Below are positions 1-64,000 of a DNA stretch of 64,000 nt, one piece after another (position 1 is the stretch's first letter; each line of letters opens with the position of its first letter). Origin of the DNA: Paucidesulfovibrio gracilis DSM 16080 (GTDB lineage Bacteria > Desulfobacterota > Desulfovibrionia > Desulfovibrionales > Desulfovibrionaceae); NCBI RefSeq assembly GCF_900167125.1, contig NZ_FUYC01000006.1, positions 62,001-126,000 on the forward strand. The letters are read 5' to 3'. A program made the position numbers and the translations under genes. The notes below the pieces were generated by a model that saw only the letters and a program-made list of their open reading frames with translations, did no database searches and was not told the origin of the DNA.

Positions 1-1140
1 GCCTTGGGCGAATGCCTGGAAAGCGGTGGACAGGTGGTCAACAAGTCCAAGTTCATCCTGCGGTCCGACGGTGAAAAAGTGCCTGTGTCCATCTCTGCCT
101 CGGCCCTGCGCAATGCCGACGGGGAGTTGATCGGCGGGGTCGAAACCTTTCGCGATCTCACCGAGATTCATCTCATGCGGCAAAAGGTTTCGGAATCTTA
201 TACGTTTGAGGATATCGTGGGCAAAAGCCAGGGGCTGACCAAAATTTTTCAAATCATGCCCCAGATTTCCAAAAGTGAAGCCACGGTCCTCTTGCTGGGG
301 GAGTCCGGAACGGGCAAGGAATTGTTCGCCCGCGCCATTCACAACCTCAGCGCCAGGCGGGACGGACCGTTCGTGGCCGTGAACTGCGGCGCACTTCCCG
401 ATAATTTATTGGAAAGCGAACTGTTCGGGTACAAGGCCGGCGCCTTTACCGACGCCAAAAAAGACAAGCCCGGCCGGTTTGAGTTGGCGGCCGGTGGGAC
501 CATTTTTCTCGATGAAATCGGGGATTTGCCGGGAAATTTACAGGTCAAGCTGCTACGCGTGTTGCAGGAGCGCACCTATGAGCCGCTGGGCGGGGTAAAG
601 CCGGTCAAAACCGACGTACGCATCGTGGCCGCCACCAACCGGAACCTGGAAGAACGCGTGGCCACCGGGGAATTCCGCCAGGATTTGTTCTACCGGCTGA
701 ACGTGGTCACGTTGCGCCTGCCTCCCATGCGGGAGCGGCGTGAGGATCTTCCCCTGCTCATCGACCATTTTATTCAGCGCCACAATGCCCTGCTGGGCCG
801 TCAGGTGGAAGGCGTCAGCGAGGACGTGCTCTCCATCTTCCTGCGGCACGACTTTCCGGGCAATGTGCGCGAGTTGGAAAATATTTTGGAATACGCCTTT
901 ATTCTCTGCCAGGAGGGGTTCATCCAGGTGGAACATCTCCCTGAAAACCTGCAACCGAACCGGCCCTCCGAGGAAGACATCTTCGAACCGGGCGGCACCC
1001 TGGAGGAAATCAAGTGCCGGGCCGTGCTGCGGGCGCTCAAGCGCAACCAGGGCAAGAAAATGGCCACCTGCCGGGAGCTTGGCATTTCCAAGGATACGCT
1101 GCGCCGTATGTTGGGGCGTTGCAAGAATGTGGGCGTATAA
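1..1140 (+). CDS. Sigma54-dependent PAS-AAA+-Fis activator, 5' end missing (ORP-locus regulator)
   Basis: Bacterial enhancer-binding protein that would remodel sigma54-RNA polymerase. The frame is open from base 1, so the N-terminus lies outside the window. What remains is the end of a PAS domain, a full AAA+ domain with Walker A GESGTGKE and Walker B FLDEIG, and a C-terminal Fis-type helix-turn-helix (GISKDTLRRML). The sigma54-contact loop reads GAFTDA instead of GAFTGA. The next genes encode a NifX-like orange protein and MrpORP. In D. vulgaris the ORP operons are controlled by sigma54 and an adjacent cognate activator (established for DVU2106), so this is probably the ortholog. A candidate sigma54 promoter lies about 105 bp downstream. 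Family certain; role inferred from context. Confidence 0.9.
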   Translation, partial: ALGECLESGGQVVNKSKFILRSDGEKVPVSISASALRNADGELIGGVETFRDLTEIHLMRQKVSESYTFEDIVGKSQGLTKIFQIMPQISKSEATVLLLGESGTGKELFARAIHNLSARRDGPFVAVNCGALPDNLLESELFGYKAGAFTDAKKDKPGRFELAAGGTIFLDEIGDLPGNLQVKLLRVLQERTYEPLGGVKPVKTDVRIVAATNRNLEERVATGEFRQDLFYRLNVVTLRLPPMRERREDLPLLIDHFIQRHNALLGRQVEGVSEDVLSIFLRHDFPGNVRELENILEYAFILCQEGFIQVEHLPENLQPNRPSEEDIFEPGGTLEEIKCRAVLRALKRNQGKKMATCRELGISKDTLRRMLGRCKNVGV

Positions 1141-1142
1141 TT

Positions 1143-1169
1143 CGCCTTGGCGAGTTTTGCGCGGGCGCA
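1143..1169. repeat. Two short inverted repeats, candidate activator sites for the ORP promoter
   Basis: CGCC-TT-GGCG occupies 1143-1152 and TGCGC-GG-GCGCA occupies 1158-1169, just after the activator gene. The second is centred about 108 bp upstream of the start site predicted from the -24/-12 element, a usual distance for enhancer-binding proteins. Both are short and GC-rich and could be chance. Confidence 0.35.
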
Positions 1170-1245
1170 TTCTCTGTCTTGCTTCTGGCTCGCGCGATGG
1201 CCTGATTCTGTTTAGTCGTTTGAAATACATTGATTTTGTTTGCTT

Positions 1246-1261
1246 CGGCACAGCCGGTGCT
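1246..1261 (+). promoter_or_regulatory. Candidate sigma54 (-24/-12) promoter of the ORP operon
   Basis: CGGCACAGCCGGTGCT carries GGCAC and GC with exactly the 10-nt GG-to-GC spacing of the sigma54 consensus TGGCACG-N4-TTGCW. The first T and the TT before GC are not matched. The predicted start is near 1272, 41 nt before the first codon of the next gene. The adjacent sigma54 activator supports it. Confidence 0.6.
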
Positions 1262-1312
1262 TAAGCGAAACCAAACTCTGGAGCAACACGTCCAGCCGGA
1301 TGAGTCGGAAGT

Positions 1313-2224
1313 ATGATTATCTGTTTAGCATGTTACCAGGACCGGTTAGCCTCGGTCTTTGAAAACGCCAGTGAGTTCCGGCTGTATCGCCTGGACGACG
1401 AGAACAATATTACCCCCGCAGGCCATGTATCCCTTCCCTCAAAGGACCCAACGGACAGGACATCCGCCATATTGGCCTGCGGGGTTCATCTCGTCATCTG
1501 CGGCGGGGTGTGCGGCGGTGTTCGCCACTCCCTGGAGGCGGCAGGGCTGGAACTGCGGCCCTGGCTGCGTGGCCGGGTGGACGAAGTGCTCGCCGCTGTG
1601 CGGCAGAACACGCTTGAACAATTGACCATGCCCGGTTGCCGTTGTCGTCGCAACGGTGCGGGCCAGGACTGCGGACCCGGACGAGGAAACGGACCGGGGC
1701 GCGGATATGGGCGTGGGCATGGCTTGGGGCATGGTCCCCAGGGACCGGGAGCTGGTCGCCGGTCGCGAAGTGCGGTCATCCCCACAATGGGAACCGCAGG
1801 TACGTGCTGCGGCCAAATGCCCGCTCCCATGCCCGAACAACAGACGTTCAACCAAGGAGAAACCATGAAGATAGCCATCAGCTGCGAAGGCCCGGGCCTG
1901 GAAAGCAAACTGGACCCCCGCTTTGGGCGCGCTGCCGGATTTTTGATTTATGATCTGGAAACCGGTGCGGATGAATACGTGAACAACGAGCAGAATTTGA
2001 GCCTGCCCCAGGGCGCGGGCATTCAGTCCGCCCAGACCGTGGGCGCCACCGGCGCCAAGGCCGTGATCACCGGCCACATGGGACCCAAGGCGTTTATGGC
2101 ATTGGAAAAGGGCGGCATTCAGGTCTTTTTGGGCCAGGGCGGCACCGCTGCCGAGAATCTGGAGGCCTACAAGGCCGGGAAGCTCGCTCCCGCGGACGGA
2201 CCGGACAAGGAAGGACACTGGTAG
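1313..2224 (+). CDS. NifX/ORP-family protein; single frame holding an upstream module and a complete orange-protein module
   Basis: This 303-codon frame has two parts. Residues 1-110 contain a CGVHLVICGGVCGG-type segment like the end of a NifX/NifB-type cluster-binding domain. A Gly/Arg/His-rich linker with several Cys follows. From Met185 (base 1865) there is a complete 119-residue NifX-like domain (MKIAISCEGPGLESKLDPRFGR), the size of the orange protein ORP that binds a Mo-Cu-S cluster in Desulfovibrio. Met185 has a strong ribosome site, AAGGAG at 1854-1859 with 5-nt spacing. ORP may therefore also be made alone from the internal start. No stop separates the parts. The ATG at 1313 has only a weak ribosome site. 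The gene sits between a sigma54 activator and MrpORP. Family confident; one protein or two undecided. Confidence 0.75.
   Translation: MIICLACYQDRLASVFENASEFRLYRLDDENNITPAGHVSLPSKDPTDRTSAILACGVHLVICGGVCGGVRHSLEAAGLELRPWLRGRVDEVLAAVRQNTLEQLTMPGCRCRRNGAGQDCGPGRGNGPGRGYGRGHGLGHGPQGPGAGRRSRSAVIPTMGTAGTCCGQMPAPMPEQQTFNQGETMKIAISCEGPGLESKLDPRFGRAAGFLIYDLETGADEYVNNEQNLSLPQGAGIQSAQTVGATGAKAVITGHMGPKAFMALEKGGIQVFLGQGGTAAENLEAYKAGKLAPADGPDKEGHW
1854..1867 (+). promoter_or_regulatory. Internal ribosome site and ATG for a stand-alone orange protein
   Basis: AAGGAG (1854-1859), five bases, then ATG at 1865-1867, in frame with the longer open frame. It is stronger than the site at the upstream start and precedes exactly one ORP-sized domain. 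Confidence 0.6.
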
Positions 2225-2290
2225 GCCGGGGTCGGCAATTCCAAGGGATCCCGACATGCATTGACAACGGGATCGTGATGATTACATAAG

Positions 2291-2327
2291 CCGGGCCGCC
2301 TTGCACGCTTCGGGCGTGGGCGGCCGG
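2291..2327 (+). other. GC-rich intercistronic hairpin
   Basis: Between the ORP frame and mrp, CCGG-CCGCC-CACGC pairs with GGCGTG-GGCGG-CCGG around a short TTCG-containing loop, with small bulges in the left arm. No U-run follows. It looks like an mRNA-processing or stabilising hairpin or a partial attenuator rather than a terminator. The ribosome site AAGGAG of mrp (2343-2348) lies 16 nt downstream. Confidence 0.5.
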
Positions 2328-2357
2328 ACCATACAAATTTCTAAGGAGTGAAAGATC

Positions 2358-3614
2358 ATGAGTGACGCATGCGGCAGCTGCTCCTCGGGACAAGGCGCGG
2401 GCGGTTGTTCCGGTTGTGAATCGGAAGACCAGAAGCTGAAAACCAACCTTTCGCGCATCAAGCACAAGATCGTGGTGCTTTCCGGCAAGGGCGGCGTGGG
2501 CAAATCCACAGTGGCCACCAACATTGCCGTGGCCCTGGCGCAGGCCGGAAAACAGGTGGGTCTGCTGGACGTGGATGTCCATGGTCCCAGCGTTCCCCGG
2601 CTGCTCAGCCTGCAGGACAAGCAGCCCCATATCGGCCAGGAAATCATTGAGCCGGTGTCCTGGAGCAAAAATCTTTGGGTCATGTCTCTGGGCTTTATGC
2701 TCCCCAACAAGAACGACGCCGTGATCTGGCGCGGTCCCGTGAAGATGGGCCTGATCACCCAGTTCCTGCGGGACGTGGCCTGGGGCGATCTGGACTTCCT
2801 GGTTGTGGACTGCCCTCCCGGAACCGGCGACGAACCGCTTTCCGCCCTGCAGACCATCGGACCCGACGCCTACGCGGTCATCGTGACCACCCCGCAGGGC
2901 GTGGCCATTGACGACGTGCGCCGTTCCGTGACCTTCTGCAAGCAGGTGGGCAACCCGGTGCTCGGCATCGTGGAAAACATGTCCGGCTTTGCCTGCCCGG
3001 ATTGCGGCAAAGTGTACGACATTTTCAATTCCGGCGGCGGCGAACAATTGGCCCGCGAGATGGACGTGCCCTTCTTGGGTCGGATTCCCATTGAACCGGA
3101 AGTGGCCCGCTCCGGAGACGAGGGCTTCCCCTATGTCAAGGTGGAGCACGAAAGCCCGGCAGCCCAAGCCCTGGGACGGGTGGTCAAGCCCATGCTCAAG
3201 CTGGCGGACAGCCTGCAGGAGCCTGCCGCGGACCAACTGCCCACGCCCAAGAGCCTGGCCAAGAACAACGGCGCGCTGCGTGTGGCTCTGCCCATTGCCG
3301 AGGGTCGGTTGTGCCAGCATTTCGGCCACTGCCAACAGTTTGCGGTCTATGATGTGGACACGGAACTGGGCAGCGTGGTGGCCAGCACCAGCGAAACCCC
3401 GCCGCCGCACGAGCCGGGCGTCCTGCCCAAGTGGATCGCCGGGTTGAACGTGGACCTGGTGCTCGCCGGAGGCATGGGGGCCAAGGCCCAATCCCTGCTC
3501 AAGGACGAGGGCGTCCAGGTTATTGTCGGCGCTCCCTCCCAGGAGCCGGAAAAAGTGCTGGAACAGTGGATGAAAGGCTCGCTCCAGACCGGCGCGAACA
3601 CCTGCGACCACTAA
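2358..3614 (+). CDS. mrp: MrpORP: Mrp/NBP35-type P-loop ATPase fused to a NifX-like domain
   Basis: 418 residues. The N-terminus has a four-cysteine cluster (Cys5, Cys8, Cys17, Cys20) like NBP35 ferredoxin-type [4Fe-4S] sites. The deviant Walker A GKGGVGKS is at 43-50, and the CPDC motif (Cys213, Cys216) is the bridging cluster site of Mrp carriers. From about residue 310 a NifX-like dinitrogenase-cofactor domain follows (RVALPIAEGRLCQHFGHC). This architecture is that of MrpORP, an iron-sulfur carrier described in D. vulgaris and linked to the ORP complex. The start has AAGGAG with 9-nt spacing. A strong hairpin terminator follows. Probably cotranscribed with the preceding ORP frame. Confidence 0.93.
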   Translation: MSDACGSCSSGQGAGGCSGCESEDQKLKTNLSRIKHKIVVLSGKGGVGKSTVATNIAVALAQAGKQVGLLDVDVHGPSVPRLLSLQDKQPHIGQEIIEPVSWSKNLWVMSLGFMLPNKNDAVIWRGPVKMGLITQFLRDVAWGDLDFLVVDCPPGTGDEPLSALQTIGPDAYAVIVTTPQGVAIDDVRRSVTFCKQVGNPVLGIVENMSGFACPDCGKVYDIFNSGGGEQLAREMDVPFLGRIPIEPEVARSGDEGFPYVKVEHESPAAQALGRVVKPMLKLADSLQEPAADQLPTPKSLAKNNGALRVALPIAEGRLCQHFGHCQQFAVYDVDTELGSVVASTSETPPPHEPGVLPKWIAGLNVDLVLAGGMGAKAQSLLKDEGVQVIVGAPSQEPEKVLEQWMKGSLQTGANTCDH

Positions 3615-3647
3615 GAATACAAGGTACTACCTCACCTCTCCAGGTCG

Positions 3648-3695
3648 GCGGCCCGGTTCCCCTTTGCAGGGGGGAGCCGGGCCGCTCCTCGTTTC
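3648..3695 (+). terminator. Rho-independent terminator after mrp
   Basis: GCGGCCCGG-TTCCCC pairs with GGGG-AGCCGGGCCGC (3648-3685), a very strong stem, followed by TCCTCGTTTCG. It separates the ORP operon from the convergent HD-GYP gene. Confidence 0.75.
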
Positions 3696-3824
3696 GTGGC
3701 GGTCAAAGCGGGAACGTCGCAACTGGATGTCGGCGTGGCGCAGCACGCAGGCAGTAGGGACTTGAGAGAGCATTGAGGGGGGACATGGTCCCCTGCCGGG
3801 AACCGCAAACCGGATCCGGGTGGG

Positions 3825-4469
3825 CTAGTCGCTGAGCATTTCCATGAGCTGGCCGATCATGGAAGCACTGCGTTCGAACGCGGCCACCACATTGGGGTCA
3901 AACTGCGTACCAGCGCATCGCAGGATTTCCTCCCGGGCCTCGCAAAATCGCATGGCCTTGCGGTACGGGCGACGCTGCATCATGGCGGAAAGGCTGTCCG
4001 CCACCGCGATGATCCGCGCTCCGAGTGGGATTTCCGTGCCGTGCAGACCATGGGGGTAGCCCTGTCCATCCCACCGTTCGTGATGGTGGAGGATGATTTC
4101 CCGGATACCGCAGCGGCAAAGCGCCTGCACCGGCTGGACGATTTCCGCGCCAATGGCGGGGTGGCGTTTGAGCATGGCCCATTCCGCCGGAGTCAGTGGA
4201 CCGGGCTTGAACAATACGGCGTCCGGGATACCGATTTTTCCAACGTCGTGCAGGTGGGCGGCCACGTGGATCACATCGGCGTGGGCCGTGGAAAGTCCCA
4301 TGCGTACGGCCAGTCCGTAGGCAACCTGGGCCACTTCCTCGGAGTGCTTGCGTGTATGGTGGTCGCGGGCATCCACTGCCGTTCCCAGGGATTCGGCAAA
4401 TTCGTGCAATGCCGTGGTAATGGTTTCCTGGGTCAGAGGCGCGCCGCAGGTCAGGTCATCTCGAAACAT
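3825..4469 (-). CDS. HD-GYP domain phosphohydrolase
   Basis: 214 residues, almost entirely an HD-GYP domain, the family whose active members hydrolyse cyclic di-GMP. The metal-binding HD dyad is His74-Asp75 (HLHDVGKIGIPD). The second signature HHHERWDGQGYP lies at about 128-139, and IIAVADSLSAM near 153-163 corresponds to the conserved late helix. There is no receiver or sensor domain and no membrane segment, so it is a stand-alone cytoplasmic enzyme or an effector domain. ATG has AAGGAT upstream. It stands alone, convergent with mrp. Activity on cyclic di-GMP is inferred from the intact motifs. Confidence 0.9.
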   Translation of the reverse strand: MFRDDLTCGAPLTQETITTALHEFAESLGTAVDARDHHTRKHSEEVAQVAYGLAVRMGLSTAHADVIHVAAHLHDVGKIGIPDAVLFKPGPLTPAEWAMLKRHPAIGAEIVQPVQALCRCGIREIILHHHERWDGQGYPHGLHGTEIPLGARIIAVADSLSAMMQRRPYRKAMRFCEAREEILRCAGTQFDPNVVAAFERSASMIGQLMEMLSD

Positions 4470-4879
4470 GGTGCATCCTTGTCAGGTGGTTGAACCGGGG
4501 GATCCGTAGCCTTGCCGTGTGCCGGGCATTTCCCGTGGGCAGCAGCGGCGTGGCGGGGTGAAGCGTGTCTCGTGTTTTTTTCATTTATGGTCAGTGAGTA
4601 CGTCGTTTCCATGTGTTGATAGATCGTGTCCGCCGCTTCCGACGGAGATGTCGTGAGCAGGTGGGGTATGCCGCTCACGTAAATCTCTAATGAATTTGAG
4701 ATTCAATTTCAACTAAAAAACAGGGGACGATTTTCCCGATACGCGCGGAAGCAGCAGCCTGTATCCATTGCTGGGACAGTATGTTTGAGGGCAACGGCGT
4801 GCTTTTCGTGTTTGGGTTCGTGGCGGCAGGGCATGGACCGGGGGGACGCCGTGCCTGTTGCGGGCGGGTGGTTGTTTGG
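4470..4879. other. Intergenic region with no supported gene
   Basis: About 410 bp between the TauE-family gene terminator and the HD-GYP gene. Minus-strand frames here (75 and 92 codons) lack ribosome sites and recognisable protein character. An AT-rich patch at 4560-4620 may hold the HD-GYP promoter, but I cannot assign boxes with confidence. Confidence 0.5.
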
Positions 4880-4914
4880 AAAAAAGGCAGGGCCGCGTGA
4901 AGAGCGACCCTGCC
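4880..4914 (-). terminator. Rho-independent terminator of the TauE/SafE gene
   Basis: On the minus strand GGCAGGG (paired with CCCTGCC, 4886-4892 and 4908-4914) is followed by TTTTTT. It sits 25 bp beyond the stop codon of the exporter gene. Confidence 0.85.
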
Positions 4915-4939
4915 GGGAAGAGTCGGCTGGCTTATGGGA

Positions 4940-5764
4940 TTAGAGCGGCAGGCCAAGCAGGGCAAAAACGCCGGTCATCTTTAATCCCATGTAGAACATG
5001 ACCAGGACAAAGACCTGCTTGAGTTGTTTTGCCGGCAGGAGGTGCGCCGCACGCGCCCCGACCACGGCCATGGGGATGCTGCAACCGGCCAGCAGCGCGA
5101 ATTGCAGCCAGTTCACGTATCCTGTGGACCACGGCGGCAGGCCCGGGGTTCCCCATCCATGCACAAGGTAGGAGAGAACGCCGCCCACCGCGGTAAAGAT
5201 CATCAAGGCCGTGGAAGTTCCAACGGCTTGGTGCATCTGGAATCCCAGGCAAAATACCAGGATGGGGATGATCAGCACGCCGCCGCCGATGCCGATCAAT
5301 CCGGACACAATGCCCAGGGGGATTCCCCAAAGCACATACGGTGCAAGGCGCTGGACCGGCGCTTGCGCAGCCTGGGGCGGCTTGGCCGTGAGCATGCGCA
5401 GACCGCCCAGGATGACCGCCAGGCCGAAGAGGACGGTCAGGATTTTGGCCGGCAGGATGGAGGCAATCCAGGCACCGATAAAGGCGCCGCCCGCTCCTGT
5501 GAGTCCGAGGATGATCCCGGCCTTCCAGACAACAGCATTTTTTTTATGATGCGCCATGGCCCCGCTCAGGGCCGTGGGCAAAACCACCATCAGGTTGGTG
5601 CCGAAAGCGATACGGATGGCTATGTCCGGGGCGATGCCCATTGCCTTCAAGCCCCAAAACTGGACCGGAACCATGATGAAGCAGCCACCGACTCCAAGAA
5701 GCCCGGAGGCAAAACCGACAGCCGCGCCCGTCGCGAGCAGCGACAGGACGATACTCAACGTCAT
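4940..5764 (-). CDS. TauE/SafE family sulfite/anion exporter
   Basis: 274 residues with about eight hydrophobic segments and two related halves, each opening with the family's Gly-rich helix (residues ~10-35, GFASGLLGVGGCFIMVP, and ~150-175, GIVSGLIGIGGGVLIIP). TauE/SafE proteins move small sulfur or carboxylate anions such as sulfite and sulfoacetate across the inner membrane. In a sulfate reducer, a sulfur-anion substrate is plausible but unproven. AAGGAG precedes the ATG. Monocistronic, with its own terminator. Confidence 0.9.
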   Translation of the reverse strand: MTLSIVLSLLATGAAVGFASGLLGVGGCFIMVPVQFWGLKAMGIAPDIAIRIAFGTNLMVVLPTALSGAMAHHKKNAVVWKAGIILGLTGAGGAFIGAWIASILPAKILTVLFGLAVILGGLRMLTAKPPQAAQAPVQRLAPYVLWGIPLGIVSGLIGIGGGVLIIPILVFCLGFQMHQAVGTSTALMIFTAVGGVLSYLVHGWGTPGLPPWSTGYVNWLQFALLAGCSIPMAVVGARAAHLLPAKQLKQVFVLVMFYMGLKMTGVFALLGLPL

Positions 5765-5821
5765 TGCGTTCTCCTTGTTGGATTTTGATCAGTACATCAA
5801 CAAAAACAACAAGAAGCGCTT

Positions 5822-5858
5822 AACTGCCTTGCCACCGGCACGGGCAGTTCTTTTTTTT
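5822..5858. terminator. Hairpin with T8 tract, probably bidirectional terminator
   Basis: AACTGCC (5822-5828) pairs with GGCAGTT (5843-5849), with an inner TGCC/GGCA stem. Eight T follow on the plus strand. On the minus strand the same stem is followed by a T-rich tract (CTTCTTGTTGTTTTTG). It most likely ends the debranching-enzyme transcript on the minus strand. No plus-strand gene precedes it. Confidence 0.55.
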
Positions 5859-6048
5859 CATATGACGTAAAAGGGAGCAGCACATGGGGGGATCTGTTTC
5901 GTCCTTGCGGTAAATTCGTACCCAGGCCGGGAAACGGCAAGGGCATGCGGCAACGACTGTCGCGGTGCCGTGCAGTGTACCCACGGTATTGCGCAAAGTA
6001 AATCCGTTTGCTGCAACGTGGGTACTCCAGGACAGGACCGGAGCGTAC

Positions 6049-8214
6049 CTATTTGTTCAGGGTCAGGCCCACGTCACCGCGCCGCCGTTCAATGCGGACC
6101 GAGACATCGTGTTCATGCCTCTCAAAGAGCAGGTCCAGGCTGCCGTCGCCCACTTGCAGATCTTTGATACGTACGATGTGCAGAAATGGGGGCAGTACGG
6201 GTTTGGTCAGATAAACCCGGCGCTGGGCGCCGTTCACGGAGATGCCCAGGCAGGATTGCAGCAGCGAGATGGTGGCGGCCGCGGCCCAGGCCTGGGGGGA
6301 GCAGGCCACCGGGTACAGGGTCGGCCCGTCTCCGGGGCGGCGTTCAAACCCGCAGAGCAATTCGGGCAGTCGATGCTGGTCCACCTGTTGGCTGGTGTCG
6401 AAGATCATCCCCAGGATGTGGGCTGCCTCCTCCTTGAAGCCGTATTGGGCCATGCCCTGGGCAATGAGGGCGTTGTCGTGCGGCCATACCGAGCCGTTGT
6501 GGTAGGACATGGGGTTGTACCGTGGCTGGCCTTTGGCAATGGTACGCAGTCCCCATCCCGAGTTGAATTCACGTCCCATGAGCAGCCGGGTCACGCGTTT
6601 GGCCCTGTCGGGCGAGACAATGCCCGCGAACAAAGCATGGCCCATGTTGGAGGATTTGACCCGGCAGGGCCGGTTTTTGCCGTCCAGGGCCAGTACGTAG
6701 CCGCCCATTTCCTTGTCCCAAAACGTGGACTCAAAGCGTTTTTTCATTTCCCGGGCCTGAACGTGCCATTGCATGGCCTCCTTGCGCATGCCCAGTTCCT
6801 CGGCCATGCGCGCTGCTTCGCTTTTGGCCATGAACGCATAGGCCTGGGCCTCCACCAGGGCGATGGGACCGGTGGCAAGCGTTCCATCATCGTGGAACAC
6901 GCTGTCTGCGGAATCCTTCCAGCCTTGGTTGGTCAGCCCGAAGTCTGTGCGGCGCTGGTATTCGATGAACCCGTCGCCGTCCATGTCGCCGTGGGAGTCG
7001 ATCCAGTCCAGGCACCCTTCGATCACGGGCCAGAGCCGGTGCAGATAGTGGTGGTCCCCGCTGCGGCGCAGATATCGCCCGGCCAGGACCACGAACAAGG
7101 GGGTGGCGTCCACGCTGCCGTAGTATTGTCCATAGGGCAGTTCCCCGGTGTTGGCCATTTCGCCGAAGCGCATTTCATGCAGAATTTTGCCCGGTTCCGC
7201 ATCCTGCCCATCGTTGAATTCCGTGGCCTGGCGCTGGGCGAGATAGTCGAGCACGCCCCGGGCCACATCGGGGTTCAGCCACAGGGTTTCCAATGCCGTG
7301 ATGATTCCGTCCCGCCCGAACGGTGTGGAGTACCACGGGATGCCCGCGTAGGGGTAGAGCGTGCCGTTTTCGCGGGTCAGAAGCATGGAGAGGTCCGAAA
7401 CCGAGCGGGTCATCAGTTCATTGAATTGTTCGTTGGACGTGTGGACCACGCATTCGTGTTCAAAGAGGCCGCGTACGTTGTCCAGGGTGGTTTCCAGGGC
7501 ATTGTCGAAGCCCCAGACCGGCTGGGTTTGTTCCGAGGTATGGCAGGCCGTGGTGATCTCGAAGTCCTCGCTCTCCCGGGCCGGAATGCTCCAGAGGAAG
7601 CGCGCCGCATGGTCGTCCATGTGCGTTGGCTCGTGCGAAAAATCAATCTCCGTGCGTCGGTCCAGCTGGTCCAGCCCCTGGTAGGCCAGGGTTACGCCCC
7701 GGTCCCGTTGGGACGTGGGCAAGGAGGTTCCGCGTTTGGTGCGCCGTTCCCCCCGCACCTCGAAGATGTCCGCAAAATCGGCCTGGAATTTGACCGCCAC
7801 CTGGAACTGAAGATCCTCCAGCCCGTAGTTGCTGATGTGGAAGCGTTCATGGCAAACCCCGCCGTGCAGGAATTTACTGCGATGCACATGGATGGAGCCG
7901 CGTGGAATCATGCCGCCGTTTTGCAGAAAAATATCCGGATTGGTCAGGTCCACGGTAACGAGCATGTTGTCGCGGGTCACGTTGGAACTGAGCAGCAGGG
8001 GACGTACGTCTTCAATCTGGAATTCCAGGCAGGAGAGAAAGCGGGTGCCGTCGTGGTACAGCCCCTGCTCGGCCAGGCCGATGGGCTGAATGTCCCCGAA
8101 GCGGTCGAATACGGCAAAGGTATTGGCGTATTTGACAACCCGGCGGCGGTCGTCGGCTAGTGAGGACGTGGCGAGAACGTAGTATTCACCGGCAACCTTG
8201 ATGATTTCTTCCAT
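6049..8214 (-). CDS. Glycogen debranching enzyme (amylo-alpha-1,6-glucosidase family)
   Basis: 721 residues. The N-terminal beta-rich domain (YYVLATSSLADDRRR..., ~1-250) matches the bacterial glycogen-debranching N-terminal domain. The C-terminal part is an (alpha/alpha)6 glucosidase barrel with signature pieces YAGIPWYSTPFGRDGIITAL and YNPMSYHNGSVWPHDNALIA. It should hydrolyse alpha-1,6 branches of glycogen or trim oligosaccharides in the cytoplasm. ATG at 8214 is chosen because GGGAG lies eight bases upstream and the homologous MEEIIKVAGEYY start fits. The start overlaps the end of the glycosyltransferase gene by 58 bp, so the two are translationally coupled. Confidence 0.9.
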   Translation of the reverse strand: MEEIIKVAGEYYVLATSSLADDRRRVVKYANTFAVFDRFGDIQPIGLAEQGLYHDGTRFLSCLEFQIEDVRPLLLSSNVTRDNMLVTVDLTNPDIFLQNGGMIPRGSIHVHRSKFLHGGVCHERFHISNYGLEDLQFQVAVKFQADFADIFEVRGERRTKRGTSLPTSQRDRGVTLAYQGLDQLDRRTEIDFSHEPTHMDDHAARFLWSIPARESEDFEITTACHTSEQTQPVWGFDNALETTLDNVRGLFEHECVVHTSNEQFNELMTRSVSDLSMLLTRENGTLYPYAGIPWYSTPFGRDGIITALETLWLNPDVARGVLDYLAQRQATEFNDGQDAEPGKILHEMRFGEMANTGELPYGQYYGSVDATPLFVVLAGRYLRRSGDHHYLHRLWPVIEGCLDWIDSHGDMDGDGFIEYQRRTDFGLTNQGWKDSADSVFHDDGTLATGPIALVEAQAYAFMAKSEAARMAEELGMRKEAMQWHVQAREMKKRFESTFWDKEMGGYVLALDGKNRPCRVKSSNMGHALFAGIVSPDRAKRVTRLLMGREFNSGWGLRTIAKGQPRYNPMSYHNGSVWPHDNALIAQGMAQYGFKEEAAHILGMIFDTSQQVDQHRLPELLCGFERRPGDGPTLYPVACSPQAWAAAATISLLQSCLGISVNGAQRRVYLTKPVLPPFLHIVRIKDLQVGDGSLDLLFERHEHDVSVRIERRRGDVGLTLNK

Positions 8215-9260
8215 TGGCGACTCCCGGACTCCTTGCGGCTGTTGAGCAGGTGCTTGTAGATGCGCACGTAATTGTCGGCCATGACGGACGACGTGAAGCG
8301 TTGGTCGAACTCGGCCCTGCACCGGCTGCGGCTGAGCAGACCAAGGCAGCCCACCGCGTCCACGGCCGAATCCACGTCGTCCACGAGCCAGCCGCTCACG
8401 CCGTGGCGCAGCACCTCGGGAACCGAGCCTTGTGGAAACGCAATGACCGGCGTGCCGCAGGCCAGGGCTTCAATCATGACCAACCCGAATGGTTCGGGCC
8501 AGAGGATGGGGAAGAGCAACGCCGAGGCATTGCCGAGAAATTCGTTCTTTTGGGTCTCGTCGATTTCTCCCAGAAATTCCACCAAGGGGTGCCGGAACAG
8601 GGGCCGCAGCACCTCTTCATAGTAGTCCCGCTCAAAATCGTTGATTTTCGCCGCGATCTTCAAGGGGGTTTTGGAACGAATGGCGATATCCACGGCTTCC
8701 TCAATGCCTTTTTCCGGGCTGAGACGTCCCAGGAAGGCCAGATATCTGCCGGGACCGGGGTGGAATTGCAGCAGGTCGCGGGGCAGACCGTGGTAGACGT
8801 TGCCCACCCAGTTCATCTGCGGCAGGGGCCGCCGCTGGGAAAGCGAAATGGAGGACACGGGCAGGTCCGTGTATTCGCTGGCAAAGGGGAGAAAATCAGG
8901 CAGATCCAGCCGCCAATGAAAGGTGGTCAGTCCGTTGAGGTCGAAACGGCGCAGCAACGGGAAATGGATGTAGTCCATGTGGAAGTGGACGATATCGAAT
9001 TCCCTGGAATCCTGCATGACGCGTTCGAGCATGAGCACGTGATGCACCAGGGTATTCTGGCATTGCGGGTCCAGGCGCAGCGCTTCATCGCAGCAGGGCC
9101 GCAGTTCCGCGCTGGTGTGCGAATCTCCACTGGCGTACAGAGCCACATCGTACCCTTTACGCACGAGTTCCTCGGTCAGAAAATGTACCACGCGCTCGGT
9201 CCCGCCATAGAGTTTGGGCGGCACGCTCTCATGGAGCGGCGCGACCTGAGCGATTTTCAT
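8157..9260 (-). CDS. Glycosyltransferase family 4
   Basis: 367 residues of GT-B fold. The start MKIAQVAPL...PPKLYGGTERVV is the typical N-terminal Rossmann half with its Gly-rich donor loop. The C-terminal donor-binding half contains LGRLSPEKGIEEAV (~190-205) and the E-x7-E motif EPFGLVMIEALACGTPVIA. The start has GAGGGG upstream. It lies directly before and overlaps a debranching enzyme, so it may act in alpha-glucan metabolism, but the acceptor cannot be read from sequence. Confidence 0.88.
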   Translation of the reverse strand: MKIAQVAPLHESVPPKLYGGTERVVHFLTEELVRKGYDVALYASGDSHTSAELRPCCDEALRLDPQCQNTLVHHVLMLERVMQDSREFDIVHFHMDYIHFPLLRRFDLNGLTTFHWRLDLPDFLPFASEYTDLPVSSISLSQRRPLPQMNWVGNVYHGLPRDLLQFHPGPGRYLAFLGRLSPEKGIEEAVDIAIRSKTPLKIAAKINDFERDYYEEVLRPLFRHPLVEFLGEIDETQKNEFLGNASALLFPILWPEPFGLVMIEALACGTPVIAFPQGSVPEVLRHGVSGWLVDDVDSAVDAVGCLGLLSRSRCRAEFDQRFTSSVMADNYVRIYKHLLNSRKESGSRQWKKSSRLPVNTTFSPRPH

Positions 9261-9378
9261 AACAATCCCCCTCGGTTGTGAAAGAGCCGTGTTTTCTCCA
9301 CAGACCATGCGTCCGTGGAGAAAAGGGACCAACGGCGACCGTTTGGCGGATCGCGCCCGCCAATGGCGGCTACTTTAT

Positions 9379-9406
9379 ATAATATACAAAATCAGGAAAA
9401 AAACAA
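9379..9406 (-). promoter_or_regulatory. Candidate sigma70 promoter of the glycosyltransferase-debranching operon
   Basis: On the minus strand TTGTTT (9401-9406) and TATTAT (9379-9384) are separated by 16 bases, about 120 bp upstream of the glycosyltransferase ATG in a locally AT-rich stretch. Confidence 0.4.
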
Positions 9407-9510
9407 CCAAGTGAGAACAGATCGGGCGTGCTGGCAAGGCGTGGGCAATGGAACGCCTGCCCATGCCGTGCGTCGCAAGGGAGAAAGAACGGGCAAAGCA
9501 GGGGCATGGA

Positions 9511-9548
9511 TTCAAACAACAAGGACCGCCGAAACTCTCCGGCGGTCC
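9511..9548 (-). terminator. Terminator of the phosphate-transport operon
   Basis: GGACCGCCG pairs with CGGCGGTCC (9523-9531 and 9540-9548). On the minus strand TTGTTGTTTG follows. It lies 36 bp past the stop of the DUF47 gene. Confidence 0.75.
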
Positions 9549-9584
9549 CTGTGTTGATTCGGCGGCCGATGGCCGGGAACGTGG

Positions 9585-10259
9585 TCAGCGGGCGATCATG
9601 GCCCGGAGCACGTCCACGCAGCTGGAGCAGTTGTGGGACATCTCGTTGAGGCAGTCCACAAAGTGGATCAGCTGGTAGATGTCCTTGAAGTTCATGTCGG
9701 AGTTATAGATCTTCCGGGTCAGCTCATTGGCCAGATCCCGCACGCGGGAACGGCTGTCAAAGACCCGGCGATAGGTGTCCTTGGTGCCTTCGCGGTCGAT
9801 GGAGCGGCCCTCCACCAAGGCGATGGTGGCCTTGAGCGCGGGGCCGAGCAGGGTGGCGGAGCGGTCCACGCCGTCCAGCAGGCCGATGAAGTCCCCTTTG
9901 TAATCGGGCGGGATGGTCACCGGCCGCATGGCCAGCCATTGCAGCGCGTCTTCGGCCGAGTCCAGGATGTTGTCCTGCTTGTTGGTGTAGTTCAGGAAGG
10001 TGACCTTTTCCACAGCCATGAAAAGCTGCCGGGGCAGGTGGTTGCGGATGCGGCGCTTGATGGCGTCGGCCTCGCGCTCCACCTCGGCGATGGCGTCGGC
10101 CAATTCCGCCATTTCGCGGCAGGTGCCGCCCGTGACGTAGCATTCCATGGAGTCGTTGATGATGTTGATGCACTCACTGATCTTGTCATAGTGCTCCACA
10201 AGCCCGCTCATGGGGGACTTGCGGGAAAGCAGTCCGAAAAGGGGTAAACGCAGGGACAT
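9585..10259 (-). CDS. PhoU-like DUF47 (TIGR00153) phosphate-transport accessory protein
   Basis: 224 residues, all-helical, with the DUF47 family pattern of E/D-rich metal-binding helices (EVEREADAIKRRIRNHL and NYTNKQDNILDSAEDAL). Members are paired with Pit transporters and thought to modulate them, as PhoU does for Pst. Here it follows the pit gene by 31 bp and has AAGGAG before its ATG. The operon ends with a terminator just downstream. Confidence 0.92.
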   Translation of the reverse strand: MSLRLPLFGLLSRKSPMSGLVEHYDKISECINIINDSMECYVTGGTCREMAELADAIAEVEREADAIKRRIRNHLPRQLFMAVEKVTFLNYTNKQDNILDSAEDALQWLAMRPVTIPPDYKGDFIGLLDGVDRSATLLGPALKATIALVEGRSIDREGTKDTYRRVFDSRSRVRDLANELTRKIYNSDMNFKDIYQLIHFVDCLNEMSHNCSSCVDVLRAMIAR

Positions 10260-10290
10260 ATGGTTCTCCTTCGTAAAAAAAGGTTACAGG

Positions 10291-11526
10291 CTACAGGAAG
10301 AGCCAGCGCATGACCACGAACAGTGCGATGCTGGTAAAGGCCGCGATGGGTACGGTGAGCACCCAGTAGAGCACAATGCGGCCGAGCACCCGGAAGTCCA
10401 CGGCGGAAAAGCCCCGCGCCAGGCCGACGCCCACAACCCCGCCCACGGCTGCGTGGGTGGTGGAAACGGGCAGTCCCATGTTGGAGGCCACCAGCACGGT
10501 ACTGGCCGCGCCGAAGTCCACGGAAAAACCGCGGGTGTTGGTCAGCGTGGTGATTTTTTCACCCACGGTGCCCATGACGCGGTGGCCCAGCACGGTGATG
10601 CCCAGAGCAATGCCCAGCCCGCCAAGGATGAGGATGCTGATGGGGACGTCTGCCTTGGGCAGGAGCACGTGCTGCTTGGCGATGAGGTAGATGGCGGCCA
10701 CCGGACCGATGGCGTTGGCCACGTCGTTGGCGCCCTGTGAGAGGGCCACGTAACAGGAGGTTCCCACCTGCATTTTGCGGAACACGCCTTCCACGGCTTC
10801 CGCGCCTGCCTCGGCATCGATGACCATGTGGCGGAGCAGGGCGCGGACCACCAGCCAGACCGAGACCGAGAGCGCCAGGGTCATGAGCAGGGAGAGGCTC
10901 CAATGCAGTCCAAGCCCTTTGCCCACGGGGGTTTTGTAGAGGAAGGAAAAGATCACCAATGCGGCAGTGAGTGCCACCCAGCGTGGTGCCCAGCGGCGGG
11001 CCTGCTCAATGAAGTGTTTTTTGTAAAGGATGTGTTTTCGGATGTGGGAGAAGATGAAGTAGGAGATGCCTGCGGCGAAAAAGGGCGAGATGATCCAGGA
11101 CATGACGATGCCGCCCATTTTGAGCCAATTGACCACCCCTGGTCCGCCCGCCACGATGCCGAAGCCCATGATGGCCCCCACAATGGAGTGGGTGGAGCTG
11201 ACCGGGAGCGAGGTGAGCGTTGATATGAGCACCCATATGGCCGCGGCCATGAGCGCGGCGAACATGCCCACCATCATGAGTTTTGGATCACCTATTTCCG
11301 CGGAGTTGATAATGCCTTTGCTCACCGTGGCCGTCACGTGGGATCCGAGCACCACGGCGCCCAGAAAGTTGAGCGTCCCGGCGATGAAGACGGCCTGACG
11401 CACGGTGATGGCCCGGGCGCCCACGGCCGAGGCCATGCTGTTGGCTACATCGTTGGCCCCAAGGTTGAAGGCCATGAGAAAACCCGCTCCAATGGCCATG
11501 TAAAAGAACAGATCGTAGAGGTCCAT
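10291..11526 (-). CDS. PiT-family inorganic phosphate transporter
   Basis: 411 residues with 10 or more hydrophobic segments. The two inverted PiT signatures are visible: FNLGANDVANSMASAVGAR near residue 20 and LSQGANDVANAIGPVAA near 280. It should import phosphate with H+ or Na+. The ATG at 11526 is the natural start, although its AGGAG lies about 15 bases upstream. It is preceded by a PhoR-like kinase (56 bp gap) and followed by DUF47, so the three form a phosphate-response unit. Confidence 0.92.
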   Translation of the reverse strand: MDLYDLFFYMAIGAGFLMAFNLGANDVANSMASAVGARAITVRQAVFIAGTLNFLGAVVLGSHVTATVSKGIINSAEIGDPKLMMVGMFAALMAAAIWVLISTLTSLPVSSTHSIVGAIMGFGIVAGGPGVVNWLKMGGIVMSWIISPFFAAGISYFIFSHIRKHILYKKHFIEQARRWAPRWVALTAALVIFSFLYKTPVGKGLGLHWSLSLLMTLALSVSVWLVVRALLRHMVIDAEAGAEAVEGVFRKMQVGTSCYVALSQGANDVANAIGPVAAIYLIAKQHVLLPKADVPISILILGGLGIALGITVLGHRVMGTVGEKITTLTNTRGFSVDFGAASTVLVASNMGLPVSTTHAAVGGVVGVGLARGFSAVDFRVLGRIVLYWVLTVPIAAFTSIALFVVMRWLFL

Positions 11527-11582
11527 GATTGTTGGATTCAGCTCCTGGTCCGCCTCGACGTGGCCGCGGCCGGACCGGTTTG

Positions 11583-13379
11583 TCAAGCGTGCGGTAAGGT
11601 AAAGACGAATCGGGCACCCTTTCCGTCTTCAGGGCGCTCCGCGTGGATGCGGCCCCCATAATTTTCCACGATTTGGCGGCAGATGGCCAATCCCAGGCCT
11701 GCGCCGCCCCGGTCGTCAATGGCGTTTGGATCGCCACGAAAAAAGCGTTCAAAGACCTTGTCTTCCAGGCCGGCAGGAATGCCGGGACCGTGGTCGCGCA
11801 CGGCAAAGGACCACCCTTCGGGAAGGGATCGGGCCGAGACCTCGATATCCGCGCCGGAATGGCCGTAGTTCACGGCGTTGGCGAGCAGATTGTGGAAGAC
11901 GTGCAGCAGTCCCTCGGATTCGGCATGCACCATCATGTCGTCTTCGGGCAGCAGGACGGACAGGCGCATGCCGGCGCTATCGGCTCGCGGTTCCATGTCC
12001 GTGATGGCTGCGCTTAGAATTTCTCGGGCGCTGACCTTGGTGTTGCGGCTTGAGGTGGCGGCGCGGTCTGAGCGGGCCAGTTTGAGCATGCTGGCGAGCA
12101 CGCCGTCCATGTGGTCGGCGTTGCGCTGGATGATGCCCAGAAAGCGTGCCGTTGCCTCGGGGTCCGAGGGCGGAGCATCCATGAGTGTTTCTGCGTAGCC
12201 CTTGATGCTGGTGAGCGGCGTGCGCAGTTGGTGCGAGGCATTGGCAACGAATTCCCGCAGGGCGTGTTCATGCTCCACTTCCGCGGTCACATCCCGGAAG
12301 ACCAGGATCAGTTTGCGTCCGCCCCGGTGTCCGGTAAAGGAAAGAATGGTCACGGCCAAGTGGCGAGTATCATTCAGCAAAATGCGCAGCCGTTCTCCCG
12401 GGGTGTCCGTGTCGTCGGTGGCGCCGTGTTCCTGATGGAGCATGCGCTCCACAGCGTCCTGCACTTCCAGGGGCAGGCCGGCTTCCAGGGGCGTTTTGGC
12501 CAGGGCTTTGGCCACCTCGGGCAGGAGCCGCTCCAGGGCGCGGTTGAACGAGTCGATGCGTCCGCGCTGATCCAGCACGAGTACGCCCTCGCCCATGCCC
12601 TGGAACATGGCGCGCAGACGTCCGCCCTGCTCCTCGATGGTGTCCACATGCCTGCCGATGCGGCGGGCCATGGCGTTGATGGCTTCGGCCAAAGGCTGGA
12701 ATTCACGGCCGGGAACCTCGCGGATGCGCTGGGAAAAATCACCGTTCCCAATGTCCCTGGCCATTTCGGAAAAGGCGTGGACCGACCGACCCACGTTGCG
12801 TGTCCCCATGAGCAGGAGAATGCCGCTGGCAGCCAGTGCCAACGACATGGTCCACAAGGCGTGGTCAAAGACGCTGGCGAGCTGGCCGCGAAGTTCGGAA
12901 AAGGGAACGGCCAGACGCAGAACGCCCCTGGGCAGTCCGCTCACAGGGGGTAATTCCGTGGCGGCGTAGAGCATTTCCCGGTCCAGGGTGTCGCTGTACC
13001 GGCGGCTGGAGGCTATGGAGCTGGGCGTGGCCTTCCGGATTTCCGGACGCATGGAGTGGTCTTCCAGGGCGTCCAGCTCCTCGTAGGACACCATGGAATC
13101 GGCGAGCACCTGGCCGTCGGCAACAAAGGTCAGACGCAGGCCCATGCGGTGGCCCAGCTGCGTGCTCCAGTCATGGAATGATTTGGTATCGGGAAACGGC
13201 GCATGTTGCACCAGCAGCCATTTCACGGTTTCCAGTTCCCTGGCGGCGCGTTCTTCGGCCTCCAGCACGATGCTGTCGCGTGTCTGAAAGGTGGTGACCA
13301 GGAACAGGGCCAGCAGGGACGCTGCAAGAACCGCCCAAGCCCAGAGCAACATCCGGGTAAAGACCGAGCGAGGTTTCAA
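11583..13379 (-). CDS. PhoR-like membrane sensor histidine kinase
   Basis: 598 residues from a TTG start chosen because AAGGAG lies six bases upstream. Transmembrane helix 1 is at ~9-30, followed by a ~150-residue periplasmic sensor, a second helix near 195, HAMP, and a PAS domain (GEGVLVLDQRGRIDSFN). The HisKA domain has its phospho-His in ANASHQLRTPLTSIKGYAE, and HATPase_c has a DHGPGIP box and GGAGLGLAI. The layout is that of PhoR-type kinases. The adjacent pit and DUF47 genes and the upstream Pho-box-like repeats support phosphate-limitation sensing. No phoB lies next to it in the window, so its partner is elsewhere. Confidence 0.85.
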   Translation of the reverse strand: MKPRSVFTRMLLWAWAVLAASLLALFLVTTFQTRDSIVLEAEERAARELETVKWLLVQHAPFPDTKSFHDWSTQLGHRMGLRLTFVADGQVLADSMVSYEELDALEDHSMRPEIRKATPSSIASSRRYSDTLDREMLYAATELPPVSGLPRGVLRLAVPFSELRGQLASVFDHALWTMSLALAASGILLLMGTRNVGRSVHAFSEMARDIGNGDFSQRIREVPGREFQPLAEAINAMARRIGRHVDTIEEQGGRLRAMFQGMGEGVLVLDQRGRIDSFNRALERLLPEVAKALAKTPLEAGLPLEVQDAVERMLHQEHGATDDTDTPGERLRILLNDTRHLAVTILSFTGHRGGRKLILVFRDVTAEVEHEHALREFVANASHQLRTPLTSIKGYAETLMDAPPSDPEATARFLGIIQRNADHMDGVLASMLKLARSDRAATSSRNTKVSAREILSAAITDMEPRADSAGMRLSVLLPEDDMMVHAESEGLLHVFHNLLANAVNYGHSGADIEVSARSLPEGWSFAVRDHGPGIPAGLEDKVFERFFRGDPNAIDDRGGAGLGLAICRQIVENYGGRIHAERPEDGKGARFVFTLPHA

Positions 13380-13523
13380 AGGGGACTCCTTGATGGGGTC
13401 GTCTTCGACAGAATAAGCCCGATTTGGGTTGTTCGTGGCGCCTTGGGGCGCGGGACCATGGGCCGCGACGCAATACGTCGCACGCAGGGTGAAGACACCC
13501 ACGCGTGCTCCGCTGATACGGGA

Positions 13524-13542
13524 CTTTCCCGTTCGGGGAAAG
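13524..13542. repeat. 7-bp inverted repeat beside the Pho-box element
   Basis: CTTTCCC-GTTCG-GGGAAAG, ending three bases before the TGTAAC repeats. No T-run follows, so it is a possible protein site rather than a terminator. Confidence 0.35.
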
Positions 13543-13544
13543 CC

Positions 13545-13572
13545 TGTAACATCATTGTAACCGAATTGTAAC
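13545..13572 (+). promoter_or_regulatory. Pho-box-like element: three TGTAAC repeats at 11-bp spacing
   Basis: TGTAAC occurs at 13545, 13556 and 13567, an exact 11-bp period. Each copy is preceded by C or T, as in the PhoB consensus half-site (YTGTMAY plus a 4-base spacer). It lies 166-193 bp upstream of the phoR-like start. The repeat direction is opposite to the downstream genes, and I see no well-placed -10 box on either strand. Binding by PhoB is inferred. Confidence 0.6.
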
Positions 13573-13655
13573 ACCGGCCATGGCCGACGCAAGAAGAAAA
13601 AATTGGTCAGCTATTGCGGCACGCTAGCCGAGCCAAAAAGCAGGCTTGATCGCAC

Positions 13656-14081
13656 TCAGTGCAGCAGCACTTTTTGCACGATGTTCCAGCCGGTCCAGGC
13701 CTGGTAGCCTGCGGTGGCCAGAAGCAGCACATTGACCAGGGCGTGCAGCAGCGGCAATGCGCGGCGTTTGGCCTTTTGGCGGTCCATGATCAATCCCGTT
13801 ACCAGACCGATCCCCATGAGCGCGAGCATGACGAATCCGCCCATGGTGTGTGCGCCTTTGAGAAAAAAAGCGGGCCAGTGGATGCGGACCATGGCGGCCC
13901 CGCCGAGAAAGGACAGGGTCCAGGCGGCATAGACGACTTTGCCGAGCAGGACGTGCCGCTTCCAGGGAAAGACCCCGCGACCGCCGAGATGGTTGACGCG
14001 AAAACGTACCCAGCCGAGCGCAAGGACGTACAGGGCGAGCAGCAGAACCAGGGCCGAGAAGATGGGATGGAACCAAAGCAT
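13656..14081 (-). CDS. DUF4079-like four-helix membrane protein
   Basis: 141 residues with four hydrophobic helices (about 5-25, 45-65, 78-97, 112-132) and conserved-looking His residues at helix ends (HPIFSA, KRHVLLGK, KGAHTMGG, LLHALV). The pattern resembles DUF4079 and small b-type-heme membrane proteins. AAGGA precedes the ATG. It follows a P460-type heme protein gene by 95 bp, so the pair may form a membrane redox unit. No enzymatic role is assigned. Confidence 0.7.
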   Translation of the reverse strand: MLWFHPIFSALVLLLALYVLALGWVRFRVNHLGGRGVFPWKRHVLLGKVVYAAWTLSFLGGAAMVRIHWPAFFLKGAHTMGGFVMLALMGIGLVTGLIMDRQKAKRRALPLLHALVNVLLLATAGYQAWTGWNIVQKVLLH

Positions 14082-14176
14082 GGATGTTCCTTTTGCCAGA
14101 GATTAGACACAAGCGCGCCGGGTTCCGGCGGGTTGCGGGCCGTTCGGGGCGGGAAGCGGCGCACGGCCGCTCCCGG

Positions 14177-14662
14177 TTAAAAAACGTGCAGGAAAATGTA
14201 GTCGTTGTCCGAAACCACGCTGTGGCAGGAAACGCAGGTTCCGGGCTTGCCGGAAGCCTGGACTTCGCCTTCCGGGGAATACTTGATCCAGTACCAGTCT
14301 CCATAATCCGGATTAAAGTCCTTGACCTTGAACATGACGGTCAGTGCCTGGAGGGTCTGGCCGGCGTCGTAATTTTCCTTGACCACCATGGAACCGTAAG
14401 GCACAGGCGCGGCCTCTGCGGACACCGCCTGGGGGCTGACATAGACCCGGTGCAGCACCCCGTGCGGGGAATTGCCGGGCTGCATGCCCTCATGGTCGGG
14501 CCAGCCGTCCCATTCGGTGTAGGGTTTTGTCTCCGTGATGTGCGACCAGATCTGCACCGGATCCGGACCTTGTCCGGCCGAGGCCGCCGCCGCGAGGATG
14601 CCCGCTGCAAAGAGCAGGATCGCGGACATGACCAATGCCTGTTTTCTGGTTTGACTGCGCAT
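14177..14662 (-). CDS. Cytochrome P460-type periplasmic heme c protein
   Basis: 161 residues with a signal peptide (about 1-30, ending near ASA-GQG) and one heme c site, CVSCH, near the C-terminus. The body (HRVYVSPQAV..., GSMVVKENYD, WYWIKYSPEG) matches the cytochrome P460 / c'-beta-like fold. Relatives handle hydroxylamine or NO or act as electron carriers. Start ATG 14662 is preceded by AAGGAG. Which P460 activity is retained cannot be told, because the cross-linking lysine cannot be assigned by eye. Confidence 0.75.
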   Translation of the reverse strand: MRSQTRKQALVMSAILLFAAGILAAAASAGQGPDPVQIWSHITETKPYTEWDGWPDHEGMQPGNSPHGVLHRVYVSPQAVSAEAAPVPYGSMVVKENYDAGQTLQALTVMFKVKDFNPDYGDWYWIKYSPEGEVQASGKPGTCVSCHSVVSDNDYIFLHVF

Positions 14663-14914
14663 GTTGACTCCTTGGTTTTTTAGCGAACACAAGCGGCAAT
14701 GGCGCGATTATCACCAGAGTGCCACGGGAGCGGCAGAGTGGCAAGGTCTTGGAATGATACTCTTGCTGTCTCATGTTATATTTTTTCATGAGATGGCGGC
14801 GGGATGGACGTATTTCTTTGGAATAAACCAGGTATTTCGGCGCATTGGCGATGTGTCGGCCTGGCCGGGCCGCACAATGGCAAGTCGTTGAAACAACGAG
14901 GGAAGGATACGAAG
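14663..14914. other. Upstream region of the P460 gene
   Basis: About 250 bp with no credible gene. It holds a 7-bp-arm inverted repeat (14769-14793), listed separately, and AT-rich sequence suited to a promoter for the minus-strand P460 gene. Confidence 0.5.
14769..14793. promoter_or_regulatory. Operator-like inverted repeat TCTCATG-N11-CATGAGA
   Basis: Perfect 7-bp arms at 14769-14775 and 14787-14793 with an AT-rich spacer (TTATATTTTTT), about 110-130 bp upstream of the P460 start. It is symmetrical and AT-centred like a dimeric regulator site. It does not match the FNR half-site TTGAT. Confidence 0.4.
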
Positions 14915-14954
14915 CATCCCGGAAAAACCGAGGCAAAGCGGTCCTTCCGGGATG
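14915..14954 (-). terminator. Hairpin after the 67-residue gene
   Basis: CATCCCGGAA pairs with TTCCGGGATG (14915-14924 and 14945-14954) around a 20-nt loop. The following minus-strand tract (CTTCGTATCC) is only weakly U-rich, so termination is uncertain. Confidence 0.45.
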
Positions 14955-14982
14955 TTCGGGCGAATGAGGTGTTGTGGTGCGT

Positions 14983-15186
14983 CTACATGCCGCGCATGCA
15001 GTCGTACATTTCCTCGGAGACTTCCACGCGCACGATGCCGTTTTCTTCCACCACGCGCACGTTGCGTTCCGGGATCAGCGCCATGTCGTCAGCCACTTCC
15101 TCCCAGCGTCCCTGAAGATTTTCCTTGGTCAACCCGTTGGGTTCCATTTCATGCAGCGGAAAACTTTCCGCAACGACCCAGCTCAT
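14983..15186 (-). CDS. Unknown small protein, 67 residues
   Basis: Acidic soluble protein with the stretch NVRVVEENGIVRVEVSEEMYDCM and no signal or membrane segment. I recognise no family. A good ribosome site (AAAGGAG, 7-nt spacing), codon use like its neighbours and a downstream hairpin argue it is real. It lies 106 bp after alr on the same strand and could belong to that operon. Confidence 0.7.
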   Translation of the reverse strand: MSWVVAESFPLHEMEPNGLTKENLQGRWEEVADDMALIPERNVRVVEENGIVRVEVSEEMYDCMRGM

Positions 15187-15292
15187 ACGGAGTCTCCTTT
15201 GTCCTTGACCGCGTTCCGTACCCGGCCCAAAAGGGCGGCCCGGAGCGGATGGTTGTTTATGATGGCGTGCCGCTCGGGGCGGCGACGGTCAC

Positions 15293-16435
15293 TTACCGAT
15301 ATTCTTTGGGGTTCAGTCCGAGCAGACAGAAGACCTCGTACGTGATGGTTCCCCACCAGTCCGCCAGCTCTTCCGGGGTGATTTTTCCCGGTCCGCGTCC
15401 ACCCAAAAGATGCACTTGGTCACCCACCTGGACGCCATGGCCGGACTCGGCCAGATCCGTGACGTCCACTGCCGTGAGCTGCATGCAGACCCGGCCCGCT
15501 ATGGGTACCCGCGTACCATTCAGGCACATGGACCCGCGGTTGGATAAGCCCCGGGAATAGGCATCCGCATACCCCGTGGCCACAATGGCCACCACGCAGT
15601 CTCGGGGCGCCTTCCAGGTGCAGCCGTAGCTCACGCTGCGTCCCTTGGCCAGGGGGTGCACCTCCACCACAGGGGCTGTGACCTCCATGGCCGGGCGCAG
15701 TTCCGCGCCCAGGGATTCGTGCTCGGTTCCGGCAAAGGGGTTGCAGCCGTACAGCCCGATACCGGCCCGCCTGCCCTGGTGATGCAGGGTTCCGTGGGCC
15801 AGGATCCCGGCGGTATTGGCCAGGTTGCCTTCCACGTCCAGCCCGCCGTGGCGCAGCGCGTCCAACACGGCTTGAAAAATGTCGCCTTGCTCCCGGGCAA
15901 AGGCCCAGTTGTCCGGCTCGTCCGCCGTGGCCAGGTGTGAGCTGGCCATGACCGGTTTCAGCCCGGGCGCGTCCGTGAGCACCGAAAGCAGCCGGGGTAC
16001 GTCCTCCAGGTGGAATCCCAGCCGGGCCATGCCTGTGTCGAACTTGAGGCTGATTTCCAGAGGGCTTTCCGGTGTGGCGTTTTGGGCCGCGGTTTCCTTG
16101 AGCCGGACCAGCTGCTCCCAATTGCCCACAAAGGGGATGATCCGTTGGGGTGCCAGGGCCGCGTAATCATCCGAATCCACGGGACCAAGCAGGGAGAGAA
16201 TGCGTCCGGTGCAGCCGCTTTCGCGCAGGTGCACGGCCTCGCCCACGGTGCCCACGGCAAAGGTGTCGGCTCCTTCCTCGGCCAGGGCGCGGGCCACGGG
16301 AATCAATCCGTGTCCGTAGGCATCGGCCTTGACCACGGCAAAGGTGTTGCCCGAGCCGGTGCTGAGTTGCCGGTAATTGTGGCGGATGGCATTCAGATCT
16401 ACCTGGACGCGAAGCTTGTTGTACGGGATGGCCAT
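15293..16435 (-). CDS. alr: Alanine racemase
   Basis: 380 residues. PLP-dependent enzyme making D-alanine for peptidoglycan. Lys36 in AVVKADAYGHG is the PLP lysine. Tyr270 in SVSYGCTW is the second catalytic base, and RVCMQLTAVDV carries the usual cofactor/substrate segment. The ATG at 16435 lies five bases after the mutL stop and has GGAAG eight bases upstream. Last clear member of the lptD-mutL-alr run. Confidence 0.95.
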   Translation of the reverse strand: MAIPYNKLRVQVDLNAIRHNYRQLSTGSGNTFAVVKADAYGHGLIPVARALAEEGADTFAVGTVGEAVHLRESGCTGRILSLLGPVDSDDYAALAPQRIIPFVGNWEQLVRLKETAAQNATPESPLEISLKFDTGMARLGFHLEDVPRLLSVLTDAPGLKPVMASSHLATADEPDNWAFAREQGDIFQAVLDALRHGGLDVEGNLANTAGILAHGTLHHQGRRAGIGLYGCNPFAGTEHESLGAELRPAMEVTAPVVEVHPLAKGRSVSYGCTWKAPRDCVVAIVATGYADAYSRGLSNRGSMCLNGTRVPIAGRVCMQLTAVDVTDLAESGHGVQVGDQVHLLGGRGPGKITPEELADWWGTITYEVFCLLGLNPKEYR

Positions 16436-16440
16436 GGGGA

Positions 16441-18291
16441 TCACTTCCGTTTGAACAGTTTTTCCAATTCCTGGGGTGTCCAGCGCAGCACGGTGGGGCG
16501 TCCGTGCGGGCAATATTCCCGCTCCGGGCAGACCAGCCAGGATTCGAGCAGAGCCAGGGCTTCGTCCGTGGCCAGGGGTTGTCCGGCCTTGATGGCGGAC
16601 TTGCAGGAAAGCATGGTCCACAATTCTTCCAGTCCACTTGCGCCGGAATCCAGGGCGGAGCGAAGGTACTCCTTTGCCTTGGCGCTGTCGAGCGTGGGAG
16701 GGATGCCTTCCACGTGCAGCAGGTCGGGCCGGGCATGGCTCAGGCGAAAGCCCGCGGCGCGCAGATCGTTCCAGAGGCGGTCCAGTTCCTGGGCTTCGGA
16801 CGGGTGCAGCGGCAGTTCCAGGGGCAGGGCCAGTGGTTGAGAATCGCCCCGGGTGCGCTGGCGGCGCATATTGTGCAGCAAGACCCGTTCATGAGCCGCA
16901 TGCTGGTCCACAAGGAAGAGGTCCGCGCCCCGCGAGAGCACTAGATAGGTGTCCGAGACCTGGCCCAGGTAGCGGTAGCCGCCCACCTCCGGGGCTTGGC
17001 GCGGTTGTTGGATCTCGGGAGACGCGAACGCGGGAACCGGGGATGCGGGGAGCGGTTCGCCGTCAGGTGGCGAAACGCGGTCATGCTCCGATTGCCGGGA
17101 CAAGGACGCGGGATCCGGCGGCGTAAGGGGCAGTTCCCCGGGACCGCGTCGATATTCCGCATAGCTGGGAAATTTGGAGCGGTCCCTGCCGAAGCTGGGA
17201 GCCGGGGGTTCCCGAAATCGTGTTTCCGATGCGGGATCCGGCATGGTCTGGTGCGCAGGGTCGGGTGTGGCACGGCGGGGGTGAGCCAGTACTCCGCCCC
17301 GGTCCAGGGCGGAAAGTACGGCCGAACGCACGGCCGAGAAGACCGAGGATTCGTCCGAAAAACGGACCTCCAGCTTGGCGGGGTGTACGTTCACGTCCAC
17401 CATTTCCGGGGGCAGCTCCACAAACAGGGCGGCCTGGGGATATTCCTTGGACAGCAGGCGTCCCGAATAGGCCTGACGCAGGGCCGTGAGCAGCAATTTG
17501 TCCTGCACCGGGCGGTTGCGGACCCAGAGCAGGATGCGGTCGCCCCGGCCTTGGGCCGTGCGGGGCGCTCCCACCAGGCCGTGAACCCGGATGCCGTGTC
17601 GCTCCGCGTCCACTTCGGCCACGCCGTCCATGATGGCCGGAGGCCAGAACGCGGCCAACCGGTCCCGCAGGGATTGGTTTTCCGGCAGGTTCATGGTTTC
17701 CCGGCCATTCACCGTGAGCGTAAAGCGTACGTCGGTGCGGGCCAGGGCCATGCGCAGGATCGCGTCCTGGCAGCGTTTGTTTTCCGTGGGTTCGGTCTTG
17801 AGAAATTTACGGCGCGCCGGCACGTTGGAAAACAGGTCGCGTACCTCCACCATGGTGCCGCGGTCCAGGGGATCCGGGCCGGACTCGCACATCTCGCCGT
17901 GATCCACATGCACTTTCCAGCCCATGTCCTGATCCTGGGCGCGGGAGGCCATGCGAAACAGGGAAACAGACGCGATGCTGGGCAGGGCTTCCCCCCGAAA
18001 TCCGAAGGAGTTCACCTTTTCCAGATCGTTGAGCACCGCGATTTTGCTGGTGGCGTGCCGGGTCACGGCCAGTTCCAGTTCCTCGGGGACAATGCCGTGG
18101 CCATTGTCGCGGACCGCGATGCGCCGGACTCCCCCGCCGTCGATATGGATGGCGATGTGCGTGGCTCCGGCGTCCAGACTGTTTTCCACCAGTTCCTTGA
18201 CCACACTGGCCGGGCGTTCCACCACCTCACCGGCCGCGATCTGATGCATCAGGGCCGGGGGCAGGACGCGTATGGGGCGTCGTTCAGGCAT
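16441..18291 (-). CDS. mutL: DNA mismatch repair protein MutL
   Basis: 616 residues. The N-terminal GHKL ATPase has ENSLDAGAT, DNGHGI and GFRGEALPSI, followed by the transducer domain with HPAKLEVRF near 330. A proline-rich linker (~350-440) leads to the C-terminal dimerisation domain. The C-terminus carries CPHGRP and CKSAIKAG motifs typical of endonuclease-type MutL. The metal motif DQHA-x2-E-x4-E reads DQHAAHERVLLH, with His in place of the last Glu. The ATG directly follows the lptD stop (TGATATG) with no ribosome site of its own, implying coupling. Confidence 0.95.
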   Translation of the reverse strand: MPERRPIRVLPPALMHQIAAGEVVERPASVVKELVENSLDAGATHIAIHIDGGGVRRIAVRDNGHGIVPEELELAVTRHATSKIAVLNDLEKVNSFGFRGEALPSIASVSLFRMASRAQDQDMGWKVHVDHGEMCESGPDPLDRGTMVEVRDLFSNVPARRKFLKTEPTENKRCQDAILRMALARTDVRFTLTVNGRETMNLPENQSLRDRLAAFWPPAIMDGVAEVDAERHGIRVHGLVGAPRTAQGRGDRILLWVRNRPVQDKLLLTALRQAYSGRLLSKEYPQAALFVELPPEMVDVNVHPAKLEVRFSDESSVFSAVRSAVLSALDRGGVLAHPRRATPDPAHQTMPDPASETRFREPPAPSFGRDRSKFPSYAEYRRGPGELPLTPPDPASLSRQSEHDRVSPPDGEPLPASPVPAFASPEIQQPRQAPEVGGYRYLGQVSDTYLVLSRGADLFLVDQHAAHERVLLHNMRRQRTRGDSQPLALPLELPLHPSEAQELDRLWNDLRAAGFRLSHARPDLLHVEGIPPTLDSAKAKEYLRSALDSGASGLEELWTMLSCKSAIKAGQPLATDEALALLESWLVCPEREYCPHGRPTVLRWTPQELEKLFKRK

Positions 18292-18292
18292 A

Positions 18293-20689
18293 TCAGAATT
18301 TCAGGATGTTGAAGTTCAGACCCACGGAGGTGTCGTCGTCGGTTTGGGAAAAGCGCACGCCCACGTCGTAGCATTCGCCCATCCAGGTCAGGCTGACGGT
18401 TCGTTCCAGATCCGTGCCGCGTTCCAGATCCGTGCGGTATTCCAGACCCAGGAGCAGGTTCTGCATCACGTAGAGGTTGCCGCCCAGGTGCAGCACCTGC
18501 ATGTTTTCGTCCCGGCGGCGTTTGTACTCGTCGATTTCCTGGAGCAGATCGTAGGAAACGAAAAAGTCGCCCACGCCCTCGCGGGTGTAGCGCAGGGTGT
18601 GTTCATGCTCGGTGAGGGTGGAAAGGTAGGGCGAGTACCAGGTTTTGGAGCTGAGGCTCCAGCCTGCCAGGGGCGAGAGGGATATTTCCGCCATGAGGTC
18701 CGAGAACGGGCGGCGTTCGTAGCGGTCCAGGTCATCCTTGCGGGTGGCCTCAAGCCGGTCGTAGCTCTGGGCGACGCGCACCCGGGCGAAGTCGAGGTAA
18801 TCCGTGGCGATGAGGGGCGTTTCCCCGTCCGGGCCAAGGGTCACGTATTCGCGTTTGCGGTCAAAGGCGTTGGTCAGGGAGAAGGTGACCAGATCTTCCC
18901 CGATGATGCGGTCGCGCTCGTCGTAGTAGGGCAGGTCGGATTGGCCGGTCTTGCGCGGCACATAGGAGTAATCCAGGCGCGGCACGATGCTGTGTTTGAT
19001 GTCGGTCCAGCGTTCGGTTCCCACCTGTTCCGACGAGGCTGCCAGGGCCGGGGCGTTCAGGCTGTAGGTACGGTAGACCTCGGAGAAAAGCGAGACCCCA
19101 GCCTCCATGCCCAGGTTCACGGGCGTATCCGCCTCCACTTCCGAGGCGCGTTCCACGCTGCCGTCGGCCAGGATCACGTCTTCGCCTTCCTCCCGCTCGG
19201 TCATGGAATAGACCGTGCCGCGCGCTCCCACATAGGGGATCATGGTCAGGGCGTCGGTGTGCACGGGCAGGCTCAGGGTGGGGCGCATGTCCAGACGGTG
19301 GCCCGTGGACCCTCTGTTGCGGTGGTAGTAGCCGTATTGGGCTTCCGCCTCGAACTCCAGCGGCGTCCCCGGGATGTCGTCCTTAAAGGCGTACATGTCC
19401 ACTTCGGGCAGACGCTGGAGCGAGGGATCCTCGCCGTCGTCGTTGTTGCCGTTCATGTAGGCGGGATTTTGATTGTATTCGAGCTTGCCGGCCATGCCGA
19501 AGGACTGGAAGTCGCGGGTGAGCATGGCCGTGCTGGTGCGGGTGTCGGCGTCGGCCTCGTTGATGTCGCGTCCGAATTCTTCCAGCATTTCGTCGCGGCT
19601 GGCCTGATACCCGTTATACCCGTCGCGGAATTCACGCAGGTAATCCTGATCCGAAACCACATCCACGTCCACCATGGCGCGCCAGGCCGGGGTGCCGAGA
19701 TACCCGTCGAACTTGCTGCGCCACCACCAGCGGTTGCTGTTGGAGCGGGCCAGTCCGTCGTCGTCCACGGGGTCGTCGTCCGCGTTGTTGCGCCGGTAGG
19801 TCACAGCGTCATTGAGCCAGTCGAACCGCCAATAGCCCTTGGTATAGGCGTTGTCCGCGTGGCGCAGTTCCAGCCCTTGCATGTAGCCGCGTCGGCTCAT
19901 GATGTTCTGGTAGAACGTCATGTCCACTTCTTCGTTCACGGCCCAGTAGTAGGGGAGGTTCAGGCGGAAGCCGAATTTTCCGGAGCTGCCCACCTCGGGC
20001 ATGAGAAAGCCGCTCTGCCGCTTGCCGCCGCCCGTGGGCAGACGCATGTAGGGCAGGTAGGCCACGGGGGTGTCGCGCACGCGGAAGGTGGTGTGCCAGA
20101 GTGTGGCATAGCCGTCCAGGGTCACGTCCCCTTCTTCGGTGTGTACGGACCATGCGGGCTTTTCCCCGCTACAGGCCGTGACCTTGGCATCTTTGAAGGA
20201 ATAGCTGGCACCGCTGTATTTGCGGATGTAGGAGGATTCGAAATACAGGTGGGGCTTGACCATGAAGACTTTGCCTTCCTTGAGCCAGCCCTCCTGATTG
20301 TTCAGATCAAATTCCGCTTCCTCGGCTTCGAGGAAATCGCCCTGCCACATGGCCCGGACATTGCCGCGCAACACAAGCCAGCCGGTTTCGCGATAATACC
20401 GGGCAAAGTCGGCGCGCAGGGTGTTGGTGCCGTCGGTAAAGGTGGCGTCGCCCTCCACCTCCACATAGCCGCTGTCGTGCTCGGCGGCGATGCGGTCCGC
20501 GGTGAAGGTCCACTGGCCTTCCTCGGCGGGCTTTTCCTGGGCTTCGTTGAAGGTCAGGTCGCGGTCCGACGCATAGCGGCGTTCCATGGACATGGGCTGC
20601 TTTTGACCGAAGAGCAGCCAAGGCTGTCCGGCGAACAGGCAGCAAAGCGCCAGGGTGCAGACCAGGATCGGGACCAGACGACGTTTCAA
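18293..20689 (-). CDS. lptD: LPS-assembly outer membrane protein LptD
   Basis: 798 residues. A signal peptide (about 1-28) precedes an OstA-like beta-jellyroll domain (~45-200, ADRIAAEHDSGYVEVEGDATF) and a long C-terminal beta-barrel with PEVGSSGKFGFRLNLPYYWAVNEEVDMTFY-type strands. It inserts lipopolysaccharide into the outer leaflet. The start is TTG with GAGGGT five bases upstream. It heads the lptD-mutL-alr operon, and a sigma70-like promoter lies 55-80 bp upstream. The length is normal. Confidence 0.93.
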   Translation of the reverse strand: MKRRLVPILVCTLALCCLFAGQPWLLFGQKQPMSMERRYASDRDLTFNEAQEKPAEEGQWTFTADRIAAEHDSGYVEVEGDATFTDGTNTLRADFARYYRETGWLVLRGNVRAMWQGDFLEAEEAEFDLNNQEGWLKEGKVFMVKPHLYFESSYIRKYSGASYSFKDAKVTACSGEKPAWSVHTEEGDVTLDGYATLWHTTFRVRDTPVAYLPYMRLPTGGGKRQSGFLMPEVGSSGKFGFRLNLPYYWAVNEEVDMTFYQNIMSRRGYMQGLELRHADNAYTKGYWRFDWLNDAVTYRRNNADDDPVDDDGLARSNSNRWWWRSKFDGYLGTPAWRAMVDVDVVSDQDYLREFRDGYNGYQASRDEMLEEFGRDINEADADTRTSTAMLTRDFQSFGMAGKLEYNQNPAYMNGNNDDGEDPSLQRLPEVDMYAFKDDIPGTPLEFEAEAQYGYYHRNRGSTGHRLDMRPTLSLPVHTDALTMIPYVGARGTVYSMTEREEGEDVILADGSVERASEVEADTPVNLGMEAGVSLFSEVYRTYSLNAPALAASSEQVGTERWTDIKHSIVPRLDYSYVPRKTGQSDLPYYDERDRIIGEDLVTFSLTNAFDRKREYVTLGPDGETPLIATDYLDFARVRVAQSYDRLEATRKDDLDRYERRPFSDLMAEISLSPLAGWSLSSKTWYSPYLSTLTEHEHTLRYTREGVGDFFVSYDLLQEIDEYKRRRDENMQVLHLGGNLYVMQNLLLGLEYRTDLERGTDLERTVSLTWMGECYDVGVRFSQTDDDTSVGLNFNILKF

Positions 20690-20743
20690 CGCAAACCCTC
20701 GGTTCGGATTTTTCGACGCTCGTTCACGGCGGACGTTGCCGCT

Positions 20744-20771
20744 AGTATAATGATATACGGTGTAAAATCAA
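20744..20771 (-). promoter_or_regulatory. Candidate sigma70 promoter of lptD-mutL-alr
   Basis: On the minus strand TTGATT (20766-20771), 16-base spacer, TATACT (20744-20749), the best -10 match in this intergenic region, 55 bp before the lptD start. Confidence 0.55.
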
Positions 20772-20815
20772 CGGCCCTGCCGCTGCGCCGCCGCAGGGGA
20801 CCGGTCCCCGGCATT

Positions 20816-21793
20816 TCAGCTCACAAGGTATGGATCGTCCGTGGACAGATAATTCTTTACGTAGTCCTTGGCGCCGTCCTCCAGGGAGGTGAAGGGCGTA
20901 TCATAGCCAACCGCCCGGAGTTTGTCGATATTGGCCTGGGTAAAGTACTGATACTTGTCGCGGATGGTCTCGGGCATTTCAATGAAGCCGATGTCCGGCT
21001 CTTTGTCCATGGCCTGGAAGACCGCCGTGGCCAGCGCCACCCAGGTGCGGGCCTCGCCCGTGCCCACGTTGAACACGCCGTTGGCGTCCGGGTGCTCCAG
21101 CAGCCACCACATCAGGTTCACGCAGTCCTTGACGTACACGAAGTCCCGTTTTTGGCCCCCGTGTGGATAGTCGTCCCGGTAGGACTTGAAGAGCTTCATT
21201 TTGCCGGTTTCGCCGATCTGCTTGTGCGCTTTGCAGATCACGCTCATCATGTCGTCTTTGTGGTATTCGTTGGGACCGTAGACATTGAAGAATTTCAGGC
21301 TAACAATGTGGTCCAGAATGCCCGCGCGCAAGGCCCAGAGATCGAAAAGCTGTTTGGAGTAGCCGTACATGTTCAGCGGCCGCAGCGCCTCAATGCCGTC
21401 ATGGTCGTCGGAAAAACCCAGGGTGCCGTCACCGTAGGTGGCCGCGGACGAGGCGTTCACAAACCGCGCTCCGTGGTTCAGGCAGAAGCGGCAGAGCAGC
21501 TGGGTGTAGCGGTAGTTATTTTCCATGAGGAAATCCGCGTCCAGCTCCGTGGTGGAGGAGCAGGCGCCCATGTGCACCACGCCGTCCGTACGGAAGGGAT
21601 CGTGCTCGCGCACGAGATACTTGTGAAATTCGTCCCGGTGCAGATAGTCGGCGTATTTCAGTCCAACCAGATTTTTCCATTTATCCGTGGTGGAGAGGTT
21701 GTCCACCACCAGGATGTCGTCCACCCCCATGCGGTTGAGTTGCCAGACCATGGCGCTGCCGATGAACCCGGCGCCTCCGGTGACGATATACAT
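20816..21793 (-). CDS. rfaD: ADP-L-glycero-D-manno-heptose-6-epimerase
   Basis: 325 residues, extended SDR fold. NAD(P)-binding GGAGFIGSAM at 8-17, a catalytic Ser and YxxxK as SSAATYGDG and YGYSKQLFD, and FFNVYGPNEYHKDDMMS typical of the heptose epimerase. It makes the L,D-heptose for the LPS inner core. ATG 21793 is preceded by GAGGAG at 5-nt spacing; an in-frame GTG two codons earlier is less favoured. Next to lptD, so LPS genes cluster here. Confidence 0.93.
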   Translation of the reverse strand: MYIVTGGAGFIGSAMVWQLNRMGVDDILVVDNLSTTDKWKNLVGLKYADYLHRDEFHKYLVREHDPFRTDGVVHMGACSSTTELDADFLMENNYRYTQLLCRFCLNHGARFVNASSAATYGDGTLGFSDDHDGIEALRPLNMYGYSKQLFDLWALRAGILDHIVSLKFFNVYGPNEYHKDDMMSVICKAHKQIGETGKMKLFKSYRDDYPHGGQKRDFVYVKDCVNLMWWLLEHPDANGVFNVGTGEARTWVALATAVFQAMDKEPDIGFIEMPETIRDKYQYFTQANIDKLRAVGYDTPFTSLEDGAKDYVKNYLSTDDPYLVS

Positions 21794-22105
21794 GGGCACT
21801 CCTCGTGCTTGCTCGTTGGTGTTGACTCTTGGCGGCTCCCCGGCGCAGGGCGCTGCCGCGCTTTCGGAGCCATTTTCTTACTGGTTTCCGCCCTGGGACG
21901 CAACTCCGGGCCGAATCGGATTCACGGATGAACACCGAACAGACCTCCTTTCTCCTAGGGGGAATTCCCGGTTTTCGTAAAACTATGCATTTGTCGGTGC
22001 AATCATCTTGCTTCAACCCTGTGAATCCGCTACGTTGAGAATGAGCGTTTTTCCATTTTAACAGGTTATTATTTTGTATCCGTAGTAAAACGAAGGAGCG
22101 ATGCA
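21794..22105. other. Divergent intergenic region between the heptose epimerase and the VWA-OmpA gene
   Basis: About 310 bp. A weak minus-strand promoter candidate is TTGCAC-N17-TACGAA near 21985-22015. A strong Shine-Dalgarno-like AAGGAGG (minus strand, about 21944-21950) has no convincing gene behind it. On the plus strand AAGGAG at 22093-22098 serves the next gene. Confidence 0.4.
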
Positions 22106-23134
22106 ATGGTGAACATGAAACGCAGCGGCCTGGGCATCTGCCTTGTGGTCCTGGCCCTGATGATGGCCTTTTCCACGGCCGCCTTTGCGGGCAAAAAAGT
22201 CCCCAAGGTGGATAACTTCATTCTCTTTGTGGACCACTCCGGGTCCATGGCCCAAAAGTACATGGGCAGCGGCGCAAAGAAAATTGACCTTGCCAAGGGC
22301 ATGATGGGCAAACTCAACGACGCCATCCCTGAGCTGGGATACAGCGGCGCGGTCTACACCTTTGCCCCCTTTGCCGGGTATGCGCAGCCCGCGCCCTACA
22401 GCACCGCGGAAGTCGGCCAGGCCATCAACGGGCTGGATACCGACTATGAAGTCTTCATGCGCCGGACCCCCATGGGCAACGGTCTCATTGACCTGGATTC
22501 CGTGCTGGCCGGACTGGACGGCAAAACCGCCGTCATCATGGTCACGGACGGCGCGTCCAACATCGGCGCCGATCCCGTGGCCCAGGCCCAGGCGCTGTAC
22601 GCCAAGTACGGCGGCAAGGTCTGCTTCCATGTGATCAGCTACGCGGACACGGAAAAAGGCCGGATGATCATTGATGAAATCCGCGCGTTGAATTCCTGCT
22701 CCGTTCCTGCCGACGGCGAAGCGCTCATGGCCGACGCCGCAGTCATGGACAAGTTCGTGGAAGACGTCTTCTTCACCGAGGCCGCCGAGCCGCAGCCCGT
22801 GGACGAGACCATCGTGTTCCGCCTGAACTTCGACTTTGACAAGTCCAACATCAAGGAAGACATGGTTCCCATCCTGGAGCAGGCGCTCATCCTGTTGCAG
22901 GAAAAGCCGGACATGGATTACGTGGTGGAAGGCTGGACCGACTCCATCGGTACCGACGCCTACAACATGGGACTGTCCAAGCGCCGCGCCGACTCCGTCA
23001 CCCAGTGGCTGACCGGCAACGGCATCAACTCCAGCCGCCTGGAGCCGGTTGGTAAGGGCGAATCCGTCAAGTTTGACAACAGCACCGACGAAGGCCGCTA
23101 TCAGAACCGCCGCGTGGAGATCCGCAGCAAATAA
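22106..23134 (+). CDS. Periplasmic VWA-OmpA fusion protein
   Basis: 342 residues. A signal peptide (~1-28) is followed by a von Willebrand A domain with an intact MIDAS motif DHSGS at 43-47 and VTDGASN further on. From about residue 230 an OmpA-like peptidoglycan-binding domain follows (FDFDKSNIKEDM..., GLSKRRADSV, EGRYQNRRVEI). A metal-dependent adhesion or scaffolding domain anchored to the cell wall is the natural reading. AAGGAG with 7-nt spacing fixes the start at 22106. Monogenic, followed by a terminator. Confidence 0.88.
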   Translation: MVNMKRSGLGICLVVLALMMAFSTAAFAGKKVPKVDNFILFVDHSGSMAQKYMGSGAKKIDLAKGMMGKLNDAIPELGYSGAVYTFAPFAGYAQPAPYSTAEVGQAINGLDTDYEVFMRRTPMGNGLIDLDSVLAGLDGKTAVIMVTDGASNIGADPVAQAQALYAKYGGKVCFHVISYADTEKGRMIIDEIRALNSCSVPADGEALMADAAVMDKFVEDVFFTEAAEPQPVDETIVFRLNFDFDKSNIKEDMVPILEQALILLQEKPDMDYVVEGWTDSIGTDAYNMGLSKRRADSVTQWLTGNGINSSRLEPVGKGESVKFDNSTDEGRYQNRRVEIRSK

Positions 23135-23174
23135 AGTTGCGACACGCCACGTTCAATGCTAATTGGCCGTGAAA

Positions 23175-23216
23175 GGGTCCGGGAGGCGGGCGAACCGTTT
23201 CCCGGACCCTGTTTGA
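23175..23216 (+). terminator. Terminator of the VWA-OmpA gene
   Basis: GGGTCCGGG (23175-23183) pairs with CCCGGACCC (23201-23209), followed by TGTTTGACT. Confidence 0.7.
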
Positions 23217-23235
23217 CTCTGGGGCAGAATGTTTT

Positions 23236-23251
23236 TCTGGTTCAGCAACCA
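23236..23251. repeat. Small inverted repeat CTGGTT-CAGC-AACCAG
   Basis: Perfect 6-bp arms and 4-nt loop in the leader region ahead of the secreted 176-residue protein. The function is unknown. Confidence 0.3.
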
Positions 23252-23405
23252 GTAGAAGTTGTTGTAAAAAAGGCAGCATACGTCAAAGAGCTTGGGAACC
23301 TGGTGCGGATCGCCCGTCCCCAAGTCCCCGGAACCATGCCGGGAGCCTCCTGTTGCCGGAGTACTGCCCGCATCCCCCCGCAACCTCAAAACCACACGGA
23401 TCGCA

Positions 23406-23936
23406 ATGCGCCTGAACAGCCTGATCATCGTCTGTGTTTTGACCATGTCCCTGGGAATGGGCCGGATGGTCGCGGCCCAGGAACAAAGCGTTTCCGATGC
23501 GCAGAGCGTGACGGAGACCGTTACCGAAACCGCCACGGAAACCGCCGAGCCGGAGCCTTCTCCCGAGGAGCTTGCGGCCCTCCAGAAAAAGGAGGAGGAA
23601 CAGCTCCGCATGCATTCGGATTTTGCGCGCTTTTCCGATACCTGGGTGGCCCGCCTGAACCGCAGCCACTCCAACGGGTACAATAAAATGCGCTTTATCC
23701 AGGATGGCGACACGGTACGCGCCCGCTACCACCGCATTGAAAAACGCAGCAGCGTGGTGCGCGAGTCTCCGTCCCAGCCCGGGCATTATTGCGGTATTCT
23801 GCGTTATCAGGACACCGTGTACGAAGCCGTGGGCACGACCAAGCAGGAGTGCCGCGCCGGGGAATTCATCCCCGTGGCCGGGACCGCCCGAGCCTTTTCC
23901 GAGATTTTCCAGTTCAAAAACGGTGCCTGGCGCTGA
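23406..23936 (+). CDS. Unknown secreted protein, 176 residues
   Basis: An N-terminal signal peptide (MRLNSLIIVCVLTMSLGMGRMVAAQ, about 24 residues) is followed by a low-complexity TET/TVT and Glu/Pro-rich spacer (~28-55) and a compact C-terminal domain with two Cys (GHYCGILRYQDTVYEAVG, KQECRAGEF) that could form a disulfide. I recognise no family. The ATG at 23406 is preferred because it starts the signal peptide, although its ribosome site is weak. A strong terminator lies 95 bp downstream. Confidence 0.65.
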   Translation: MRLNSLIIVCVLTMSLGMGRMVAAQEQSVSDAQSVTETVTETATETAEPEPSPEELAALQKKEEEQLRMHSDFARFSDTWVARLNRSHSNGYNKMRFIQDGDTVRARYHRIEKRSSVVRESPSQPGHYCGILRYQDTVYEAVGTTKQECRAGEFIPVAGTARAFSEIFQFKNGAWR

Positions 23937-24029
23937 TACCCCGCTGAACTATACGGCGATGCGGACAGTGTGCATTGGGGCGCGTCTGGACGCGTCCTGT
24001 TTTGCTGTGTCCGCGTAGGATAGAAAAAA

Positions 24030-24065
24030 GCCCTCCCATGGCCTGCATGTGGGGGGCGTTTTTTT
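24030..24065 (+). terminator. Rho-independent terminator, likely bidirectional
   Basis: GCCCTCCCAT pairs with ATGTGGGGGGC, then GTTTTTTT on the plus strand. AAAAAA precedes the stem, so it may also act on the minus strand. Confidence 0.8.
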
Positions 24066-24092
24066 AGGCGTTCGCAGCGGCGGGTGTTGCGC

Positions 24093-24124
24093 AAAAAAAG
24101 ACGGCCCGGCCTTGCGGCCGGACC
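24093..24124 (-). terminator. Terminator of roo
   Basis: On the minus strand GGTCCGGCC pairs with GGCCGGGCC around a GCAA loop and is followed by GTCTTTTTTT. It lies 28 bp after the roo stop. Confidence 0.85.
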
Positions 24125-24151
24125 ACCTTAGATGGTCAGACAGGCAGCTGG

Positions 24152-25363
24152 TTAGCCGCCGATTTTGGCTTTGATGGCCCGGCCCACGGTGCGGCCCAGT
24201 TCAAAGCAGTCGCTGTAGGTTTCATGCGTGGGGATGTGCTTGACCTTCACGGAAGCCGGATCCACGATTTCAAAGTTCATATCCTTGAGCCATTGAGTGA
24301 GCTGTTTAACGCACTCACCGCTCCAGCCAAAGGAGCCGAACGCCGCGCCGATCTTGTTCTGCGGGCGCAGTCCCTTCATGTAGGTCAGCATGTTGGCCAT
24401 ACCCGGCAGGATGCCGTTGTTGTGCGTGGGGGAGCCGACCAGTACGGCCGCCGCCTCGAACACCTCGGTCATGACTTCGCTGTGGTGATTGTGCTTCACG
24501 TCCATGAGCCGCACGCTCACGCCTTCTTCCACCAGCCCCGTGGCAATGGCCTTGGCCAGCTTTTCCGTGGAATGCCACATGGTGTCATACACGAGCACGG
24601 CCTTGTTTTTCGGCTCCTGGCGGGCGAACTCCATGTATTTGTCCGTGGCGAAGATCACGTCCTCTCCGCGGAAGAGCAGGCCGTGGTCCGGGCAGAGCAT
24701 GTCGATATCCAGCTCCATTTCGGCCAGGGAAGCCAGGGTCTTTTGCACCACCGGGGAGTAGGGCAGCACGATGTTGGCGTAGTATTCAGCCATGCGTTTT
24801 TCCAGGGTAGGACGGTCCACCTCGTCGGCGAATCGTTCGCTGGTGGCCCAGTTCTGACCGAACGCGTCATTGGAAAACGCGATCTTGGCTTCGGGAACGT
24901 AGGTGAGCATGGAATCAGGCCAGTGCAGCATGCGGGTTTCGATGAACTGCAGGGTATGCTTGCCGATGGAGATTTCCGAACCCGTGGGTACCACTTCAAC
25001 GGGCCAGTCCGTGTAGTGAAAGTGCGCCTTCATGGATTTTTCACCCATGGGCGAGGTGATGATTTTTTCCGGGTGGTAGCGGTCCACGATTTCCTTGAGG
25101 CAACCCGCGTGGTCCGGTTCCAGATGGTTGACCACCACGTAGTCGATCTTGCCGTCCTTGCCCAGCACCTGGGTCAGGTTGCAGAGCAGCTCATCCAGAA
25201 ATTCGCGCTCCACCGTGTCGATGAGGGTGGTTTTTTCGTCTTTGATCAGGAAGTTGTTGTAGGTGGTTCCCAGGGGGGAGCGGGAATATCCGTGGAAATT
25301 CCGCTTGTTCCAGTCTACAATTCCGACCCAGTAAATATCTTTTTTCAATTCAACGGGCTTCAT
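24152..25363 (-). CDS. roo: Rubredoxin:oxygen oxidoreductase (FprA-type A flavoprotein)
   Basis: 403 residues. The N-terminal metallo-beta-lactamase-like domain carries the full diiron ligand set His80, Glu82, Asp84, His147, Asp166 and His227 (HLEPDH, LHWPD, SNDAFG, CPDHGLL). The C-terminal flavodoxin domain begins near 255 (LVYDTMWHSTEKLA) with GSPTHNNGI and FGSFGWSGE FMN loops. It reduces O2 to water, and in related proteins NO to N2O, with electrons from rubredoxin, which is encoded upstream. A terminator-like hairpin stands 31 nt ahead of the ATG. Cytoplasmic. Confidence 0.96.
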   Translation of the reverse strand: MKPVELKKDIYWVGIVDWNKRNFHGYSRSPLGTTYNNFLIKDEKTTLIDTVEREFLDELLCNLTQVLGKDGKIDYVVVNHLEPDHAGCLKEIVDRYHPEKIITSPMGEKSMKAHFHYTDWPVEVVPTGSEISIGKHTLQFIETRMLHWPDSMLTYVPEAKIAFSNDAFGQNWATSERFADEVDRPTLEKRMAEYYANIVLPYSPVVQKTLASLAEMELDIDMLCPDHGLLFRGEDVIFATDKYMEFARQEPKNKAVLVYDTMWHSTEKLAKAIATGLVEEGVSVRLMDVKHNHHSEVMTEVFEAAAVLVGSPTHNNGILPGMANMLTYMKGLRPQNKIGAAFGSFGWSGECVKQLTQWLKDMNFEIVDPASVKVKHIPTHETYSDCFELGRTVGRAIKAKIGG

Positions 25364-25393
25364 GCATATACTCCGGATGTTGGGGATGGGATG

Positions 25394-25423
25394 AAAAAAG
25401 GAGCCGGCCTTGTGGACCGCTCC
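25394..25423 (-). terminator. Terminator-like hairpin between rub and roo
   Basis: On the minus strand GGAGC pairs with GCTCC (25419-25423 and 25400-25404), with extra GG/CC pairing, directly followed by TTTTTT. It ends only 31 nt before the roo ATG, so it may end rub mRNA or act as an attenuator in front of roo. Confidence 0.65.
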
Positions 25424-25620
25424 TCACAGGCTGTGGCGCATTGGTGTTTCAGGTAGCCCCCGCTAACGTGCCGGTCTCTTTCCGGTACGCGAAGGCGGTG
25501 CGCAGTGGTGTAGTGCTTGGCGCGCCCTGCTGTGTTGCATGGAACAGTCTGCATGACGGCGTTGTTGCCCTGCACCAAGCCCAGCCGCCGGCGGCGGGTC
25601 AATGCGCTTGGGCCGAAAGA

Positions 25621-25779
25621 TTATTCCACGGGCGAGAACTCGTCCTTGGATGCGCCGCAGATGGGGCAGGTCCAATCATCGGGCAAGTCTTCAAATTTGG
25701 TCCCGGGCTGGATGTCGCTATCCGGGTCGCCAGTTTCCGGGTCGTAGACATAGCCGCAAATTTCACAAACATAACGCAT
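25621..25779 (-). CDS. rub: Rubredoxin
   Basis: 52 residues beginning [20 protein letters not shown]. The Fe(Cys)4 site is Cys5, Cys8, Cys38 and Cys41 (CEIC and CPIC). All family landmarks are present, including the DW before the second CxxC. AGGAG lies eight bases before the ATG. It passes electrons to the oxygen reductase encoded next on the strand and probably to superoxide reductase and rubrerythrin. It is 257 bp from roo and has its own TTGACA upstream. Confidence 0.96.
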
Positions 25780-25830
25780 GGTATGTGCTCCTGTTCGTCA
25801 AACAGTTTTTTTAAGGAGATAAAAAAATGT

Positions 25831-25852
25831 CCCGGTCTACCGGGTTTGTCAA
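25831..25852 (-). promoter_or_regulatory. TTGACA box and small hairpin upstream of rubredoxin
   Basis: On the minus strand TTGACA (25847-25852) is followed by the stem CCCGG-TAGA-CCGGG (25831-25844) and ACATTTTTTTATC. TTGACA is a perfect -35, but the -10 match at 16-18 bp is poor. The stem plus T-run could instead be a small terminator or attenuator. Confidence 0.4.
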
Positions 25853-25863
25853 GGGAGGCATGC

Positions 25864-25908
25864 AAAAAATAGAAAGAACGCGGAACCGACAGGAGCGCCG
25901 GTTCCGCG
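25864..25908 (-). terminator. Terminator of the superoxide reductase gene
   Basis: CGCGGAACCG pairs perfectly with CGGTTCCGCG (25879-25888 and 25899-25908). On the minus strand TTCTTTCTATTTTTT follows. Confidence 0.85.
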
Positions 25909-25923
25909 TGGTTTGGTTTGCTG

Positions 25924-26313
25924 TTACTTGGTGGCGGCCCAGAGACCGTGGATGTTGCAGTACTCCCGGGCCTTGAGCGGTCCGGAAAGACCGCAGATGC
26001 AGAACTCGGCCTCGGGCGTGTCCCCGGGCTTGAGCATCTTGGTCAGCACCACATCACCCACCTGCAGCTCGATCCATTCGATCCAGTGCTTCTCCTCCAT
26101 GGGGTGGGGGACGCTACCGACCTTGACCACCACCTTGTCGCCATCCTTTTCAATTACCGGGACATGCTTTTCCTTGGCCGCGTCCACGGTGTTTTCGGTC
26201 ATGAGCTTCATGTTCTCGCCACAGCAGACCAGGTCGCCTTCGCCTTCATGAATGGCGATGACCATGTTGCCGCAGACTTCACATTTGTACACTTCACCGA
26301 GTTGGATACCCAT
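25924..26313 (-). CDS. dfx: Desulfoferrodoxin (2Fe superoxide reductase)
   Basis: 129 residues. The N-terminal desulforedoxin-like center I has Cys11, Cys14, Cys30 and Cys31. Center II has His50, His70, His76, Cys119 and His122 ([24 protein letters not shown]). Lys49 next to His50 is the conserved active-site lysine. It reduces superoxide to peroxide without making O2. AAGGAG precedes the ATG, which is 21 bp after the rubrerythrin stop. Confidence 0.97.
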
Positions 26314-26334
26314 TGGATAGCTCCTTTCGTTTGT

Positions 26335-26907
26335 TTACCAGTTGGTCGCCTTGACCTCAAAATGGGCCTGGGGATGGTCGCAGGCCGGGCAACGGCCCGG
26401 GGCCGAGGGACCGGTGTGGTTGTAACCACAGTTGCGACACCGCCAGACCGTGGGTTCGTCTTTTTTGAACACGCGGTCGTTTTCAATGTTGGCGATCAGG
26501 GCGCGATAGCGCTCCTCGTGGTAGACTTCGGCCTTGCCGATGTTTTCAAACACGTCGCCGATCTGCTTGAATCCTTCCTCACGCGCAATCTTGGCGAACT
26601 CCGGATACATGCTGGAGTGTTCGTGCTTTTCGCCTTCCGCGGCTTCCTTGAGGTTCTCCAGGGTGGAACCGATGATTCCAGCGGGGAAGGAGGCCGTGAT
26701 CTCCGCTTCGCCGCCTTCCAGGAACTTGTACAGCCGTTTGGCGTGTTCCTTTTCATGGCCGGCGGTTTCCTCAAAGATGTGGGAAATCTGAACGAAGCCT
26801 TCTTTTTTGGCCACGCTGGCGTAGTAGGTGTAGCGGTTGCGTGCCTGGGATTCACCGGCGAACGCGGTCAGCAGGTTCTTTTCAGTGCGGGTTCCTTTGA
26901 TGGACAT
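26335..26907 (-). CDS. rbr: Rubrerythrin
   Basis: 190 residues, normal family length. An N-terminal four-helix diiron domain has paired carboxylate motifs (FAGESQARNRY, EETAGHEKEHA, EFAKIAREEGF, KAEVYHEERY). A C-terminal rubredoxin-like domain has CRNCGY and CPACDHP. It reduces peroxide using rubredoxin electrons and follows superoxide reductase in function. AAGGAG with 8-nt spacing fixes ATG 26907. It lies between the PerR-like regulator gene and dfx on one strand. Confidence 0.96.
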   Translation of the reverse strand: MSIKGTRTEKNLLTAFAGESQARNRYTYYASVAKKEGFVQISHIFEETAGHEKEHAKRLYKFLEGGEAEITASFPAGIIGSTLENLKEAAEGEKHEHSSMYPEFAKIAREEGFKQIGDVFENIGKAEVYHEERYRALIANIENDRVFKKDEPTVWRCRNCGYNHTGPSAPGRCPACDHPQAHFEVKATNW

Positions 26908-26992
26908 ATACAGACTCCTTGTATTCATGAGGCGGACAGAGTGATCTCTATAGCATATCAGCGAGCGATACGAAACCGGAAGAGAGTGAAAA

Positions 26993-27391
26993 TCAGCAGG
27001 TTTTCCGTTGGCAGTCCGGGCAAATGCCCTCGAATTCGATATTGCACTCCTCGATCTCGAAGCCCATGCAGTCCTCCGGGGCGAGCATGGGCGCTTCCAG
27101 GTGCACGGGCACGTCGGCCACACGGTGGCAGACCCGGCATCGGATGTGCGCGTGCGGCGTGGCGTTGCCGTCGAACCGTTTTTGCGCTCCTGCCGGGCCT
27201 ACTTTGCGGGCCAGACCCTGGGAGCAGAGAAATTCAAGATTGCGGTATACGGTACCCAGGCTGATGCGCGGCATGATCTTTCGGACCATATCATAAACTT
27301 CATCCGCGGTGGGATGGGTGGTGACCTTCCGCAATTCCTCAAGGATTACTTTCCGCTGTTTGGACAGCCGGAAACGGGTTTGTTCTTCCAT
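26993..27391 (-). CDS. Fur-family regulator, PerR-like
   Basis: 132 residues. A winged helix-turn-helix (LSKQRKVILEEL..., SLGTVYRNLEFL) is followed by the metal-binding C-terminal domain with the HAHIRC motif (THPTADEVY earlier) and two CxxC pairs (CRVC and CPDC) forming the structural zinc site. It heads the peroxide/superoxide defence genes, which favours a PerR role. ATG 27391 is preceded by GAGAGG; the in-frame ATG five codons earlier has no ribosome site. An imperfect AT-rich palindrome overlaps its promoter. Confidence 0.88.
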   Translation of the reverse strand: MEEQTRFRLSKQRKVILEELRKVTTHPTADEVYDMVRKIMPRISLGTVYRNLEFLCSQGLARKVGPAGAQKRFDGNATPHAHIRCRVCHRVADVPVHLEAPMLAPEDCMGFEIEECNIEFEGICPDCQRKTC

Positions 27392-27416
27392 ATTCGTACC
27401 TCTCATCTTTTGTGGG

Positions 27417-27450
27417 AATAATTCCTAATATTCTTTTGAAACGCTGTCAA
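27417..27450 (-). promoter_or_regulatory. Promoter and candidate PerR operator of the oxidative-stress cluster
   Basis: A perfect -35 TTGACA lies at 27445-27450 on the minus strand. The region where the -10 would fall (about 27421-27428, TAGGAA) is covered by an imperfect AT-rich inverted repeat, AATAATTCCTAATATT (27417-27432). This is the size and base content of PerR/Fur boxes. It suggests autoregulation. Confidence 0.45.
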
Positions 27451-27507
27451 GGAATGGCAGCGTTACGTGCCGAAAAAACCGCGTTGTCCCTGGGTCCACC
27501 GCCTTTG

Positions 27508-27552
27508 ACAAAAGAAAACGCCCCGGGGCAGCAGGGGCTGATCCGGGGCGTT
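27508..27552 (-). terminator. Terminator of the heme chemoreceptor operon
   Basis: AACGCCCCGG pairs with CCGGGGCGTT (27517-27526 and 27543-27552), followed on the minus strand by TTCTTTTG. Confidence 0.85.
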
Positions 27553-27568
27553 TGTGCATAGCGCGAGG

Positions 27569-29587
27569 CTATTTTCGAAACGCAGCCACCATTTCCGTCA
27601 GTTGCGTGGCCATGTCCGCCACTTCGCTGATGCGGGCATTGGCCTCCTGAATGCCAGTGGAGACACTTTGGGAAAGGTTGCTTATTTCATTCACATTGTT
27701 GTTTATTTCATCGCTTGTGGCGGATTGTTCTTCCGCGGCGGTGGCGATATTGCGAACCATGTCCGCAATCAGGTCGGACTGGCTGACCACCTCGCCAAGC
27801 ACCTGTCCGGCTTCTTCGGCCATTTCCGAGGTCCGCACCACGCGGCCCTGGTTGTTGCCCATTTCTTTGACCACATCAGCCGTGGACTCCTGAATCAGGG
27901 CAACGGCGTCCTCCACCTCCTTGGTGGCGTGCATGGTTTTTTCCGCCAGCTTGCGCACCTCGTCGGCCACGACCGCGAATCCGCGTCCCGCATCCCCGGC
28001 CCGGGCCGCTTCAATGGCAGCGTTTAGGGCCAGCAGGTTGGTCTGATCCGCGATGTCGTTGATCACGGCCATGACCTGCCCGATGTTTTGGGCGCGTTGG
28101 GTCAGTTCCTGCAAGGTTTCGGCGGTTTCCTGAGTTGTGTGGGCTACGCCGTTGATTTCCTGGACCGTGTTCTGCACCACGCCGCCACCGTCCTGGGCCA
28201 CCTTGTTGGCACGCTCGGCGGCTTCGGCGGTTTCCGAGGCATTGCGCGCCACTTCCAGCACCGTGGAGTTCATTTCCTCCATGGCTGTGGCCACGCGGCC
28301 GGTCTGATCCGCTGTGGAGTCCACGCCCGTAGTGAGGTTGTCCATCTGGCCCAGCAGTTCATCCGAAGCTTTTTTCAGGGACATGGCCGTCCCCGTCACC
28401 TCATTGGCAACCTGGAGCAACGCGGCTTGCTGCTGCTCAATGTCGCGCCGGTCGCGTTCTTCCTGCGTCAGGTCGATGAGCACGCCAAGGGCGCCCACAA
28501 CCTGCTCATTGGCGTCGCGCAGGGGCGACACCTCGAAATGCAGGGGGAACTCCACGCCATCCCCACGCTTGAAGCGCAGGTTCCCGCTGGCGCTCTGGCC
28601 GGATTCGATGACTTCCGGGGTCGTGGCCGCTTGCTCGTTGCCATAGAAGATGTCGGAAACCGTCCGGCCCAGTATCTCGCTGTCCTCCTTGCCGAGAATG
28701 GCCCGCAAGGGTTCGTTCACGTATTCGAGCCGCGTGTCCCTGTCCGTAACGAACATGGGGACGATGATGCCGGAGAGCACGCTGCGGTTGTATTGGAGTT
28801 GGTCCTTGATCTGCTGGACCATCTCGGAAAGGTCATTGCCGAGTCTGCCCAGCTCGTCGTGTCCGGAAACGTGGAATTCAGCGTCCAGGTTTCCTTGACT
28901 GACTTGCTCCGTGGCCAGAGCGATGTCTTGAATCTTTCGCACCACGCCATATTTAATGAAGAGCAATAAAATGGTGATCAGGCCGATTCCGCCGAGCAGG
29001 GAAATACCTGCGGCGCGGACCTGATTTTTTCGCAGGTTGGCGAATTGCGCGTCCACGTTTTGCGCCACCACCATGCCCCCGAGGATTTGCCGGCTCCGTC
29101 CGTGGCAATGGTGACATTCGGGCGCGTTTTGCACGGTGTTGATCTGCACGAATAGCCGCTCCCCGTGCATCTTGATCAGCTTGCCCTCTTCCGTGTCCAT
29201 ATCCAGGCTTTTGCGTACCAGTGCGGCCAGTCCGTCGTGGTTTTCCACGTCGAAGATGCTCTGGCGCACCACGTCGGCATTGGTGGAGTAGGCGATTTCA
29301 CCACGGTAGTCATACATGTGCACCCGGATGTCGTCGTACCGTGAACCCAGCGCCGCAAACTGGTCCATGGTGCCTTGGTTGTCCCCTCGGGCCATGGGCT
29401 TTTCAATGCCGAGCTGAAGCAGGTCCGAGGTCTTGGCCGCGGTTTGGTGCACGTCGTCCACGATCATGTCGTATTCCCAAAAGGAATTGTAGACGAACAA
29501 ACCAATAAAGGCCGTAAGGATCAGGGCCGAAGTAAGGAACATGACCTTGAGTCCCAGGGAACGGCGGAAAAAGCGCAACAAATCCAT
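27569..29587 (-). CDS. Methyl-accepting chemotaxis protein with a heme c sensor domain (DcrA type)
   Basis: 672 residues. Transmembrane helix 1 (~13-33) and helix 2 (~193-212) enclose a periplasmic domain that contains one heme c attachment site, CHHCH at 158-162. HAMP (~213-265), a PAS domain (~275-390) and a full methyl-accepting signalling domain (hairpin tip [17 protein letters not shown]) follow. D. vulgaris DcrA is the known heme-c redox/oxygen chemoreceptor with this layout. It lies 9 bp after a tetraheme cytochrome gene, so the two are cotranscribed and may be partners. GGGAGG precedes the ATG. Confidence 0.93.
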
Positions 29588-29596
29588 GGAGCCTCC

Positions 29597-30085
29597 CTAG
29601 TGCGCCCCGCCGAAGAGCATGGGCTTGAATCCGAAACTGCGGACGCGGTCCGGATTGTGGCAGGTTTCGCAGTCCTTGATGTCCAGATCGCCTTTGATCA
29701 GGTCCGGGTCACCGCGTTCCTCGACGTGCAGGCTGCCCGGTCCGTGACAGACTTCGCATCCCGCGTCGGCCATTTCTGGCGTTTTTTCAAAGCTCTCAAA
29801 CCCGCCGGGCTGACCGTAGCCCGTGGTGTGGCACTGAAAACACTCCTTAAGCTCCGCCGGAGTCAGGTCTTTGGCCATGATCCGCACGGATTCACCGGAA
29901 TGCGCTTTTTTGGAGAATTGAGAATAGTTTTGGTACTCGGAATCGTGACAGTCGGCGCAGACCTCAGAACCCACAAAAACTGCGGACTCGGAATACGCCC
30001 TGGCTGAAAATAGCACCAGGGCGCATACGGTCACCGCCAGTACGCTCCCCAAGCGAACCCAATCGGTGCAATGCTCTTCCTGCAT
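29597..30085 (-). CDS. Tetraheme cytochrome c (c554-like)
   Basis: 162 residues from ATG 30085 (GGGGGG upstream). An N-terminal hydrophobic segment (~10-28) acts as signal or anchor. Four CxxCH sites follow: CADCH, CFQCH, CEVCH and CETCH. The spacing and the GSEVCADCHDSEYQNYS opening resemble cytochrome c554/NapC-related multiheme proteins rather than cytochrome c3. First gene of a two-gene operon with the heme-containing chemoreceptor, so it may relay electrons or ligand state to it. The substrate is unknown. Confidence 0.88.
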   Translation of the reverse strand: MQEEHCTDWVRLGSVLAVTVCALVLFSARAYSESAVFVGSEVCADCHDSEYQNYSQFSKKAHSGESVRIMAKDLTPAELKECFQCHTTGYGQPGGFESFEKTPEMADAGCEVCHGPGSLHVEERGDPDLIKGDLDIKDCETCHNPDRVRSFGFKPMLFGGAH

Positions 30086-30135
30086 AGATGTCCCCCCGCT
30101 CGTATGCCGTAACCCGTTCTGTGAAATTTTGCGCA

Positions 30136-30164
30136 ATCGTACGCATTTTTTGGGTTATGGTAAA
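30136..30164 (-). promoter_or_regulatory. Candidate sigma70 promoter of the cytochrome-chemoreceptor operon
   Basis: On the minus strand TTTACC (30159-30164), 17-base spacer, TACGAT (30136-30141), about 50 bp upstream of the cytochrome start. Confidence 0.45.
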
Positions 30165-30194
30165 GGCCATCCGAGGGAAACCTATCCGGTATTC

Positions 30195-33188
30195 TTACCA
30201 ATCCAGTGTAGATTTGAACGCGAGCGCCAAATCCTCGACCTCCTCGGCAAGCAATTGCGTCCCCTGTTGCTGCAGGCGGAGCGGGCCTGTGGTGGTTTCG
30301 CCCAGGCAGGCCATGGCCTGGCCCGCAAAAAGCGATTCAAAGTCGTTGCGATGCTCGGGACGGACCGTGACCACCAGTCGGCTGGCGGATTCCGCGTAGA
30401 GCAGGGCCGTGGGATTGAGACCGGACGGAGCCGGGGCGTCCGTAAGATCCAGCTCCGCTCCAAGGCGACCGGCCAGGGCCATTTCCGCCAGGGCCACGCC
30501 CAGACCGCCGTCCGAGCAGTCGTGGCAGGAGCTGACCAGCCCCTGTTGTGCGGCCTGGAACAGGGACAGGTAGCGCTGCCGGGCGGAAAGCAGGTCCACC
30601 TGCGGTACGCGTGCCGAACAAAAGCCCAGCTCGTCAGCCACTTCCGAGGCGCCCAGTTCCGCATCGGTGCGGCCCAGAACGTAGACCAGCTCGCCGGGAC
30701 GCTTGAAGTCCGAGGTCAGGCATTTGTTCACGTCCGGCAATACGCCGATGACGGAATAGAGCACGGTGGGCGGAATGGAAATCTTGATCCCACCACCCTT
30801 GTAGTCGTTTTTCATGGAATCTTTGCCCGAGATGCAAGGGACGCCGAATCCCTGGCAGAAATGGGCCAGAGCTTCGTTGGCCCGGATCAGCTGGGCCAGC
30901 TTGTAGCGTCCGTCCGGTGTGGATTCACTCTGGACCGGATCGCACCAGCAGAAGTTGTCCACGCCCGCCATCCAGCGCAGGTCCGCACCCACGGCCACGG
31001 CGTTGCGCACGGCTTCGTCAATGGCGTTGGCCATCATCCAATAGGCGTCCAGGTCGGCGTAGCGCGGGCAAATGCCGTGCGAGACCACCAGCCCCTGTTC
31101 GGAATTGAGATCGGGCCGGAGCACGCCCGCGTCGGACGGGCCGTCCCCGTGTACGCCCACCAGCGGCTTGACCGCGCTGCGGCCCTGCACCTCGTGGTCG
31201 TACTGGCGCACGATGTATTCCTTGGAGCAGATATTCAGGCGGCCGAGCATGCGTTTGAGCAGTTCGCCGTGGTTTTCCACGTCCGGTGCGGGCTGGTCGT
31301 CCACGTCCGGCCGCTCCCAACGGGCTTCCAGGCGCATCTGCGGCACGCCGTCGTGCAGGAAATCCATATCCAGGCAGGTCACGATCTTGTCGCCGTAGCG
31401 CACAAGATACTTGCCCTTGTCGTCAAAAGTACCCAACGCCGTGGACTCCACGCCCATTTCTTCGGAAAGGGCCAGAAATTCATCCAGCTTTTCCGGCGGC
31501 ACGGCCATGGTCATGCGTTCCTGGGCCTCGGAAATGAGAATCTCCCAGGGACGCAGGCCATCGTACTTCAGCGGCGCCTTGGCCAGGTCCATGTCAAATC
31601 CGCCGCAGTCCTGGGCCATTTCGCCCACGGACGAGGAAAGTCCGCCCGCGCCGTTGTCCGTAATGGCGTTATACAGCCCCAGATCTCTGGCGCGCATGAG
31701 GAAATCGTACATGCGGCGCTGGGTGATGGGGTCGCCGATCTGCACGGCCGTGGCCGGGGAACCTTCATGCAGTTCCTCGGACGAGAACGTGGCGCCGTGG
31801 ATACCGTCCTTGCCGATGCGCCCGCCGGACATGACGATGTAGTCGCCGGGCAAGGCTTTTTTCTCATGGCTGGGGCGTCCGCTCACTGTGGCGGGCATGG
31901 TGCCGATGGTGCCGCAGTAGACCAGGGGTTTGCCCAGGTAGCGTTCATCAAAGACCACGGATCCGTTCACCGTGGGGATGCCGGATTTGTTGCCCCCGTG
32001 TTCCACGCCTTCGCGCACGCCTTCGAACACACGGCGGGGATGCAGCAGTCTGGGCGGCAACTCACCCTCGTGGAAGGGCGAAGCAAAGCAGAATACGTCC
32101 GTATTGCAGAGCAGGTTCGCACCCATGCCCGTACCCATGGGGTCGCGGTTCACGCCCACAATGCCCGTGAGCGCTCCGCCGTAGGGGTCCAGGGCCGAGG
32201 GGGAGTTGTGGGTTTCCATCTTCACGCACACGGACAGGTCGTCGGAAAATTTGATCACGCCCGCGTTGTCTTTGAACACGGAGAGGCAATAGTCCCCGTA
32301 GGGTCCGTTTTCCGCCTTGGCCTTGCGGATTACCTTGGTGCTGCCCTGGATGTAGGTCTTGAACAGGGAGTTTACCTGCCGGTTCTGGCCGGTCTCCGTG
32401 TTTTCGTAGTCGATGAGCGCGGTAAATATTTTGTGCTTGCAGTGCTCGGACCAGGTCTGGGCCAGCACTTCGATTTCCGCGTCCGTCGGCTCCGGGTCCA
32501 GTCCCATGGCCTTGCGCTCGGCGCGCACGTCCGGGTCGGCGTAGTAGTCGCGGATGCAGTGCATCTCCTCCAGGGAGAGGGCCAGAGTGTTGGAGCGGCT
32601 AAAGGCCGTAAGTTCCTGGTCGCTCATGCTGGAAAGGGGGATGATCGCCACTTCGTCCGAGGACTCGCCCGTAACCTGCGCGGCACGGGCTTCAAAGCCG
32701 GGGGCTGCGGCCCATTGCGCGGCGGACTTGTAGTCGAACCGTTGGATCAGTTCGTTGGCCAGCAGGTCGCGGGCAATGCGCTCCACGCGCTCCTGTTCGG
32801 CCACACCGTGAAAAAGATATTGGCGCGACGTGTAGACCTTGACCCGTTCCCTGTTCTGCCCCTGGAGTCCCAGCACCAGGGCCAGGGTTTCCTGGGCGGT
32901 GCGGCCCTCGTTATCCGTGACGCCCGGGCGAAAGCCCACTTCCACGATCCAGTCGAACCCCGAGGCCAGTGGCTGGAGAGAAATTTCATGCAGCACCGGA
33001 TCATGCAATGCGCCCGCGTCCAGCACCGTGCGGAGTTGGGCTTCATCCAGCCCGTCCACGGTATAGACGTGGATCATACGCACCTGATCAACGTCCATTC
33101 CCAGTTCCTGGCGCACCTTGCGCGCGACCTTTTCTCCCTGCACGTCACGGACGTGCCGCTTGAGTCCCACTTCCACCCGGAACAGCAT
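30195..33188 (-). CDS. purL: Phosphoribosylformylglycinamidine synthase, PurS-PurL fusion
   Basis: 997 residues. An N-terminal PurS-like module (~1-85, MLFRVEVGLKRHVRDVQGEKV) is fused to PurL, which has two AIR-synthase-type repeats. Landmarks are WSEHCKHKIF (FGAR site), KMETHNSPSALDPYGGA (ATP site), DNGAGGLSSSVGEMA and SCHDCSDGGLGVALAEMA. It carries out the ATP-dependent FGAR to FGAM step of purine synthesis. The glutaminase domain is absent, so a separate PurQ must supply ammonia. GGGAG sits five bases before ATG 33188. Confidence 0.93.
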   Translation of the reverse strand: MLFRVEVGLKRHVRDVQGEKVARKVRQELGMDVDQVRMIHVYTVDGLDEAQLRTVLDAGALHDPVLHEISLQPLASGFDWIVEVGFRPGVTDNEGRTAQETLALVLGLQGQNRERVKVYTSRQYLFHGVAEQERVERIARDLLANELIQRFDYKSAAQWAAAPGFEARAAQVTGESSDEVAIIPLSSMSDQELTAFSRSNTLALSLEEMHCIRDYYADPDVRAERKAMGLDPEPTDAEIEVLAQTWSEHCKHKIFTALIDYENTETGQNRQVNSLFKTYIQGSTKVIRKAKAENGPYGDYCLSVFKDNAGVIKFSDDLSVCVKMETHNSPSALDPYGGALTGIVGVNRDPMGTGMGANLLCNTDVFCFASPFHEGELPPRLLHPRRVFEGVREGVEHGGNKSGIPTVNGSVVFDERYLGKPLVYCGTIGTMPATVSGRPSHEKKALPGDYIVMSGGRIGKDGIHGATFSSEELHEGSPATAVQIGDPITQRRMYDFLMRARDLGLYNAITDNGAGGLSSSVGEMAQDCGGFDMDLAKAPLKYDGLRPWEILISEAQERMTMAVPPEKLDEFLALSEEMGVESTALGTFDDKGKYLVRYGDKIVTCLDMDFLHDGVPQMRLEARWERPDVDDQPAPDVENHGELLKRMLGRLNICSKEYIVRQYDHEVQGRSAVKPLVGVHGDGPSDAGVLRPDLNSEQGLVVSHGICPRYADLDAYWMMANAIDEAVRNAVAVGADLRWMAGVDNFCWCDPVQSESTPDGRYKLAQLIRANEALAHFCQGFGVPCISGKDSMKNDYKGGGIKISIPPTVLYSVIGVLPDVNKCLTSDFKRPGELVYVLGRTDAELGASEVADELGFCSARVPQVDLLSARQRYLSLFQAAQQGLVSSCHDCSDGGLGVALAEMALAGRLGAELDLTDAPAPSGLNPTALLYAESASRLVVTVRPEHRNDFESLFAGQAMACLGETTTGPLRLQQQGTQLLAEEVEDLALAFKSTLDW

Positions 33189-33217
33189 GGTTACTCCCAA
33201 AAGGTTTTTCGTACGTG

Positions 33218-34195
33218 TTATTTTTTGCGAGAAAGCACGAAATCCGCTGCCTGGGAAAGCACTTTCCTTTCCAGGCAGTCCGGCAGCCCGTTCAGGGCGG
33301 CCTTGGCTTCGTCAATGTAGCGGGCCGCGGTCTCGCGGGTGCGGTTGGCGTAGTCGCCCTCGCGCACCATGTCCAGCACACGTTGCTGCCCGGCTTCGTC
33401 CAGTTCATGGTTGCGGATGTCGGCCAGCAGTTTGGCGGCTTCATCCTCGCCGATATCCTCAAAAAGATGGATCAGGGGAAGGGTGACCTTGCCTTCGCGC
33501 AAGTCCCCGCCTTCGGGCTTGCCCATGGTGTCGGAAGGCGAGACATAGTCCAGGGCGTCGTCCACCAATTGGAAGGCGATGCCCAGGTTCAGGCCGTAGG
33601 CTCCAGCCACGTCCTCCAGCTCCCGGTCCGGGGTGGCCACGGCCGCGCCGCAACGGCAGGCGGTTTCAATGAGTCGGGCGGTTTTGCCGATGATGACCCG
33701 CATGTATCGTTCGCGGTCCACCACGGGTTCGTCCAGACCCGCCATCTCCAAAATTTCCCCTTCGGCCGTGGCCATGATGCCTTCGGCAAGGAGCAGATTC
33801 ACCCGGGGGATGTCGTACTGCGCGCCCAGGCGGTTGGCCAGGGCCAGGAGCACGTCTCCGGCCAGCACGGACTGCGTGGTGCCGAAGGATACATGCGCAG
33901 CCGGGCGGCCTCTGCGGAGCGTGGCGTCGTCCAGAATGTCGTCATGGATGAGCGTTGCCGAGTGGAGCATCTCCAAAGAGCAGGCCAAGGGCATGACATC
34001 GCCGTCAAAGCCCAGGGTGCGTGCCGTGCAGATGGTCATCACGGGGCGAATCCGTTTGCCCGGTCCCAGCAACACGTGCCGGGAGACCTCCCGCACCAGC
34101 CCGTCGAGCTTGGCGGTTTCCGTATCAAGAAAGGAATTTACTCCGGGCAGTTCGGAGTCGAAGTAGGCGAAAAGTTGCTTCATGTCCTGTCGCAT
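33218..34195 (-). CDS. Polyprenyl (octaprenyl-type) diphosphate synthase
   Basis: 325 residues, all-alpha isoprenyl synthase. The first Asp-rich motif is DDILDD near 85-90 (preceded by LIHD), and the second is DDALD near 217. GPGKRIRPV is the diphosphate-binding region. It would make the menaquinone side chain, consistent with mqnB directly upstream and ubiE nearby. The start is either 34195 or ATG 34183; neither has a good ribosome site. Confidence 0.92.
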   Translation of the reverse strand: MRQDMKQLFAYFDSELPGVNSFLDTETAKLDGLVREVSRHVLLGPGKRIRPVMTICTARTLGFDGDVMPLACSLEMLHSATLIHDDILDDATLRRGRPAAHVSFGTTQSVLAGDVLLALANRLGAQYDIPRVNLLLAEGIMATAEGEILEMAGLDEPVVDRERYMRVIIGKTARLIETACRCGAAVATPDRELEDVAGAYGLNLGIAFQLVDDALDYVSPSDTMGKPEGGDLREGKVTLPLIHLFEDIGEDEAAKLLADIRNHELDEAGQQRVLDMVREGDYANRTRETAARYIDEAKAALNGLPDCLERKVLSQAADFVLSRKK

Positions 34196-34263
34196 TGCTG
34201 TGGTTCTGGCTGATGCCGGGAAATCAGAAGACTACCCGCGCCCGCCTTGGAAATCCAGCGCTT

Positions 34264-34965
34264 TCAGCCCGTCAATTGCGCCACGGTGTGGCCCAGGGCG
34301 GCAAGTGCTCCGCATATGTCCCAATCCTCGTTGCGACGCGATCCTACTTTGTTGGAAACGCAGCGCAATTCCAAAAACGGTAGCCCCGCGCATAAACAGC
34401 CGTAGGCCAGGGCGAATCCTTCCATGTTTTCCAGGTCCGCCGCATAGGTGCGTCGGAGCATGGCGGCCCGCTCCGAGGTCGTGGTCACACTGGAAACGCT
34501 CAAACTGGCGGCCTGCGGCCATTCGTCGTCCAAATGAAGACCCATGGCAAGCGCGGCCTCGTTCACGTCCAGGTCGATTCTGTCCCAGACCGCACCGCCG
34601 TCAGTGCCCACGTTGGAGTGTTGCGCAAAACCCAATCCTCTCGCGTCCGCCCCTTTTGGGGTCCATAGTCCGTATTCCGGCCAAATTTCACGGCGAACCA
34701 GCACGGCTTGCCGCAACGGGAGCATAACGGGATCAAACGAACCTGCAACCCCGATGTTAATCACCCCCGAAAGGTCCGGCAGGGAAACAGCCCGGCCCAA
34801 GGACCAAGCCGCATTGACCAGCCCCACGCCCGAAACCAAAAGATGCGCGTCCCGCCCGGCCACGGCATGGCCCACGGGAACACCCTGGGGGCAGTCCGGG
34901 AGCGGGCCGAAATCGCGCAACGCGGCCGAAAGCTCTTGGGACGTGGCAGCGGTGAATAAAAGCAT
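34264..34965 (-). CDS. mqnB: Futalosine hydrolase
   Basis: 233 residues of nucleoside-phosphorylase-like fold. INIGVAGSFDP (~70-80) and AADLENMEGFALAYGC (~176-192) are the ribose/base-binding signatures. MqnB removes adenine or hypoxanthine from futalosine in the alternative menaquinone pathway, usual in sulfate-reducing deltaproteobacteria. It precedes the polyprenyl synthase gene by 68 bp. Confidence 0.88.
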   Translation of the reverse strand: MLLFTAATSQELSAALRDFGPLPDCPQGVPVGHAVAGRDAHLLVSGVGLVNAAWSLGRAVSLPDLSGVINIGVAGSFDPVMLPLRQAVLVRREIWPEYGLWTPKGADARGLGFAQHSNVGTDGGAVWDRIDLDVNEAALAMGLHLDDEWPQAASLSVSSVTTTSERAAMLRRTYAADLENMEGFALAYGCLCAGLPFLELRCVSNKVGSRRNEDWDICGALAALGHTVAQLTG

Positions 34966-35140
34966 GCGCTGGTCTCTCTTCCCCCAAAATCTTTATCTGT
35001 CCCAGGCCATTGGCCTGTCGCGGGCCACCACCATGTTTTCGCCGTACGCAACATCGAAAAGTATCCCTTCCCTTCGTGCGGTTCGACCAGTCCGCTCCGC
35101 AGAGGTCTGGCCGGACCCTGACCCCGGCCGCGCCTAGTGC

Positions 35141-35205
35141 GGGACCGGGAAAAGGGATTTCAAAGGGCCGTGGACCCTTTGGCCGCCGCAGGCTTTTCCC
35201 CGTGG
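35141..35205 (-). terminator. Weak hairpin region after the nucleotide-sugar dehydrogenase
   Basis: On the minus strand CAAAGGG-TCCACGG-CCCTTTG is followed by AAATCCCTTTTCC, and a second TTCCCC-ACGGGGAA hairpin lies nearer the gene. Plausible but not strong. Confidence 0.4.
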
Positions 35206-35221
35206 GGAATGAGCAGAATTG

Positions 35222-36544
35222 TTAGAGCCGCCAGTGCAAAAATCCGTGTTCTTTCAGTTCCTCGGGATCAAAGAATCCTTTCACGTCGATGATGATCGGC
35301 TGCTTCTGGTCCCGGAACCAGGATTTGATTTCCTGCAATTCCAGCTCGCGATAGGCGTCGTGGCTGACGCAGAGTACGAGGCAGTCCAGGTCGCGAAGCT
35401 CTTCCAGTTCCGAAAGATCAATGTCGTATTCGCGTTTGGCTTCGTCATGGTCGGCCATGGCGTCGTGGACGAGCATCCGGGCGCCGTATTCCTCGAACTC
35501 ATGGACGATGTCCACGGCTTTGGTATTGCGCAGGTCGGGTACGTTTTCCTTAAAGGTGAGTCCGAGCATGCCGATGCGCGCATTTTTGATCTTTTTATCC
35601 GCGTTGATGAGCCATTTGATGGCGTTTTCCACGATGAATTTGCCCATGGTGTCGTTGATGCGCCGTCCAGCCAGGATGAGCTGGGGGTGCAGGCCCAGGG
35701 CTTGGGCCTTGAAGGTCAGGTAGTATGGGTCCACGCCGATGCAGTGGCCGCCCACCAGCCCGGGCCGAAACGGAAGGAAGTTCCATTTGGTGCCGGCAGC
35801 CTCGAGCACGTTCAGGGTATCAATGCCCATGCGGTCAAAGATGGTGGCCAGTTCGTTCATGAGCGCGATATTCAGGTCGCGCTGGGTGTTTTCAATGACT
35901 TTGGCGGCTTCGGCGGTCTTGATGTCTGCGGCGCGGTAGACGCCTGCCGTGACCACGCTTCCATAGAGTTCGGCGAGCAGATCGGTGGAGGCGTCGTTTT
36001 GGCCGGCAACCACTTTGACGATGGTCTGCAAGGTGTGCTCGCGGTCGCCGGGGTTGATGCGTTCCGGCGAATAGCCCACAAAAAAGTCCTTGCCGCAGGT
36101 AAGGCCGGAATGTTCTTCCAGCAGAGGCACGCAGATGTCTTCGGTGAGACCGGGGTAGACCGTGGATTCGTAGACCACCACGGTACCGGGCTGAAGGTGC
36201 TGCCCCACGGTGGTGCTGGAGCCGCGCACGGGGCGCAGGTCCGGGCTGCGATGGTCGTCAATGGGCGTGGGTACGGCCACGATGATGACGCGGGCTTCGG
36301 CCAGATCCTCGGCCTGATGCGAGTAGCGTACTGTGGCGGATTGCAGGTCGTGCGGCAGCACTTCGTTGGTGCGGTCTTTGCCGTCCTGTAGTTCGCGGAT
36401 GCGCTGCTCGCAGATGTCGAAGCCGATTACGTCGAAATGTCGGGACAGGGCCACGGCCAGGGGCAGGCCGACGTAGCCCAGGCCGACCACGGCAATGGGC
36501 GCTTTCCGGGCTTTGAGTTCGTCAAAGGTGATCAAGGATGCCAT
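35222..36544 (-). CDS. UDP-sugar 6-dehydrogenase (UDP-HexNAc type, TviB/WbpA-like)
   Basis: 440 residues. The Rossmann GLGYVGLP is at 21-28, the middle domain follows, and the catalytic Cys268 lies in GGHCIGVDPYYL. The C-terminal UDP-binding domain starts near 320. The DPYYLT version of the motif and the length favour UDP-N-acetylhexosamine dehydrogenases over UDP-glucose dehydrogenase. It would supply uronic acids for surface polysaccharide. It stands alone, divergent from a DUF2065 gene 60 bp away. Confidence 0.88.
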   Translation of the reverse strand: MASLITFDELKARKAPIAVVGLGYVGLPLAVALSRHFDVIGFDICEQRIRELQDGKDRTNEVLPHDLQSATVRYSHQAEDLAEARVIIVAVPTPIDDHRSPDLRPVRGSSTTVGQHLQPGTVVVYESTVYPGLTEDICVPLLEEHSGLTCGKDFFVGYSPERINPGDREHTLQTIVKVVAGQNDASTDLLAELYGSVVTAGVYRAADIKTAEAAKVIENTQRDLNIALMNELATIFDRMGIDTLNVLEAAGTKWNFLPFRPGLVGGHCIGVDPYYLTFKAQALGLHPQLILAGRRINDTMGKFIVENAIKWLINADKKIKNARIGMLGLTFKENVPDLRNTKAVDIVHEFEEYGARMLVHDAMADHDEAKREYDIDLSELEELRDLDCLVLCVSHDAYRELELQEIKSWFRDQKQPIIIDVKGFFDPEELKEHGFLHWRL

Positions 36545-36604
36545 GAGGGTGACTCCGGGTTATTGCGGATGGACAATCTGGCTCGGCCCGATTAGGGTTT
36601 GACC

Positions 36605-36802
36605 ATGCATATGGATTGGCAATTTCTTTTGGCAGCGTTGGGGCTGGCCCTGGCATTGGAGGGCGCGGCCTATTTTCTCCTGGCCGAGCGACTGCCCCGC
36701 ATGCTGGCCTTGCTCGCGGAGCAGGGACCGGGACTGTTGCGCGGCATGGGCCTGGCGGCCATGGTGCTCGGACTGCTGACGGTCTATCTTGTGCGGGCAT
36801 GA
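36605..36802 (+). CDS. DUF2065 small membrane protein
   Basis: 65 residues with two hydrophobic helices (about 5-25 and 44-63) joined by the ERLPRMLALLAEQGPGLLRGMGL segment typical of the DUF2065/YjeT family. The role is unknown. AGGG seven bases before ATG 36605 decides the start. It is convergent with ubiE (37-bp gap) and divergent from the dehydrogenase. Confidence 0.8.
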   Translation: MHMDWQFLLAALGLALALEGAAYFLLAERLPRMLALLAEQGPGLLRGMGLAAMVLGLLTVYLVRA

Positions 36803-36839
36803 GCCGCACGGCCATGCAGGGCTGGTGCGGAACATGGTG

Positions 36840-37592
36840 TTACTCGGTGGTGGCCGCTTTTTCCGCCACGTGAAGGAACACGATGCCCGAGCACAGCGGC
36901 AGGTGCGTGACCCGCGCAAAGCCTGCGTCGATCATTTCCTGTTCCAGGGTGCGTTCGTCCGGGAAGGCGCGGATGGTATCCGCCAGATAGCGGTACGCGG
37001 CCGCGTCGCCTGAGATGAGCCGACCAATGCCGGGCAGCACCCGGTTGAGATAAAAATTGTAGAGTCCTTTCCAGACCCTCCGGCTTCCGGTTCCGAATTC
37101 CAGTACGCAAAACCGCGCTCCGGGCTTGAGCACGCGCAAGACTTCGCCGTAGGCTTCGGCCCGGGGTTTGATGTTGCGAATGCCAAAGGCGATGGTGGCG
37201 CCGTCCACGCTGTTTGCAGGCAGCGGCAGCCGTCGTCCGTCGGCCTGGACCGGATGGATGCGGCCCGTACGGGAGCCTTTGATTTTTTTTTCGGTGCCGC
37301 GTGCCAGCATGGGCAGGGCAAAGTCCAGGGAAAGGATGCTGTTTTCCGGGTAGCGGCGCAAAAGTTCCGTGGATACGTCCAGGGTTCCGGCAGCCAGGTC
37401 CAGAATGGGACCGTCGCCCACGGGCCTGACGAGCCGGGCCAGCCGGTAACGCCAGACGTAATCCTGCCCGAGGCTGAGCACATGGTTGAGCAGATCATAC
37501 CATGGAGCGATGCGGCCGAACATGTCGGCCACCTTGCGGCCATGAGACGATTCCTCCCCGTTTTGTGGGGGGTAAGCGCGGGTCTGGTCCAT
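36840..37592 (-). CDS. ubiE: Demethylmenaquinone methyltransferase
   Basis: 250 residues. Class I SAM-dependent methyltransferase with the UbiE/MenG signatures FGRIAPWYDLLNHVLSLGQD (~25-45), DLAAGTLDVS (SAM site) and FGIRNIKPRAEAYGEVLRVLKPG. The final step of menaquinone synthesis, fitting mqnB and the polyprenyl synthase a few genes away. Its ATG lies two bases after the stop of a 55-residue gene. Confidence 0.94.
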   Translation of the reverse strand: MDQTRAYPPQNGEESSHGRKVADMFGRIAPWYDLLNHVLSLGQDYVWRYRLARLVRPVGDGPILDLAAGTLDVSTELLRRYPENSILSLDFALPMLARGTEKKIKGSRTGRIHPVQADGRRLPLPANSVDGATIAFGIRNIKPRAEAYGEVLRVLKPGARFCVLEFGTGSRRVWKGLYNFYLNRVLPGIGRLISGDAAAYRYLADTIRAFPDERTLEQEMIDAGFARVTHLPLCSGIVFLHVAEKAATTE

Positions 37593-37594
37593 GG

Positions 37595-37762
37595 TCAGGA
37601 TTGCTCTTGTTCGTCGTCGTACTGGTCCACTGTCCGGCGTACCGCGTTGTAAATTTCTTCAAAATGCTCGCCGAAATTTCCCGGTGAGATGCGTCCCACC
37701 TCGATGAACTTGATGACCACTTCTTTGGCCACTTGCAGCACATTCTTGTCGAGTTTTTCCAT
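37595..37762 (-). CDS. Unknown conserved-looking 55-residue protein upstream of ubiE
   Basis: MEKLDKNVLQVAKEVVIKFI... is predicted helical and amphipathic, with a charged Gln/Glu-rich tail. It has no Cys and no membrane segment. A clear GGAGG ribosome site at 5-nt spacing and a 2-bp gap to ubiE argue for a real, translationally coupled gene. I do not recognise the family. Confidence 0.75.
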   Translation of the reverse strand: MEKLDKNVLQVAKEVVIKFIEVGRISPGNFGEHFEEIYNAVRRTVDQYDDEQEQS

Positions 37763-37932
37763 GTCGCCTCCGTGGGGTCGGGTTGGAAAACCCGCCCGGT
37801 GGGAAATGGTCCTGACCGAAGTGATCAAGAGCGCCGGGCGGGAAAAGCAGAAAGGAACCGAAAGGCCCCTTCCATGTTTTGGGGCTTCGTATCATGAGCC
37901 GCCCTGTTTCGTCGAGCGTTGGGAAGGGCGGT

Positions 37933-37966
37933 AAAAAGGCGCCCGCCGGGAGGTCCGGGGACGCCT
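37933..37966 (-). terminator. Terminator of the hyperacidic-protein gene
   Basis: On the minus strand AGGCG pairs with CGCCT, with an inner CCGG/CCGG stem, followed by TTTTT. It lies 30 bp after the stop. Confidence 0.65.
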
Positions 37967-37995
37967 GAAACAGCATGATGTCGTGCCGGAGCGGG

Positions 37996-40122
37996 CTATT
38001 CGCCCAGCTCCTCGGCCAGAGCCTGAATTTCTTCACGGATGATGCGGGCCGCCTCTTGAGGCACGGTTTTGGCCACTTCATCGCGGATCATTTTTTCAAT
38101 GGTGGCAAGGCGCTGTTCCAGAGCCTCAAAGCGTTGCAGCAATTGAGGATCCGGTCCGGGCGCGGTCTGGGGCTGACGCGACTCCGCATTGATTTCCCCC
38201 AGGAGATTGTTCACATTCACGGAAGGCGGAGTGGGCGCGGGGCGCTGGTCCCCGGTCAGCACAACGGCCATGTCCGTGTTCAGGGGCGGTTCGGTGGCGG
38301 AACGTGCCGAATCTCCTTTGGAAGCAGCTTCGGAGACGTTCAGGTCGTCGAAATCGTCCAGGGCGGCCAGGTCGTCCAATTCGTCCAAGCCATCCAGATC
38401 ATCGAGATCATCGTCCAGGGGCGGAAGGTCGTCATCCAGGTCGGAGACGTCGATGTCAACGCCATCAAGCAAGGACTCCACATCTTCCACTTCGTCGGCG
38501 TCGGAAAGATCGTCAGAAAGTTCGAAATCCGGTTCCGTAATGGGGGCTTCCGGGGAAGCCGGGGCTTGTTCGGCCGGTTCCGGGGTTTTGTCCTGCGGAT
38601 CAGGCAGGGTGTCACCCATGTCTTCCACGGCTTCCTGAGCCTCATCCAGGGTCGCGTCCAAGAGCATTTCCACATCCAGATCGTCAGCGGAAAGGGACTC
38701 GACCGCGTCCGTGGGAGTCGGGGAAGTGATTGGTTCTGTGGGATGAACCTCGGGCGGCTCTGAAGAAGGGGCACGGGGTTGGGCTTTAGCGGGCTTTGGC
38801 TCGCTCGGCTCCTGGGCTGCTGCGGCTTTGGGCTGTTCCGGTTCGAGTTGTTCTGGCTCGAGTTGTTCCGGCTCGGGCGTTGCCGCCGCATCCTCGGTGG
38901 TGTCCGGCATGGCGTCCAGGTCCAGCGGGTCTCCTGAACCGTCATCCAGGTCCACGGAAAGATCCTCGTCCAGGCCGTCGTCCAGATCGCTCATCAATTC
39001 GGCCAAGGCATCGGAATCCTGTTCGGCATGGGCCGTGGTGTCGGTTTCCGGTCCGGTCTCTGTCATGGAGTCCAGATCGAAATCCAGGTCCATGTCCAGG
39101 TCGTCGGATTGTGGTGCATCGGCTGGAGCGGACTGCGGCGCAGCCTGCACCTCGGGAGTTTCCGGTTCGGCTGGCTGCGGCGCTTCGGACACGGCGGCAG
39201 CTTCGGGTGCCTCTTCGTCATCTTCCATCAGGAGCAGGTCGTCCAACTCCAAAATTTCTTCATCCTCGCCCACCGCGTCATCCGAAAGTTCGACGGCCGA
39301 GGGTTCTGCGGAGCCTGTTTGCTCTTCCGGTTCTCCGGGTTCGTCAAGCAGGTCGTCCAGATCCAGTTCTGAAAGATCATCCTCTGCAGCCTGGGAAGGC
39401 ACGTCTTCCGTGTCGTCGTCGGCCAGCAATACCTCGTCCAACAGCAGGTCCACATCATCGGCGGGTTCGTCGGAGCCGGAAGATGCGGGCGTTTCGTCCG
39501 CCATGGGCTGATTGTCCGCGCTGTCCGTTTCGAGCAGGTCGTCCAGGAGCAGTTGATCCTCGTCGTCCTCCAAGGGGGCGGAAGCAGCGGCAGGGGAGCC
39601 ATGGTCTGGCGAATCGGAATCTTCGGAGAGAGGCTCGGCGTCCGGGGGCTGTGTGAACGCTTCTTCCAGCAGCAGCGGTTCGTCGTCCGATTCAAGGGCA
39701 TCGTCCAGAAGCAGGGCGTCGTCGGTTGGGTCGGATTCTTCGTCCCCGTCGAGCATGTCGTCGAGGATCAGGGGGATGTCGTCATCCTGCTTGGTGGTTT
39801 GCCCCTGCACGTCTTCGGGGAGCAAGTCGTTGTCCTGATCGCCGTCGGCGATCATGTCGTCCAGAATCAAGGGAGCGTCGTCTTCGGATTCGGACTCGTC
39901 CACGGAAGAAACCAGATCCGGGAGTTCGTCCTCGGTGGGCGGAGCCAGTTGGTCGTCGTCCGCAGCCAGATCTTCCGAAAAGAGTTCCTCAAGCTCCTGC
40001 TCAAAGGTCATGTCCACACTGGCGGCGTCCAGTCCGTCGGAATGCTCTTCCGCGTCCTCCACCAGTTCGGACAATTCCAAAATGTCATCGGGTGACGAAT
40101 GACCAGGAGTCGCCGGGGGCAT
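37996..40122 (-). CDS. Hyperacidic repeat protein with C-terminal coiled coil, function unknown
   Basis: 708 residues, dominated by Asp, Glu, Leu, Pro and Ala. No signal peptide, membrane helix, Cys or Trp is seen. A short motif of the form [LM]-x-L-[DE]-[DE]-x-[LIF] recurs at about 85, 118, 137, 150, 191, 226, 253, 291 and 486, set in acidic disorder. Residues 415-430 are a (EPEQL)n repeat. Residues 540-595 are a dense Asp-Leu tract. The last ~50 residues (LLQRFEALEQRLATIEKMI...) form a coiled coil. GAGGGAT precedes the ATG. It looks like a disordered scaffold with repeated docking motifs. It lies between cytochrome c3 and the ubiE pair but shares no obvious job with them. Confidence 0.85.
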   Translation of the reverse strand: MPPATPGHSSPDDILELSELVEDAEEHSDGLDAASVDMTFEQELEELFSEDLAADDDQLAPPTEDELPDLVSSVDESESEDDAPLILDDMIADGDQDNDLLPEDVQGQTTKQDDDIPLILDDMLDGDEESDPTDDALLLDDALESDDEPLLLEEAFTQPPDAEPLSEDSDSPDHGSPAAASAPLEDDEDQLLLDDLLETDSADNQPMADETPASSGSDEPADDVDLLLDEVLLADDDTEDVPSQAAEDDLSELDLDDLLDEPGEPEEQTGSAEPSAVELSDDAVGEDEEILELDDLLLMEDDEEAPEAAAVSEAPQPAEPETPEVQAAPQSAPADAPQSDDLDMDLDFDLDSMTETGPETDTTAHAEQDSDALAELMSDLDDGLDEDLSVDLDDGSGDPLDLDAMPDTTEDAAATPEPEQLEPEQLEPEQPKAAAAQEPSEPKPAKAQPRAPSSEPPEVHPTEPITSPTPTDAVESLSADDLDVEMLLDATLDEAQEAVEDMGDTLPDPQDKTPEPAEQAPASPEAPITEPDFELSDDLSDADEVEDVESLLDGVDIDVSDLDDDLPPLDDDLDDLDGLDELDDLAALDDFDDLNVSEAASKGDSARSATEPPLNTDMAVVLTGDQRPAPTPPSVNVNNLLGEINAESRQPQTAPGPDPQLLQRFEALEQRLATIEKMIRDEVAKTVPQEAARIIREEIQALAEELGE

Positions 40123-40150
40123 ACGCTATCCCTCTGATAAAACGTGGTTG

Positions 40151-40178
40151 AAAAAAAAGGGGGCTTATCAGCCCCCTT
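40151..40178 (-). terminator. Terminator of the first cytochrome c3 gene
   Basis: AAGGGGGC pairs with GCCCCCTT (40157-40164 and 40171-40178). On the minus strand eight T follow. Confidence 0.9.
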
Positions 40179-40195
40179 GTACTCTTCAGGCCGTA

Positions 40196-40573
40196 CTACT
40201 TAGTGTGGCAATCGTTGCACTTGGTCGGGCCTTGCTTCATGGCCTTGTGGCAGCCGACGCAGGAGTGCTTGCTCTTCCGCGCATGCCAAGCGCTGTCGAA
40301 AGAATCGGGATTGCGCTTGTTTTCGCGGCTGATGTCGCTGTGACAGTTGGTGCACTTCATGTCGTCGCTCTCACCCATCTTGTGGTGACAGTCTTCGCAC
40401 TTCAAATCGCCATGCACGCTGTGCGAGAACATCAGCGGGGCATACTTCATCTTGTCGCCGGGGAACTTGATCTCGACATCCTCGGCCGGGGCATCGGCAG
40501 CCACGGCGATGGACAGCGTGAAGGCACCCATGAGGGCGACAGCCAAAAGTGTGATGAACAGAGTCCGTTTCAT
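40196..40573 (-). CDS. Tetraheme cytochrome c3
   Basis: 125 residues. The signal peptide is ~1-26 (cut near AVA-ADAP). Four heme sites all have two-residue spacing: CEDCH 59-63, CTNCH 74-78, CVGCH 105-109 and CNDCH 119-123. Extra His residues (His51, His54, His64, His97) can be sixth ligands. Periplasmic electron carrier between hydrogenases or formate dehydrogenases and transmembrane redox complexes. A paralog lies at 53446-53862. The ribosome site is strong. A TTGACA -35 box lies about 80 bp upstream. Confidence 0.95.
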   Translation of the reverse strand: MKRTLFITLLAVALMGAFTLSIAVAADAPAEDVEIKFPGDKMKYAPLMFSHSVHGDLKCEDCHHKMGESDDMKCTNCHSDISRENKRNPDSFDSAWHARKSKHSCVGCHKAMKQGPTKCNDCHTK

Positions 40574-40627
40574 TCTCCTATCTCCTCCTTTTCAACGATG
40601 AAAACCGTTACACTCTTCGAATGCCAG

Positions 40628-40656
40628 CGTTACTCCGAAGCATGGTCCCGTGTCAA
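40628..40656 (-). promoter_or_regulatory. Candidate sigma70 promoter of cytochrome c3
   Basis: Perfect TTGACA on the minus strand (40651-40656), then 17 bp and a poor -10 (GTAACG, 40628-40633), within 80 bp of the cytochrome start. Confidence 0.4.
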
Positions 40657-40817
40657 GCGGAGGAGCGGTTTTCGAACGGCTCGTACCCGCACTATTATTG
40701 ACTTTAACAGGTATTGGAGAAGAATGTCCAGCGTGTTGGGACACAAAGAAGCACTCGCATGAATATCAGGGGGCGTTACGGGATGTTCCCTCGCTTACTG
40801 TCTTGAATTTATATGTT

Positions 40818-41666
40818 TTATTTCCGTTCATCCACAAGGCTGTATTTCCCGGCATAGCCGCGGGGCGTGAGCATGCGCCCCCCTGAAACGCGGGTGGCGG
40901 AATTGCCCACGAGAACAACGGTCTGCATATCCACATCCTCGGGGTGAATCGCGTCCAGCGTGGTCACGGCAACGCTCTGGCCCGGACGCATGGCCCGGCT
41001 CACGATGCCCACGGGCGTATTCGGATTGCGGTGGCGGGCAATGAGTTCCAGCGCCCGGGGCAGATGTGCTGTGCGGCGCTTGGAGCGCGGGTTATACAGG
41101 GCAATGACGAAATCCGCGCTGGCCGCTGCTTCCACCCGCCGTTCAATGAGCGGCCAGGGCGTGAGCAGATCCGAGAGGCTCACCGAGGCAAAGTCGTGCA
41201 TCAAGGGCGCGCCCAGCAGGGCCGCAGCCGCACAGAGGGCCGGAACACCGGGCAGCACCTCCAGGCGTACCGAGTCCAGGGCGTTGCGCGTTTCCAGCAG
41301 TTCCAGCACCAACCCGGCCATGGCGTACACGCCCGGATCACCGCTGGAGACCACCACGGTTTCCCGGCCGGCCAGCGCGGCATCCACGGCCCGGCCAGCG
41401 CGTTCCACTTCGCCGGTCATGCCCGTGGAAATCACTTGCTTGCCTTCAAGCAATTCCGGCTCCAGCAGGCGGATATAGCCTTTGTAGCCCACAATGGTCT
41501 CGGCCCGGGCCAGGGCGTTGCACACGGCCGGAGTCAGGTGGTCCGGGTTTCCGGGACCGAGTCCGGCCACGACGAGACCGCCACCGCCAGCGTGATGCGG
41601 TTGTTGTGGCGCTTGGGCAGAATCAGAGGACCGTTGTTCGCGCTCAGAATCGCGGCGGCTTCGCAT
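40818..41666 (-). CDS. cobJ: Precorrin-3B C17-methyltransferase
   Basis: 282 residues from ATG 41666. A GTG at 41570 would give 250 residues, nearer the usual family length, and shorten the overlap with cbiG from 133 to 37 bp. SAM-dependent tetrapyrrole methylase: VVAGLGPGNPDHLTP (first Gly-rich loop), VVSSGDPGVYAMAG and EVLPGVPALCAAAALLGAPLMHDFASVSLSDLLTPW are diagnostic of CobJ/CbiH. It drives ring contraction at C17 of the corrin. Translationally overlaps cbiG. Confidence 0.92.
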   Translation of the reverse strand: MRSRRDSEREQRSSDSAQAPQQPHHAGGGGLVVAGLGPGNPDHLTPAVCNALARAETIVGYKGYIRLLEPELLEGKQVISTGMTGEVERAGRAVDAALAGRETVVVSSGDPGVYAMAGLVLELLETRNALDSVRLEVLPGVPALCAAAALLGAPLMHDFASVSLSDLLTPWPLIERRVEAAASADFVIALYNPRSKRRTAHLPRALELIARHRNPNTPVGIVSRAMRPGQSVAVTTLDAIHPEDVDMQTVVLVGNSATRVSGGRMLTPRGYAGKYSLVDERK

Positions 41667-42640
41667 ACTGAAGGAACCCCCATATGCTGTTGTACCAGGG
41701 CGGAGGGGGTGGGCGTGGTCACACGGCTCAACCGGTCCGCTGGATAAAATTGTAGAGAAAGGCCGAGTGTGTCGGCGGCTTGCAGCAGCCCTGGCTCATC
41801 GGCTTTGGCTTCGATGCTGGAAAGGTCGGCCAGCGCCGGAATCGCAAGGCCGTGCTCCTGTACCGTGGTACGAAGGAACGTCAATATTTCCTGGGCGGAC
41901 GTTCCCCGGCGGCAGCCCAGCCCGGCGTGCAGGCAGGGCGGATGCAGGGCAAAGGCGTTTTGCGGGGGCGTTGTCCAGTGAATCCATACCCCTGGAACAT
42001 TTGGGTTCCATGCCTCGGGCGTGCGGCAGGGGTGAAACCAATGGGACAGGGGACGCGTCCCCTGCTTGTGGCGGGAAAAAATATCCAGGGGATCGTACAG
42101 TTGCGGGGCTTCGCCTTCCAGCAACAGGGCGTTGACCGCTTTGATGCAGGGGATGTTGGAGGCACGAAGTTCCAGTTTCCGGGCCAGGTCATCCGGGGCG
42201 GGCAGTCCGGCGCAGTCCGTCCCCGTGGTGATCACGGCTTGCGCCCCGGTGAATTCGGCAATGCGCCGGGTCAGGGCATTGGCTCCGCCCAGATGCCCGG
42301 AAAGCAGACTGACGCAGTGTTTCCCGTTCTGGTCCAGCACCACCACGGCCGGGTCCGTGGCCTTGCTTCGAACATGGGGAGCAATGGCGCGCACCGCGAT
42401 GCCCGTGGCGCCGATGAACACATGGGCCGTGCGGGTGTGAAAAATCCGCTGCATGCATTCGTCCAGAGCGTCGAAGGTCTGCACCATGTCCAGGGCGGAC
42501 GTGTCGGCATGGGCAGCCAGCCGTTGCGGCACCCACAGCTCCGCCTTCAAGAACCGGGCGAGTTCAAGGCCCAGGGGCATCCCAAGGCGGCTGAAGGCAA
42601 GGATCGCCGTGGAGGGTGGATTGGCAGCGGGTTCGGGCAT
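41534..42640 (-). CDS. cbiG: Cobalt-precorrin 5A hydrolase
   Basis: 368 residues. Family signatures are HVFIGATGIAVRAIAPHVRSKATDPAVVVLD (~75-105) and SLLSGHLGGANALTRRIA (~112-130). The C-terminal domain carries GLGCRRGTSAQEI (~243-255) and ends in LPKRHNNRITLAVA. It opens the lactone ring and releases acetaldehyde in anaerobic cobalamin synthesis. It follows the M99 peptidase gene by 81 bp, and no cobalamin riboswitch fits in that gap. Confidence 0.93.
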   Translation of the reverse strand: MPEPAANPPSTAILAFSRLGMPLGLELARFLKAELWVPQRLAAHADTSALDMVQTFDALDECMQRIFHTRTAHVFIGATGIAVRAIAPHVRSKATDPAVVVLDQNGKHCVSLLSGHLGGANALTRRIAEFTGAQAVITTGTDCAGLPAPDDLARKLELRASNIPCIKAVNALLLEGEAPQLYDPLDIFSRHKQGTRPLSHWFHPCRTPEAWNPNVPGVWIHWTTPPQNAFALHPPCLHAGLGCRRGTSAQEILTFLRTTVQEHGLAIPALADLSSIEAKADEPGLLQAADTLGLSLQFYPADRLSRVTTPTPSALVQQHMGVPSVCEAAAILSANNGPLILPKRHNNRITLAVAVSSWPDSVPETRTT

Positions 42641-42721
42641 GATCGACCTATAGCGAATCCGGCCCGGTCCCGCCAGTGGCGGGAAAAGAGAGGACGCGGA
42701 ACAGGGCGGCTTGAAAAAAGG

Positions 42722-44590
42722 TTAAAACGGACTTGAGAGTTCGGACTCCCCGGAGGACGGGGCGGTACGTTCGGCCGTGCGGGAAAGTCCGGCCCTGTCG
42801 GGCTGCTCCCCGCCCGCCAAAAAGGTCATGGTGCCGATGGGCGCGAAGGTGGTGGCCTGGCGCAGGGAGAGCCGCAAGGGACGACCCGGCTCCAGATGCA
42901 GGTCGGTTCCTGCGCGTACAGGCAGGTCATTGGCCGTGGTCAGGAGTTTGTTCGCCGGGCCGTTGCTCCAGGCGTCCTCCAACACATAGCGTCCTTCGGG
43001 CAGAGGAAAGGTTCCTCCGGGCTGCCAGGGAACCAGCACGCTGTCGCCGTGGCGGTCGCGCAGGCGCAGGGCATGGACCGTGCGGGGCTGCACGGAGATG
43101 TAGAATTCGGCCCGGCGCATGCTCGGGGTTTCGCGCACCACGCGGAACCGGGCGGTGCGACCGGCCTGGGGCGTTCTTCCGGCCCAGCGGGCCAGGGCGT
43201 TTCTGGTGGCGTCCATGGCCGAGTCGGCGTGGCTCTCCAGGCGGTACTTGTCCATGAAATTGTCGGGATCCAGAATGATTTCCCAACCGCAGTCCTGACC
43301 GTCGTTGGATCCGGCCTGGGCCACGTATCCTTTGAGATTGAGCACTTCTTCACGCAGGGATCCCCAGATGCCTTCGAGGATGAGCTGGTCGCCCACCAGG
43401 GCGCGCAATGTCTCGCCCTCATGCAGGAACCGGGGTTCACCGTTGAGCCAGCACACGAACACGGGCGGAGCCAGGGTTTCCGCTGTGGCGGGTTTGCCGC
43501 GCACCCGCACCCTGGCCGAGGCCACCTTGCGGCCGTCCGAGCGGACCTCGATGCCGTGGAAGGACTCCAGGGCCAGCCGGGGCGTATTGACTAGGTTCAC
43601 GCCGGGCCGGTCCGAGGCGAAAACCGCCAGGGCCGGAGCCAGTTCGCTGTTGTCGGGTTCGGTTTCCACGGTAAGGGGGGCGCCCGGAGCCAGATCAATG
43701 GTGTGGCCGGGGGAAAGGGGCTGTCCGTTAACGCGGACATGCACATTGTCCGCGTAGTCCGCCACCACATCGGGCCGGATGGAAGGGGCTTCCACGTCCA
43801 CGCCGTAATGTCGCAGCAGGGCCAGGGTCGCTTCCATCTGGCGCTGCACCTTCCAGTCCAGCTGGGTGATGCTCTTGCTCACTTCCACGGCCAGAGCCGG
43901 GATGTTCAGCGTTGTAAGCGCATAGCAGGTCAGGGATTTGCGCATTTCAGCATAGTTGGTGGCGTCGTCAAAGGTGCGGGTGTTGAAGAGCTGAAAGCGG
44001 TAACTTTTTGGGGAAATATGCGGATTCAATTCCGCGAGCACGTCGTCCACGGCGCGGCCCAGATTCAGCCGTCCGTAGACCATGGCGTCGATGATGATGG
44101 ACTGGCCGTAGCGCATGGGATTGCGCAGGCTGTCCACATAGGTGGGATGATAAAAGCCACTGCCCTCATGCAGGTGGATGAGCGCGTCGGACTGGGCCAG
44201 GAGAAAGCGCACCACCCGGGCCAGCCGATCTTCGTAAAAGGCGTTGTAATCACGGTCGAACCGGCGGTTCATGTCCACATTGATCTGGCGGGTGCGCAGA
44301 TTGATGGAGGGGACGTTGGCGCGCGGCACGATGATGAGGTTGCCTTTGCGCACCCGGGCGTGGGTAAGCAGTTGCGCGGTGATGAATCCCGAGGGTTCGT
44401 CGCCCTGGATGCCGCCCTGGACCATGATGGTTGGGCCGTCCTGGTCGCCGTGCAGAAAAAATACGGTCAAAGGGTACTGGGTGCCTTCAAAGAAGGTGAA
44501 GTCGTAGCGGCCGTGGGTCTCCGCGCTGGAAGGGACGGCGCAGAGCAGCAACAGCAGGCTAATCCAGGCGATGTTGGGGATATGTTTCAC
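42722..44590 (-). CDS. M99-type zinc carboxypeptidase (Csd4/Pgp1-like)
   Basis: 622 residues with an N-terminal signal peptide (~1-23). The catalytic domain has a Q-x-x-E zinc motif, Gln62 and Glu65 in GGIQGDEPSGF, where ordinary M14 enzymes have H-x-x-E. A downstream LIHLHEGSGF supplies His139 or His141. A Gln ligand is the mark of Helicobacter Csd4 and Campylobacter Pgp1, which trim peptidoglycan tripeptides to dipeptides. About 350 C-terminal residues are beta-rich. The start is GTG at 44590, overlapping the upstream gene by 32 bp. Periplasmic. Substrate inferred from family and neighbours. Confidence 0.85.
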   Translation of the reverse strand: MKHIPNIAWISLLLLLCAVPSSAETHGRYDFTFFEGTQYPLTVFFLHGDQDGPTIMVQGGIQGDEPSGFITAQLLTHARVRKGNLIIVPRANVPSINLRTRQINVDMNRRFDRDYNAFYEDRLARVVRFLLAQSDALIHLHEGSGFYHPTYVDSLRNPMRYGQSIIIDAMVYGRLNLGRAVDDVLAELNPHISPKSYRFQLFNTRTFDDATNYAEMRKSLTCYALTTLNIPALAVEVSKSITQLDWKVQRQMEATLALLRHYGVDVEAPSIRPDVVADYADNVHVRVNGQPLSPGHTIDLAPGAPLTVETEPDNSELAPALAVFASDRPGVNLVNTPRLALESFHGIEVRSDGRKVASARVRVRGKPATAETLAPPVFVCWLNGEPRFLHEGETLRALVGDQLILEGIWGSLREEVLNLKGYVAQAGSNDGQDCGWEIILDPDNFMDKYRLESHADSAMDATRNALARWAGRTPQAGRTARFRVVRETPSMRRAEFYISVQPRTVHALRLRDRHGDSVLVPWQPGGTFPLPEGRYVLEDAWSNGPANKLLTTANDLPVRAGTDLHLEPGRPLRLSLRQATTFAPIGTMTFLAGGEQPDRAGLSRTAERTAPSSGESELSSPF

Positions 44591-45272
44591 TGAAAATGAC
44601 CTTTCCGTCTTCTCGCTTGACTGTCAATCGCACTCCATACACGCTGTCCGCTTCCACGGCATCGGGCAGGGAGATGCGCGCCCGCATGGGCTTGCGCCGT
44701 TGGATCTGGAAGGAGAGGTCCGTCCCCTGGGTCTCTAGAGGGACAACCCGGCCGTCGTTGGTGACCAGGGCGAGTTCGGTGTCGCCGCTGAGCAGCGTGT
44801 TGTTCAGGTTATTGAGCAGGTTGAAGTTCACCTGCAACTGCTTGGGACCGAGATTGAGGCGCATGTCTTCGAGCCGGACGGAGCCGGTGTCCACGCGGGG
44901 GAAGAGTTCAGAAAGATTGATGTCGGGGGTTTGGTCGTCCGCGTCCGCAGCGGTGTCCGTGGTGGCCTCGGGGTTTTGTAGCAGGCTCTGCAAATCGCTG
45001 GAATCATATGATTCCAGGATTTTTTCCATGTTTTCCAGGGTGGTCAGCCGCAGTTCCGCTTCCTTGAGCCGTCGGGCAAGTTCGGTATTTTCGCGTTTTA
45101 GGGCAAGGTTGTCCAGCAATGCGGTGGCACCGAAGTAAATGCCGCCCGAGGCCAGCACCACGAGCATGACCAGCGTGAAGACCAGGGCTTTGAGCCAGAA
45201 GGGATTCAGCCGGAACCGCCGGACGTCGAGGTCGTCCCGCATGAAGAGAATGCTGTACTTCGTGTCGTTCAT
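44559..45272 (-). CDS. Single-pass membrane protein with periplasmic coiled coil, unknown
   Basis: 237 residues. A charged cytoplasmic N-terminus (~1-26) is followed by one transmembrane helix (~27-49), a coiled coil (~55-90, LALKRENTELARRLKEAELRL), a disordered acidic stretch (~95-118) and a compact beta-rich C-terminal domain (~130-237). The topology is like MreC/FtsB-type or Csd5-type scaffold proteins. ATG 45272 overlaps the stop of the L,D-peptidase gene (ATGA) and the 3' end overlaps the M99 gene, so all three are coupled. Probably tethers the two wall enzymes; this is inference. Confidence 0.8.
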   Translation of the reverse strand: MNDTKYSILFMRDDLDVRRFRLNPFWLKALVFTLVMLVVLASGGIYFGATALLDNLALKRENTELARRLKEAELRLTTLENMEKILESYDSSDLQSLLQNPEATTDTAADADDQTPDINLSELFPRVDTGSVRLEDMRLNLGPKQLQVNFNLLNNLNNTLLSGDTELALVTNDGRVVPLETQGTDLSFQIQRRKPMRARISLPDAVEADSVYGVRLTVKREDGKVIFSETYPQHRLD

Positions 45273-46531
45273 AGTGCACTCCATTGCTCGCTGACGATAC
45301 GCCAGCCTTGGCCTGTGGGCGTGAACACCAGGGTTTTGCGACCCTTGTCCTCATATCCCGTGGCGTCTTCATAGGTCTGAATGAAGGTGGCGGCGATGCC
45401 TCCGGAATGCAACCGGAAATCGAGATCTTGCAGTCCTACGCGCAAGGGGCGTTTTTCTTCCCAGAGCTGAGCCTTATAGTCACGGATGTGGTCCGCGCCG
45501 CGTCGGGAACCCTGCACGGCGTGCGGGTCATAAAAGCCGGCATAGGTGTCCAGGTCGCCTGTTTCCCAAGCATCGGCCCAGGAGCGGACCAGGGGGGCCA
45601 GGGTTTGGGCGCGGTGTTCAAGATATGTTTTTTGCAGGTCCGGCGCGGCGTCCGTTATTTCCCGACCCGCGATGCGCCAGTTCCCATCGTCGTCCTGCAA
45701 CCAGTATAGCCGTTTGCCCACGGCCGAGGTGAGGCTGCCGGTGCGGTAGAGCTGGTCGAACCATGTGACCCAATACCCGGGTCCGGGCAGGGCATGGACG
45801 TTTTCGACCATCACGTCGATCCAGGGATGGCTGGAGAAGATCCGTTGCTTACGGTTCTGGAACCATTGGAAGTCAACGCCGGAACGGGTCATGCCCTCCG
45901 GGTCGTAATGGGCGAAGAAGTCGTCGCTGCGTCGGCTCCAGTCCTTGGCCCATTGCTGGACCGAGGAGACCAGTTTCCGTGCGAGCAACTGATCCTCGCC
46001 CGGAGTATCGGTCCAGTTCAGCTCGTCCGCGATGACCACGGGCGTGCCGGTGGCCAGGTCATTTTCCAGGCCGTCGATGTCCGGGTCGGCCAGGGCCACG
46101 CAGCCGCGTGTGTCGCGGGGGACGAGCTGCTTGCCGCGGCCGTGCAGCCAGATGCCAGAGCCGGTCTTGCCCCGGATGCGGTCCACGGGGTTGGGATAGT
46201 TCAGCGGATAGGCCACATCGCCGTAAAGCTCCCAATCCAGCCCGCCGCGCAGTCGGCTTTGAATGAAGTAGACGCCTTCCGGGGTGCGCAGGTCGCCCTG
46301 TACCAGCTTGTCTCCGTTGCTCTGTCCGGTGGTGCAGGGCAGGGACTTGAGCAGCTTCAGGGGGCTGCGCCGCGAGAGCATGAAGAGCTGTTGCCGGGCT
46401 TTGTCCACGGCCACGAGCAGTTCCGGTCCCTGTTCGTGCGAATGCAGCACGGGCCGCCACGCCCCGGCAAAGCTGGGCAGCGCGGTGAGAAGCGACAAGA
46501 TGAGCAAGCAGGCGGCAGTGAGTCCCTTCAT
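45269..46531 (-). CDS. YkuD-type L,D-peptidase with two NTF2-like domains (Csd6/Pgp2-like)
   Basis: 420 residues. A signal peptide (~1-22) precedes a YkuD L,D-transpeptidase fold (~35-170) with catalytic His130 and Cys144 (IWLHGRGKQL and TRGCVAL). Two NTF2-like domains follow (~190-290, ending GNWRIAGREI, and ~310-420, ending QGWRIVSEQW). Helicobacter Csd6 and Campylobacter Pgp2 combine YkuD with NTF2 and act as L,D-carboxypeptidases that help set helical shape. Here it begins the three-gene wall module, 30 bp after pyrE. A transpeptidase role remains possible. Confidence 0.87.
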   Translation of the reverse strand: MKGLTAACLLILSLLTALPSFAGAWRPVLHSHEQGPELLVAVDKARQQLFMLSRRSPLKLLKSLPCTTGQSNGDKLVQGDLRTPEGVYFIQSRLRGGLDWELYGDVAYPLNYPNPVDRIRGKTGSGIWLHGRGKQLVPRDTRGCVALADPDIDGLENDLATGTPVVIADELNWTDTPGEDQLLARKLVSSVQQWAKDWSRRSDDFFAHYDPEGMTRSGVDFQWFQNRKQRIFSSHPWIDVMVENVHALPGPGYWVTWFDQLYRTGSLTSAVGKRLYWLQDDDGNWRIAGREITDAAPDLQKTYLEHRAQTLAPLVRSWADAWETGDLDTYAGFYDPHAVQGSRRGADHIRDYKAQLWEEKRPLRVGLQDLDFRLHSGGIAATFIQTYEDATGYEDKGRKTLVFTPTGQGWRIVSEQWSAL

Positions 46532-46561
46532 ACGTATCCGGTGAGTTATGTTCGTTTTCCG

Positions 46562-47119
46562 CTATCGCCCCGCGGCCAGCAATTGCGCCCGCGTGAAGAT
46601 GGATCCAAGGTTCAGCCCGGCCTGGGCCAACCGCTGCCGTCCACCCTCCTCACGGTCCAGCACGCAGAGTACGTCATCGACCTGAAGCCCGGCGTCCCGC
46701 ACGCGTTCCACCGAGGTCAGCAAGGTGCCTCCCGTGGTGACCACGTCTTCCAGCAGAACCACACGGGATCCGGAAGGGAAGTTTTTTAGCCCTTCCAGGT
46801 ATTGATTGGTACCGTGTCCTTTGGATTTCTTGCGTATAATAAAAGCCGCCAAAGGACAATTTTTTTCATAGGAAAGAACACTTACGGCGGAAACCAGAGG
46901 ATCCGCGCCCAGCGTCATGCCGCCCACACCCGCGATGTCGCGGCCCTGGAGCATTTCCAGAAACAGGTTGGCGATGAGCCAGCCCCCTTCGGGGTGCAGA
47001 GCGGTCTGTTTGCAGTCAAAATAATAATCGCTTTTTTTGCCGGAGGTGAGGGTCACTTCGCCTTCCACATAGGAAAGCTCCAGCAGCAGCCGGGCGAGCC
47101 TGGATGTATAGTCGGACAT
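46562..47119 (-). CDS. pyrE: Orotate phosphoribosyltransferase
   Basis: 185 residues. The PRPP-binding motif VVLLEDVVTTGGTLL is at ~118-132. The catalytic-loop lysines lie in FIIRKKSKGHGTNQ, and TSGKKSDYYFDCKQ is near the N-terminus. It makes OMP in pyrimidine synthesis. Three bases after the purB stop, with AAAGGA upstream. Confidence 0.95.
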   Translation of the reverse strand: MSDYTSRLARLLLELSYVEGEVTLTSGKKSDYYFDCKQTALHPEGGWLIANLFLEMLQGRDIAGVGGMTLGADPLVSAVSVLSYEKNCPLAAFIIRKKSKGHGTNQYLEGLKNFPSGSRVVLLEDVVTTGGTLLTSVERVRDAGLQVDDVLCVLDREEGGRQRLAQAGLNLGSIFTRAQLLAAGR

Positions 47120-47122
47120 GGA

Positions 47123-48421
47123 TCAATCCTTTCCATAGACGCGGTCGTAGATTGTGCTTTCATACCGCAGGTAATAATTGGGGTCAAACGCATCCGCAAA
47201 ATCCTCGGGTGAGAGGTGTTCGCAGAGCGCCGCGTCCGCTGCGGCCTCGGTCTGAAACGCCTTGCGTTCCTCCCAGCAGCGCAGGGCCACGGCCTGAACC
47301 ATCTCGTAGGCTTTCTGGCGTTGCAGCCCCTTGTCCAGCAGCTTGACCAGCAGGCGCTGGGAATAGAACAGCCCGAACGAACCTTCCAGGTTGCGGTCCA
47401 TGTTGTGGGCGTTGATTTTGAGGCGGTCCAAAAGGCCGGCCATGCGGGCCAGGATGTAGTCCATGAGGATAGTGGAATCGGGCATGATCACGCGTTCCAC
47501 CGAGGAGTGGGAGATGTCCCGCTCATGCCACAGGGGCATGTTTTCCATGGAGGCCATGGCGTTGGTGCGCACCAGCCGGGACAGACCGCAGAGATTTTCT
47601 GCGGAAATGGGGTTCTTTTTGTGGGGCATGGCCGAGGAGCCTTTTTGCCCTTTGGAAAAGCCTTCTTCCACCTCCAGCACTTCGGTGCGTTGCAGGTGGC
47701 GCAGTTCCGTACCCAGGCGTTCGATGCCGCCGGCCAGAAGCGCCAGCGCAGTGAAATAGTGGGCATGGCGGTCGCGCTGCACGATCTGGGTGGAGAAGGG
47801 ATCGGGTTCCAGGCCGAGGCGTTTCATGGCCAGGGCTTCCAGCTCGGGGGAAAGATGGGCGTAGGTACCCACGGCCCCGGAAATTTTGCCCACGCGCATG
47901 CCTTCACGGGCGGCTTCGAACCGGGCCTGATGCCGTTTGAATTCCGCGTAAAAGCCCGTGAGCTTCAGGCCGAAGCTGGTGGGTTCGGCGTGGATGCCGT
48001 GGGTGCGGCCCATGCAGAGCCGACCCTTGTGTTCGTCGGCCAGACGTTTGATGCTGGCCAGCAGATTTTCCAGTCCCTCGGCGATGATCCGGCCTGCGCG
48101 GGTCAGGAGCAGGCCGTTGGCCGTATCCACGATGTCCGAGGAGGTGCAGCCCAGGTGGATCCAGCGGGAAGCCGGACCGACTTTTTCTTCCACGGCCGTG
48201 AGAAAGGCGATGACGTCGTGTTTGGTGCGTTGCTCGATTTCCAGGATGCGGTCCAGGTCGAAATCGGCCTTTTCCCGGATGGTCTGCATGTCGTCCTGTG
48301 GGATGACGCCTTGTTCGCACCAGGCCTCGCACACGGCCAGTTCCACTTCGAGCCAGGCCCGGAATTTATTTTCCAGGGTCCAGAGCCGGGCCATTTCGGG
48401 GCGTGAATAGCGTTCGATCAT
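47123..48421 (-). CDS. purB: Adenylosuccinate lyase
   Basis: 432 residues. The fumarase/aspartase-family signature GSSAMPHKKNPISAEN is at ~264-279. HLGCTSSDIVDTANGL (~87-102) and GRTHGIHAEPTSFGLK (~138-153) carry the active-site His and Ser loops. It acts twice in purine synthesis. Ribosome site GAGG. First gene of the long minus-strand run that ends with cobJ. Confidence 0.96.
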   Translation of the reverse strand: MIERYSRPEMARLWTLENKFRAWLEVELAVCEAWCEQGVIPQDDMQTIREKADFDLDRILEIEQRTKHDVIAFLTAVEEKVGPASRWIHLGCTSSDIVDTANGLLLTRAGRIIAEGLENLLASIKRLADEHKGRLCMGRTHGIHAEPTSFGLKLTGFYAEFKRHQARFEAAREGMRVGKISGAVGTYAHLSPELEALAMKRLGLEPDPFSTQIVQRDRHAHYFTALALLAGGIERLGTELRHLQRTEVLEVEEGFSKGQKGSSAMPHKKNPISAENLCGLSRLVRTNAMASMENMPLWHERDISHSSVERVIMPDSTILMDYILARMAGLLDRLKINAHNMDRNLEGSFGLFYSQRLLVKLLDKGLQRQKAYEMVQAVALRCWEERKAFQTEAAADAALCEHLSPEDFADAFDPNYYLRYESTIYDRVYGKD

Positions 48422-48521
48422 TGGGGTGCCTCGTGGACTCCGGCGGAGCGGCGCGGGACGCGGAGGCGGGCCGGGGTCCGAATGCTGTTTCGGTTGACAT
48501 GGACCGCCTGTGGCGGTCGCG

Positions 48522-48546
48522 AAAAAAAAGGCAGCCGGAGCTGCCT
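48522..48546 (-). terminator. Terminator of the FmdB-type gene
   Basis: AGGCAGC-CGGA-GCTGCCT (48529-48535 and 48540-48546), followed on the minus strand by T8. Confidence 0.9.
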
Positions 48547-48555
48547 TTACATCTC

Positions 48556-48912
48556 CTAGGCGGAGGTGCCGACGCTGGTTGTGCCGGGGCTTTCGGATTT
48601 GCCGGGGCAGGCTTGGTCTTTGACCTTTTCCCGCTTTTCGGCGGCTTCGGCGGTTTTGGCTCCGTTTCCGTTGCCATTTCCATTGCCGTTGCCGTTGCCA
48701 TTCCCGTTTCCGTCGCCGTTACCGCTGGGCGTTTTGCCAGCGTAGTCGGTCACGTACCAGCCCGAGCCCTTGAGGACGAACGAGGTGTTGGAAATCACCC
48801 TGTGACATTTCCCGCCACAGACTTTGCAGTCCAGTTCCAGGTCGTCGAAACCCTGCTGCCATTCCTCGAAGATCTGTTTACAGTCCTCACACTCGTATTC
48901 GTAGATGGGCAT
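48556..48912 (-). CDS. FmdB-family zinc-ribbon protein with a Gly-Asn repeat
   Basis: 118 residues. The FmdB-type zinc ribbon has Cys8, Cys11, Cys29 and Cys32 (MPIYEYECEDC and CKVCGG), with the usual VLKGSGWYVTDYAGK tail. It is followed by an uninterrupted Gly-Asn dipeptide run at about 64-84, then a Lys/Ala-rich and Ser/Thr-rich end. AAGGAGG fixes ATG 48912. FmdB proteins are small putative regulators of uncertain function. The repeat region is length-variable in principle. Confidence 0.9.
   Translation of the reverse strand: MPIYEYECEDCKQIFEEWQQGFDDLELDCKVCGGKCHRVISNTSFVLKGSGWYVTDYAGKTPSGNGDGNGNGNGNGNGNGNGNGAKTAEAAEKREKVKDQACPGKSESPGTTSVGTSA
48658..48724 (-). repeat. Degenerate 6-bp minisatellite encoding Gly-Asn repeats
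   Basis: About ten tandem GGNAAY hexamers (seen on the plus strand as gttgcc/gttgcca variants) inside the FmdB-type gene. Third-position changes break strict identity but still allow slippage or recombination. Confidence 0.7.
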
Positions 48913-48966
48913 ACCATCCTCCTTGGAAAGTGATGTGCTTGCCGCGCAAGGCGGCGCGAGCAAAGG

Positions 48967-49074
48967 CTACTTGGCGGCCTTGGCTTCGCGGATGCGCTCT
49001 TTGAGGCGCTCCTTGCGGCGTTTGCGGCGGCGGTCAAGTTCCTTTTTACGCTCGTGCTTCTTATGTTTGGCCAT
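48967..49074 (-). CDS. 35-residue highly basic helical protein
   Basis: Begins MAKHKKHERKKELDRRRKRR and is almost wholly Lys, Arg, Glu and Ala, so one long basic helix. The ribosome site AAGGAGG with 9-nt spacing is excellent, and it lies 54 bp ahead of the FmdB-type gene on the same strand. It resembles tiny RNA- or ribosome-associated proteins in composition, but I cannot name a family with confidence. Confidence 0.75.
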   Translation of the reverse strand: MAKHKKHERKKELDRRRKRRKERLKERIREAKAAK

Positions 49075-49378
49075 TGAAATAATCCTCCTTATGGCATTGT
49101 CAACGTGCATGTACCCGGGAAGCGAAAACCCATACCCCACATGCTGGGGCTTGTCCAGCACGGCGACCCGGCCCCGGGCTTGACGGATGCGGTTTTCGTG
49201 ACCATTATCCCCCGACCCGGCAAGGGAAGCGGTTTTGAAGCGTTTCCCGGCATGGCGGAGACCGGAAGAGACGGTCGTTCGCTGCTTCGCGGCGGGACGG
49301 AGCGCGCGGGGCGCTCCGGTTTGAAGCGGTCCTGCGCACAGGGCCGCCCCATCAATCCACCAACCAACGGGACCAGCC
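49075..49378. other. Intergenic region, no gene seen
   Basis: 304 bp separating the divergent 35-residue gene and the plus-strand unknown gene. GC-rich, with no convincing promoter boxes or hairpins that I can name. Confidence 0.5.
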
Positions 49379-49888
49379 ATGAGTTTTAGCCTGAAAAGCA
49401 TGAACATCGCCAAAGCATCCGAAGAATTGCTGCGCATCATGATGTTCGAGCAATGGATCCGGTTTTATTTTTTGGAGGACAGGGACGGAACCCTGTACGT
49501 GAACATTTCCCAGGAAGCCCTGGACCGCATCGGAGAACGGCAGGCCGATCTGCTGCCCCTGGCCGAGTTGATGAACGGCGAGGAAATCACCTACGAAAAA
49601 TGCCAGGCCACGGTGTGTTCCTTTGCGGGTTCCCGCCTGGATGGACAGCGCTTTGCGCCTGAAGTTCTGCCCAAGGCCTTTGACTCCAAGGATTTCAAAG
49701 TGGAAATGTACATGTTCCAACTCTGGAACCGTTTGCATGAAAAGTTTCTGGACGAGCGGTTCCACGACTTTGAGGAGTGGGAGGAGATGATCGCGGAATG
49801 GAACAAGCTGGACGAGATCCGCGAATACCGCGAAAAGCTGATCCTCGGCGGACAGCAGGGCGCGGGTTCCGAGCCGCAGGTGCAGTAG
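49379..49888 (+). CDS. Unknown protein, 169 residues
   Basis: Soluble, acidic, mostly helical, rich in aromatic and Glu residues (MFEQWIRFYFLEDRDGTLYVN, FHDFEEWEEMIAEWNKLDEI). No signal or membrane segment. One Cys pair (C-x4-C in EKCQATVCSF). I do not recognise the family. The ribosome site is weak. It is followed by a strong hairpin terminator and lies alone between divergent and downstream units. Confidence 0.75.
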   Translation: MSFSLKSMNIAKASEELLRIMMFEQWIRFYFLEDRDGTLYVNISQEALDRIGERQADLLPLAELMNGEEITYEKCQATVCSFAGSRLDGQRFAPEVLPKAFDSKDFKVEMYMFQLWNRLHEKFLDERFHDFEEWEEMIAEWNKLDEIREYREKLILGGQQGAGSEPQVQ

Positions 49889-49911
49889 TCCCAGCCCCCT
49901 GCAAGGCGTGG

Positions 49912-49955
49912 ACGGGCCGGAAGTTCCTTTTGGAGCTTTCGGCCCGTTGCCGTTT
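49912..49955 (+). terminator. Terminator of the 169-residue gene
   Basis: ACGGGCCG (49912-49919) pairs with CGGCCCGT (49940-49947), with an inner imperfect AAG-TCC/GGA-CTT stem, followed by TGCCGTTTG. Confidence 0.65.
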
Positions 49956-50542
49956 GTGGGATTGGCGCGCAAAAAAAACGCGCAAACTTTGCTCTGCCCG
50001 TGCGGATTGCGGGATGAATATGGATTGCTGAAAAGAAAAACATAACGAAAATATTCGCTTTTTTGTTTCGGCACGGGTGTTGCTTTCCCTGAGGCATCAT
50101 TGCCGGATGTTCGGCAGTGGCGCGGCGAGGATGCGGCCGGGCGCACGACCCGCGGACCCCGGGAAACCGATCCGTTGGCACAAGTGCCGGTTGCAAACTG
50201 AAAACCTTCACGCGTTACACTCTCACACTTCTTCGCCGGGAGGGGCGTCCATCGGGGACGCCCCTCCAGTCTCTTCCCCCCCCGCACACGATGCAGAACA
50301 GCATGAGCGCCCCGCATGCGGGATCGCCTCTTGCCGCGGCTTTTTTGTGCGCCTCATGTTCCTTGGTTCCCCTCCTTAAAAGCACATATCAAAAATACAC
50401 GGCATCCGTGCTTTGTTCCGGCGGTGTTGGTCGGTTCTGGACCCGGCTCCGGCTTCCGTGTATCCAAAAGATCCATCGCCTTGAAACAACACCGTGTTTC
50501 GGCGATGCTGATTCGTTCCGTCAACTTCGGACCGGAGGCCGT
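49948..50542. other. Long intergenic region with strong secondary structure
   Basis: About 595 bp without a credible gene. It has an AT-rich patch (50030-50060), an inverted repeat GGCAC-AA-GTGCC (50177-50188), a perfect 12-bp stem at 50239-50267 and a T6 run at 50342-50347. It could be the long leader/promoter of the histidine kinase or hide a small RNA. No known RNA family was recognised. Confidence 0.4.
50239..50267 (+). other. Perfect 12-bp hairpin in the kinase leader region
   Basis: GGAGGGGCGTCC pairs with GGACGCCCCTCC around ATCGG. It is followed by AGTCTCTTCCCCCCCC, which is pyrimidine-rich but C- rather than U-rich. An unassigned terminator or structured leader. Confidence 0.45.
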
Positions 50543-52018
50543 GTGCATACCCGAATCCGTATGGGCATTACCGCCCGTTTGCTGCTTTGGTGCCTGGCGC
50601 TCATTGCCGTGTTTTACGCCACCACCGCCTATCTGCTTTCCGGTATTGACGAAATTGTGGCCGATTCCGGGGAGATTGTACGCACCAACCATGAAGTGGG
50701 CGTTGCCGTGCAGCGCATGCTCCAGCAGCTGGCCAAGCTGGAAGAGAACCGGAAACGATATGAAATCCTCCAGGATGACGCCTACATGGAAGCCGTGGTG
50801 CGCGACCTGGCCCAATTGGGCGACATGCTGGAACAGACCCTGGCCCAGCACCCGGAATATCAGGATGAATTCGAGCCGTTGACCCGGGAGTATTCCATCA
50901 CCTTGAAGAAAGGCGCGGCCCCGGAGCGACTGCTCATGCCGGACCGCACCGTGGCGGGCTGGATGGAACGGTTGCGCGAGGTGCGCGACGACAACCAGCG
51001 CGCCATGGAGCAGCGTCTCGGCGATCTGAACCGGACCGCGTCCATGGCCTCCCGGCGGGGACTGATGGGCCTGGGGCTGATCATTGCCCTGGGGCTGACC
51101 GGTTCCCTGTTGTTTGCCTACGGAGTGAACCGGTCTTTGCGGACCATCCGTGCGGCTCTGCGGGAATTTGGACGCACGGGCCGGGCCACGTCCGTGGACG
51201 TACGCAGCCGCGACGAACTGGGCGAACTGGCCCAGGCATTGGACCGGCTCACTGCCCGGCTGGAGCGCGAGGAGCGCATGCGGGCGGATTTCATCTCCAT
51301 GCTCAGTCATGAAATACGCACCCCCCTGACCAGTATTCGGGAATCCGTGGACCTGGTGGGAGACGGTTCCTTTGGTGCAGTGAACGAGAAGCAGCAGCGG
51401 TTTTTGGGATTGGCGGCCCGGGAAGCCGAACGCTTATCCGCGCTTTTGGAGCGGCTCATGCGGGTGTCCCGGCTGGAAGCGGGCAGGATGGATGTTTCGC
51501 CCGCGTCCCTTGATCCGCATACTCTGGCCCATACCGCGCTGGAGCGGGTGCGCCCCGCGGCCGCAGCCAAGGACATCCGCCTGGAAGCCCCCGAACCATT
51601 GCCGGAATCCGCATGGTCGGTGCGTGCCGACGCCGGGCAGGTGGAGCAGGTGTTGGTCAATCTGCTGGGAAATGCCGTGAAGTTTTCTCCCAGACGCGGA
51701 ACCGTGCGGCTGGAGTTGCGCCGGAATGCCGAGGGCGTTGCCTTTGGCGTGTTGGACCAGGGACCGGGCATTCCCGAGTCAGAGCGCGAGTTGGTCTTTC
51801 AGAAGTGGTATCGTGGCGAGGCCGGCACGGTTGAGGGTGCGGGATTGGGGTTATATATTTCACAAAGCATTGTGCTGGCGCACGGCGGACGCATGTGGGT
51901 GGAGGGGCGCGACCCGGAATCGGGCTGCGCGTTCTGGTTCCTGTTACCCCATGGCAACGGGGGCGATGGCCCGGACCAAGGACAATCAACGGCAACGGAC
52001 GGCGAACATGGCGAATAA
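50543..52018 (+). CDS. Membrane sensor histidine kinase paired with an NtrC-type regulator
   Basis: 491 residues from a GTG start with GGAGG four bases upstream; ATG 50561 is the alternative. Transmembrane helix 1 (~10-30), a ~150-residue helical periplasmic sensor, helix 2 (~178-198), HAMP, HisKA with the phospho-His in ISMLSHEIRTPLTSIRES, and HATPase_c ending with GAGLGLYISQSIV. The 3' end overlaps the response-regulator start by 11 bp, so the two are cotranscribed. The signal is unknown. The sigma54-type cytochrome c3 gene next door is a likely target. Confidence 0.9.
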   Translation: MHTRIRMGITARLLLWCLALIAVFYATTAYLLSGIDEIVADSGEIVRTNHEVGVAVQRMLQQLAKLEENRKRYEILQDDAYMEAVVRDLAQLGDMLEQTLAQHPEYQDEFEPLTREYSITLKKGAAPERLLMPDRTVAGWMERLREVRDDNQRAMEQRLGDLNRTASMASRRGLMGLGLIIALGLTGSLLFAYGVNRSLRTIRAALREFGRTGRATSVDVRSRDELGELAQALDRLTARLEREERMRADFISMLSHEIRTPLTSIRESVDLVGDGSFGAVNEKQQRFLGLAAREAERLSALLERLMRVSRLEAGRMDVSPASLDPHTLAHTALERVRPAAAAKDIRLEAPEPLPESAWSVRADAGQVEQVLVNLLGNAVKFSPRRGTVRLELRRNAEGVAFGVLDQGPGIPESERELVFQKWYRGEAGTVEGAGLGLYISQSIVLAHGGRMWVEGRDPESGCAFWFLLPHGNGGDGPDQGQSTATDGEHGE

Positions 52019-53372
52019 GCGCGTGGTACTGGTGGTGGACGACGACCCGGGAATTTTGGACGTGATGGAGGCGCGCCTTGCCTCGGCCGGTCTGGAGCCG
52101 GTGCGTTCCGAGAATGCGGAACAGGCGCTGTCCATCATGGAGGATCGGGCCGTGGACCTGGTGGTCTCGGATGTGAAGATGCCGGGCATGGGCGGTGAAG
52201 GGCTGCTTGCCGAAGTGCGCGAGCAGTATCCGCATATTCCCGTGATTTTGCTCACGGCCTACGGCACCATTCCCGACGCCGTGGCCCTGACCCGGTCCGG
52301 TGCTGCGGATTATCTGACCAAGCCGTTTGACGGCAAGGAGTTGGTCCGCCGGGTGCGCGAGCTGCTGCCCCGGGAGGACGTCTCGGGCCGGGACGGGTGC
52401 GCTGAAATCCGCAAGGTGCTCTGGGGCGGTGAAAGTCCGGCCATGCGCCGGTTTCAGCAGTTGCTGGAGCGCGTGGCCCGCACGGACGTGAACGTGCTGG
52501 TGGCCGGGGAGTCCGGAACGGGCAAGGAACTGGCCGCCCGTCTGTTGCACCAGCTTTCCCGCCGTTCGGATGGTCCCTTTGTGGTGGTGGACTGCGGGTC
52601 CACTCCGGCCAGCCTTTTGGAAAGTGAATTGTTCGGCCACGTCAAGGGATCGTTCACGCATGCGCTCAGGGATAAAAAAGGACTCATTGCACAGGCCGAC
52701 AAAGGCACCCTGTTTTTGGACGAGATCGGCAACATTTCACCGGAGATGCAGACGCGCCTGTTGCGATTTTTGCAGGAGGGCACCATCCGGCCCGTTGGCG
52801 ATGTGCGGGACGTGCGCGTGGAAAGCCGGGTGGTGGCCGCCACCAACGCGGACCTGCGGGAAATGGTGCGTGGCGGCGAGTTTCGGGAGGATTTGTACTA
52901 CCGCATCAAGGTGGTGACCCTGGTGGTGCCGCCGTTGCGGGAGCGTCCCGAGGACATCCCGCTCCTGGCGCAGCGTTTTCTGGAACGTGCCTGCGGGGAG
53001 CAGGACCGCGAGCCATTGCGGTTTTCGTCGGAGGCCATGGAATTGCTTTGTACGCATTCCTGGCCCGGAAATGTGCGCGAATTGCGCCACGCGGTGGAGG
53101 CCGGGGCCGTGTTTGCCACGGACGGGCTGGTGCGCCCGGCGGATTTGCAATTGGAGGATGTTTCCGTCCCCCGGAGTGCTGATCATCCCCGTTCCACGCA
53201 AGGGGACGATACGGAGCTTTCGTTGGAAAACAATGAGCGGCAGGCGATTTTGCGCGCCCTGGAGCATACCCGCTGGAACAAGACTGCGGCCGCGGATCTG
53301 CTCGGCATCAGCCGGCGGGCCATACATTATAAGATCAACAAATACGGCTTGCGGGAGCCGGGTCGGGAGTAG
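52008..53372 (+). CDS. NtrC-type response regulator with altered sigma54-contact loop
   Basis: 454 residues. Receiver domain (~1-120) with phospho-acceptor Asp55 (VVSDVKMPG). AAA+ domain with Walker A GESGTGKE (168-175) and Walker B FLDEIG. Fis-type C-terminal helix-turn-helix (GISRRAIHYKINKYGL). The loop that contacts sigma54, normally GAFTGA, reads GSFTHA at 214-219: the essential Phe-Thr are kept but the second Gly is His. It overlaps its kinase gene. A perfect -24/-12 promoter stands upstream of the convergent cytochrome c3 gene. Confidence 0.92.
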   Translation: MANKRVVLVVDDDPGILDVMEARLASAGLEPVRSENAEQALSIMEDRAVDLVVSDVKMPGMGGEGLLAEVREQYPHIPVILLTAYGTIPDAVALTRSGAADYLTKPFDGKELVRRVRELLPREDVSGRDGCAEIRKVLWGGESPAMRRFQQLLERVARTDVNVLVAGESGTGKELAARLLHQLSRRSDGPFVVVDCGSTPASLLESELFGHVKGSFTHALRDKKGLIAQADKGTLFLDEIGNISPEMQTRLLRFLQEGTIRPVGDVRDVRVESRVVAATNADLREMVRGGEFREDLYYRIKVVTLVVPPLRERPEDIPLLAQRFLERACGEQDREPLRFSSEAMELLCTHSWPGNVRELRHAVEAGAVFATDGLVRPADLQLEDVSVPRSADHPRSTQGDDTELSLENNERQAILRALEHTRWNKTAAADLLGISRRAIHYKINKYGLREPGRE

Positions 53373-53388
53373 CCCCCTTGAAACGCGG

Positions 53389-53423
53389 GACGCGGCCCGC
53401 TCCACTTGGGAACGGACCGCGTC
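53389..53423. terminator. Hairpin between the convergent regulator and cytochrome c3 genes
   Basis: GACGCGG (53389-53395) pairs with CCGCGTC (53417-53423) around a 21-nt loop. U-runs are weak on both strands (GGTTGCGGG and CCCGCGTTTC). Confidence 0.45.
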
Positions 53424-53445
53424 GGTTGCGGGTGGAGGTAAGGGG

Positions 53446-53862
53446 TTACTTCTTGCTGTGGCAGTCGTTGCACTTCTTGGGACCCTTGAACGAGGCGTCC
53501 GCCTTGAGCATGGCCGAGTGGCAGCCCACACAGCTGTTGGGTGCCTTGCGGCTGTGGAAGGCCGAGTCATAGGACGTGGGTTCCCGCTTGTTTTCGCGGC
53601 TGGTGTCGTTGTGACAGCCTTCCGTGTCACAGGTGGAAATGGCGCTTTCGCCGTCCCAGGTGTGATGGCAGGTCACGCATCCGCCTTCCACGCCCAGGTG
53701 TCCTGCATGGTGTTCAAACATGATGGGGGCGTACTTGGCGTGTTCCCCGGGGTACTTCATCTCCACGGCGTCCTTGGGGGCGTCGGCGGCAGCAATGGCC
53801 ACCGCGGTAAGGGCACAGAGCAGCGCAGCCAGCGCCACGGCGATGATGGCAATCCTTCTCAT
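53446..53862 (-). CDS. Tetraheme cytochrome c3 paralog with one CX4CH heme site
   Basis: 138 residues. The signal peptide is ~1-25. Heme sites are CVTCH 62-66, C-DTEG-CH 78-84, CVGCH 111-115 and CNDCH 131-135. The second has the four-residue spacing known from classical c3. It shares the ADAPKDAVEMKYPGEHAKYAP opening and the SRENKR...CVGCH...KCNDCHSK end with the cytochrome at 40196-40573, so the two are paralogs. AGGAGGA precedes the ATG. A perfect sigma54 promoter lies 74 bp upstream, so its expression is likely conditional. Confidence 0.95.
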   Translation of the reverse strand: MRRIAIIAVALAALLCALTAVAIAAADAPKDAVEMKYPGEHAKYAPIMFEHHAGHLGVEGGCVTCHHTWDGESAISTCDTEGCHNDTSRENKREPTSYDSAFHSRKAPNSCVGCHSAMLKADASFKGPKKCNDCHSKK

Positions 53863-53946
53863 ATCGTTCCTCCTCGTTCGGTTGGATGGAATCGGATCGA
53901 CCGTATTCCTCTCCTAAAGCATCCTGCGTTTTTTTGAAAGGGATGG

Positions 53947-53962
53947 AGCAACCTGTGTGCCA
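53947..53962 (-). promoter_or_regulatory. Sigma54 promoter of the cytochrome c3 gene
   Basis: On the minus strand TGGCACACAGGTTGCT matches TGGCAC-N5-TTGCW at every conserved position with exact spacing. The predicted start is near 53936, 74 nt before the ATG. The best -24/-12 element in the window. Confidence 0.8.
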
Positions 53963-54040
53963 TAGTTGCCACGTGTTGATATTTAATGAAAAAACAGATG
54001 GTTCATGTTGAGGGGTGTTCCCTTTTTGCGCACGCACGGA

Positions 54041-54061
54041 CCAAAATGTCTCACGTTTTGG
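54041..54061. promoter_or_regulatory. Inverted repeat CCAAAA-N9-TTTTGG, candidate enhancer site
   Basis: Perfect 6-bp arms centred about 115 bp upstream of the predicted sigma54 start of cytochrome c3, the usual place for NtrC-type binding. The likely binder is the regulator encoded at 52008-53372. This is inference from position. Confidence 0.45.
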
Positions 54062-54187
54062 GAGAGATTATAACGCTCGCCCCTCGGGAACTGGTGAGAG
54101 CAATGGACAGCGGGACGTGGATATGCTCCATTGAACATGAAGGAATTGGATTCTTGTTCCTGTAGTTTCTCGAATGGAGGGCAGGCC

Positions 54188-56194
54188 GTGGCGGAAAGGA
54201 AACGCAACACCACAGGACTCAAAGCCACGTTGCGCACTTCGAACCGGCAGGGAAAACCAGGTACACTGCAATGGCACGTGGAACATTCGCCGCTGGCTGT
54301 CGTGGTCTGGGATCGCGATGGCCGCATCCAATACTGGTCTCGCCGGGCTGAAGAGGTGTTTGGTTGGTCCGCCGAGGAAATCTGCGGACGGACATGGGCT
54401 GACTGGCGGTTCGTTCATGATGAGGATCAAGCGGATGTGGAGCGCCGCATTGCCCGGCTCTACCGAGGGGAAGAGCAGTATAATATCTCGGAAAATCGGA
54501 ATTATACCAGGACCGGAGAGGTCCGGTATTGCCGTTGGTTCAATTCCGCGCTTCCGGGCGAGGACGGAACCGTGGAAACCATCCTTTCCCAGATCGACGA
54601 CATCACCCATTATAAAATCGATGAGTTCCGGTACCGGGGCGTGTTTGAGAACATGCCCGACGGCCTGGCCGTGTATCGTTGGGACGAGGACGTGAACGGA
54701 TTCGTTTTTTCGGATTTCAATCCCAGCGCCGAGCGCATCACCAAAGTAACCAAGGCCGACGTGGTGGGCCGTCCCCTGTTGGAATGCTTTCCACATATGG
54801 ATCGGTTCGGGTTGGTGGGGACATTGCAGCACGTCATGCTGAGCGGCGAGCCTGTAGACCTGCCGCCCCGTTGGTATGAGGATGAGCAGCGCCAAGGCTG
54901 GCGGGAAAACCGGGTGTACCGGCTTTCCTCGGGTGAAGTGACGGCCATTTTTGCGGATGTGACCCGGCGAATGCAGACGGAAGAGGAATTGCGCCGGGCC
55001 ATGAGCCGCGCCGAGGAGGCCAGCCGGGCCAAAAGTGAGTTTCTGGCCAACATGAGCCATGAGGTGCGAACCCCGCTTAACGGGGTGGTGGGGCTGTTGC
55101 AGTTGCTGGAGACCACCGGACTGGCTCCGGAGCAGAGCGAATATGTCCGCACCGCGCTCCGATCCTCCTTGCGGCTGACGCGTCTTCTGGGTGATATCCT
55201 GGACATCTCGCGCATTGAGGCGGGCCGTTTATCCGTAACGCGGGAACCGGTTCGCCTGCGGGAACTTTTCCGCTCCATTCGGGAATTGCTGCTGCCCACG
55301 GCCGAGAAAAAGGGCGTGGGCCTGGAGTTGCATATCCATCCGGAAACGCCCGACCTGGTCATGGGCGACCCTGTGCGCCTCCAGCAGGTGCTATTCAACC
55401 TGACGGGCAATGCCGTGAAATTTTCCAGCGGCGGCACAGTGCGGCTGGAGGTTTCCCCGCTGGAAACAACGGAGCAGCGAACCCGCCTACTGTTCGTGAT
55501 TTCGGATTCGGGCATCGGCATTCCCGAGGAGGCCTTGGAGACCTTGTTCCAACCGTTTACCCAGGTGGAACGGGATTTTAACCGTCGATTCGAGGGAGCC
55601 GGACTTGGTCTTTCCATTGTCAAGCGCCTGCTGGACCTCATGGGCGGGCATGTGGCCGTGGATAGTGAGCCGGATCGCGGCACGGATGTGTATGTGAGTT
55701 TAAGCCTGGATGTACCGGACATCCAGGCGGAGGCGGCGGCCACGGGATCCGAATCGCAACCTGTTTCCGCAGAGGGAATGGATCTGCGCGGCCTGCGGGT
55801 GCTGCTGGCCGAGGACGATGCCGTGAACCGCATCGCAGTGACGCGATTGTTGGAACGCGCGGACATCCGTGTGCAGAGTGTGGTGGATGGCGAGCAGTGT
55901 CTGGAGTATTTGCGACACCATACCGGGCCAAAACCGGATGTACTGCTTCTGGATATCCAGATGCCCCGGCTGGACGGGTGGGATACGTTGCGCACCATCC
56001 GTTCCGAGTTGCGGCGCGATCTGGCCCGGTTGCCCGTGGTGGCGCTCACAGCCCACGCCATGCGGGGAGATCAGGAAAAATTGTTGCAGCACGGGTTTGA
56101 CGGATATCTTTCCAAACCCGTGTTGCTGTCGAATCTATTGCAGGAAATCCGCCGGGTGCTGGCTCTTGGAGCCGGTGGTCAAGCGGATCACTGA
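54188..56194 (+). CDS. Cytoplasmic PAS hybrid histidine kinase with C-terminal receiver
   Basis: 668 residues from GTG 54188, chosen because GGAGG lies seven bases upstream. No membrane helix. Two PAS domains (~28-150, VEHSPLAVVVWDRDGRIQYWSRRAEEVFGWS, and ~155-270). HisKA has FLANMSHEVRTPLNGVVGLLQ. HATPase_c has NAVKFSSGG, SDSGIGIP and GAGLGLSIVKRL. The receiver domain (~530-660) has its acceptor Asp in DVLLLDIQMPRLDGW. A soluble redox/energy or ligand sensor. The partner is unknown. Its stop overlaps the convergent M48 gene stop by seven bases. Confidence 0.92.
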   Translation: MAERKRNTTGLKATLRTSNRQGKPGTLQWHVEHSPLAVVVWDRDGRIQYWSRRAEEVFGWSAEEICGRTWADWRFVHDEDQADVERRIARLYRGEEQYNISENRNYTRTGEVRYCRWFNSALPGEDGTVETILSQIDDITHYKIDEFRYRGVFENMPDGLAVYRWDEDVNGFVFSDFNPSAERITKVTKADVVGRPLLECFPHMDRFGLVGTLQHVMLSGEPVDLPPRWYEDEQRQGWRENRVYRLSSGEVTAIFADVTRRMQTEEELRRAMSRAEEASRAKSEFLANMSHEVRTPLNGVVGLLQLLETTGLAPEQSEYVRTALRSSLRLTRLLGDILDISRIEAGRLSVTREPVRLRELFRSIRELLLPTAEKKGVGLELHIHPETPDLVMGDPVRLQQVLFNLTGNAVKFSSGGTVRLEVSPLETTEQRTRLLFVISDSGIGIPEEALETLFQPFTQVERDFNRRFEGAGLGLSIVKRLLDLMGGHVAVDSEPDRGTDVYVSLSLDVPDIQAEAAATGSESQPVSAEGMDLRGLRVLLAEDDAVNRIAVTRLLERADIRVQSVVDGEQCLEYLRHHTGPKPDVLLLDIQMPRLDGWDTLRTIRSELRRDLARLPVVALTAHAMRGDQEKLLQHGFDGYLSKPVLLSNLLQEIRRVLALGAGGQADH

Positions 56195-57543
56195 ACCACG
56201 CCCCACGTGCGCAGCCGCTGATAGGCATACACGGCCTGATCACCCTGGCGTACCTGCTGGAGGTAGGAATAGTAGTGGGAACTGGCCTGTTGCTTGTTAC
56301 CGGCTGCATCCATAGCGTATCCCTTGAAGAATTCCATCTGAATATTGCCGGGCAACATGCGGTCGTAGCGTACGAAGTTTTCGTAGGCGGCGTTGTAGCG
56401 GCGACCCATGAGCCGGGCCACGCCCATGTTGAGCTGCGCCCTGGGTTCCTGCGGATAGATCTGGCTGGCGCGGCGGGCGTATTGTTCCGCCTTGCGCGGA
56501 CGGTCCAGCGCGGCCTGGCACTCGGCCATCATCAGTAGACCGGCATAGTCGTTGGGCTGCATGTTCAGGGCGCGGGAGTAGGACTGTTCCGCCTGCATGA
56601 GGTCTTCCTTACGCATGTGGTCCGAGCCGTTTTGCAGCTCCTTGACCACGCCTTTTTGTCGCCGCAGTCGCGCTGTATGGTCCATGAACCGCTCCCTGTT
56701 GGAAGGGAGCCTGGTGTAGGGCTTGTATTTGCCGTTCACGGCCTTGACCGCGGTGGCATGGCGTTCGGAACTCATGGGGTGGGTGGCGAACATGGTTTCA
56801 AGAATGGTGGGCTTGCGCTTGTTCAGACTCATGAGCAGTTCATGCAGTCCGACCATGCCCTTCGGGTTCAGCCCGGCGCGGGTGGCGTATTCCATGCCCA
56901 GGTCGTCGGCCTGCCGTTCGTTTTCACGGCTGTAGTGCATCAGCAGGGCGGAGGTGCTCAGGGTTCCAAGCCCCGCGATGAGCGGCTGCCATCCGCTGCC
57001 CGCCTGGGAGGTGGCATACGCCGTGGCCCCGGCCATGATCGCGGAGAGCACCAGCCCCTTGCTTCTGGACGCGCTGGTATGCCGGGCGTTGACGTGTCCG
57101 TTCTCATGGCCGATCAGAGCGGCCAGCTCGGCTTCGTCTTCCAGCTCAAGCAAAATACCCCGGGTGGTGGCGATGGACCCGCCGGGAAAGGCGTAGGCAT
57201 TGACGTAGGTGGCGTTCAGAACCCGATAGTTGTAGGGCATGTCCGGCCGGTGGCTGAGCCGTCCCATCTTTTTGCCCAGCGAGTCCACGTAATTATTCAG
57301 GGCCGCATCCTGAACAGGACCGTAGTCATTGGAAAATTGATGCGGAGACGCGTTTTGATCCATGGCGATCTCATCTTCCTTGGAATGGAACATGAGCTGG
57401 CTTTGGCCGGTGACGGGATTGACCGCGCATCCGTCCAACAGGGGAGCCATCACGGCCGTGGCCGTGAACGCTGAAGTGAGACGGAGAAAATCGCGACGGG
57501 TAAGCCCGCTGCGTTGCAGGTCCGTGTCAAAGGATTGGCTCAT
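56188..57543 (-). CDS. M48 family metallopeptidase with TPR tail, Tat-type lipoprotein
   Basis: 451 residues from ATG 57543 (AAGGAG, 8-nt spacing). The N-terminus has a twin-arginine motif, TRRDFLRLTS (Arg16-Arg17), a hydrophobic stretch and a lipobox-like LLDGC with Cys39. The M48 zinc motif HENGH is at 146-150, with the third-ligand region following (NERQADDLGMEYA). The C-terminal ~180 residues are TPR-like helices. The layout is that of BepA/YfgC, periplasmic proteases and chaperones of outer-membrane protein assembly including LptD. Tat plus lipobox is unusual and should be verified. Confidence 0.88.
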   Translation of the reverse strand: MSQSFDTDLQRSGLTRRDFLRLTSAFTATAVMAPLLDGCAVNPVTGQSQLMFHSKEDEIAMDQNASPHQFSNDYGPVQDAALNNYVDSLGKKMGRLSHRPDMPYNYRVLNATYVNAYAFPGGSIATTRGILLELEDEAELAALIGHENGHVNARHTSASRSKGLVLSAIMAGATAYATSQAGSGWQPLIAGLGTLSTSALLMHYSRENERQADDLGMEYATRAGLNPKGMVGLHELLMSLNKRKPTILETMFATHPMSSERHATAVKAVNGKYKPYTRLPSNRERFMDHTARLRRQKGVVKELQNGSDHMRKEDLMQAEQSYSRALNMQPNDYAGLLMMAECQAALDRPRKAEQYARRASQIYPQEPRAQLNMGVARLMGRRYNAAYENFVRYDRMLPGNIQMEFFKGYAMDAAGNKQQASSHYYSYLQQVRQGDQAVYAYQRLRTWGVVQ

Positions 57544-57740
57544 GTGCGGTCTCCTTGGCAGTGTATCGGGCATGGAACATGCTGGAAAAATGTGAGAAAA
57601 CGTTTGCCCGATGCATATTGGAAAAAACGATGAAGCTTTCTTTCTTTTACGCCCGTCATTGGGGTTTGGCAAGACATCGGCCCGCCCGACCGGGGTTCCG
57701 GTGCGGACGGACCGTTACTGCCGTGTGCCGGAATCCGGCG

Positions 57741-59990
57741 TTAGAAAAGGCCTTTCAGCCCCTTTTCCACTTCGTCCAGGGGATTGGATGAGGAGGATTG
57801 GTCCGGAGCGGCTCCCTGTGTCGGCTCTTCCTTGGCCGCGCCCTCGTTTTTGGAACCCAGGCCGCCCACCGCGTCCAGGAGCGCGCCCGGGGTGTCCAGC
57901 ACGGTTTCCGCGCCGTCGCCCAGGATGTTCAGCGCGCCCCCTGCGATCATCTCGGCCCACTTCACAGGATCGGGCCAGAAGTGCAGATCGTCGAAATCGC
58001 CCTTTACGCGGATGGGAATGCCGATGCCCACGTAGTCGGCCTTGTCGCCCCGGCCCTGTCCCTCGGTGGAGGCCAGGAGGGCGCCCACAACCAGATAGTT
58101 GACCGAGTTTTCCGGCAGGCTGACCACGCCTTCGCCGTCGGCCTGCAGAAACGGGGACTTGAAGAGGAAGTCGCGGTTGTCCACCAGACCGTTGGTGATG
58201 GTGGCGGAGCCGGAGACCAGGCCGAACTGGGTGCGTGCATCTTCCTGGGTCTGAATCTCACCGTCACCCGAGGATTCAAGTTTGCGGTAGGCCTTGGTCA
58301 TCACGCCTGCCAGGTCCACGCCCGGAAACACGCCGTCGTGGATGTCGAAACGTACGTTGCCGCTCAAGGTCCGCTTGAGCTGCTCCAGGGTGTTGCCCCG
58401 GACCGTGAGCGCTGTTTCGGCATTGGTGCGTCCGCTCAGGGATTCCTTGCCCTGGATGGCCTGGAGCAGGGGACCGATGGCCAGCCCGTTCAGATCCAGG
58501 TTCAGGGCGTAGTTGGGAATGGTGCCGCGCACGTCCATGCTCATGGACGAGGTCAGGTCGCCTTCGTAGAGGGTGAAGGAGGCGGGTTCCACCTTGAGCA
58601 GACCGTCGCGGGCCGTGATGAGAATCAGAAGGTCGGAGAGTTCCGCGGGTGAGGCCTTGAGCTGTCCCACTTTGAGTAGGGCGTCCAGCCGGAGCGAGCG
58701 CAATTGTTCGGCAACGGCCTTGGGCAGCAGGGGCTTTTCGTCCTGCCCCGCCGGAGTGGTTTGCGGATCCGTTTCCGCCTCGGTCTCGGCCGGCTCTTCG
58801 GCCTGGGGCGCACGGTAGGGATCCAGATTCAGGGAGTCGGCCTGGATTTTGACGTCGTAGGCGGGGACGTCTCCGGCGATCATGCTGGCCTCGCCCGTGA
58901 TTTCCTGTCCGTCCAGGTTCAGGATCAGATCATGCACGGTGGCCGCATCCGGGCCGTAATCAAAGCCAAGAGCCAGGGACACGTTGCCCAGGGCCGTGGG
59001 ATCGGTGGTTTCGGGGGGGGTCTGGCCCAGGGCGGTCAGCAGCTTTTTTGCGTCAAAGGGATCCACGCGCAGGGTACCCTTGGCTCGGGGCGCGGACTTG
59101 ATGTCCGAGGCGGCCAGCTCGGCGTTCAGGGTCACGCCGTAGACGTTCAGGGTCAGTCCTTCGGTGGTGACCACCTGACGGCCCAGGTCCGCAAGCAAGG
59201 TTCGGGCATCGGCCTGCACAGTGGTTTCCCCACCGGGTACGGCTTCTCCCCGGGCCTGGACCGTGGCCTGCAAGTCGTTCAGCTCATAGACCTGCTGCGC
59301 CAGATCCAGGGCAGCCACGGCCTGAACCTGAATGTCGGCCCCCAGGGGCGGCTGGGAGCTTTCAAGCCCCAGGGAAACCTTCATATCAAAGGGTTGCCCC
59401 GGCTGCACCTCACCCAGGCGGAGATTCAGCCCCTCCAGGGCAAAGCGCTTTCCCGCCTGCCGGTCGTCGAAAAGAATGTTGGCGTCCGTGACGTTCAGCC
59501 CGCCGATGGCCAGGTCCAGGCCTTGGCCGGCCTTGTCCGCGCCGGATTGGGGTTGCTCTTCCGCCGGGGCGGTTTCCGCAGCGTCCTTTTTGCCCAGGGC
59601 TTCCCAGTTGGCGGCGCCGTCCGCATTGCGCAACAGGTTCAGCCGCAGTCCCTGCACGTCGATTTGTCCGGCCTGCACCGAGCCGGAAAGCAAGGGCAGC
59701 ACCTGGAGGCTGACGGACGCGCTTTGCAGACTCACGAACGGCTCATCCCCAAAGCCCGGCGGGTTGCCCAGCCGGACCGCGCCGGTGTCCACGCCGATCC
59801 AGGGGAACACCCGCAGCTCCAGGTTGCCTTCAATGGTCAGTTCCATGCCCGTGGTTTCGTACACGGCTTTGGTGATGTCGTCCTTGTATTCATTGGGATC
59901 CACCAGCAGGACCACCAGGGTAAGGCCGACGGCCAGCAGGACGGCCAGGCCGCCCAGGACGAGAAGAATTCGTTTCAATAGTTTGGTCAT
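57741..59990 (-). CDS. AsmA-family envelope protein
   Basis: 749 residues from ATG 59990 (GGGAG upstream). One N-terminal transmembrane helix (~8-32) anchors a long periplasmic beta-rich region with AsmA landmarks (LTIEGNLELRVFPWIGVDTGAVRLGNPPGF, ~50-80) and an AsmA C-terminal domain (LSGNVRFDIHDGVFPGVDLAGVM, YLVVGALLAS). AsmA proteins are bridge-like lipid-transport or outer-membrane biogenesis factors. The low-complexity tail is rich in Glu, Ser and Gln. It stands between the M48 lipoprotein and a Cys-rich secreted protein gene. Confidence 0.9.
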   Translation of the reverse strand: MTKLLKRILLVLGGLAVLLAVGLTLVVLLVDPNEYKDDITKAVYETTGMELTIEGNLELRVFPWIGVDTGAVRLGNPPGFGDEPFVSLQSASVSLQVLPLLSGSVQAGQIDVQGLRLNLLRNADGAANWEALGKKDAAETAPAEEQPQSGADKAGQGLDLAIGGLNVTDANILFDDRQAGKRFALEGLNLRLGEVQPGQPFDMKVSLGLESSQPPLGADIQVQAVAALDLAQQVYELNDLQATVQARGEAVPGGETTVQADARTLLADLGRQVVTTEGLTLNVYGVTLNAELAASDIKSAPRAKGTLRVDPFDAKKLLTALGQTPPETTDPTALGNVSLALGFDYGPDAATVHDLILNLDGQEITGEASMIAGDVPAYDVKIQADSLNLDPYRAPQAEEPAETEAETDPQTTPAGQDEKPLLPKAVAEQLRSLRLDALLKVGQLKASPAELSDLLILITARDGLLKVEPASFTLYEGDLTSSMSMDVRGTIPNYALNLDLNGLAIGPLLQAIQGKESLSGRTNAETALTVRGNTLEQLKRTLSGNVRFDIHDGVFPGVDLAGVMTKAYRKLESSGDGEIQTQEDARTQFGLVSGSATITNGLVDNRDFLFKSPFLQADGEGVVSLPENSVNYLVVGALLASTEGQGRGDKADYVGIGIPIRVKGDFDDLHFWPDPVKWAEMIAGGALNILGDGAETVLDTPGALLDAVGGLGSKNEGAAKEEPTQGAAPDQSSSSNPLDEVEKGLKGLF

Positions 59991-60110
59991 GGTGTCCACT
60001 CCCAGAAATCGGAGGCATATCCTCCGGCTGTTTTGTCGGGTTTGGCATCCGGTATAGCACAGTTCCAGGACGTATGGAACGCCGCTCTCGTGACGGGGAA
60101 CCGGGCCGCG

Positions 60111-60398
60111 TTATGGACGCGGGGTTTGTGCGCTCTCCGCGTTGAAGATGGCCTCGTCGGCCCGGCAGGAGTCGGCGCACACGCCGTCGCAACAGCGCAA
60201 ATCCCCGCAGTCCGCGTCCGTGACGCAGGGCGCGCCCGGCCATTCCGCCAGATCCGGACTCATGCGTTGCTGTTGCGGCGCAATCGTGGCGAACGGTGTG
60301 GAGACGGCCGGACCCGGGTCGGCTGAAATGCACGGAGCCGCAAGGCTTGGGGCGGCAACGAACAAAACCGACAGCAAAGAAAGAAAAAAACGGACCAT
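60111..60398 (-). CDS. Small secreted cysteine-rich protein
   Basis: 95 residues. A clear signal peptide ([20 protein letters not shown], 1-20) is followed by a flexible Pro/Ala/Gln stretch and a compact cysteine cluster: Cys58-x5-Cys64-x4-Cys69-Cys70-x3-Cys74-x3-Cys78, plus Cys23 near the mature N-terminus. The D-x-D-C...CC-x-G-x-C spacing recalls small disulfide-rich folds of eukaryotic secreted proteins. AGGAG with 6-nt spacing fixes the start. The function is unknown. Confidence 0.8.
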
Positions 60399-60430
60399 GG
60401 CGTTCTCCTGGATGATGGATGTTGAAAAAA

Positions 60431-60460
60431 TTGATACCGTTCCCGCCAGGGAATCGTCAA
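60431..60460 (-). promoter_or_regulatory. Candidate sigma70 promoter of the Cys-rich protein gene
   Basis: On the minus strand TTGACG (60455-60460), 18-base spacer, TATCAA (60431-60436), about 30 bp upstream of the ribosome site. Confidence 0.5.
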
Positions 60461-60570
60461 TAGTGCAGGTCGGAAATGAAGGCTCGCGCAGGGGATTGCA
60501 GAGGCGCTGGCGACCTGTGGCGGACCGCGTGAAAGAACACACGAAGAGGCGTTGCAGCCAGGGGGAGAGG

Positions 60571-62388
60571 ATGGCCGAAAAAAAAGAGCGGGACAAAACA
60601 GCACCGAATCGGGAAGGTTTTTCCGATCTGGACGGCATGCTTTGTCCCGGGGATGTGGCTGACGGGACAGCTCTGTGCGCGGCCTTGAACGCCCTTCGGG
60701 AACGGGACGAGGCGCTTCGCGGGGTGCTGGACGCCACGTCCGATTCTATCATGCTGCTGGACCGCAACGGCGTAGTGCTGCTGGGCAATGCCACGGCAGC
60801 CCAGCGGTTCGACCTGGATGTCGATTCCCTGCCTGGCCGCGTGTGCTTCGACCTGTTCCCGGACGACATCGTGGACAAGCGCCGGGCCGCGTTCGAAGAA
60901 GTGCTGCGGGAAAAGCAGCCGGTCCTGTTGCGGGATGAGCGCCGGGGCATGCATATGGAGGTGCGGTTGTATCCCGTGTGCGGCGGAGGCGGGGAAGTGC
61001 GCCGGGTGGCGGTCTATGCCAAGGACATCACGGAAAACGTGCGTCAGGAGGCCGCGGGACGACGGCTTCGGGAGCGTGTGGAAGGGTATCGTCGCAATTT
61101 GGAGGCGATTTTTACCAGTCTGCCCGAAGGACTGCTTATTGTGGCCGAGGATATGACCGTGCTGGAGGCCAACAGCGCCTTCGAGCGCATCAGTGGCCTG
61201 CGTCGCAAGTCCATTTTGGGACGCCCTCCCGTGGACGAGCCTGGATCCTGCATGGCCGGTTGTCTGAAAATGCTGCGCCGTACCGTGGAACGGGACGAAC
61301 CCGTTCGGGAATATCGGTTTGAGTGCCGGGACGGGAACGGTGTGTCCAAGGTGGTGGTGTTGAACACCGCACCCTTGTCCGGCACGGGGTCGCCGTTGAA
61401 CGGTGCGGTATTGATCCTGCGCGACGTTTCCCGGCTGGTACGGCTGGAAACCGAACTGGCCCGGCAAAATCGTTTTCATGATCTGGTGGGCCGTTCCGAA
61501 CCCATGCGGGAGGTGTTTTCCCTCCTGGACCGGTTGGCGCATCTGGACAGCACGGTGCTGCTTCTGGGGGAATCCGGCACGGGCAAGGAGTTGGCGGCCG
61601 AAGCGCTGCACCGCCAGGGAAGCCGGGCCAAGGGACCGTTGGTGCGTGTCAATTGTGCGGCCCTGCCCGAGGAATTGTTGGAGAGCGAACTGTTCGGCCA
61701 TGTGCAGGGAGCGTACACCGGGGCATTGCGGGACAGGGTGGGACGTTTCCAGGCGGCAGAGGGCGGCACGATTTTTTTGGATGAAATTGGGGAGATTTCC
61801 ATCCGCACGCAGTTGAAGCTGCTTCGATTCCTGGAGAACAGGGAGTACGAGCGGCTGGGGGAATCCGTGTCGCGTCCTGCGGATGTGCGCGTGGTGGCGG
61901 CCACCAATGCGGATTTACCGGCCCTGGTGCGCCGGGGCGTGTTTCGCGAGGATCTCTATTACCGGCTCAAGGTCATGGTGATACCGCTCCCGCCTCTGCG
62001 CCGTCGTACCCAGGACATCCCGCTGCTGGTGAACCATTTTGTGAGTCTGTTTCGTACCCGCATGGGGCGTGATGTTTCGGAACCCTCGCCGGACGCGCTG
62101 GAATTGCTGCTCAATTATCCCTGGCCGGGCAACGTGCGGGAGTTGCGTCATGCGGTGGAACATGCGTGTATTCTTTGTCGGGGCGGCGTGTTGCGTCCGG
62201 AACATTTTCCACCGGAACTGCGTTCGTCCCGCCGGGAACGTGGGGCGCGTCCTGCCGGACTGGACCGTTCCGCCATTTTGTCGGCGTTGGAAGATTCCCG
62301 TTGGAACCGTAGCCGTGCGGCGCGTGCCTTGGGCATCAGCCGGAGCAGCTTGTACCGGCGCATGGCGGAATTGGAACTGAAACTGTAA
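60571..62388 (+). CDS. Sigma54-dependent activator with two PAS domains
   Basis: 605 residues from ATG 60571, preceded by GGGGGAGAGG. Two PAS domains (~45-165, [22 protein letters not shown], and ~175-295, [31 protein letters not shown]). The AAA+ domain (~310-540) has GESGTGKE, a near-canonical GAYTGA sigma54 loop and FLDEIG. Fis-type helix-turn-helix at the end ([20 protein letters not shown]). No receiver domain, so it senses a ligand or redox state directly. The next genes are preceded by two palindromes and a -24/-12 element and are its likely targets. Confidence 0.92.
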
Positions 62389-62394
62389 ACAAAT

Positions 62395-62409
62395 GACACA
62401 ATATGTGTC
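62395..62409. repeat. Inverted repeat GACACA-ATA-TGTGTC
   Basis: Perfect 6-bp arms seven bases after the activator stop, centred about 135 bp upstream of the predicted sigma54 start. Possibly a second activator site. Confidence 0.45.
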
Positions 62410-62415
62410 TGAACA

Positions 62416-62435
62416 AACTGTCCCATGGGACAGTT
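62416..62435. promoter_or_regulatory. Perfect 20-bp palindrome, candidate enhancer of the sigma54 activator
   Basis: AACTGTCCCATGGGACAGTT is fully self-complementary. It is centred about 110 bp upstream of the predicted start at 62537, the usual enhancer position, directly between the activator gene and its presumed target. No T-run follows, so a terminator is unlikely. Confidence 0.7.
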
Positions 62436-62510
62436 GCGCGCGGTGTCGGTATTGAACAAAGTTGTGCTTAATTGCCTGAAAGAACAGCGTTTTCACGTAA
62501 CCTCCCAAAC

Positions 62511-62526
62511 TGGCGCATCTTTTGCT
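62511..62526 (+). promoter_or_regulatory. Candidate sigma54 promoter of the thioredoxin-like/chemoreceptor operon
   Basis: TGGCGCATCTTTTGCT has GG and GC at the exact 10-nt spacing. TGGC and TTGCT match, with G for A at one -24 position. The predicted start, near 62537, falls right at the AAGGAG ribosome site, so the leader would be only about 13 nt. Confidence 0.65.
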
Positions 62527-62549
62527 AAGTCCGTTCAAGGAGCGAGGCC

Positions 62550-62900
62550 ATGCTGAAAGATGTGCATCCCGCTGATATTGAACGCTTGTTGCGTGAAGAA
62601 CGGCCCATGTTTCTCGCCTGTGTGCATCGGGACGAGGAGTACGAACAACATCGCCGTGTGGTGGAAGCCGCAACAGAGTCGCTCCCGGCCCATGTTTTCG
62701 CTCTGTGGGCCGAAGTGCCGCGGGTTTCAGCGGTCATGTTGCGGCTGAACATCCATGGCACCCCCACCTACCTTGTTTTCGATGCCTACGGTGAGGAAAG
62801 AGGACGGCTGGAAGGGCGGGCCGACCAGGAAGCATTGGAACGTTTACTGCGTGAAGCAAACGTTTTGGGGGCAGTTACCGGATCGGAGGACTCGGCATGA
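62550..62900 (+). CDS. Thioredoxin-fold-like protein without CxxC
   Basis: 116 residues. The pattern of helix, strand (PMFLACVHRDEEY), strand (HVFALWAEV) and then IHGTPTYLVFDAYGEERGRLEG matches a thioredoxin fold, with the cis-Pro loop at Thr72-Pro73. The active-site CxxC is replaced by a lone Cys24 (CVHR). It cannot be a normal dithiol reductase and may bind or sense a partner. AAGGAG fixes the start. Its stop overlaps the start of the chemoreceptor (ATGA), so the two are coupled. Confidence 0.75.
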   Translation: MLKDVHPADIERLLREERPMFLACVHRDEEYEQHRRVVEAATESLPAHVFALWAEVPRVSAVMLRLNIHGTPTYLVFDAYGEERGRLEGRADQEALERLLREANVLGAVTGSEDSA

Positions 62901-64000
62901 AACATTGGAAGGATGTACGCCTTGGAGGAAAATTTTTCATTGGGTTCGGGCTTGTGCTCGGACTGCTGGGCGTGCTTTCCGTGTGGGCCGTTTTGGGCAT
63001 TGGCGGCATTGTCCGCAATGCCGGCGAGGTCATTGAGGGCAACAAGCTGCGCGGCGATTTCGTATTGCGCATCGTGGACCATCTCAAATGGGCGGAGCAG
63101 GTCAACGAGTTGATCACGGACAAGCATGTCTCCGAACTGCACGCGGAAACCGATCCGAAAAAGTGTGCGTTTGGTCGGTGGTATTACGGCGAGGGCCGGA
63201 TCCGGGCGGAAAGATTGGTGCCTGAGATTGCCCCGCTCATGGAGCGCATTGAAAAGCCCCACCGGGAGCTGCATGAAAGCGCTGTGAAGATCGCGGAGTT
63301 GTACCGGGAGGTGGATCCGCAGTTGGTGGGGTTTCTGTATGCCCGCCAGGTGGACCACCTGCTTTGGTCCGCTCAGGTAGTGGAGGCGGTCAATGGGCGT
63401 CAGCCCCGGGTGGATGTGCAGGAAGATCCACGGGAATGCGGTTTGGGGCAATGGCTTTATGCGCAGGAAACCCGTGAAATGATGCAGAAGGATACCGAGT
63501 TCGCGGCGCGTGTGCAGCCGCTTTTTGAACCGCATGCCCGCTTGCATGAATCGGTTGTGGAAATCAATGCCCGGTTGAATCGCGGGGATTTTGACGGAGC
63601 CTGGGCCTATTATCAGCGTGTTACCGAACCCGCCGCACAAAAGACCCTGGAAGGGCTTCAGAGCGTGATCGCCTGGCAGGAGGAGCGCATCGCCGGTCTG
63701 GAGGGAGCCAAGCGTGTCTATGTGGACCAGACCATTCCGGCCCTGCGTCAGGTGCAGGATCTGCTCGACCAGACCGGAAGCGTTGTGGCCGAAAATATTA
63801 TGACTGATCAGCAGATGCTGGACAGCGCCGATGCCACCAGGACCATGATTGCGGTGGTGGCGGGGGTGGCCATGGCCTTGGGGATTTTTTTGGCCTGGAC
63901 CATTGCCCGCGGCATTGTGCTGCCGCTTCGCAAGGGCGTGCAGTTTGCCGAACAGGTGAGCCGGGGGGATCTTACGGTGGAGGTGGACGTGGACCAGCGT
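62897..64000 (+). CDS. Chemoreceptor with two periplasmic CZB-like domains, 3' end outside the window
   Basis: 368 codons are visible, open to the window end. Transmembrane helix 1 (~12-34), a periplasmic region (~35-315), helix 2 (~317-339) and a HAMP start (ARGIVLPLRKGVQFAEQVSRGDL). The periplasmic part holds two tandem CZB (chemoreceptor zinc-binding) repeats. Copy one has His62, Cys90, His122 and His126; copy two has His154, Cys181, His213 and His217 (motifs HLKW/HLLW, C-x-x-G-x-W, PH-x-x-LH). CZB domains sense zinc and oxidants such as HOCl. The signalling domain should follow outside the window. Confidence 0.9.
   Translation, partial: MKHWKDVRLGGKFFIGFGLVLGLLGVLSVWAVLGIGGIVRNAGEVIEGNKLRGDFVLRIVDHLKWAEQVNELITDKHVSELHAETDPKKCAFGRWYYGEGRIRAERLVPEIAPLMERIEKPHRELHESAVKIAELYREVDPQLVGFLYARQVDHLLWSAQVVEAVNGRQPRVDVQEDPRECGLGQWLYAQETREMMQKDTEFAARVQPLFEPHARLHESVVEINARLNRGDFDGAWAYYQRVTEPAAQKTLEGLQSVIAWQEERIAGLEGAKRVYVDQTIPALRQVQDLLDQTGSVVAENIMTDQQMLDSADATRTMIAVVAGVAMALGIFLAWTIARGIVLPLRKGVQFAEQVSRGDLTVEVDVDQR

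Follow-up and report, generated by a model that had tools for sequence, protein, structure and literature searches.

What bends the cells of Desulfovibrio and its relatives? No explanation of the bending agent was found in the part of the literature that was searched. A cluster of three overlapping genes in the window (the whole stretch of DNA that was analyzed, 64,000 nucleotides in length) supplies a short candidate list for this curvature, along with a one-residue handle, the tryptophan W417. Here we analyzed the sequence, predicted structure and distribution of the cluster, which comprises two enzymes of the known Csd/Pgp kind and a new kind of membrane protein. We regard it as a probable curvature module, at a confidence only somewhat better than even, and comparison of taxa is what suggests this role.

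Layout of the cluster

The first-pass annotation of this DNA had claimed three overlapping genes, and these are seen directly in the sequence as minus-strand frames joined by an ATGA overlap and a 32-bp overlap. Two upstream neighbors were named by eye. For comparison, window-type loci were taken from the 91 genomes in which the best M99 match was weaker than 1e-50, and 40 of these loci were fetched to cover the genera.

45269..46531, minus strand: csd6/pgp2/bd1075-type gene, 420 aa (reading frame, Pfam and PDB match)
44559..45272, minus strand: tether gene, 237 aa (AlphaFold2 model, relatives across the order)
42722..44590, minus strand: m99 gene, 622 aa, GTG start (PF17033, PDB 4q6m, fit to Csd4)
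45269..45272, minus strand: ATGA overlap of csd6 stop and tether start (sequence)
44559..44590, minus strand: 32-bp overlap of the tether and m99 genes (sequence)
46562..47119, minus strand: pyrE, upstream neighbor in most loci read
47123..48421, minus strand: purB, upstream neighbor in 38 of the 40 window-type loci read, the remaining 2 beginning too near the cluster

The tether frame gives 237 aa from the second ATG and 241 aa from the first (45284). Three bactofilin genes are present in the genome, none of them on the contig of the cluster.

The YkuD/NTF2 protein

By its sequence, the first gene encodes a YkuD enzyme of the Csd6/Pgp2/Bd1075 type, in which two NTF2 domains follow the catalytic one; a probable signal peptide was recognized by eye at the N-terminus.

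46001..46420, minus strand: YkuD domain, residues about 38-177, with H130 and C144 (PF03734, 2e-15)
45656..45976, minus strand: NTF2-1, Csd6_C type, residues about 186-292 (PF24125, 2.8e-25; aligns to Csd6)
45275..45628, minus strand: NTF2-2, Bd1075 type, residues about 302-419, with Y387 and W417 aligned to Bd1075

A YkuD peptidase with two NTF2-like domains had been proposed, and the Pfam matches agree with it (YkuD 2e-15; Cds6_C 2.8e-25; SnoaL_3 over residues 314-419). The Cds6_C profile (PF24125) matched two stretches, of which residues 187-287 are the best. The closest PDB chain is 7o21, which is Bd1075 (4e-31), and the NTF2 domain of Bd1075 scored 67.4 bits against the NTF2-2 profile and 44.6 bits against that of NTF2-1. 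Activity as an LD-carboxypeptidase is probable by homology.

The catalytic H130 and C144 are present in all 59 aligned relatives. Of the 59, 55 have W at position 417, the exceptions being three single-NTF2 proteins and one protein with F; at position 387, 46 have Y and 12 have F. By sequence alignment only, Y387 equals Y274 of Bd1075 and W417 equals W303, the two residues that are required for convex targeting and curvature according to the accessible part of PMC8938487. That part also describes the NTF2 tryptophan as a unique feature of Bd1075; counterparts were here aligned across the phylum and are not confined to that protein. Because these counterparts are phylum-wide, the use of NTF2-bearing LD-carboxypeptidases to trim one side and so curve the cell may be both ancient and common. 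A terminal tryptophan may also be widespread among NTF2-like domains, which would weaken the argument from W417.

Bd1075, the LD-carboxypeptidase for vibrioid curvature in Bdellovibrio bacteriovorus, likewise combines YkuD with NTF2, and NTF2-2 aligned to it over the full domain length. The window protein differs from it by one extra NTF2 domain in between and by its place in a three-gene cluster; the words "tether" and "operon" are absent from the accessible text of PMC8938487. Csd6 of Helicobacter and Pgp2 of Campylobacter likewise have YkuD and a Csd6_C-type NTF2, to which the window protein adds a second NTF2.

The M99 carboxypeptidase

The third gene encodes an M99 carboxypeptidase with the Csd4 fold, having a probable signal peptide (by eye), a catalytic domain and further beta domains.

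43793..44473, minus strand: M99 catalytic domain, residues about 40-266, with Q62, E65, H141 and E236 (alignment, fold)

A zinc carboxypeptidase with a Q-x-x-E metal motif had been read from the letters alone, and this was upheld by the Peptidase_M99 profile of Pfam (PF17033, 4.1e-34, 118.7 bits against a curated cut-off of 27) and by the Q-x-x-E...H ligands Q62, E65 and H141, which together with the general-base glutamate E236 are invariant in 37 aligned sequences. The search for M99, YkuD and NTF2 profiles, which the annotation had suggested as a check, thus returned both the M99 and the Csd6-type matches. Among the 16 active-site and mDAP-contact residues of Csd4, as named in PMC4220969, 14 are identical in the window protein. 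Its best PDB match is 4q6m (1.5e-26), and in the best superposition on Csd4 the model gave Z 28.7 over 283 aligned residues at 3.2 A (model residues 40-362). Other superpositions on Csd4 extend to model residue 501 at an rmsd near 15 A, so the last domain either sits differently relative to the rest or is uncertainly placed.

The ligands, the mDAP-binding residues and the fold are thus common to this protein and Csd4/Pgp1, and DL-carboxypeptidase activity is likewise probable by homology. The window protein is, however, divergent: its M99 profile score is about 120 bits, whereas nearly all canonical M99 proteins of other Desulfovibrionaceae reach about 255-302. It also differs from Csd4/Pgp1 by about 90 more C-terminal residues and by its linkage to csd6. 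The known csd6/pgp2 genes are encoded apart from csd4/pgp1.

The middle membrane protein

The middle protein, here called the tether, matched no family above cut-off in Pfam and NCBIfam (LapA_dom stayed sub-threshold, 18.5 against 28), and it represents an unnamed conserved family of membrane proteins. The AlphaFold2 model (mean pLDDT 86.5) has an N-terminal hairpin, one long helix and a beta-sandwich.

45207..45257, minus strand: N-terminal hairpin motif, residues 6-22 (AlphaFold2; first 20 residues at pLDDT about 67-80)
45009..45203, minus strand: continuous helix, residues 24-88 (AlphaFold2; membrane span and then coiled coil, by eye)
44565..44891, minus strand: Ig-like beta-sandwich, residues 128-236 (AlphaFold2 and structure matches)

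In Csd5 of Helicobacter, a short segment in the cytoplasm is followed by a single membrane span, a coiled coil and an SH3-type domain in the periplasm. The model of the tether suggests the same layout, with a single-pass topology, a coiled coil and a periplasmic beta domain, but its modelled domain is an Ig-like sandwich instead of an SH3-type domain. The proposal of a Csd5-like scaffold holds for the layout, and a sequence relation to Csd5 was not found. Pfam and NCBIfam gave no match that would make the tether a relative of Csd5; the structure matches listed for the sandwich are mostly Ig-like, with no SH3 domain noted among them, which excludes nothing.

Proposed mode of action

The cluster would act as a periplasmic module that trims peptidoglycan and thereby bends the cell. 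The YkuD enzyme would, like Pgp2, be an LD-carboxypeptidase that converts tetrapeptide to tripeptide, and the M99 enzyme would then act on the tripeptide as a DL-carboxypeptidase, like Pgp1 and Csd4; this order of action is carried over from the Campylobacter pathway. NTF2-2, resembling the domain of Bd1075 that targets the convex face, would direct trimming to a single side of the wall, and the trimmed side would become mechanically different, so that the cell bends. The middle protein would span the inner membrane, a topology suggested by its layout, and would probably couple the enzymes, via the coiled coil and the periplasmic sandwich, to something cytoplasmic that its N-terminal hairpin binds. 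Its role as a tether is likewise suggested by the layout.

A wider version is rather unlikely, namely that this is a phylum-wide curvature operon of Desulfobacterota. In it the tether would sense a cytoskeletal or curvature cue in the cytoplasm, where its hairpin lies, and would use its coiled coil and periplasmic Ig-like domain to bring both consecutive carboxypeptidases to a single side of the wall; NTF2-2 would be a general convex-face tag shared with Bdellovibrio. If true, the cell would have a relay devoted to carrying a signal from inside to outside so that the wall is trimmed on one side.

Distribution and linkage of the three genes

The genes csd6, tether and m99 are adjacent on one strand in 36 of the 40 window-type loci, so the arrangement exceeds chance; in Desulfovibrionales they follow purB(-pyrE) in the order csd6-tether-m99, which is an old gene order. 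Among 247 genomes of the order, all three genes were found in 164, relatives of the tether in 190, and none of the three in 35. In many Desulfovibrionaceae the csd6-tether pair is kept and a different M99 lies at a separate site. Around the canonical M99 genes (loci L072-L091, about 5 kb on each side) csd6 and tether were absent in 20 of 20, and at the csd6 loci of canonical-M99 genomes (L106-L117) csd6-tether was kept and M99 was absent in 12 of 12, which together rule out M99 as a fixed member of the cluster; locus L118 was excluded from the M99 tree because of a split frame. The single operon that had been claimed is supported as one conserved gene cluster, in which M99 need not be present, since many relatives house another M99 elsewhere.

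Outside the order, csd6 lies within 4 kb upstream of M99 in at least 46 of the 58 M99 genomes sampled, and 44 of these 46 loci were read (G333 and G486 were left out). A tether match was found in 17 of the 46 csd6-M99 neighbors, the others being without one. The matches are weak (E 1e-13 or worse), and coiled-coil noise was considered as their source; this was dropped because many of them sit between csd6 and M99, and they were retained as tethers.

These counts bear on two other readings of a curvature system. It is possible, at clearly less than an even chance, that the module consists of csd6 (with NTF2-2) and tether only, with M99 as an optional companion: csd6 and tether occur without M99 in 19 of the 247 genomes, one of them matched to a record named Desulfonatronospira (a MAG), and in PMC8938487 the shape determinant of Bdellovibrio is Bd1075 alone, the accessible main text of that paper being without "Csd4" and having Pgp1 in the references only. 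Set against this, the tether is also present in 166 of the 172 M99-bearing genomes of the order, and genomes without the cluster M99 often carry one of a different lineage (81 genomes). It is rather unlikely that the middle protein is no tether and instead serves the YkuD enzyme as its chaperone, inhibitor or activator. The same 19 genomes and 12 loci show that it stays with csd6 more strictly than with M99, and an Ig-like sandwich could simply bind an NTF2 domain. However, its juxtamembrane hairpin, presumed cytoplasmic, is conserved, with a similar segment in tethers outside the order, and would be superfluous for a purely periplasmic regulator.

Comparison with cell shape

The trio is widespread in curved sulfate reducers and is eroded or lost in the few rods among the named relatives, and on this ground it probably makes cells curved. 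The clearest contrast is between two sister genera. Desulfoplanes is vibroid and has all three genes, with the NTF2-2 tryptophan. Desulfomicrobium consists of straight or ellipsoidal rods; tether and M99 were absent in 10 of the 10 genomes read, and its NTF2-2 has T, A or G at the tryptophan position while the YkuD H and C are retained. As Desulfomicrobium swims by a polar flagellum, the loss of tether and M99 is not simply a result of lost motility. In the genome of D. piger, a nonmotile rod, csd6, tether and M99 were all absent. D. retbaense, straight to slightly curved, has a single-NTF2 Csd6 in which NTF2-2 is missing, no M99 and a weak tether match (3.6e-6). Loss or erosion is tied to named rod-shaped taxa in 3 events only, in a comparison that ignores kinship, and these losses make the idea testable in existing strains. 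Solidesulfovibrio magneticus RS-1 is vibrioid (PMC12713370) and open to upp-based genome editing (PMC6210102), and Nitratidesulfovibrio vulgaris Hildenborough is likewise tractable.

Some taxa do not follow the pattern. One MAG bears the name Desulfonatronovibrio, which implies a vibrio; it is without M99 and tether, and may be incomplete. A genome that is probably that of Lawsonia has no M99, and in its csd6 gene the YkuD domain is missing though the NTF2 domains remain; Lawsonia is listed as vibrio. For the probable genus of the window organism the listed shapes are rod, vibrio or spirillum, and Table 1 of PMC9174804 gives rods in several further genera, which lie outside the placed sample. 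A one-to-one link of trio and curvature is ruled out by the genomes without M99 (19 of 247) and without all three genes (35 of 247). The trio might have been equally common in straight rods, and the named rod-shaped taxa were found without the full set; the suggested link to vibrioid shape is thus favored by the contrast of Desulfoplanes and Desulfomicrobium and disfavored by some probably curved taxa without M99.

A general module for peptidoglycan trimming or recycling without a shape role, its loss in some rods being ordinary gene loss, would fit the Lawsonia gene, the Desulfonatronovibrio MAG and the scatter of trio-bearing genomes over many families of the phylum, but it is unlikely, as Desulfomicrobium erodes NTF2-2 yet keeps the catalytic H and C, its vibrioid sister retains everything, and enzymes homologous to these determine cell shape in Helicobacter, Campylobacter and Bdellovibrio (accessible parts of PMC8938487 and PMC3961634).

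Gene layout and neighbourhood

The purB and pyrE genes are followed by three overlapping genes, and all five lie on the minus strand of the window.

Genes of the cluster (window coordinates, strand, identity)
48421-47123, minus, purB, named by eye
47119-46562, minus, pyrE, named by eye
46531-45269, minus, csd6, YkuD and two NTF2-like domains (Pfam)
45272-44559, minus, tether, the middle membrane-protein gene, start inside the ATGA overlap with csd6
44590-42722, minus, m99, M99 carboxypeptidase, 32 bp overlap with tether

The ATGA and 32-bp joins described in the first-pass annotation were found again in the window sequence, at csd6/tether and tether/m99 respectively. Downstream of the cluster, two overlapping frames (40818-42640, minus) resemble by eye genes of cobalamin biosynthesis (cbiG-like and a precorrin methyltransferase), and 40196-40573 (minus) encodes a small protein that looks secreted, carries several CxxCH motifs and, by eye, is probably a tetraheme cytochrome c3.

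Assignment of the two enzymes

The profile matches of both the Csd6 and the M99 type are present, and the csd6 and m99 proteins are assigned to these families with high confidence. The reading of csd6 as a YkuD peptidase with two NTF2-like domains was borne out by Pfam, with Cds6_C over two segments (2.8e-25), YkuD (2e-15) and a C-terminal SnoaL_3. Its best solved relative is 7o21 (Bd1075 of Bdellovibrio, 4e-31), followed by 4xzz (Csd6, Helicobacter, 3.8e-25) and 6xj6 (Pgp2, Campylobacter, 1.8e-19), and the catalytic H130 and C144 are retained in all 59 relatives.

The m99 protein matches the M99 profile of Pfam at 118.7 bits (cut-off 27) and the Csd4 chain 4q6m at 1.5e-26. Among the 16 Csd4 residues named in the available extract of PMC4220969, 14 are identical, including both arginines, the general base (E236) and the metal ligands Q62, E65 and H141, which agrees with the earlier claim of a zinc carboxypeptidase with a Q-x-x-E motif; the two that differ are Trp148, which is Tyr161 in the m99 protein, and Gly131, replaced there by Ser144. 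Csd4 is also the first Foldseek match (6.5e-25) of the AlphaFold2 model (mean pLDDT 86.7), and in a second structure comparison its best row covers 283 residues of model residues 40-362 (Z 28.7, 3.2 A). Further Csd4 rows extend to residue 501 with rmsd near 15 A, and the model has about 90 additional ordered residues after the Csd4-aligned part.

The Bd1075 NTF2 domain requires Y274 and W303 for convex-face targeting and curvature, and W303 is absent from other LD-carboxypeptidases, according to the available extract of PMC8938487. In the sequence alignment these residues have counterparts in Y387 and W417 of the second NTF2-like domain (NTF2-2) of csd6, whose profile the Bd1075 domain matches at 67.4 bits versus 44.6 bits for the profile of the first. 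Tryptophan occupies the W417 position in 55/59 sequences of Desulfovibrionales (one Phe, and gaps in three single-NTF2 proteins) and in 36/44 outside the order (five Phe, three gaps, several ends being poorly aligned), and the terminal Trp is therefore not special to Bdellovibrio; unrelated NTF2-like domains may also carry one.

Middle membrane protein

The tether protein matched no family above its cut-off in Pfam or NCBIfam. Its AlphaFold2 model (mean pLDDT 86.5, pTM 0.50) has an N-terminal hairpin of lower confidence (residues 6-22), which is one of the best conserved parts, one helix (24-88) that presumably spans the membrane and continues as a predicted coiled coil, and a beta-sandwich (128-236) preceded by a low-confidence stretch. 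The structure comparison yields generic sandwiches (Z up to 10.7, glycoside hydrolase domains), and the first Foldseek match is NPC2 (3.1e-4). A second tether copy lies away from the cluster in one genome (G201:C6:18104-18949, E 8.8e-57), and a second copy or more than one match per genome was also seen in G218, G090, G117 and G236.

Distribution within Desulfovibrionales

Among 247 genomes of the order, M99 was found in 172, Csd6_C in 204 (196 over cut-off) and tether in 190. All three occur together in 164 genomes and none in 35; the others hold csd6 and tether (19), csd6 alone (16), M99 and csd6 (5), M99 and tether (2), tether alone (5) or M99 alone (1), and association tests on this co-occurrence ignore kinship. 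Genomes of the window type, in which no M99 match is stronger than 1e-50, number 91. By a genus-covering choice 40 of their loci were fetched, and 36 of these have csd6, tether and M99 in this order on one strand; three, all from one family, are without tether and one begins inside tether at a contig end.

The other M99 lineage, called canonical here (E below 1e-50), is present instead in 81 genomes of the order. In the 20 loci of this lineage that were read, neither csd6 nor tether turned up within about 5 kb, and all 12 csd6 loci read from such genomes retain csd6-tether behind pyrE without M99. A FastTree built on 106 catalytic domains, from which locus L118 was excluded, puts the 20 canonical M99 in one split and the 42 window-type M99 of the order in another (support 1.0 each). 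This is most simply read as one M99 having taken the place of the other, with the pathway kept.

The M99 frame is split in two in L118 (3230-4972, genome G048) and holds one stop in L209 of Desulfothermus okinawensis, which may be decay or assembly error. Family f5 (L120 3625-6354, L121, L235 5903-6634, L236 5689-6417) has a tandem pair of csd6-like genes at another place in the genome, and its tether stands behind purB-pyrE, after a small frame.

Distribution outside the order

In a sample of 395 Desulfobacterota genomes, where 15-16 matches belong to the window's own family, M99 was found in 73, csd6-like proteins in 222 (many weak) and tether in 62 (E 1e-13 or weaker outside the order). Outside the order, 58 genomes have M99. 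In at least 46 of them csd6 lies upstream of it on the same strand, no more than 4 kb away, with a gap of 700 nt or more in 39; in 12 it does not. An open frame stands between csd6 and M99 in 39 of the 44 loci read from 46 (one, of 60 aa, is spurious) and no frame in five. The tether profile matched at E 1e-3 or better in 27/44 loci, and most remaining intervening frames show by eye a similar N-terminal segment and a membrane span. From this linkage and the tether-like frames it follows that the cluster is old in the phylum. Two outside genomes (G465, G546) each have a canonical-type M99 in addition to the cluster M99, which would be expected if canonical M99 spread by transfer and its arrival could come before displacement.

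Proposed working

The csd6-type enzyme would trim stem peptides to tripeptides first and M99 would act second, as in the Campylobacter order (extract of PMC3961634), with NTF2-2 placing the trimming on one side and the membrane protein as the coupling part. We consider the whole module, its role in curvature included, somewhat better than an even proposition; the coupling role of tether is tentative and falls a little short of even. In the open-licence literature no paper was found that joins Csd names with Desulfovibrio, and among the papers listed none explains Desulfovibrio shape by Csd/Pgp-type enzymes; the available extract of one of them, a paper on curvature in this group that treats the actin-like Mad28 of RS-1 (PMC12713370), mentions no Csd protein or carboxypeptidase. 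Relative to the Csd/Pgp shape pathway, we regard the linked gene cluster, the second NTF2 domain of the enzyme and the membrane-protein family as new.

Relation to cell shape

The window's genus, probably Paucidesulfovibrio (two sampled genomes, G+C 61%), is listed as rod, vibrio or spirillum in the extract of PMC9174804 (Table 1), so this organism itself may or may not be curved. D. piger FI11049 is a nonmotile rod (PMC5313605), and none of csd6, tether and M99 was found in its genome. Desulfomicrobium baculatum forms short rods, and cells of the genus are straight or ellipsoidal without the Desulfovibrio curve (extracts of PMC3035215 and PMC8069399). Ten genomes with csd6 were read under this genus label, two of which have DsrA DNA about 90% identical to a record named Desulfomicrobium, whose genome showed no M99 and no tether. 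The csd6 of all ten retains both catalytic residues, H and C, but has a degenerate NTF2-2 in which the Trp is replaced by T (5), A (3) or G (2); neither tether nor M99 was found in any. D. retbaense, straight to slightly curved (extract of PMC3035252), has csd6 with one NTF2 domain, a weak tether match and no M99 found in the genome. These three look like separate losses or erosions. The genome fitting Desulfoplanes formicivorans, a vibroid species (extract of PMC5460402), has tether, M99 and a csd6 in which the Trp is present.

Other results speak against a link with shape. M99 was found in 4/16 and tether in 4/15 of the genomes reached through DsrA loci, most of them MAGs; two cultured Desulfobacterales among them have neither. 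A MAG named Desulfonatronovibrio, of unstated completeness, showed no M99 and no tether, M99 was found in none of three Desulfonatronospira MAGs (tether in two), and tether was not found in Desulfothermus okinawensis, whose M99 is interrupted.

The genome G103, which we take to be Lawsonia, has a locus G+C of 31%. Lawsonia is listed as a vibrio with G+C 32.9-33.1% (extract of PMC9174804, Table 1). The earlier proposal that the trio may set the vibrioid shape stands in part: the full trio is found in Desulfoplanes and not in the rods Desulfomicrobium and D. piger. In G103 no M99 and no YkuD domain (no tblastn match in the locus) were found. Its tether lies directly behind an NTF2-only csd6 (L231 1345-3179; L273 6103-7937), the NTF2 pair with the terminal Trp is retained, and NTF2 and tether seem to be conserved here as a pair by themselves.
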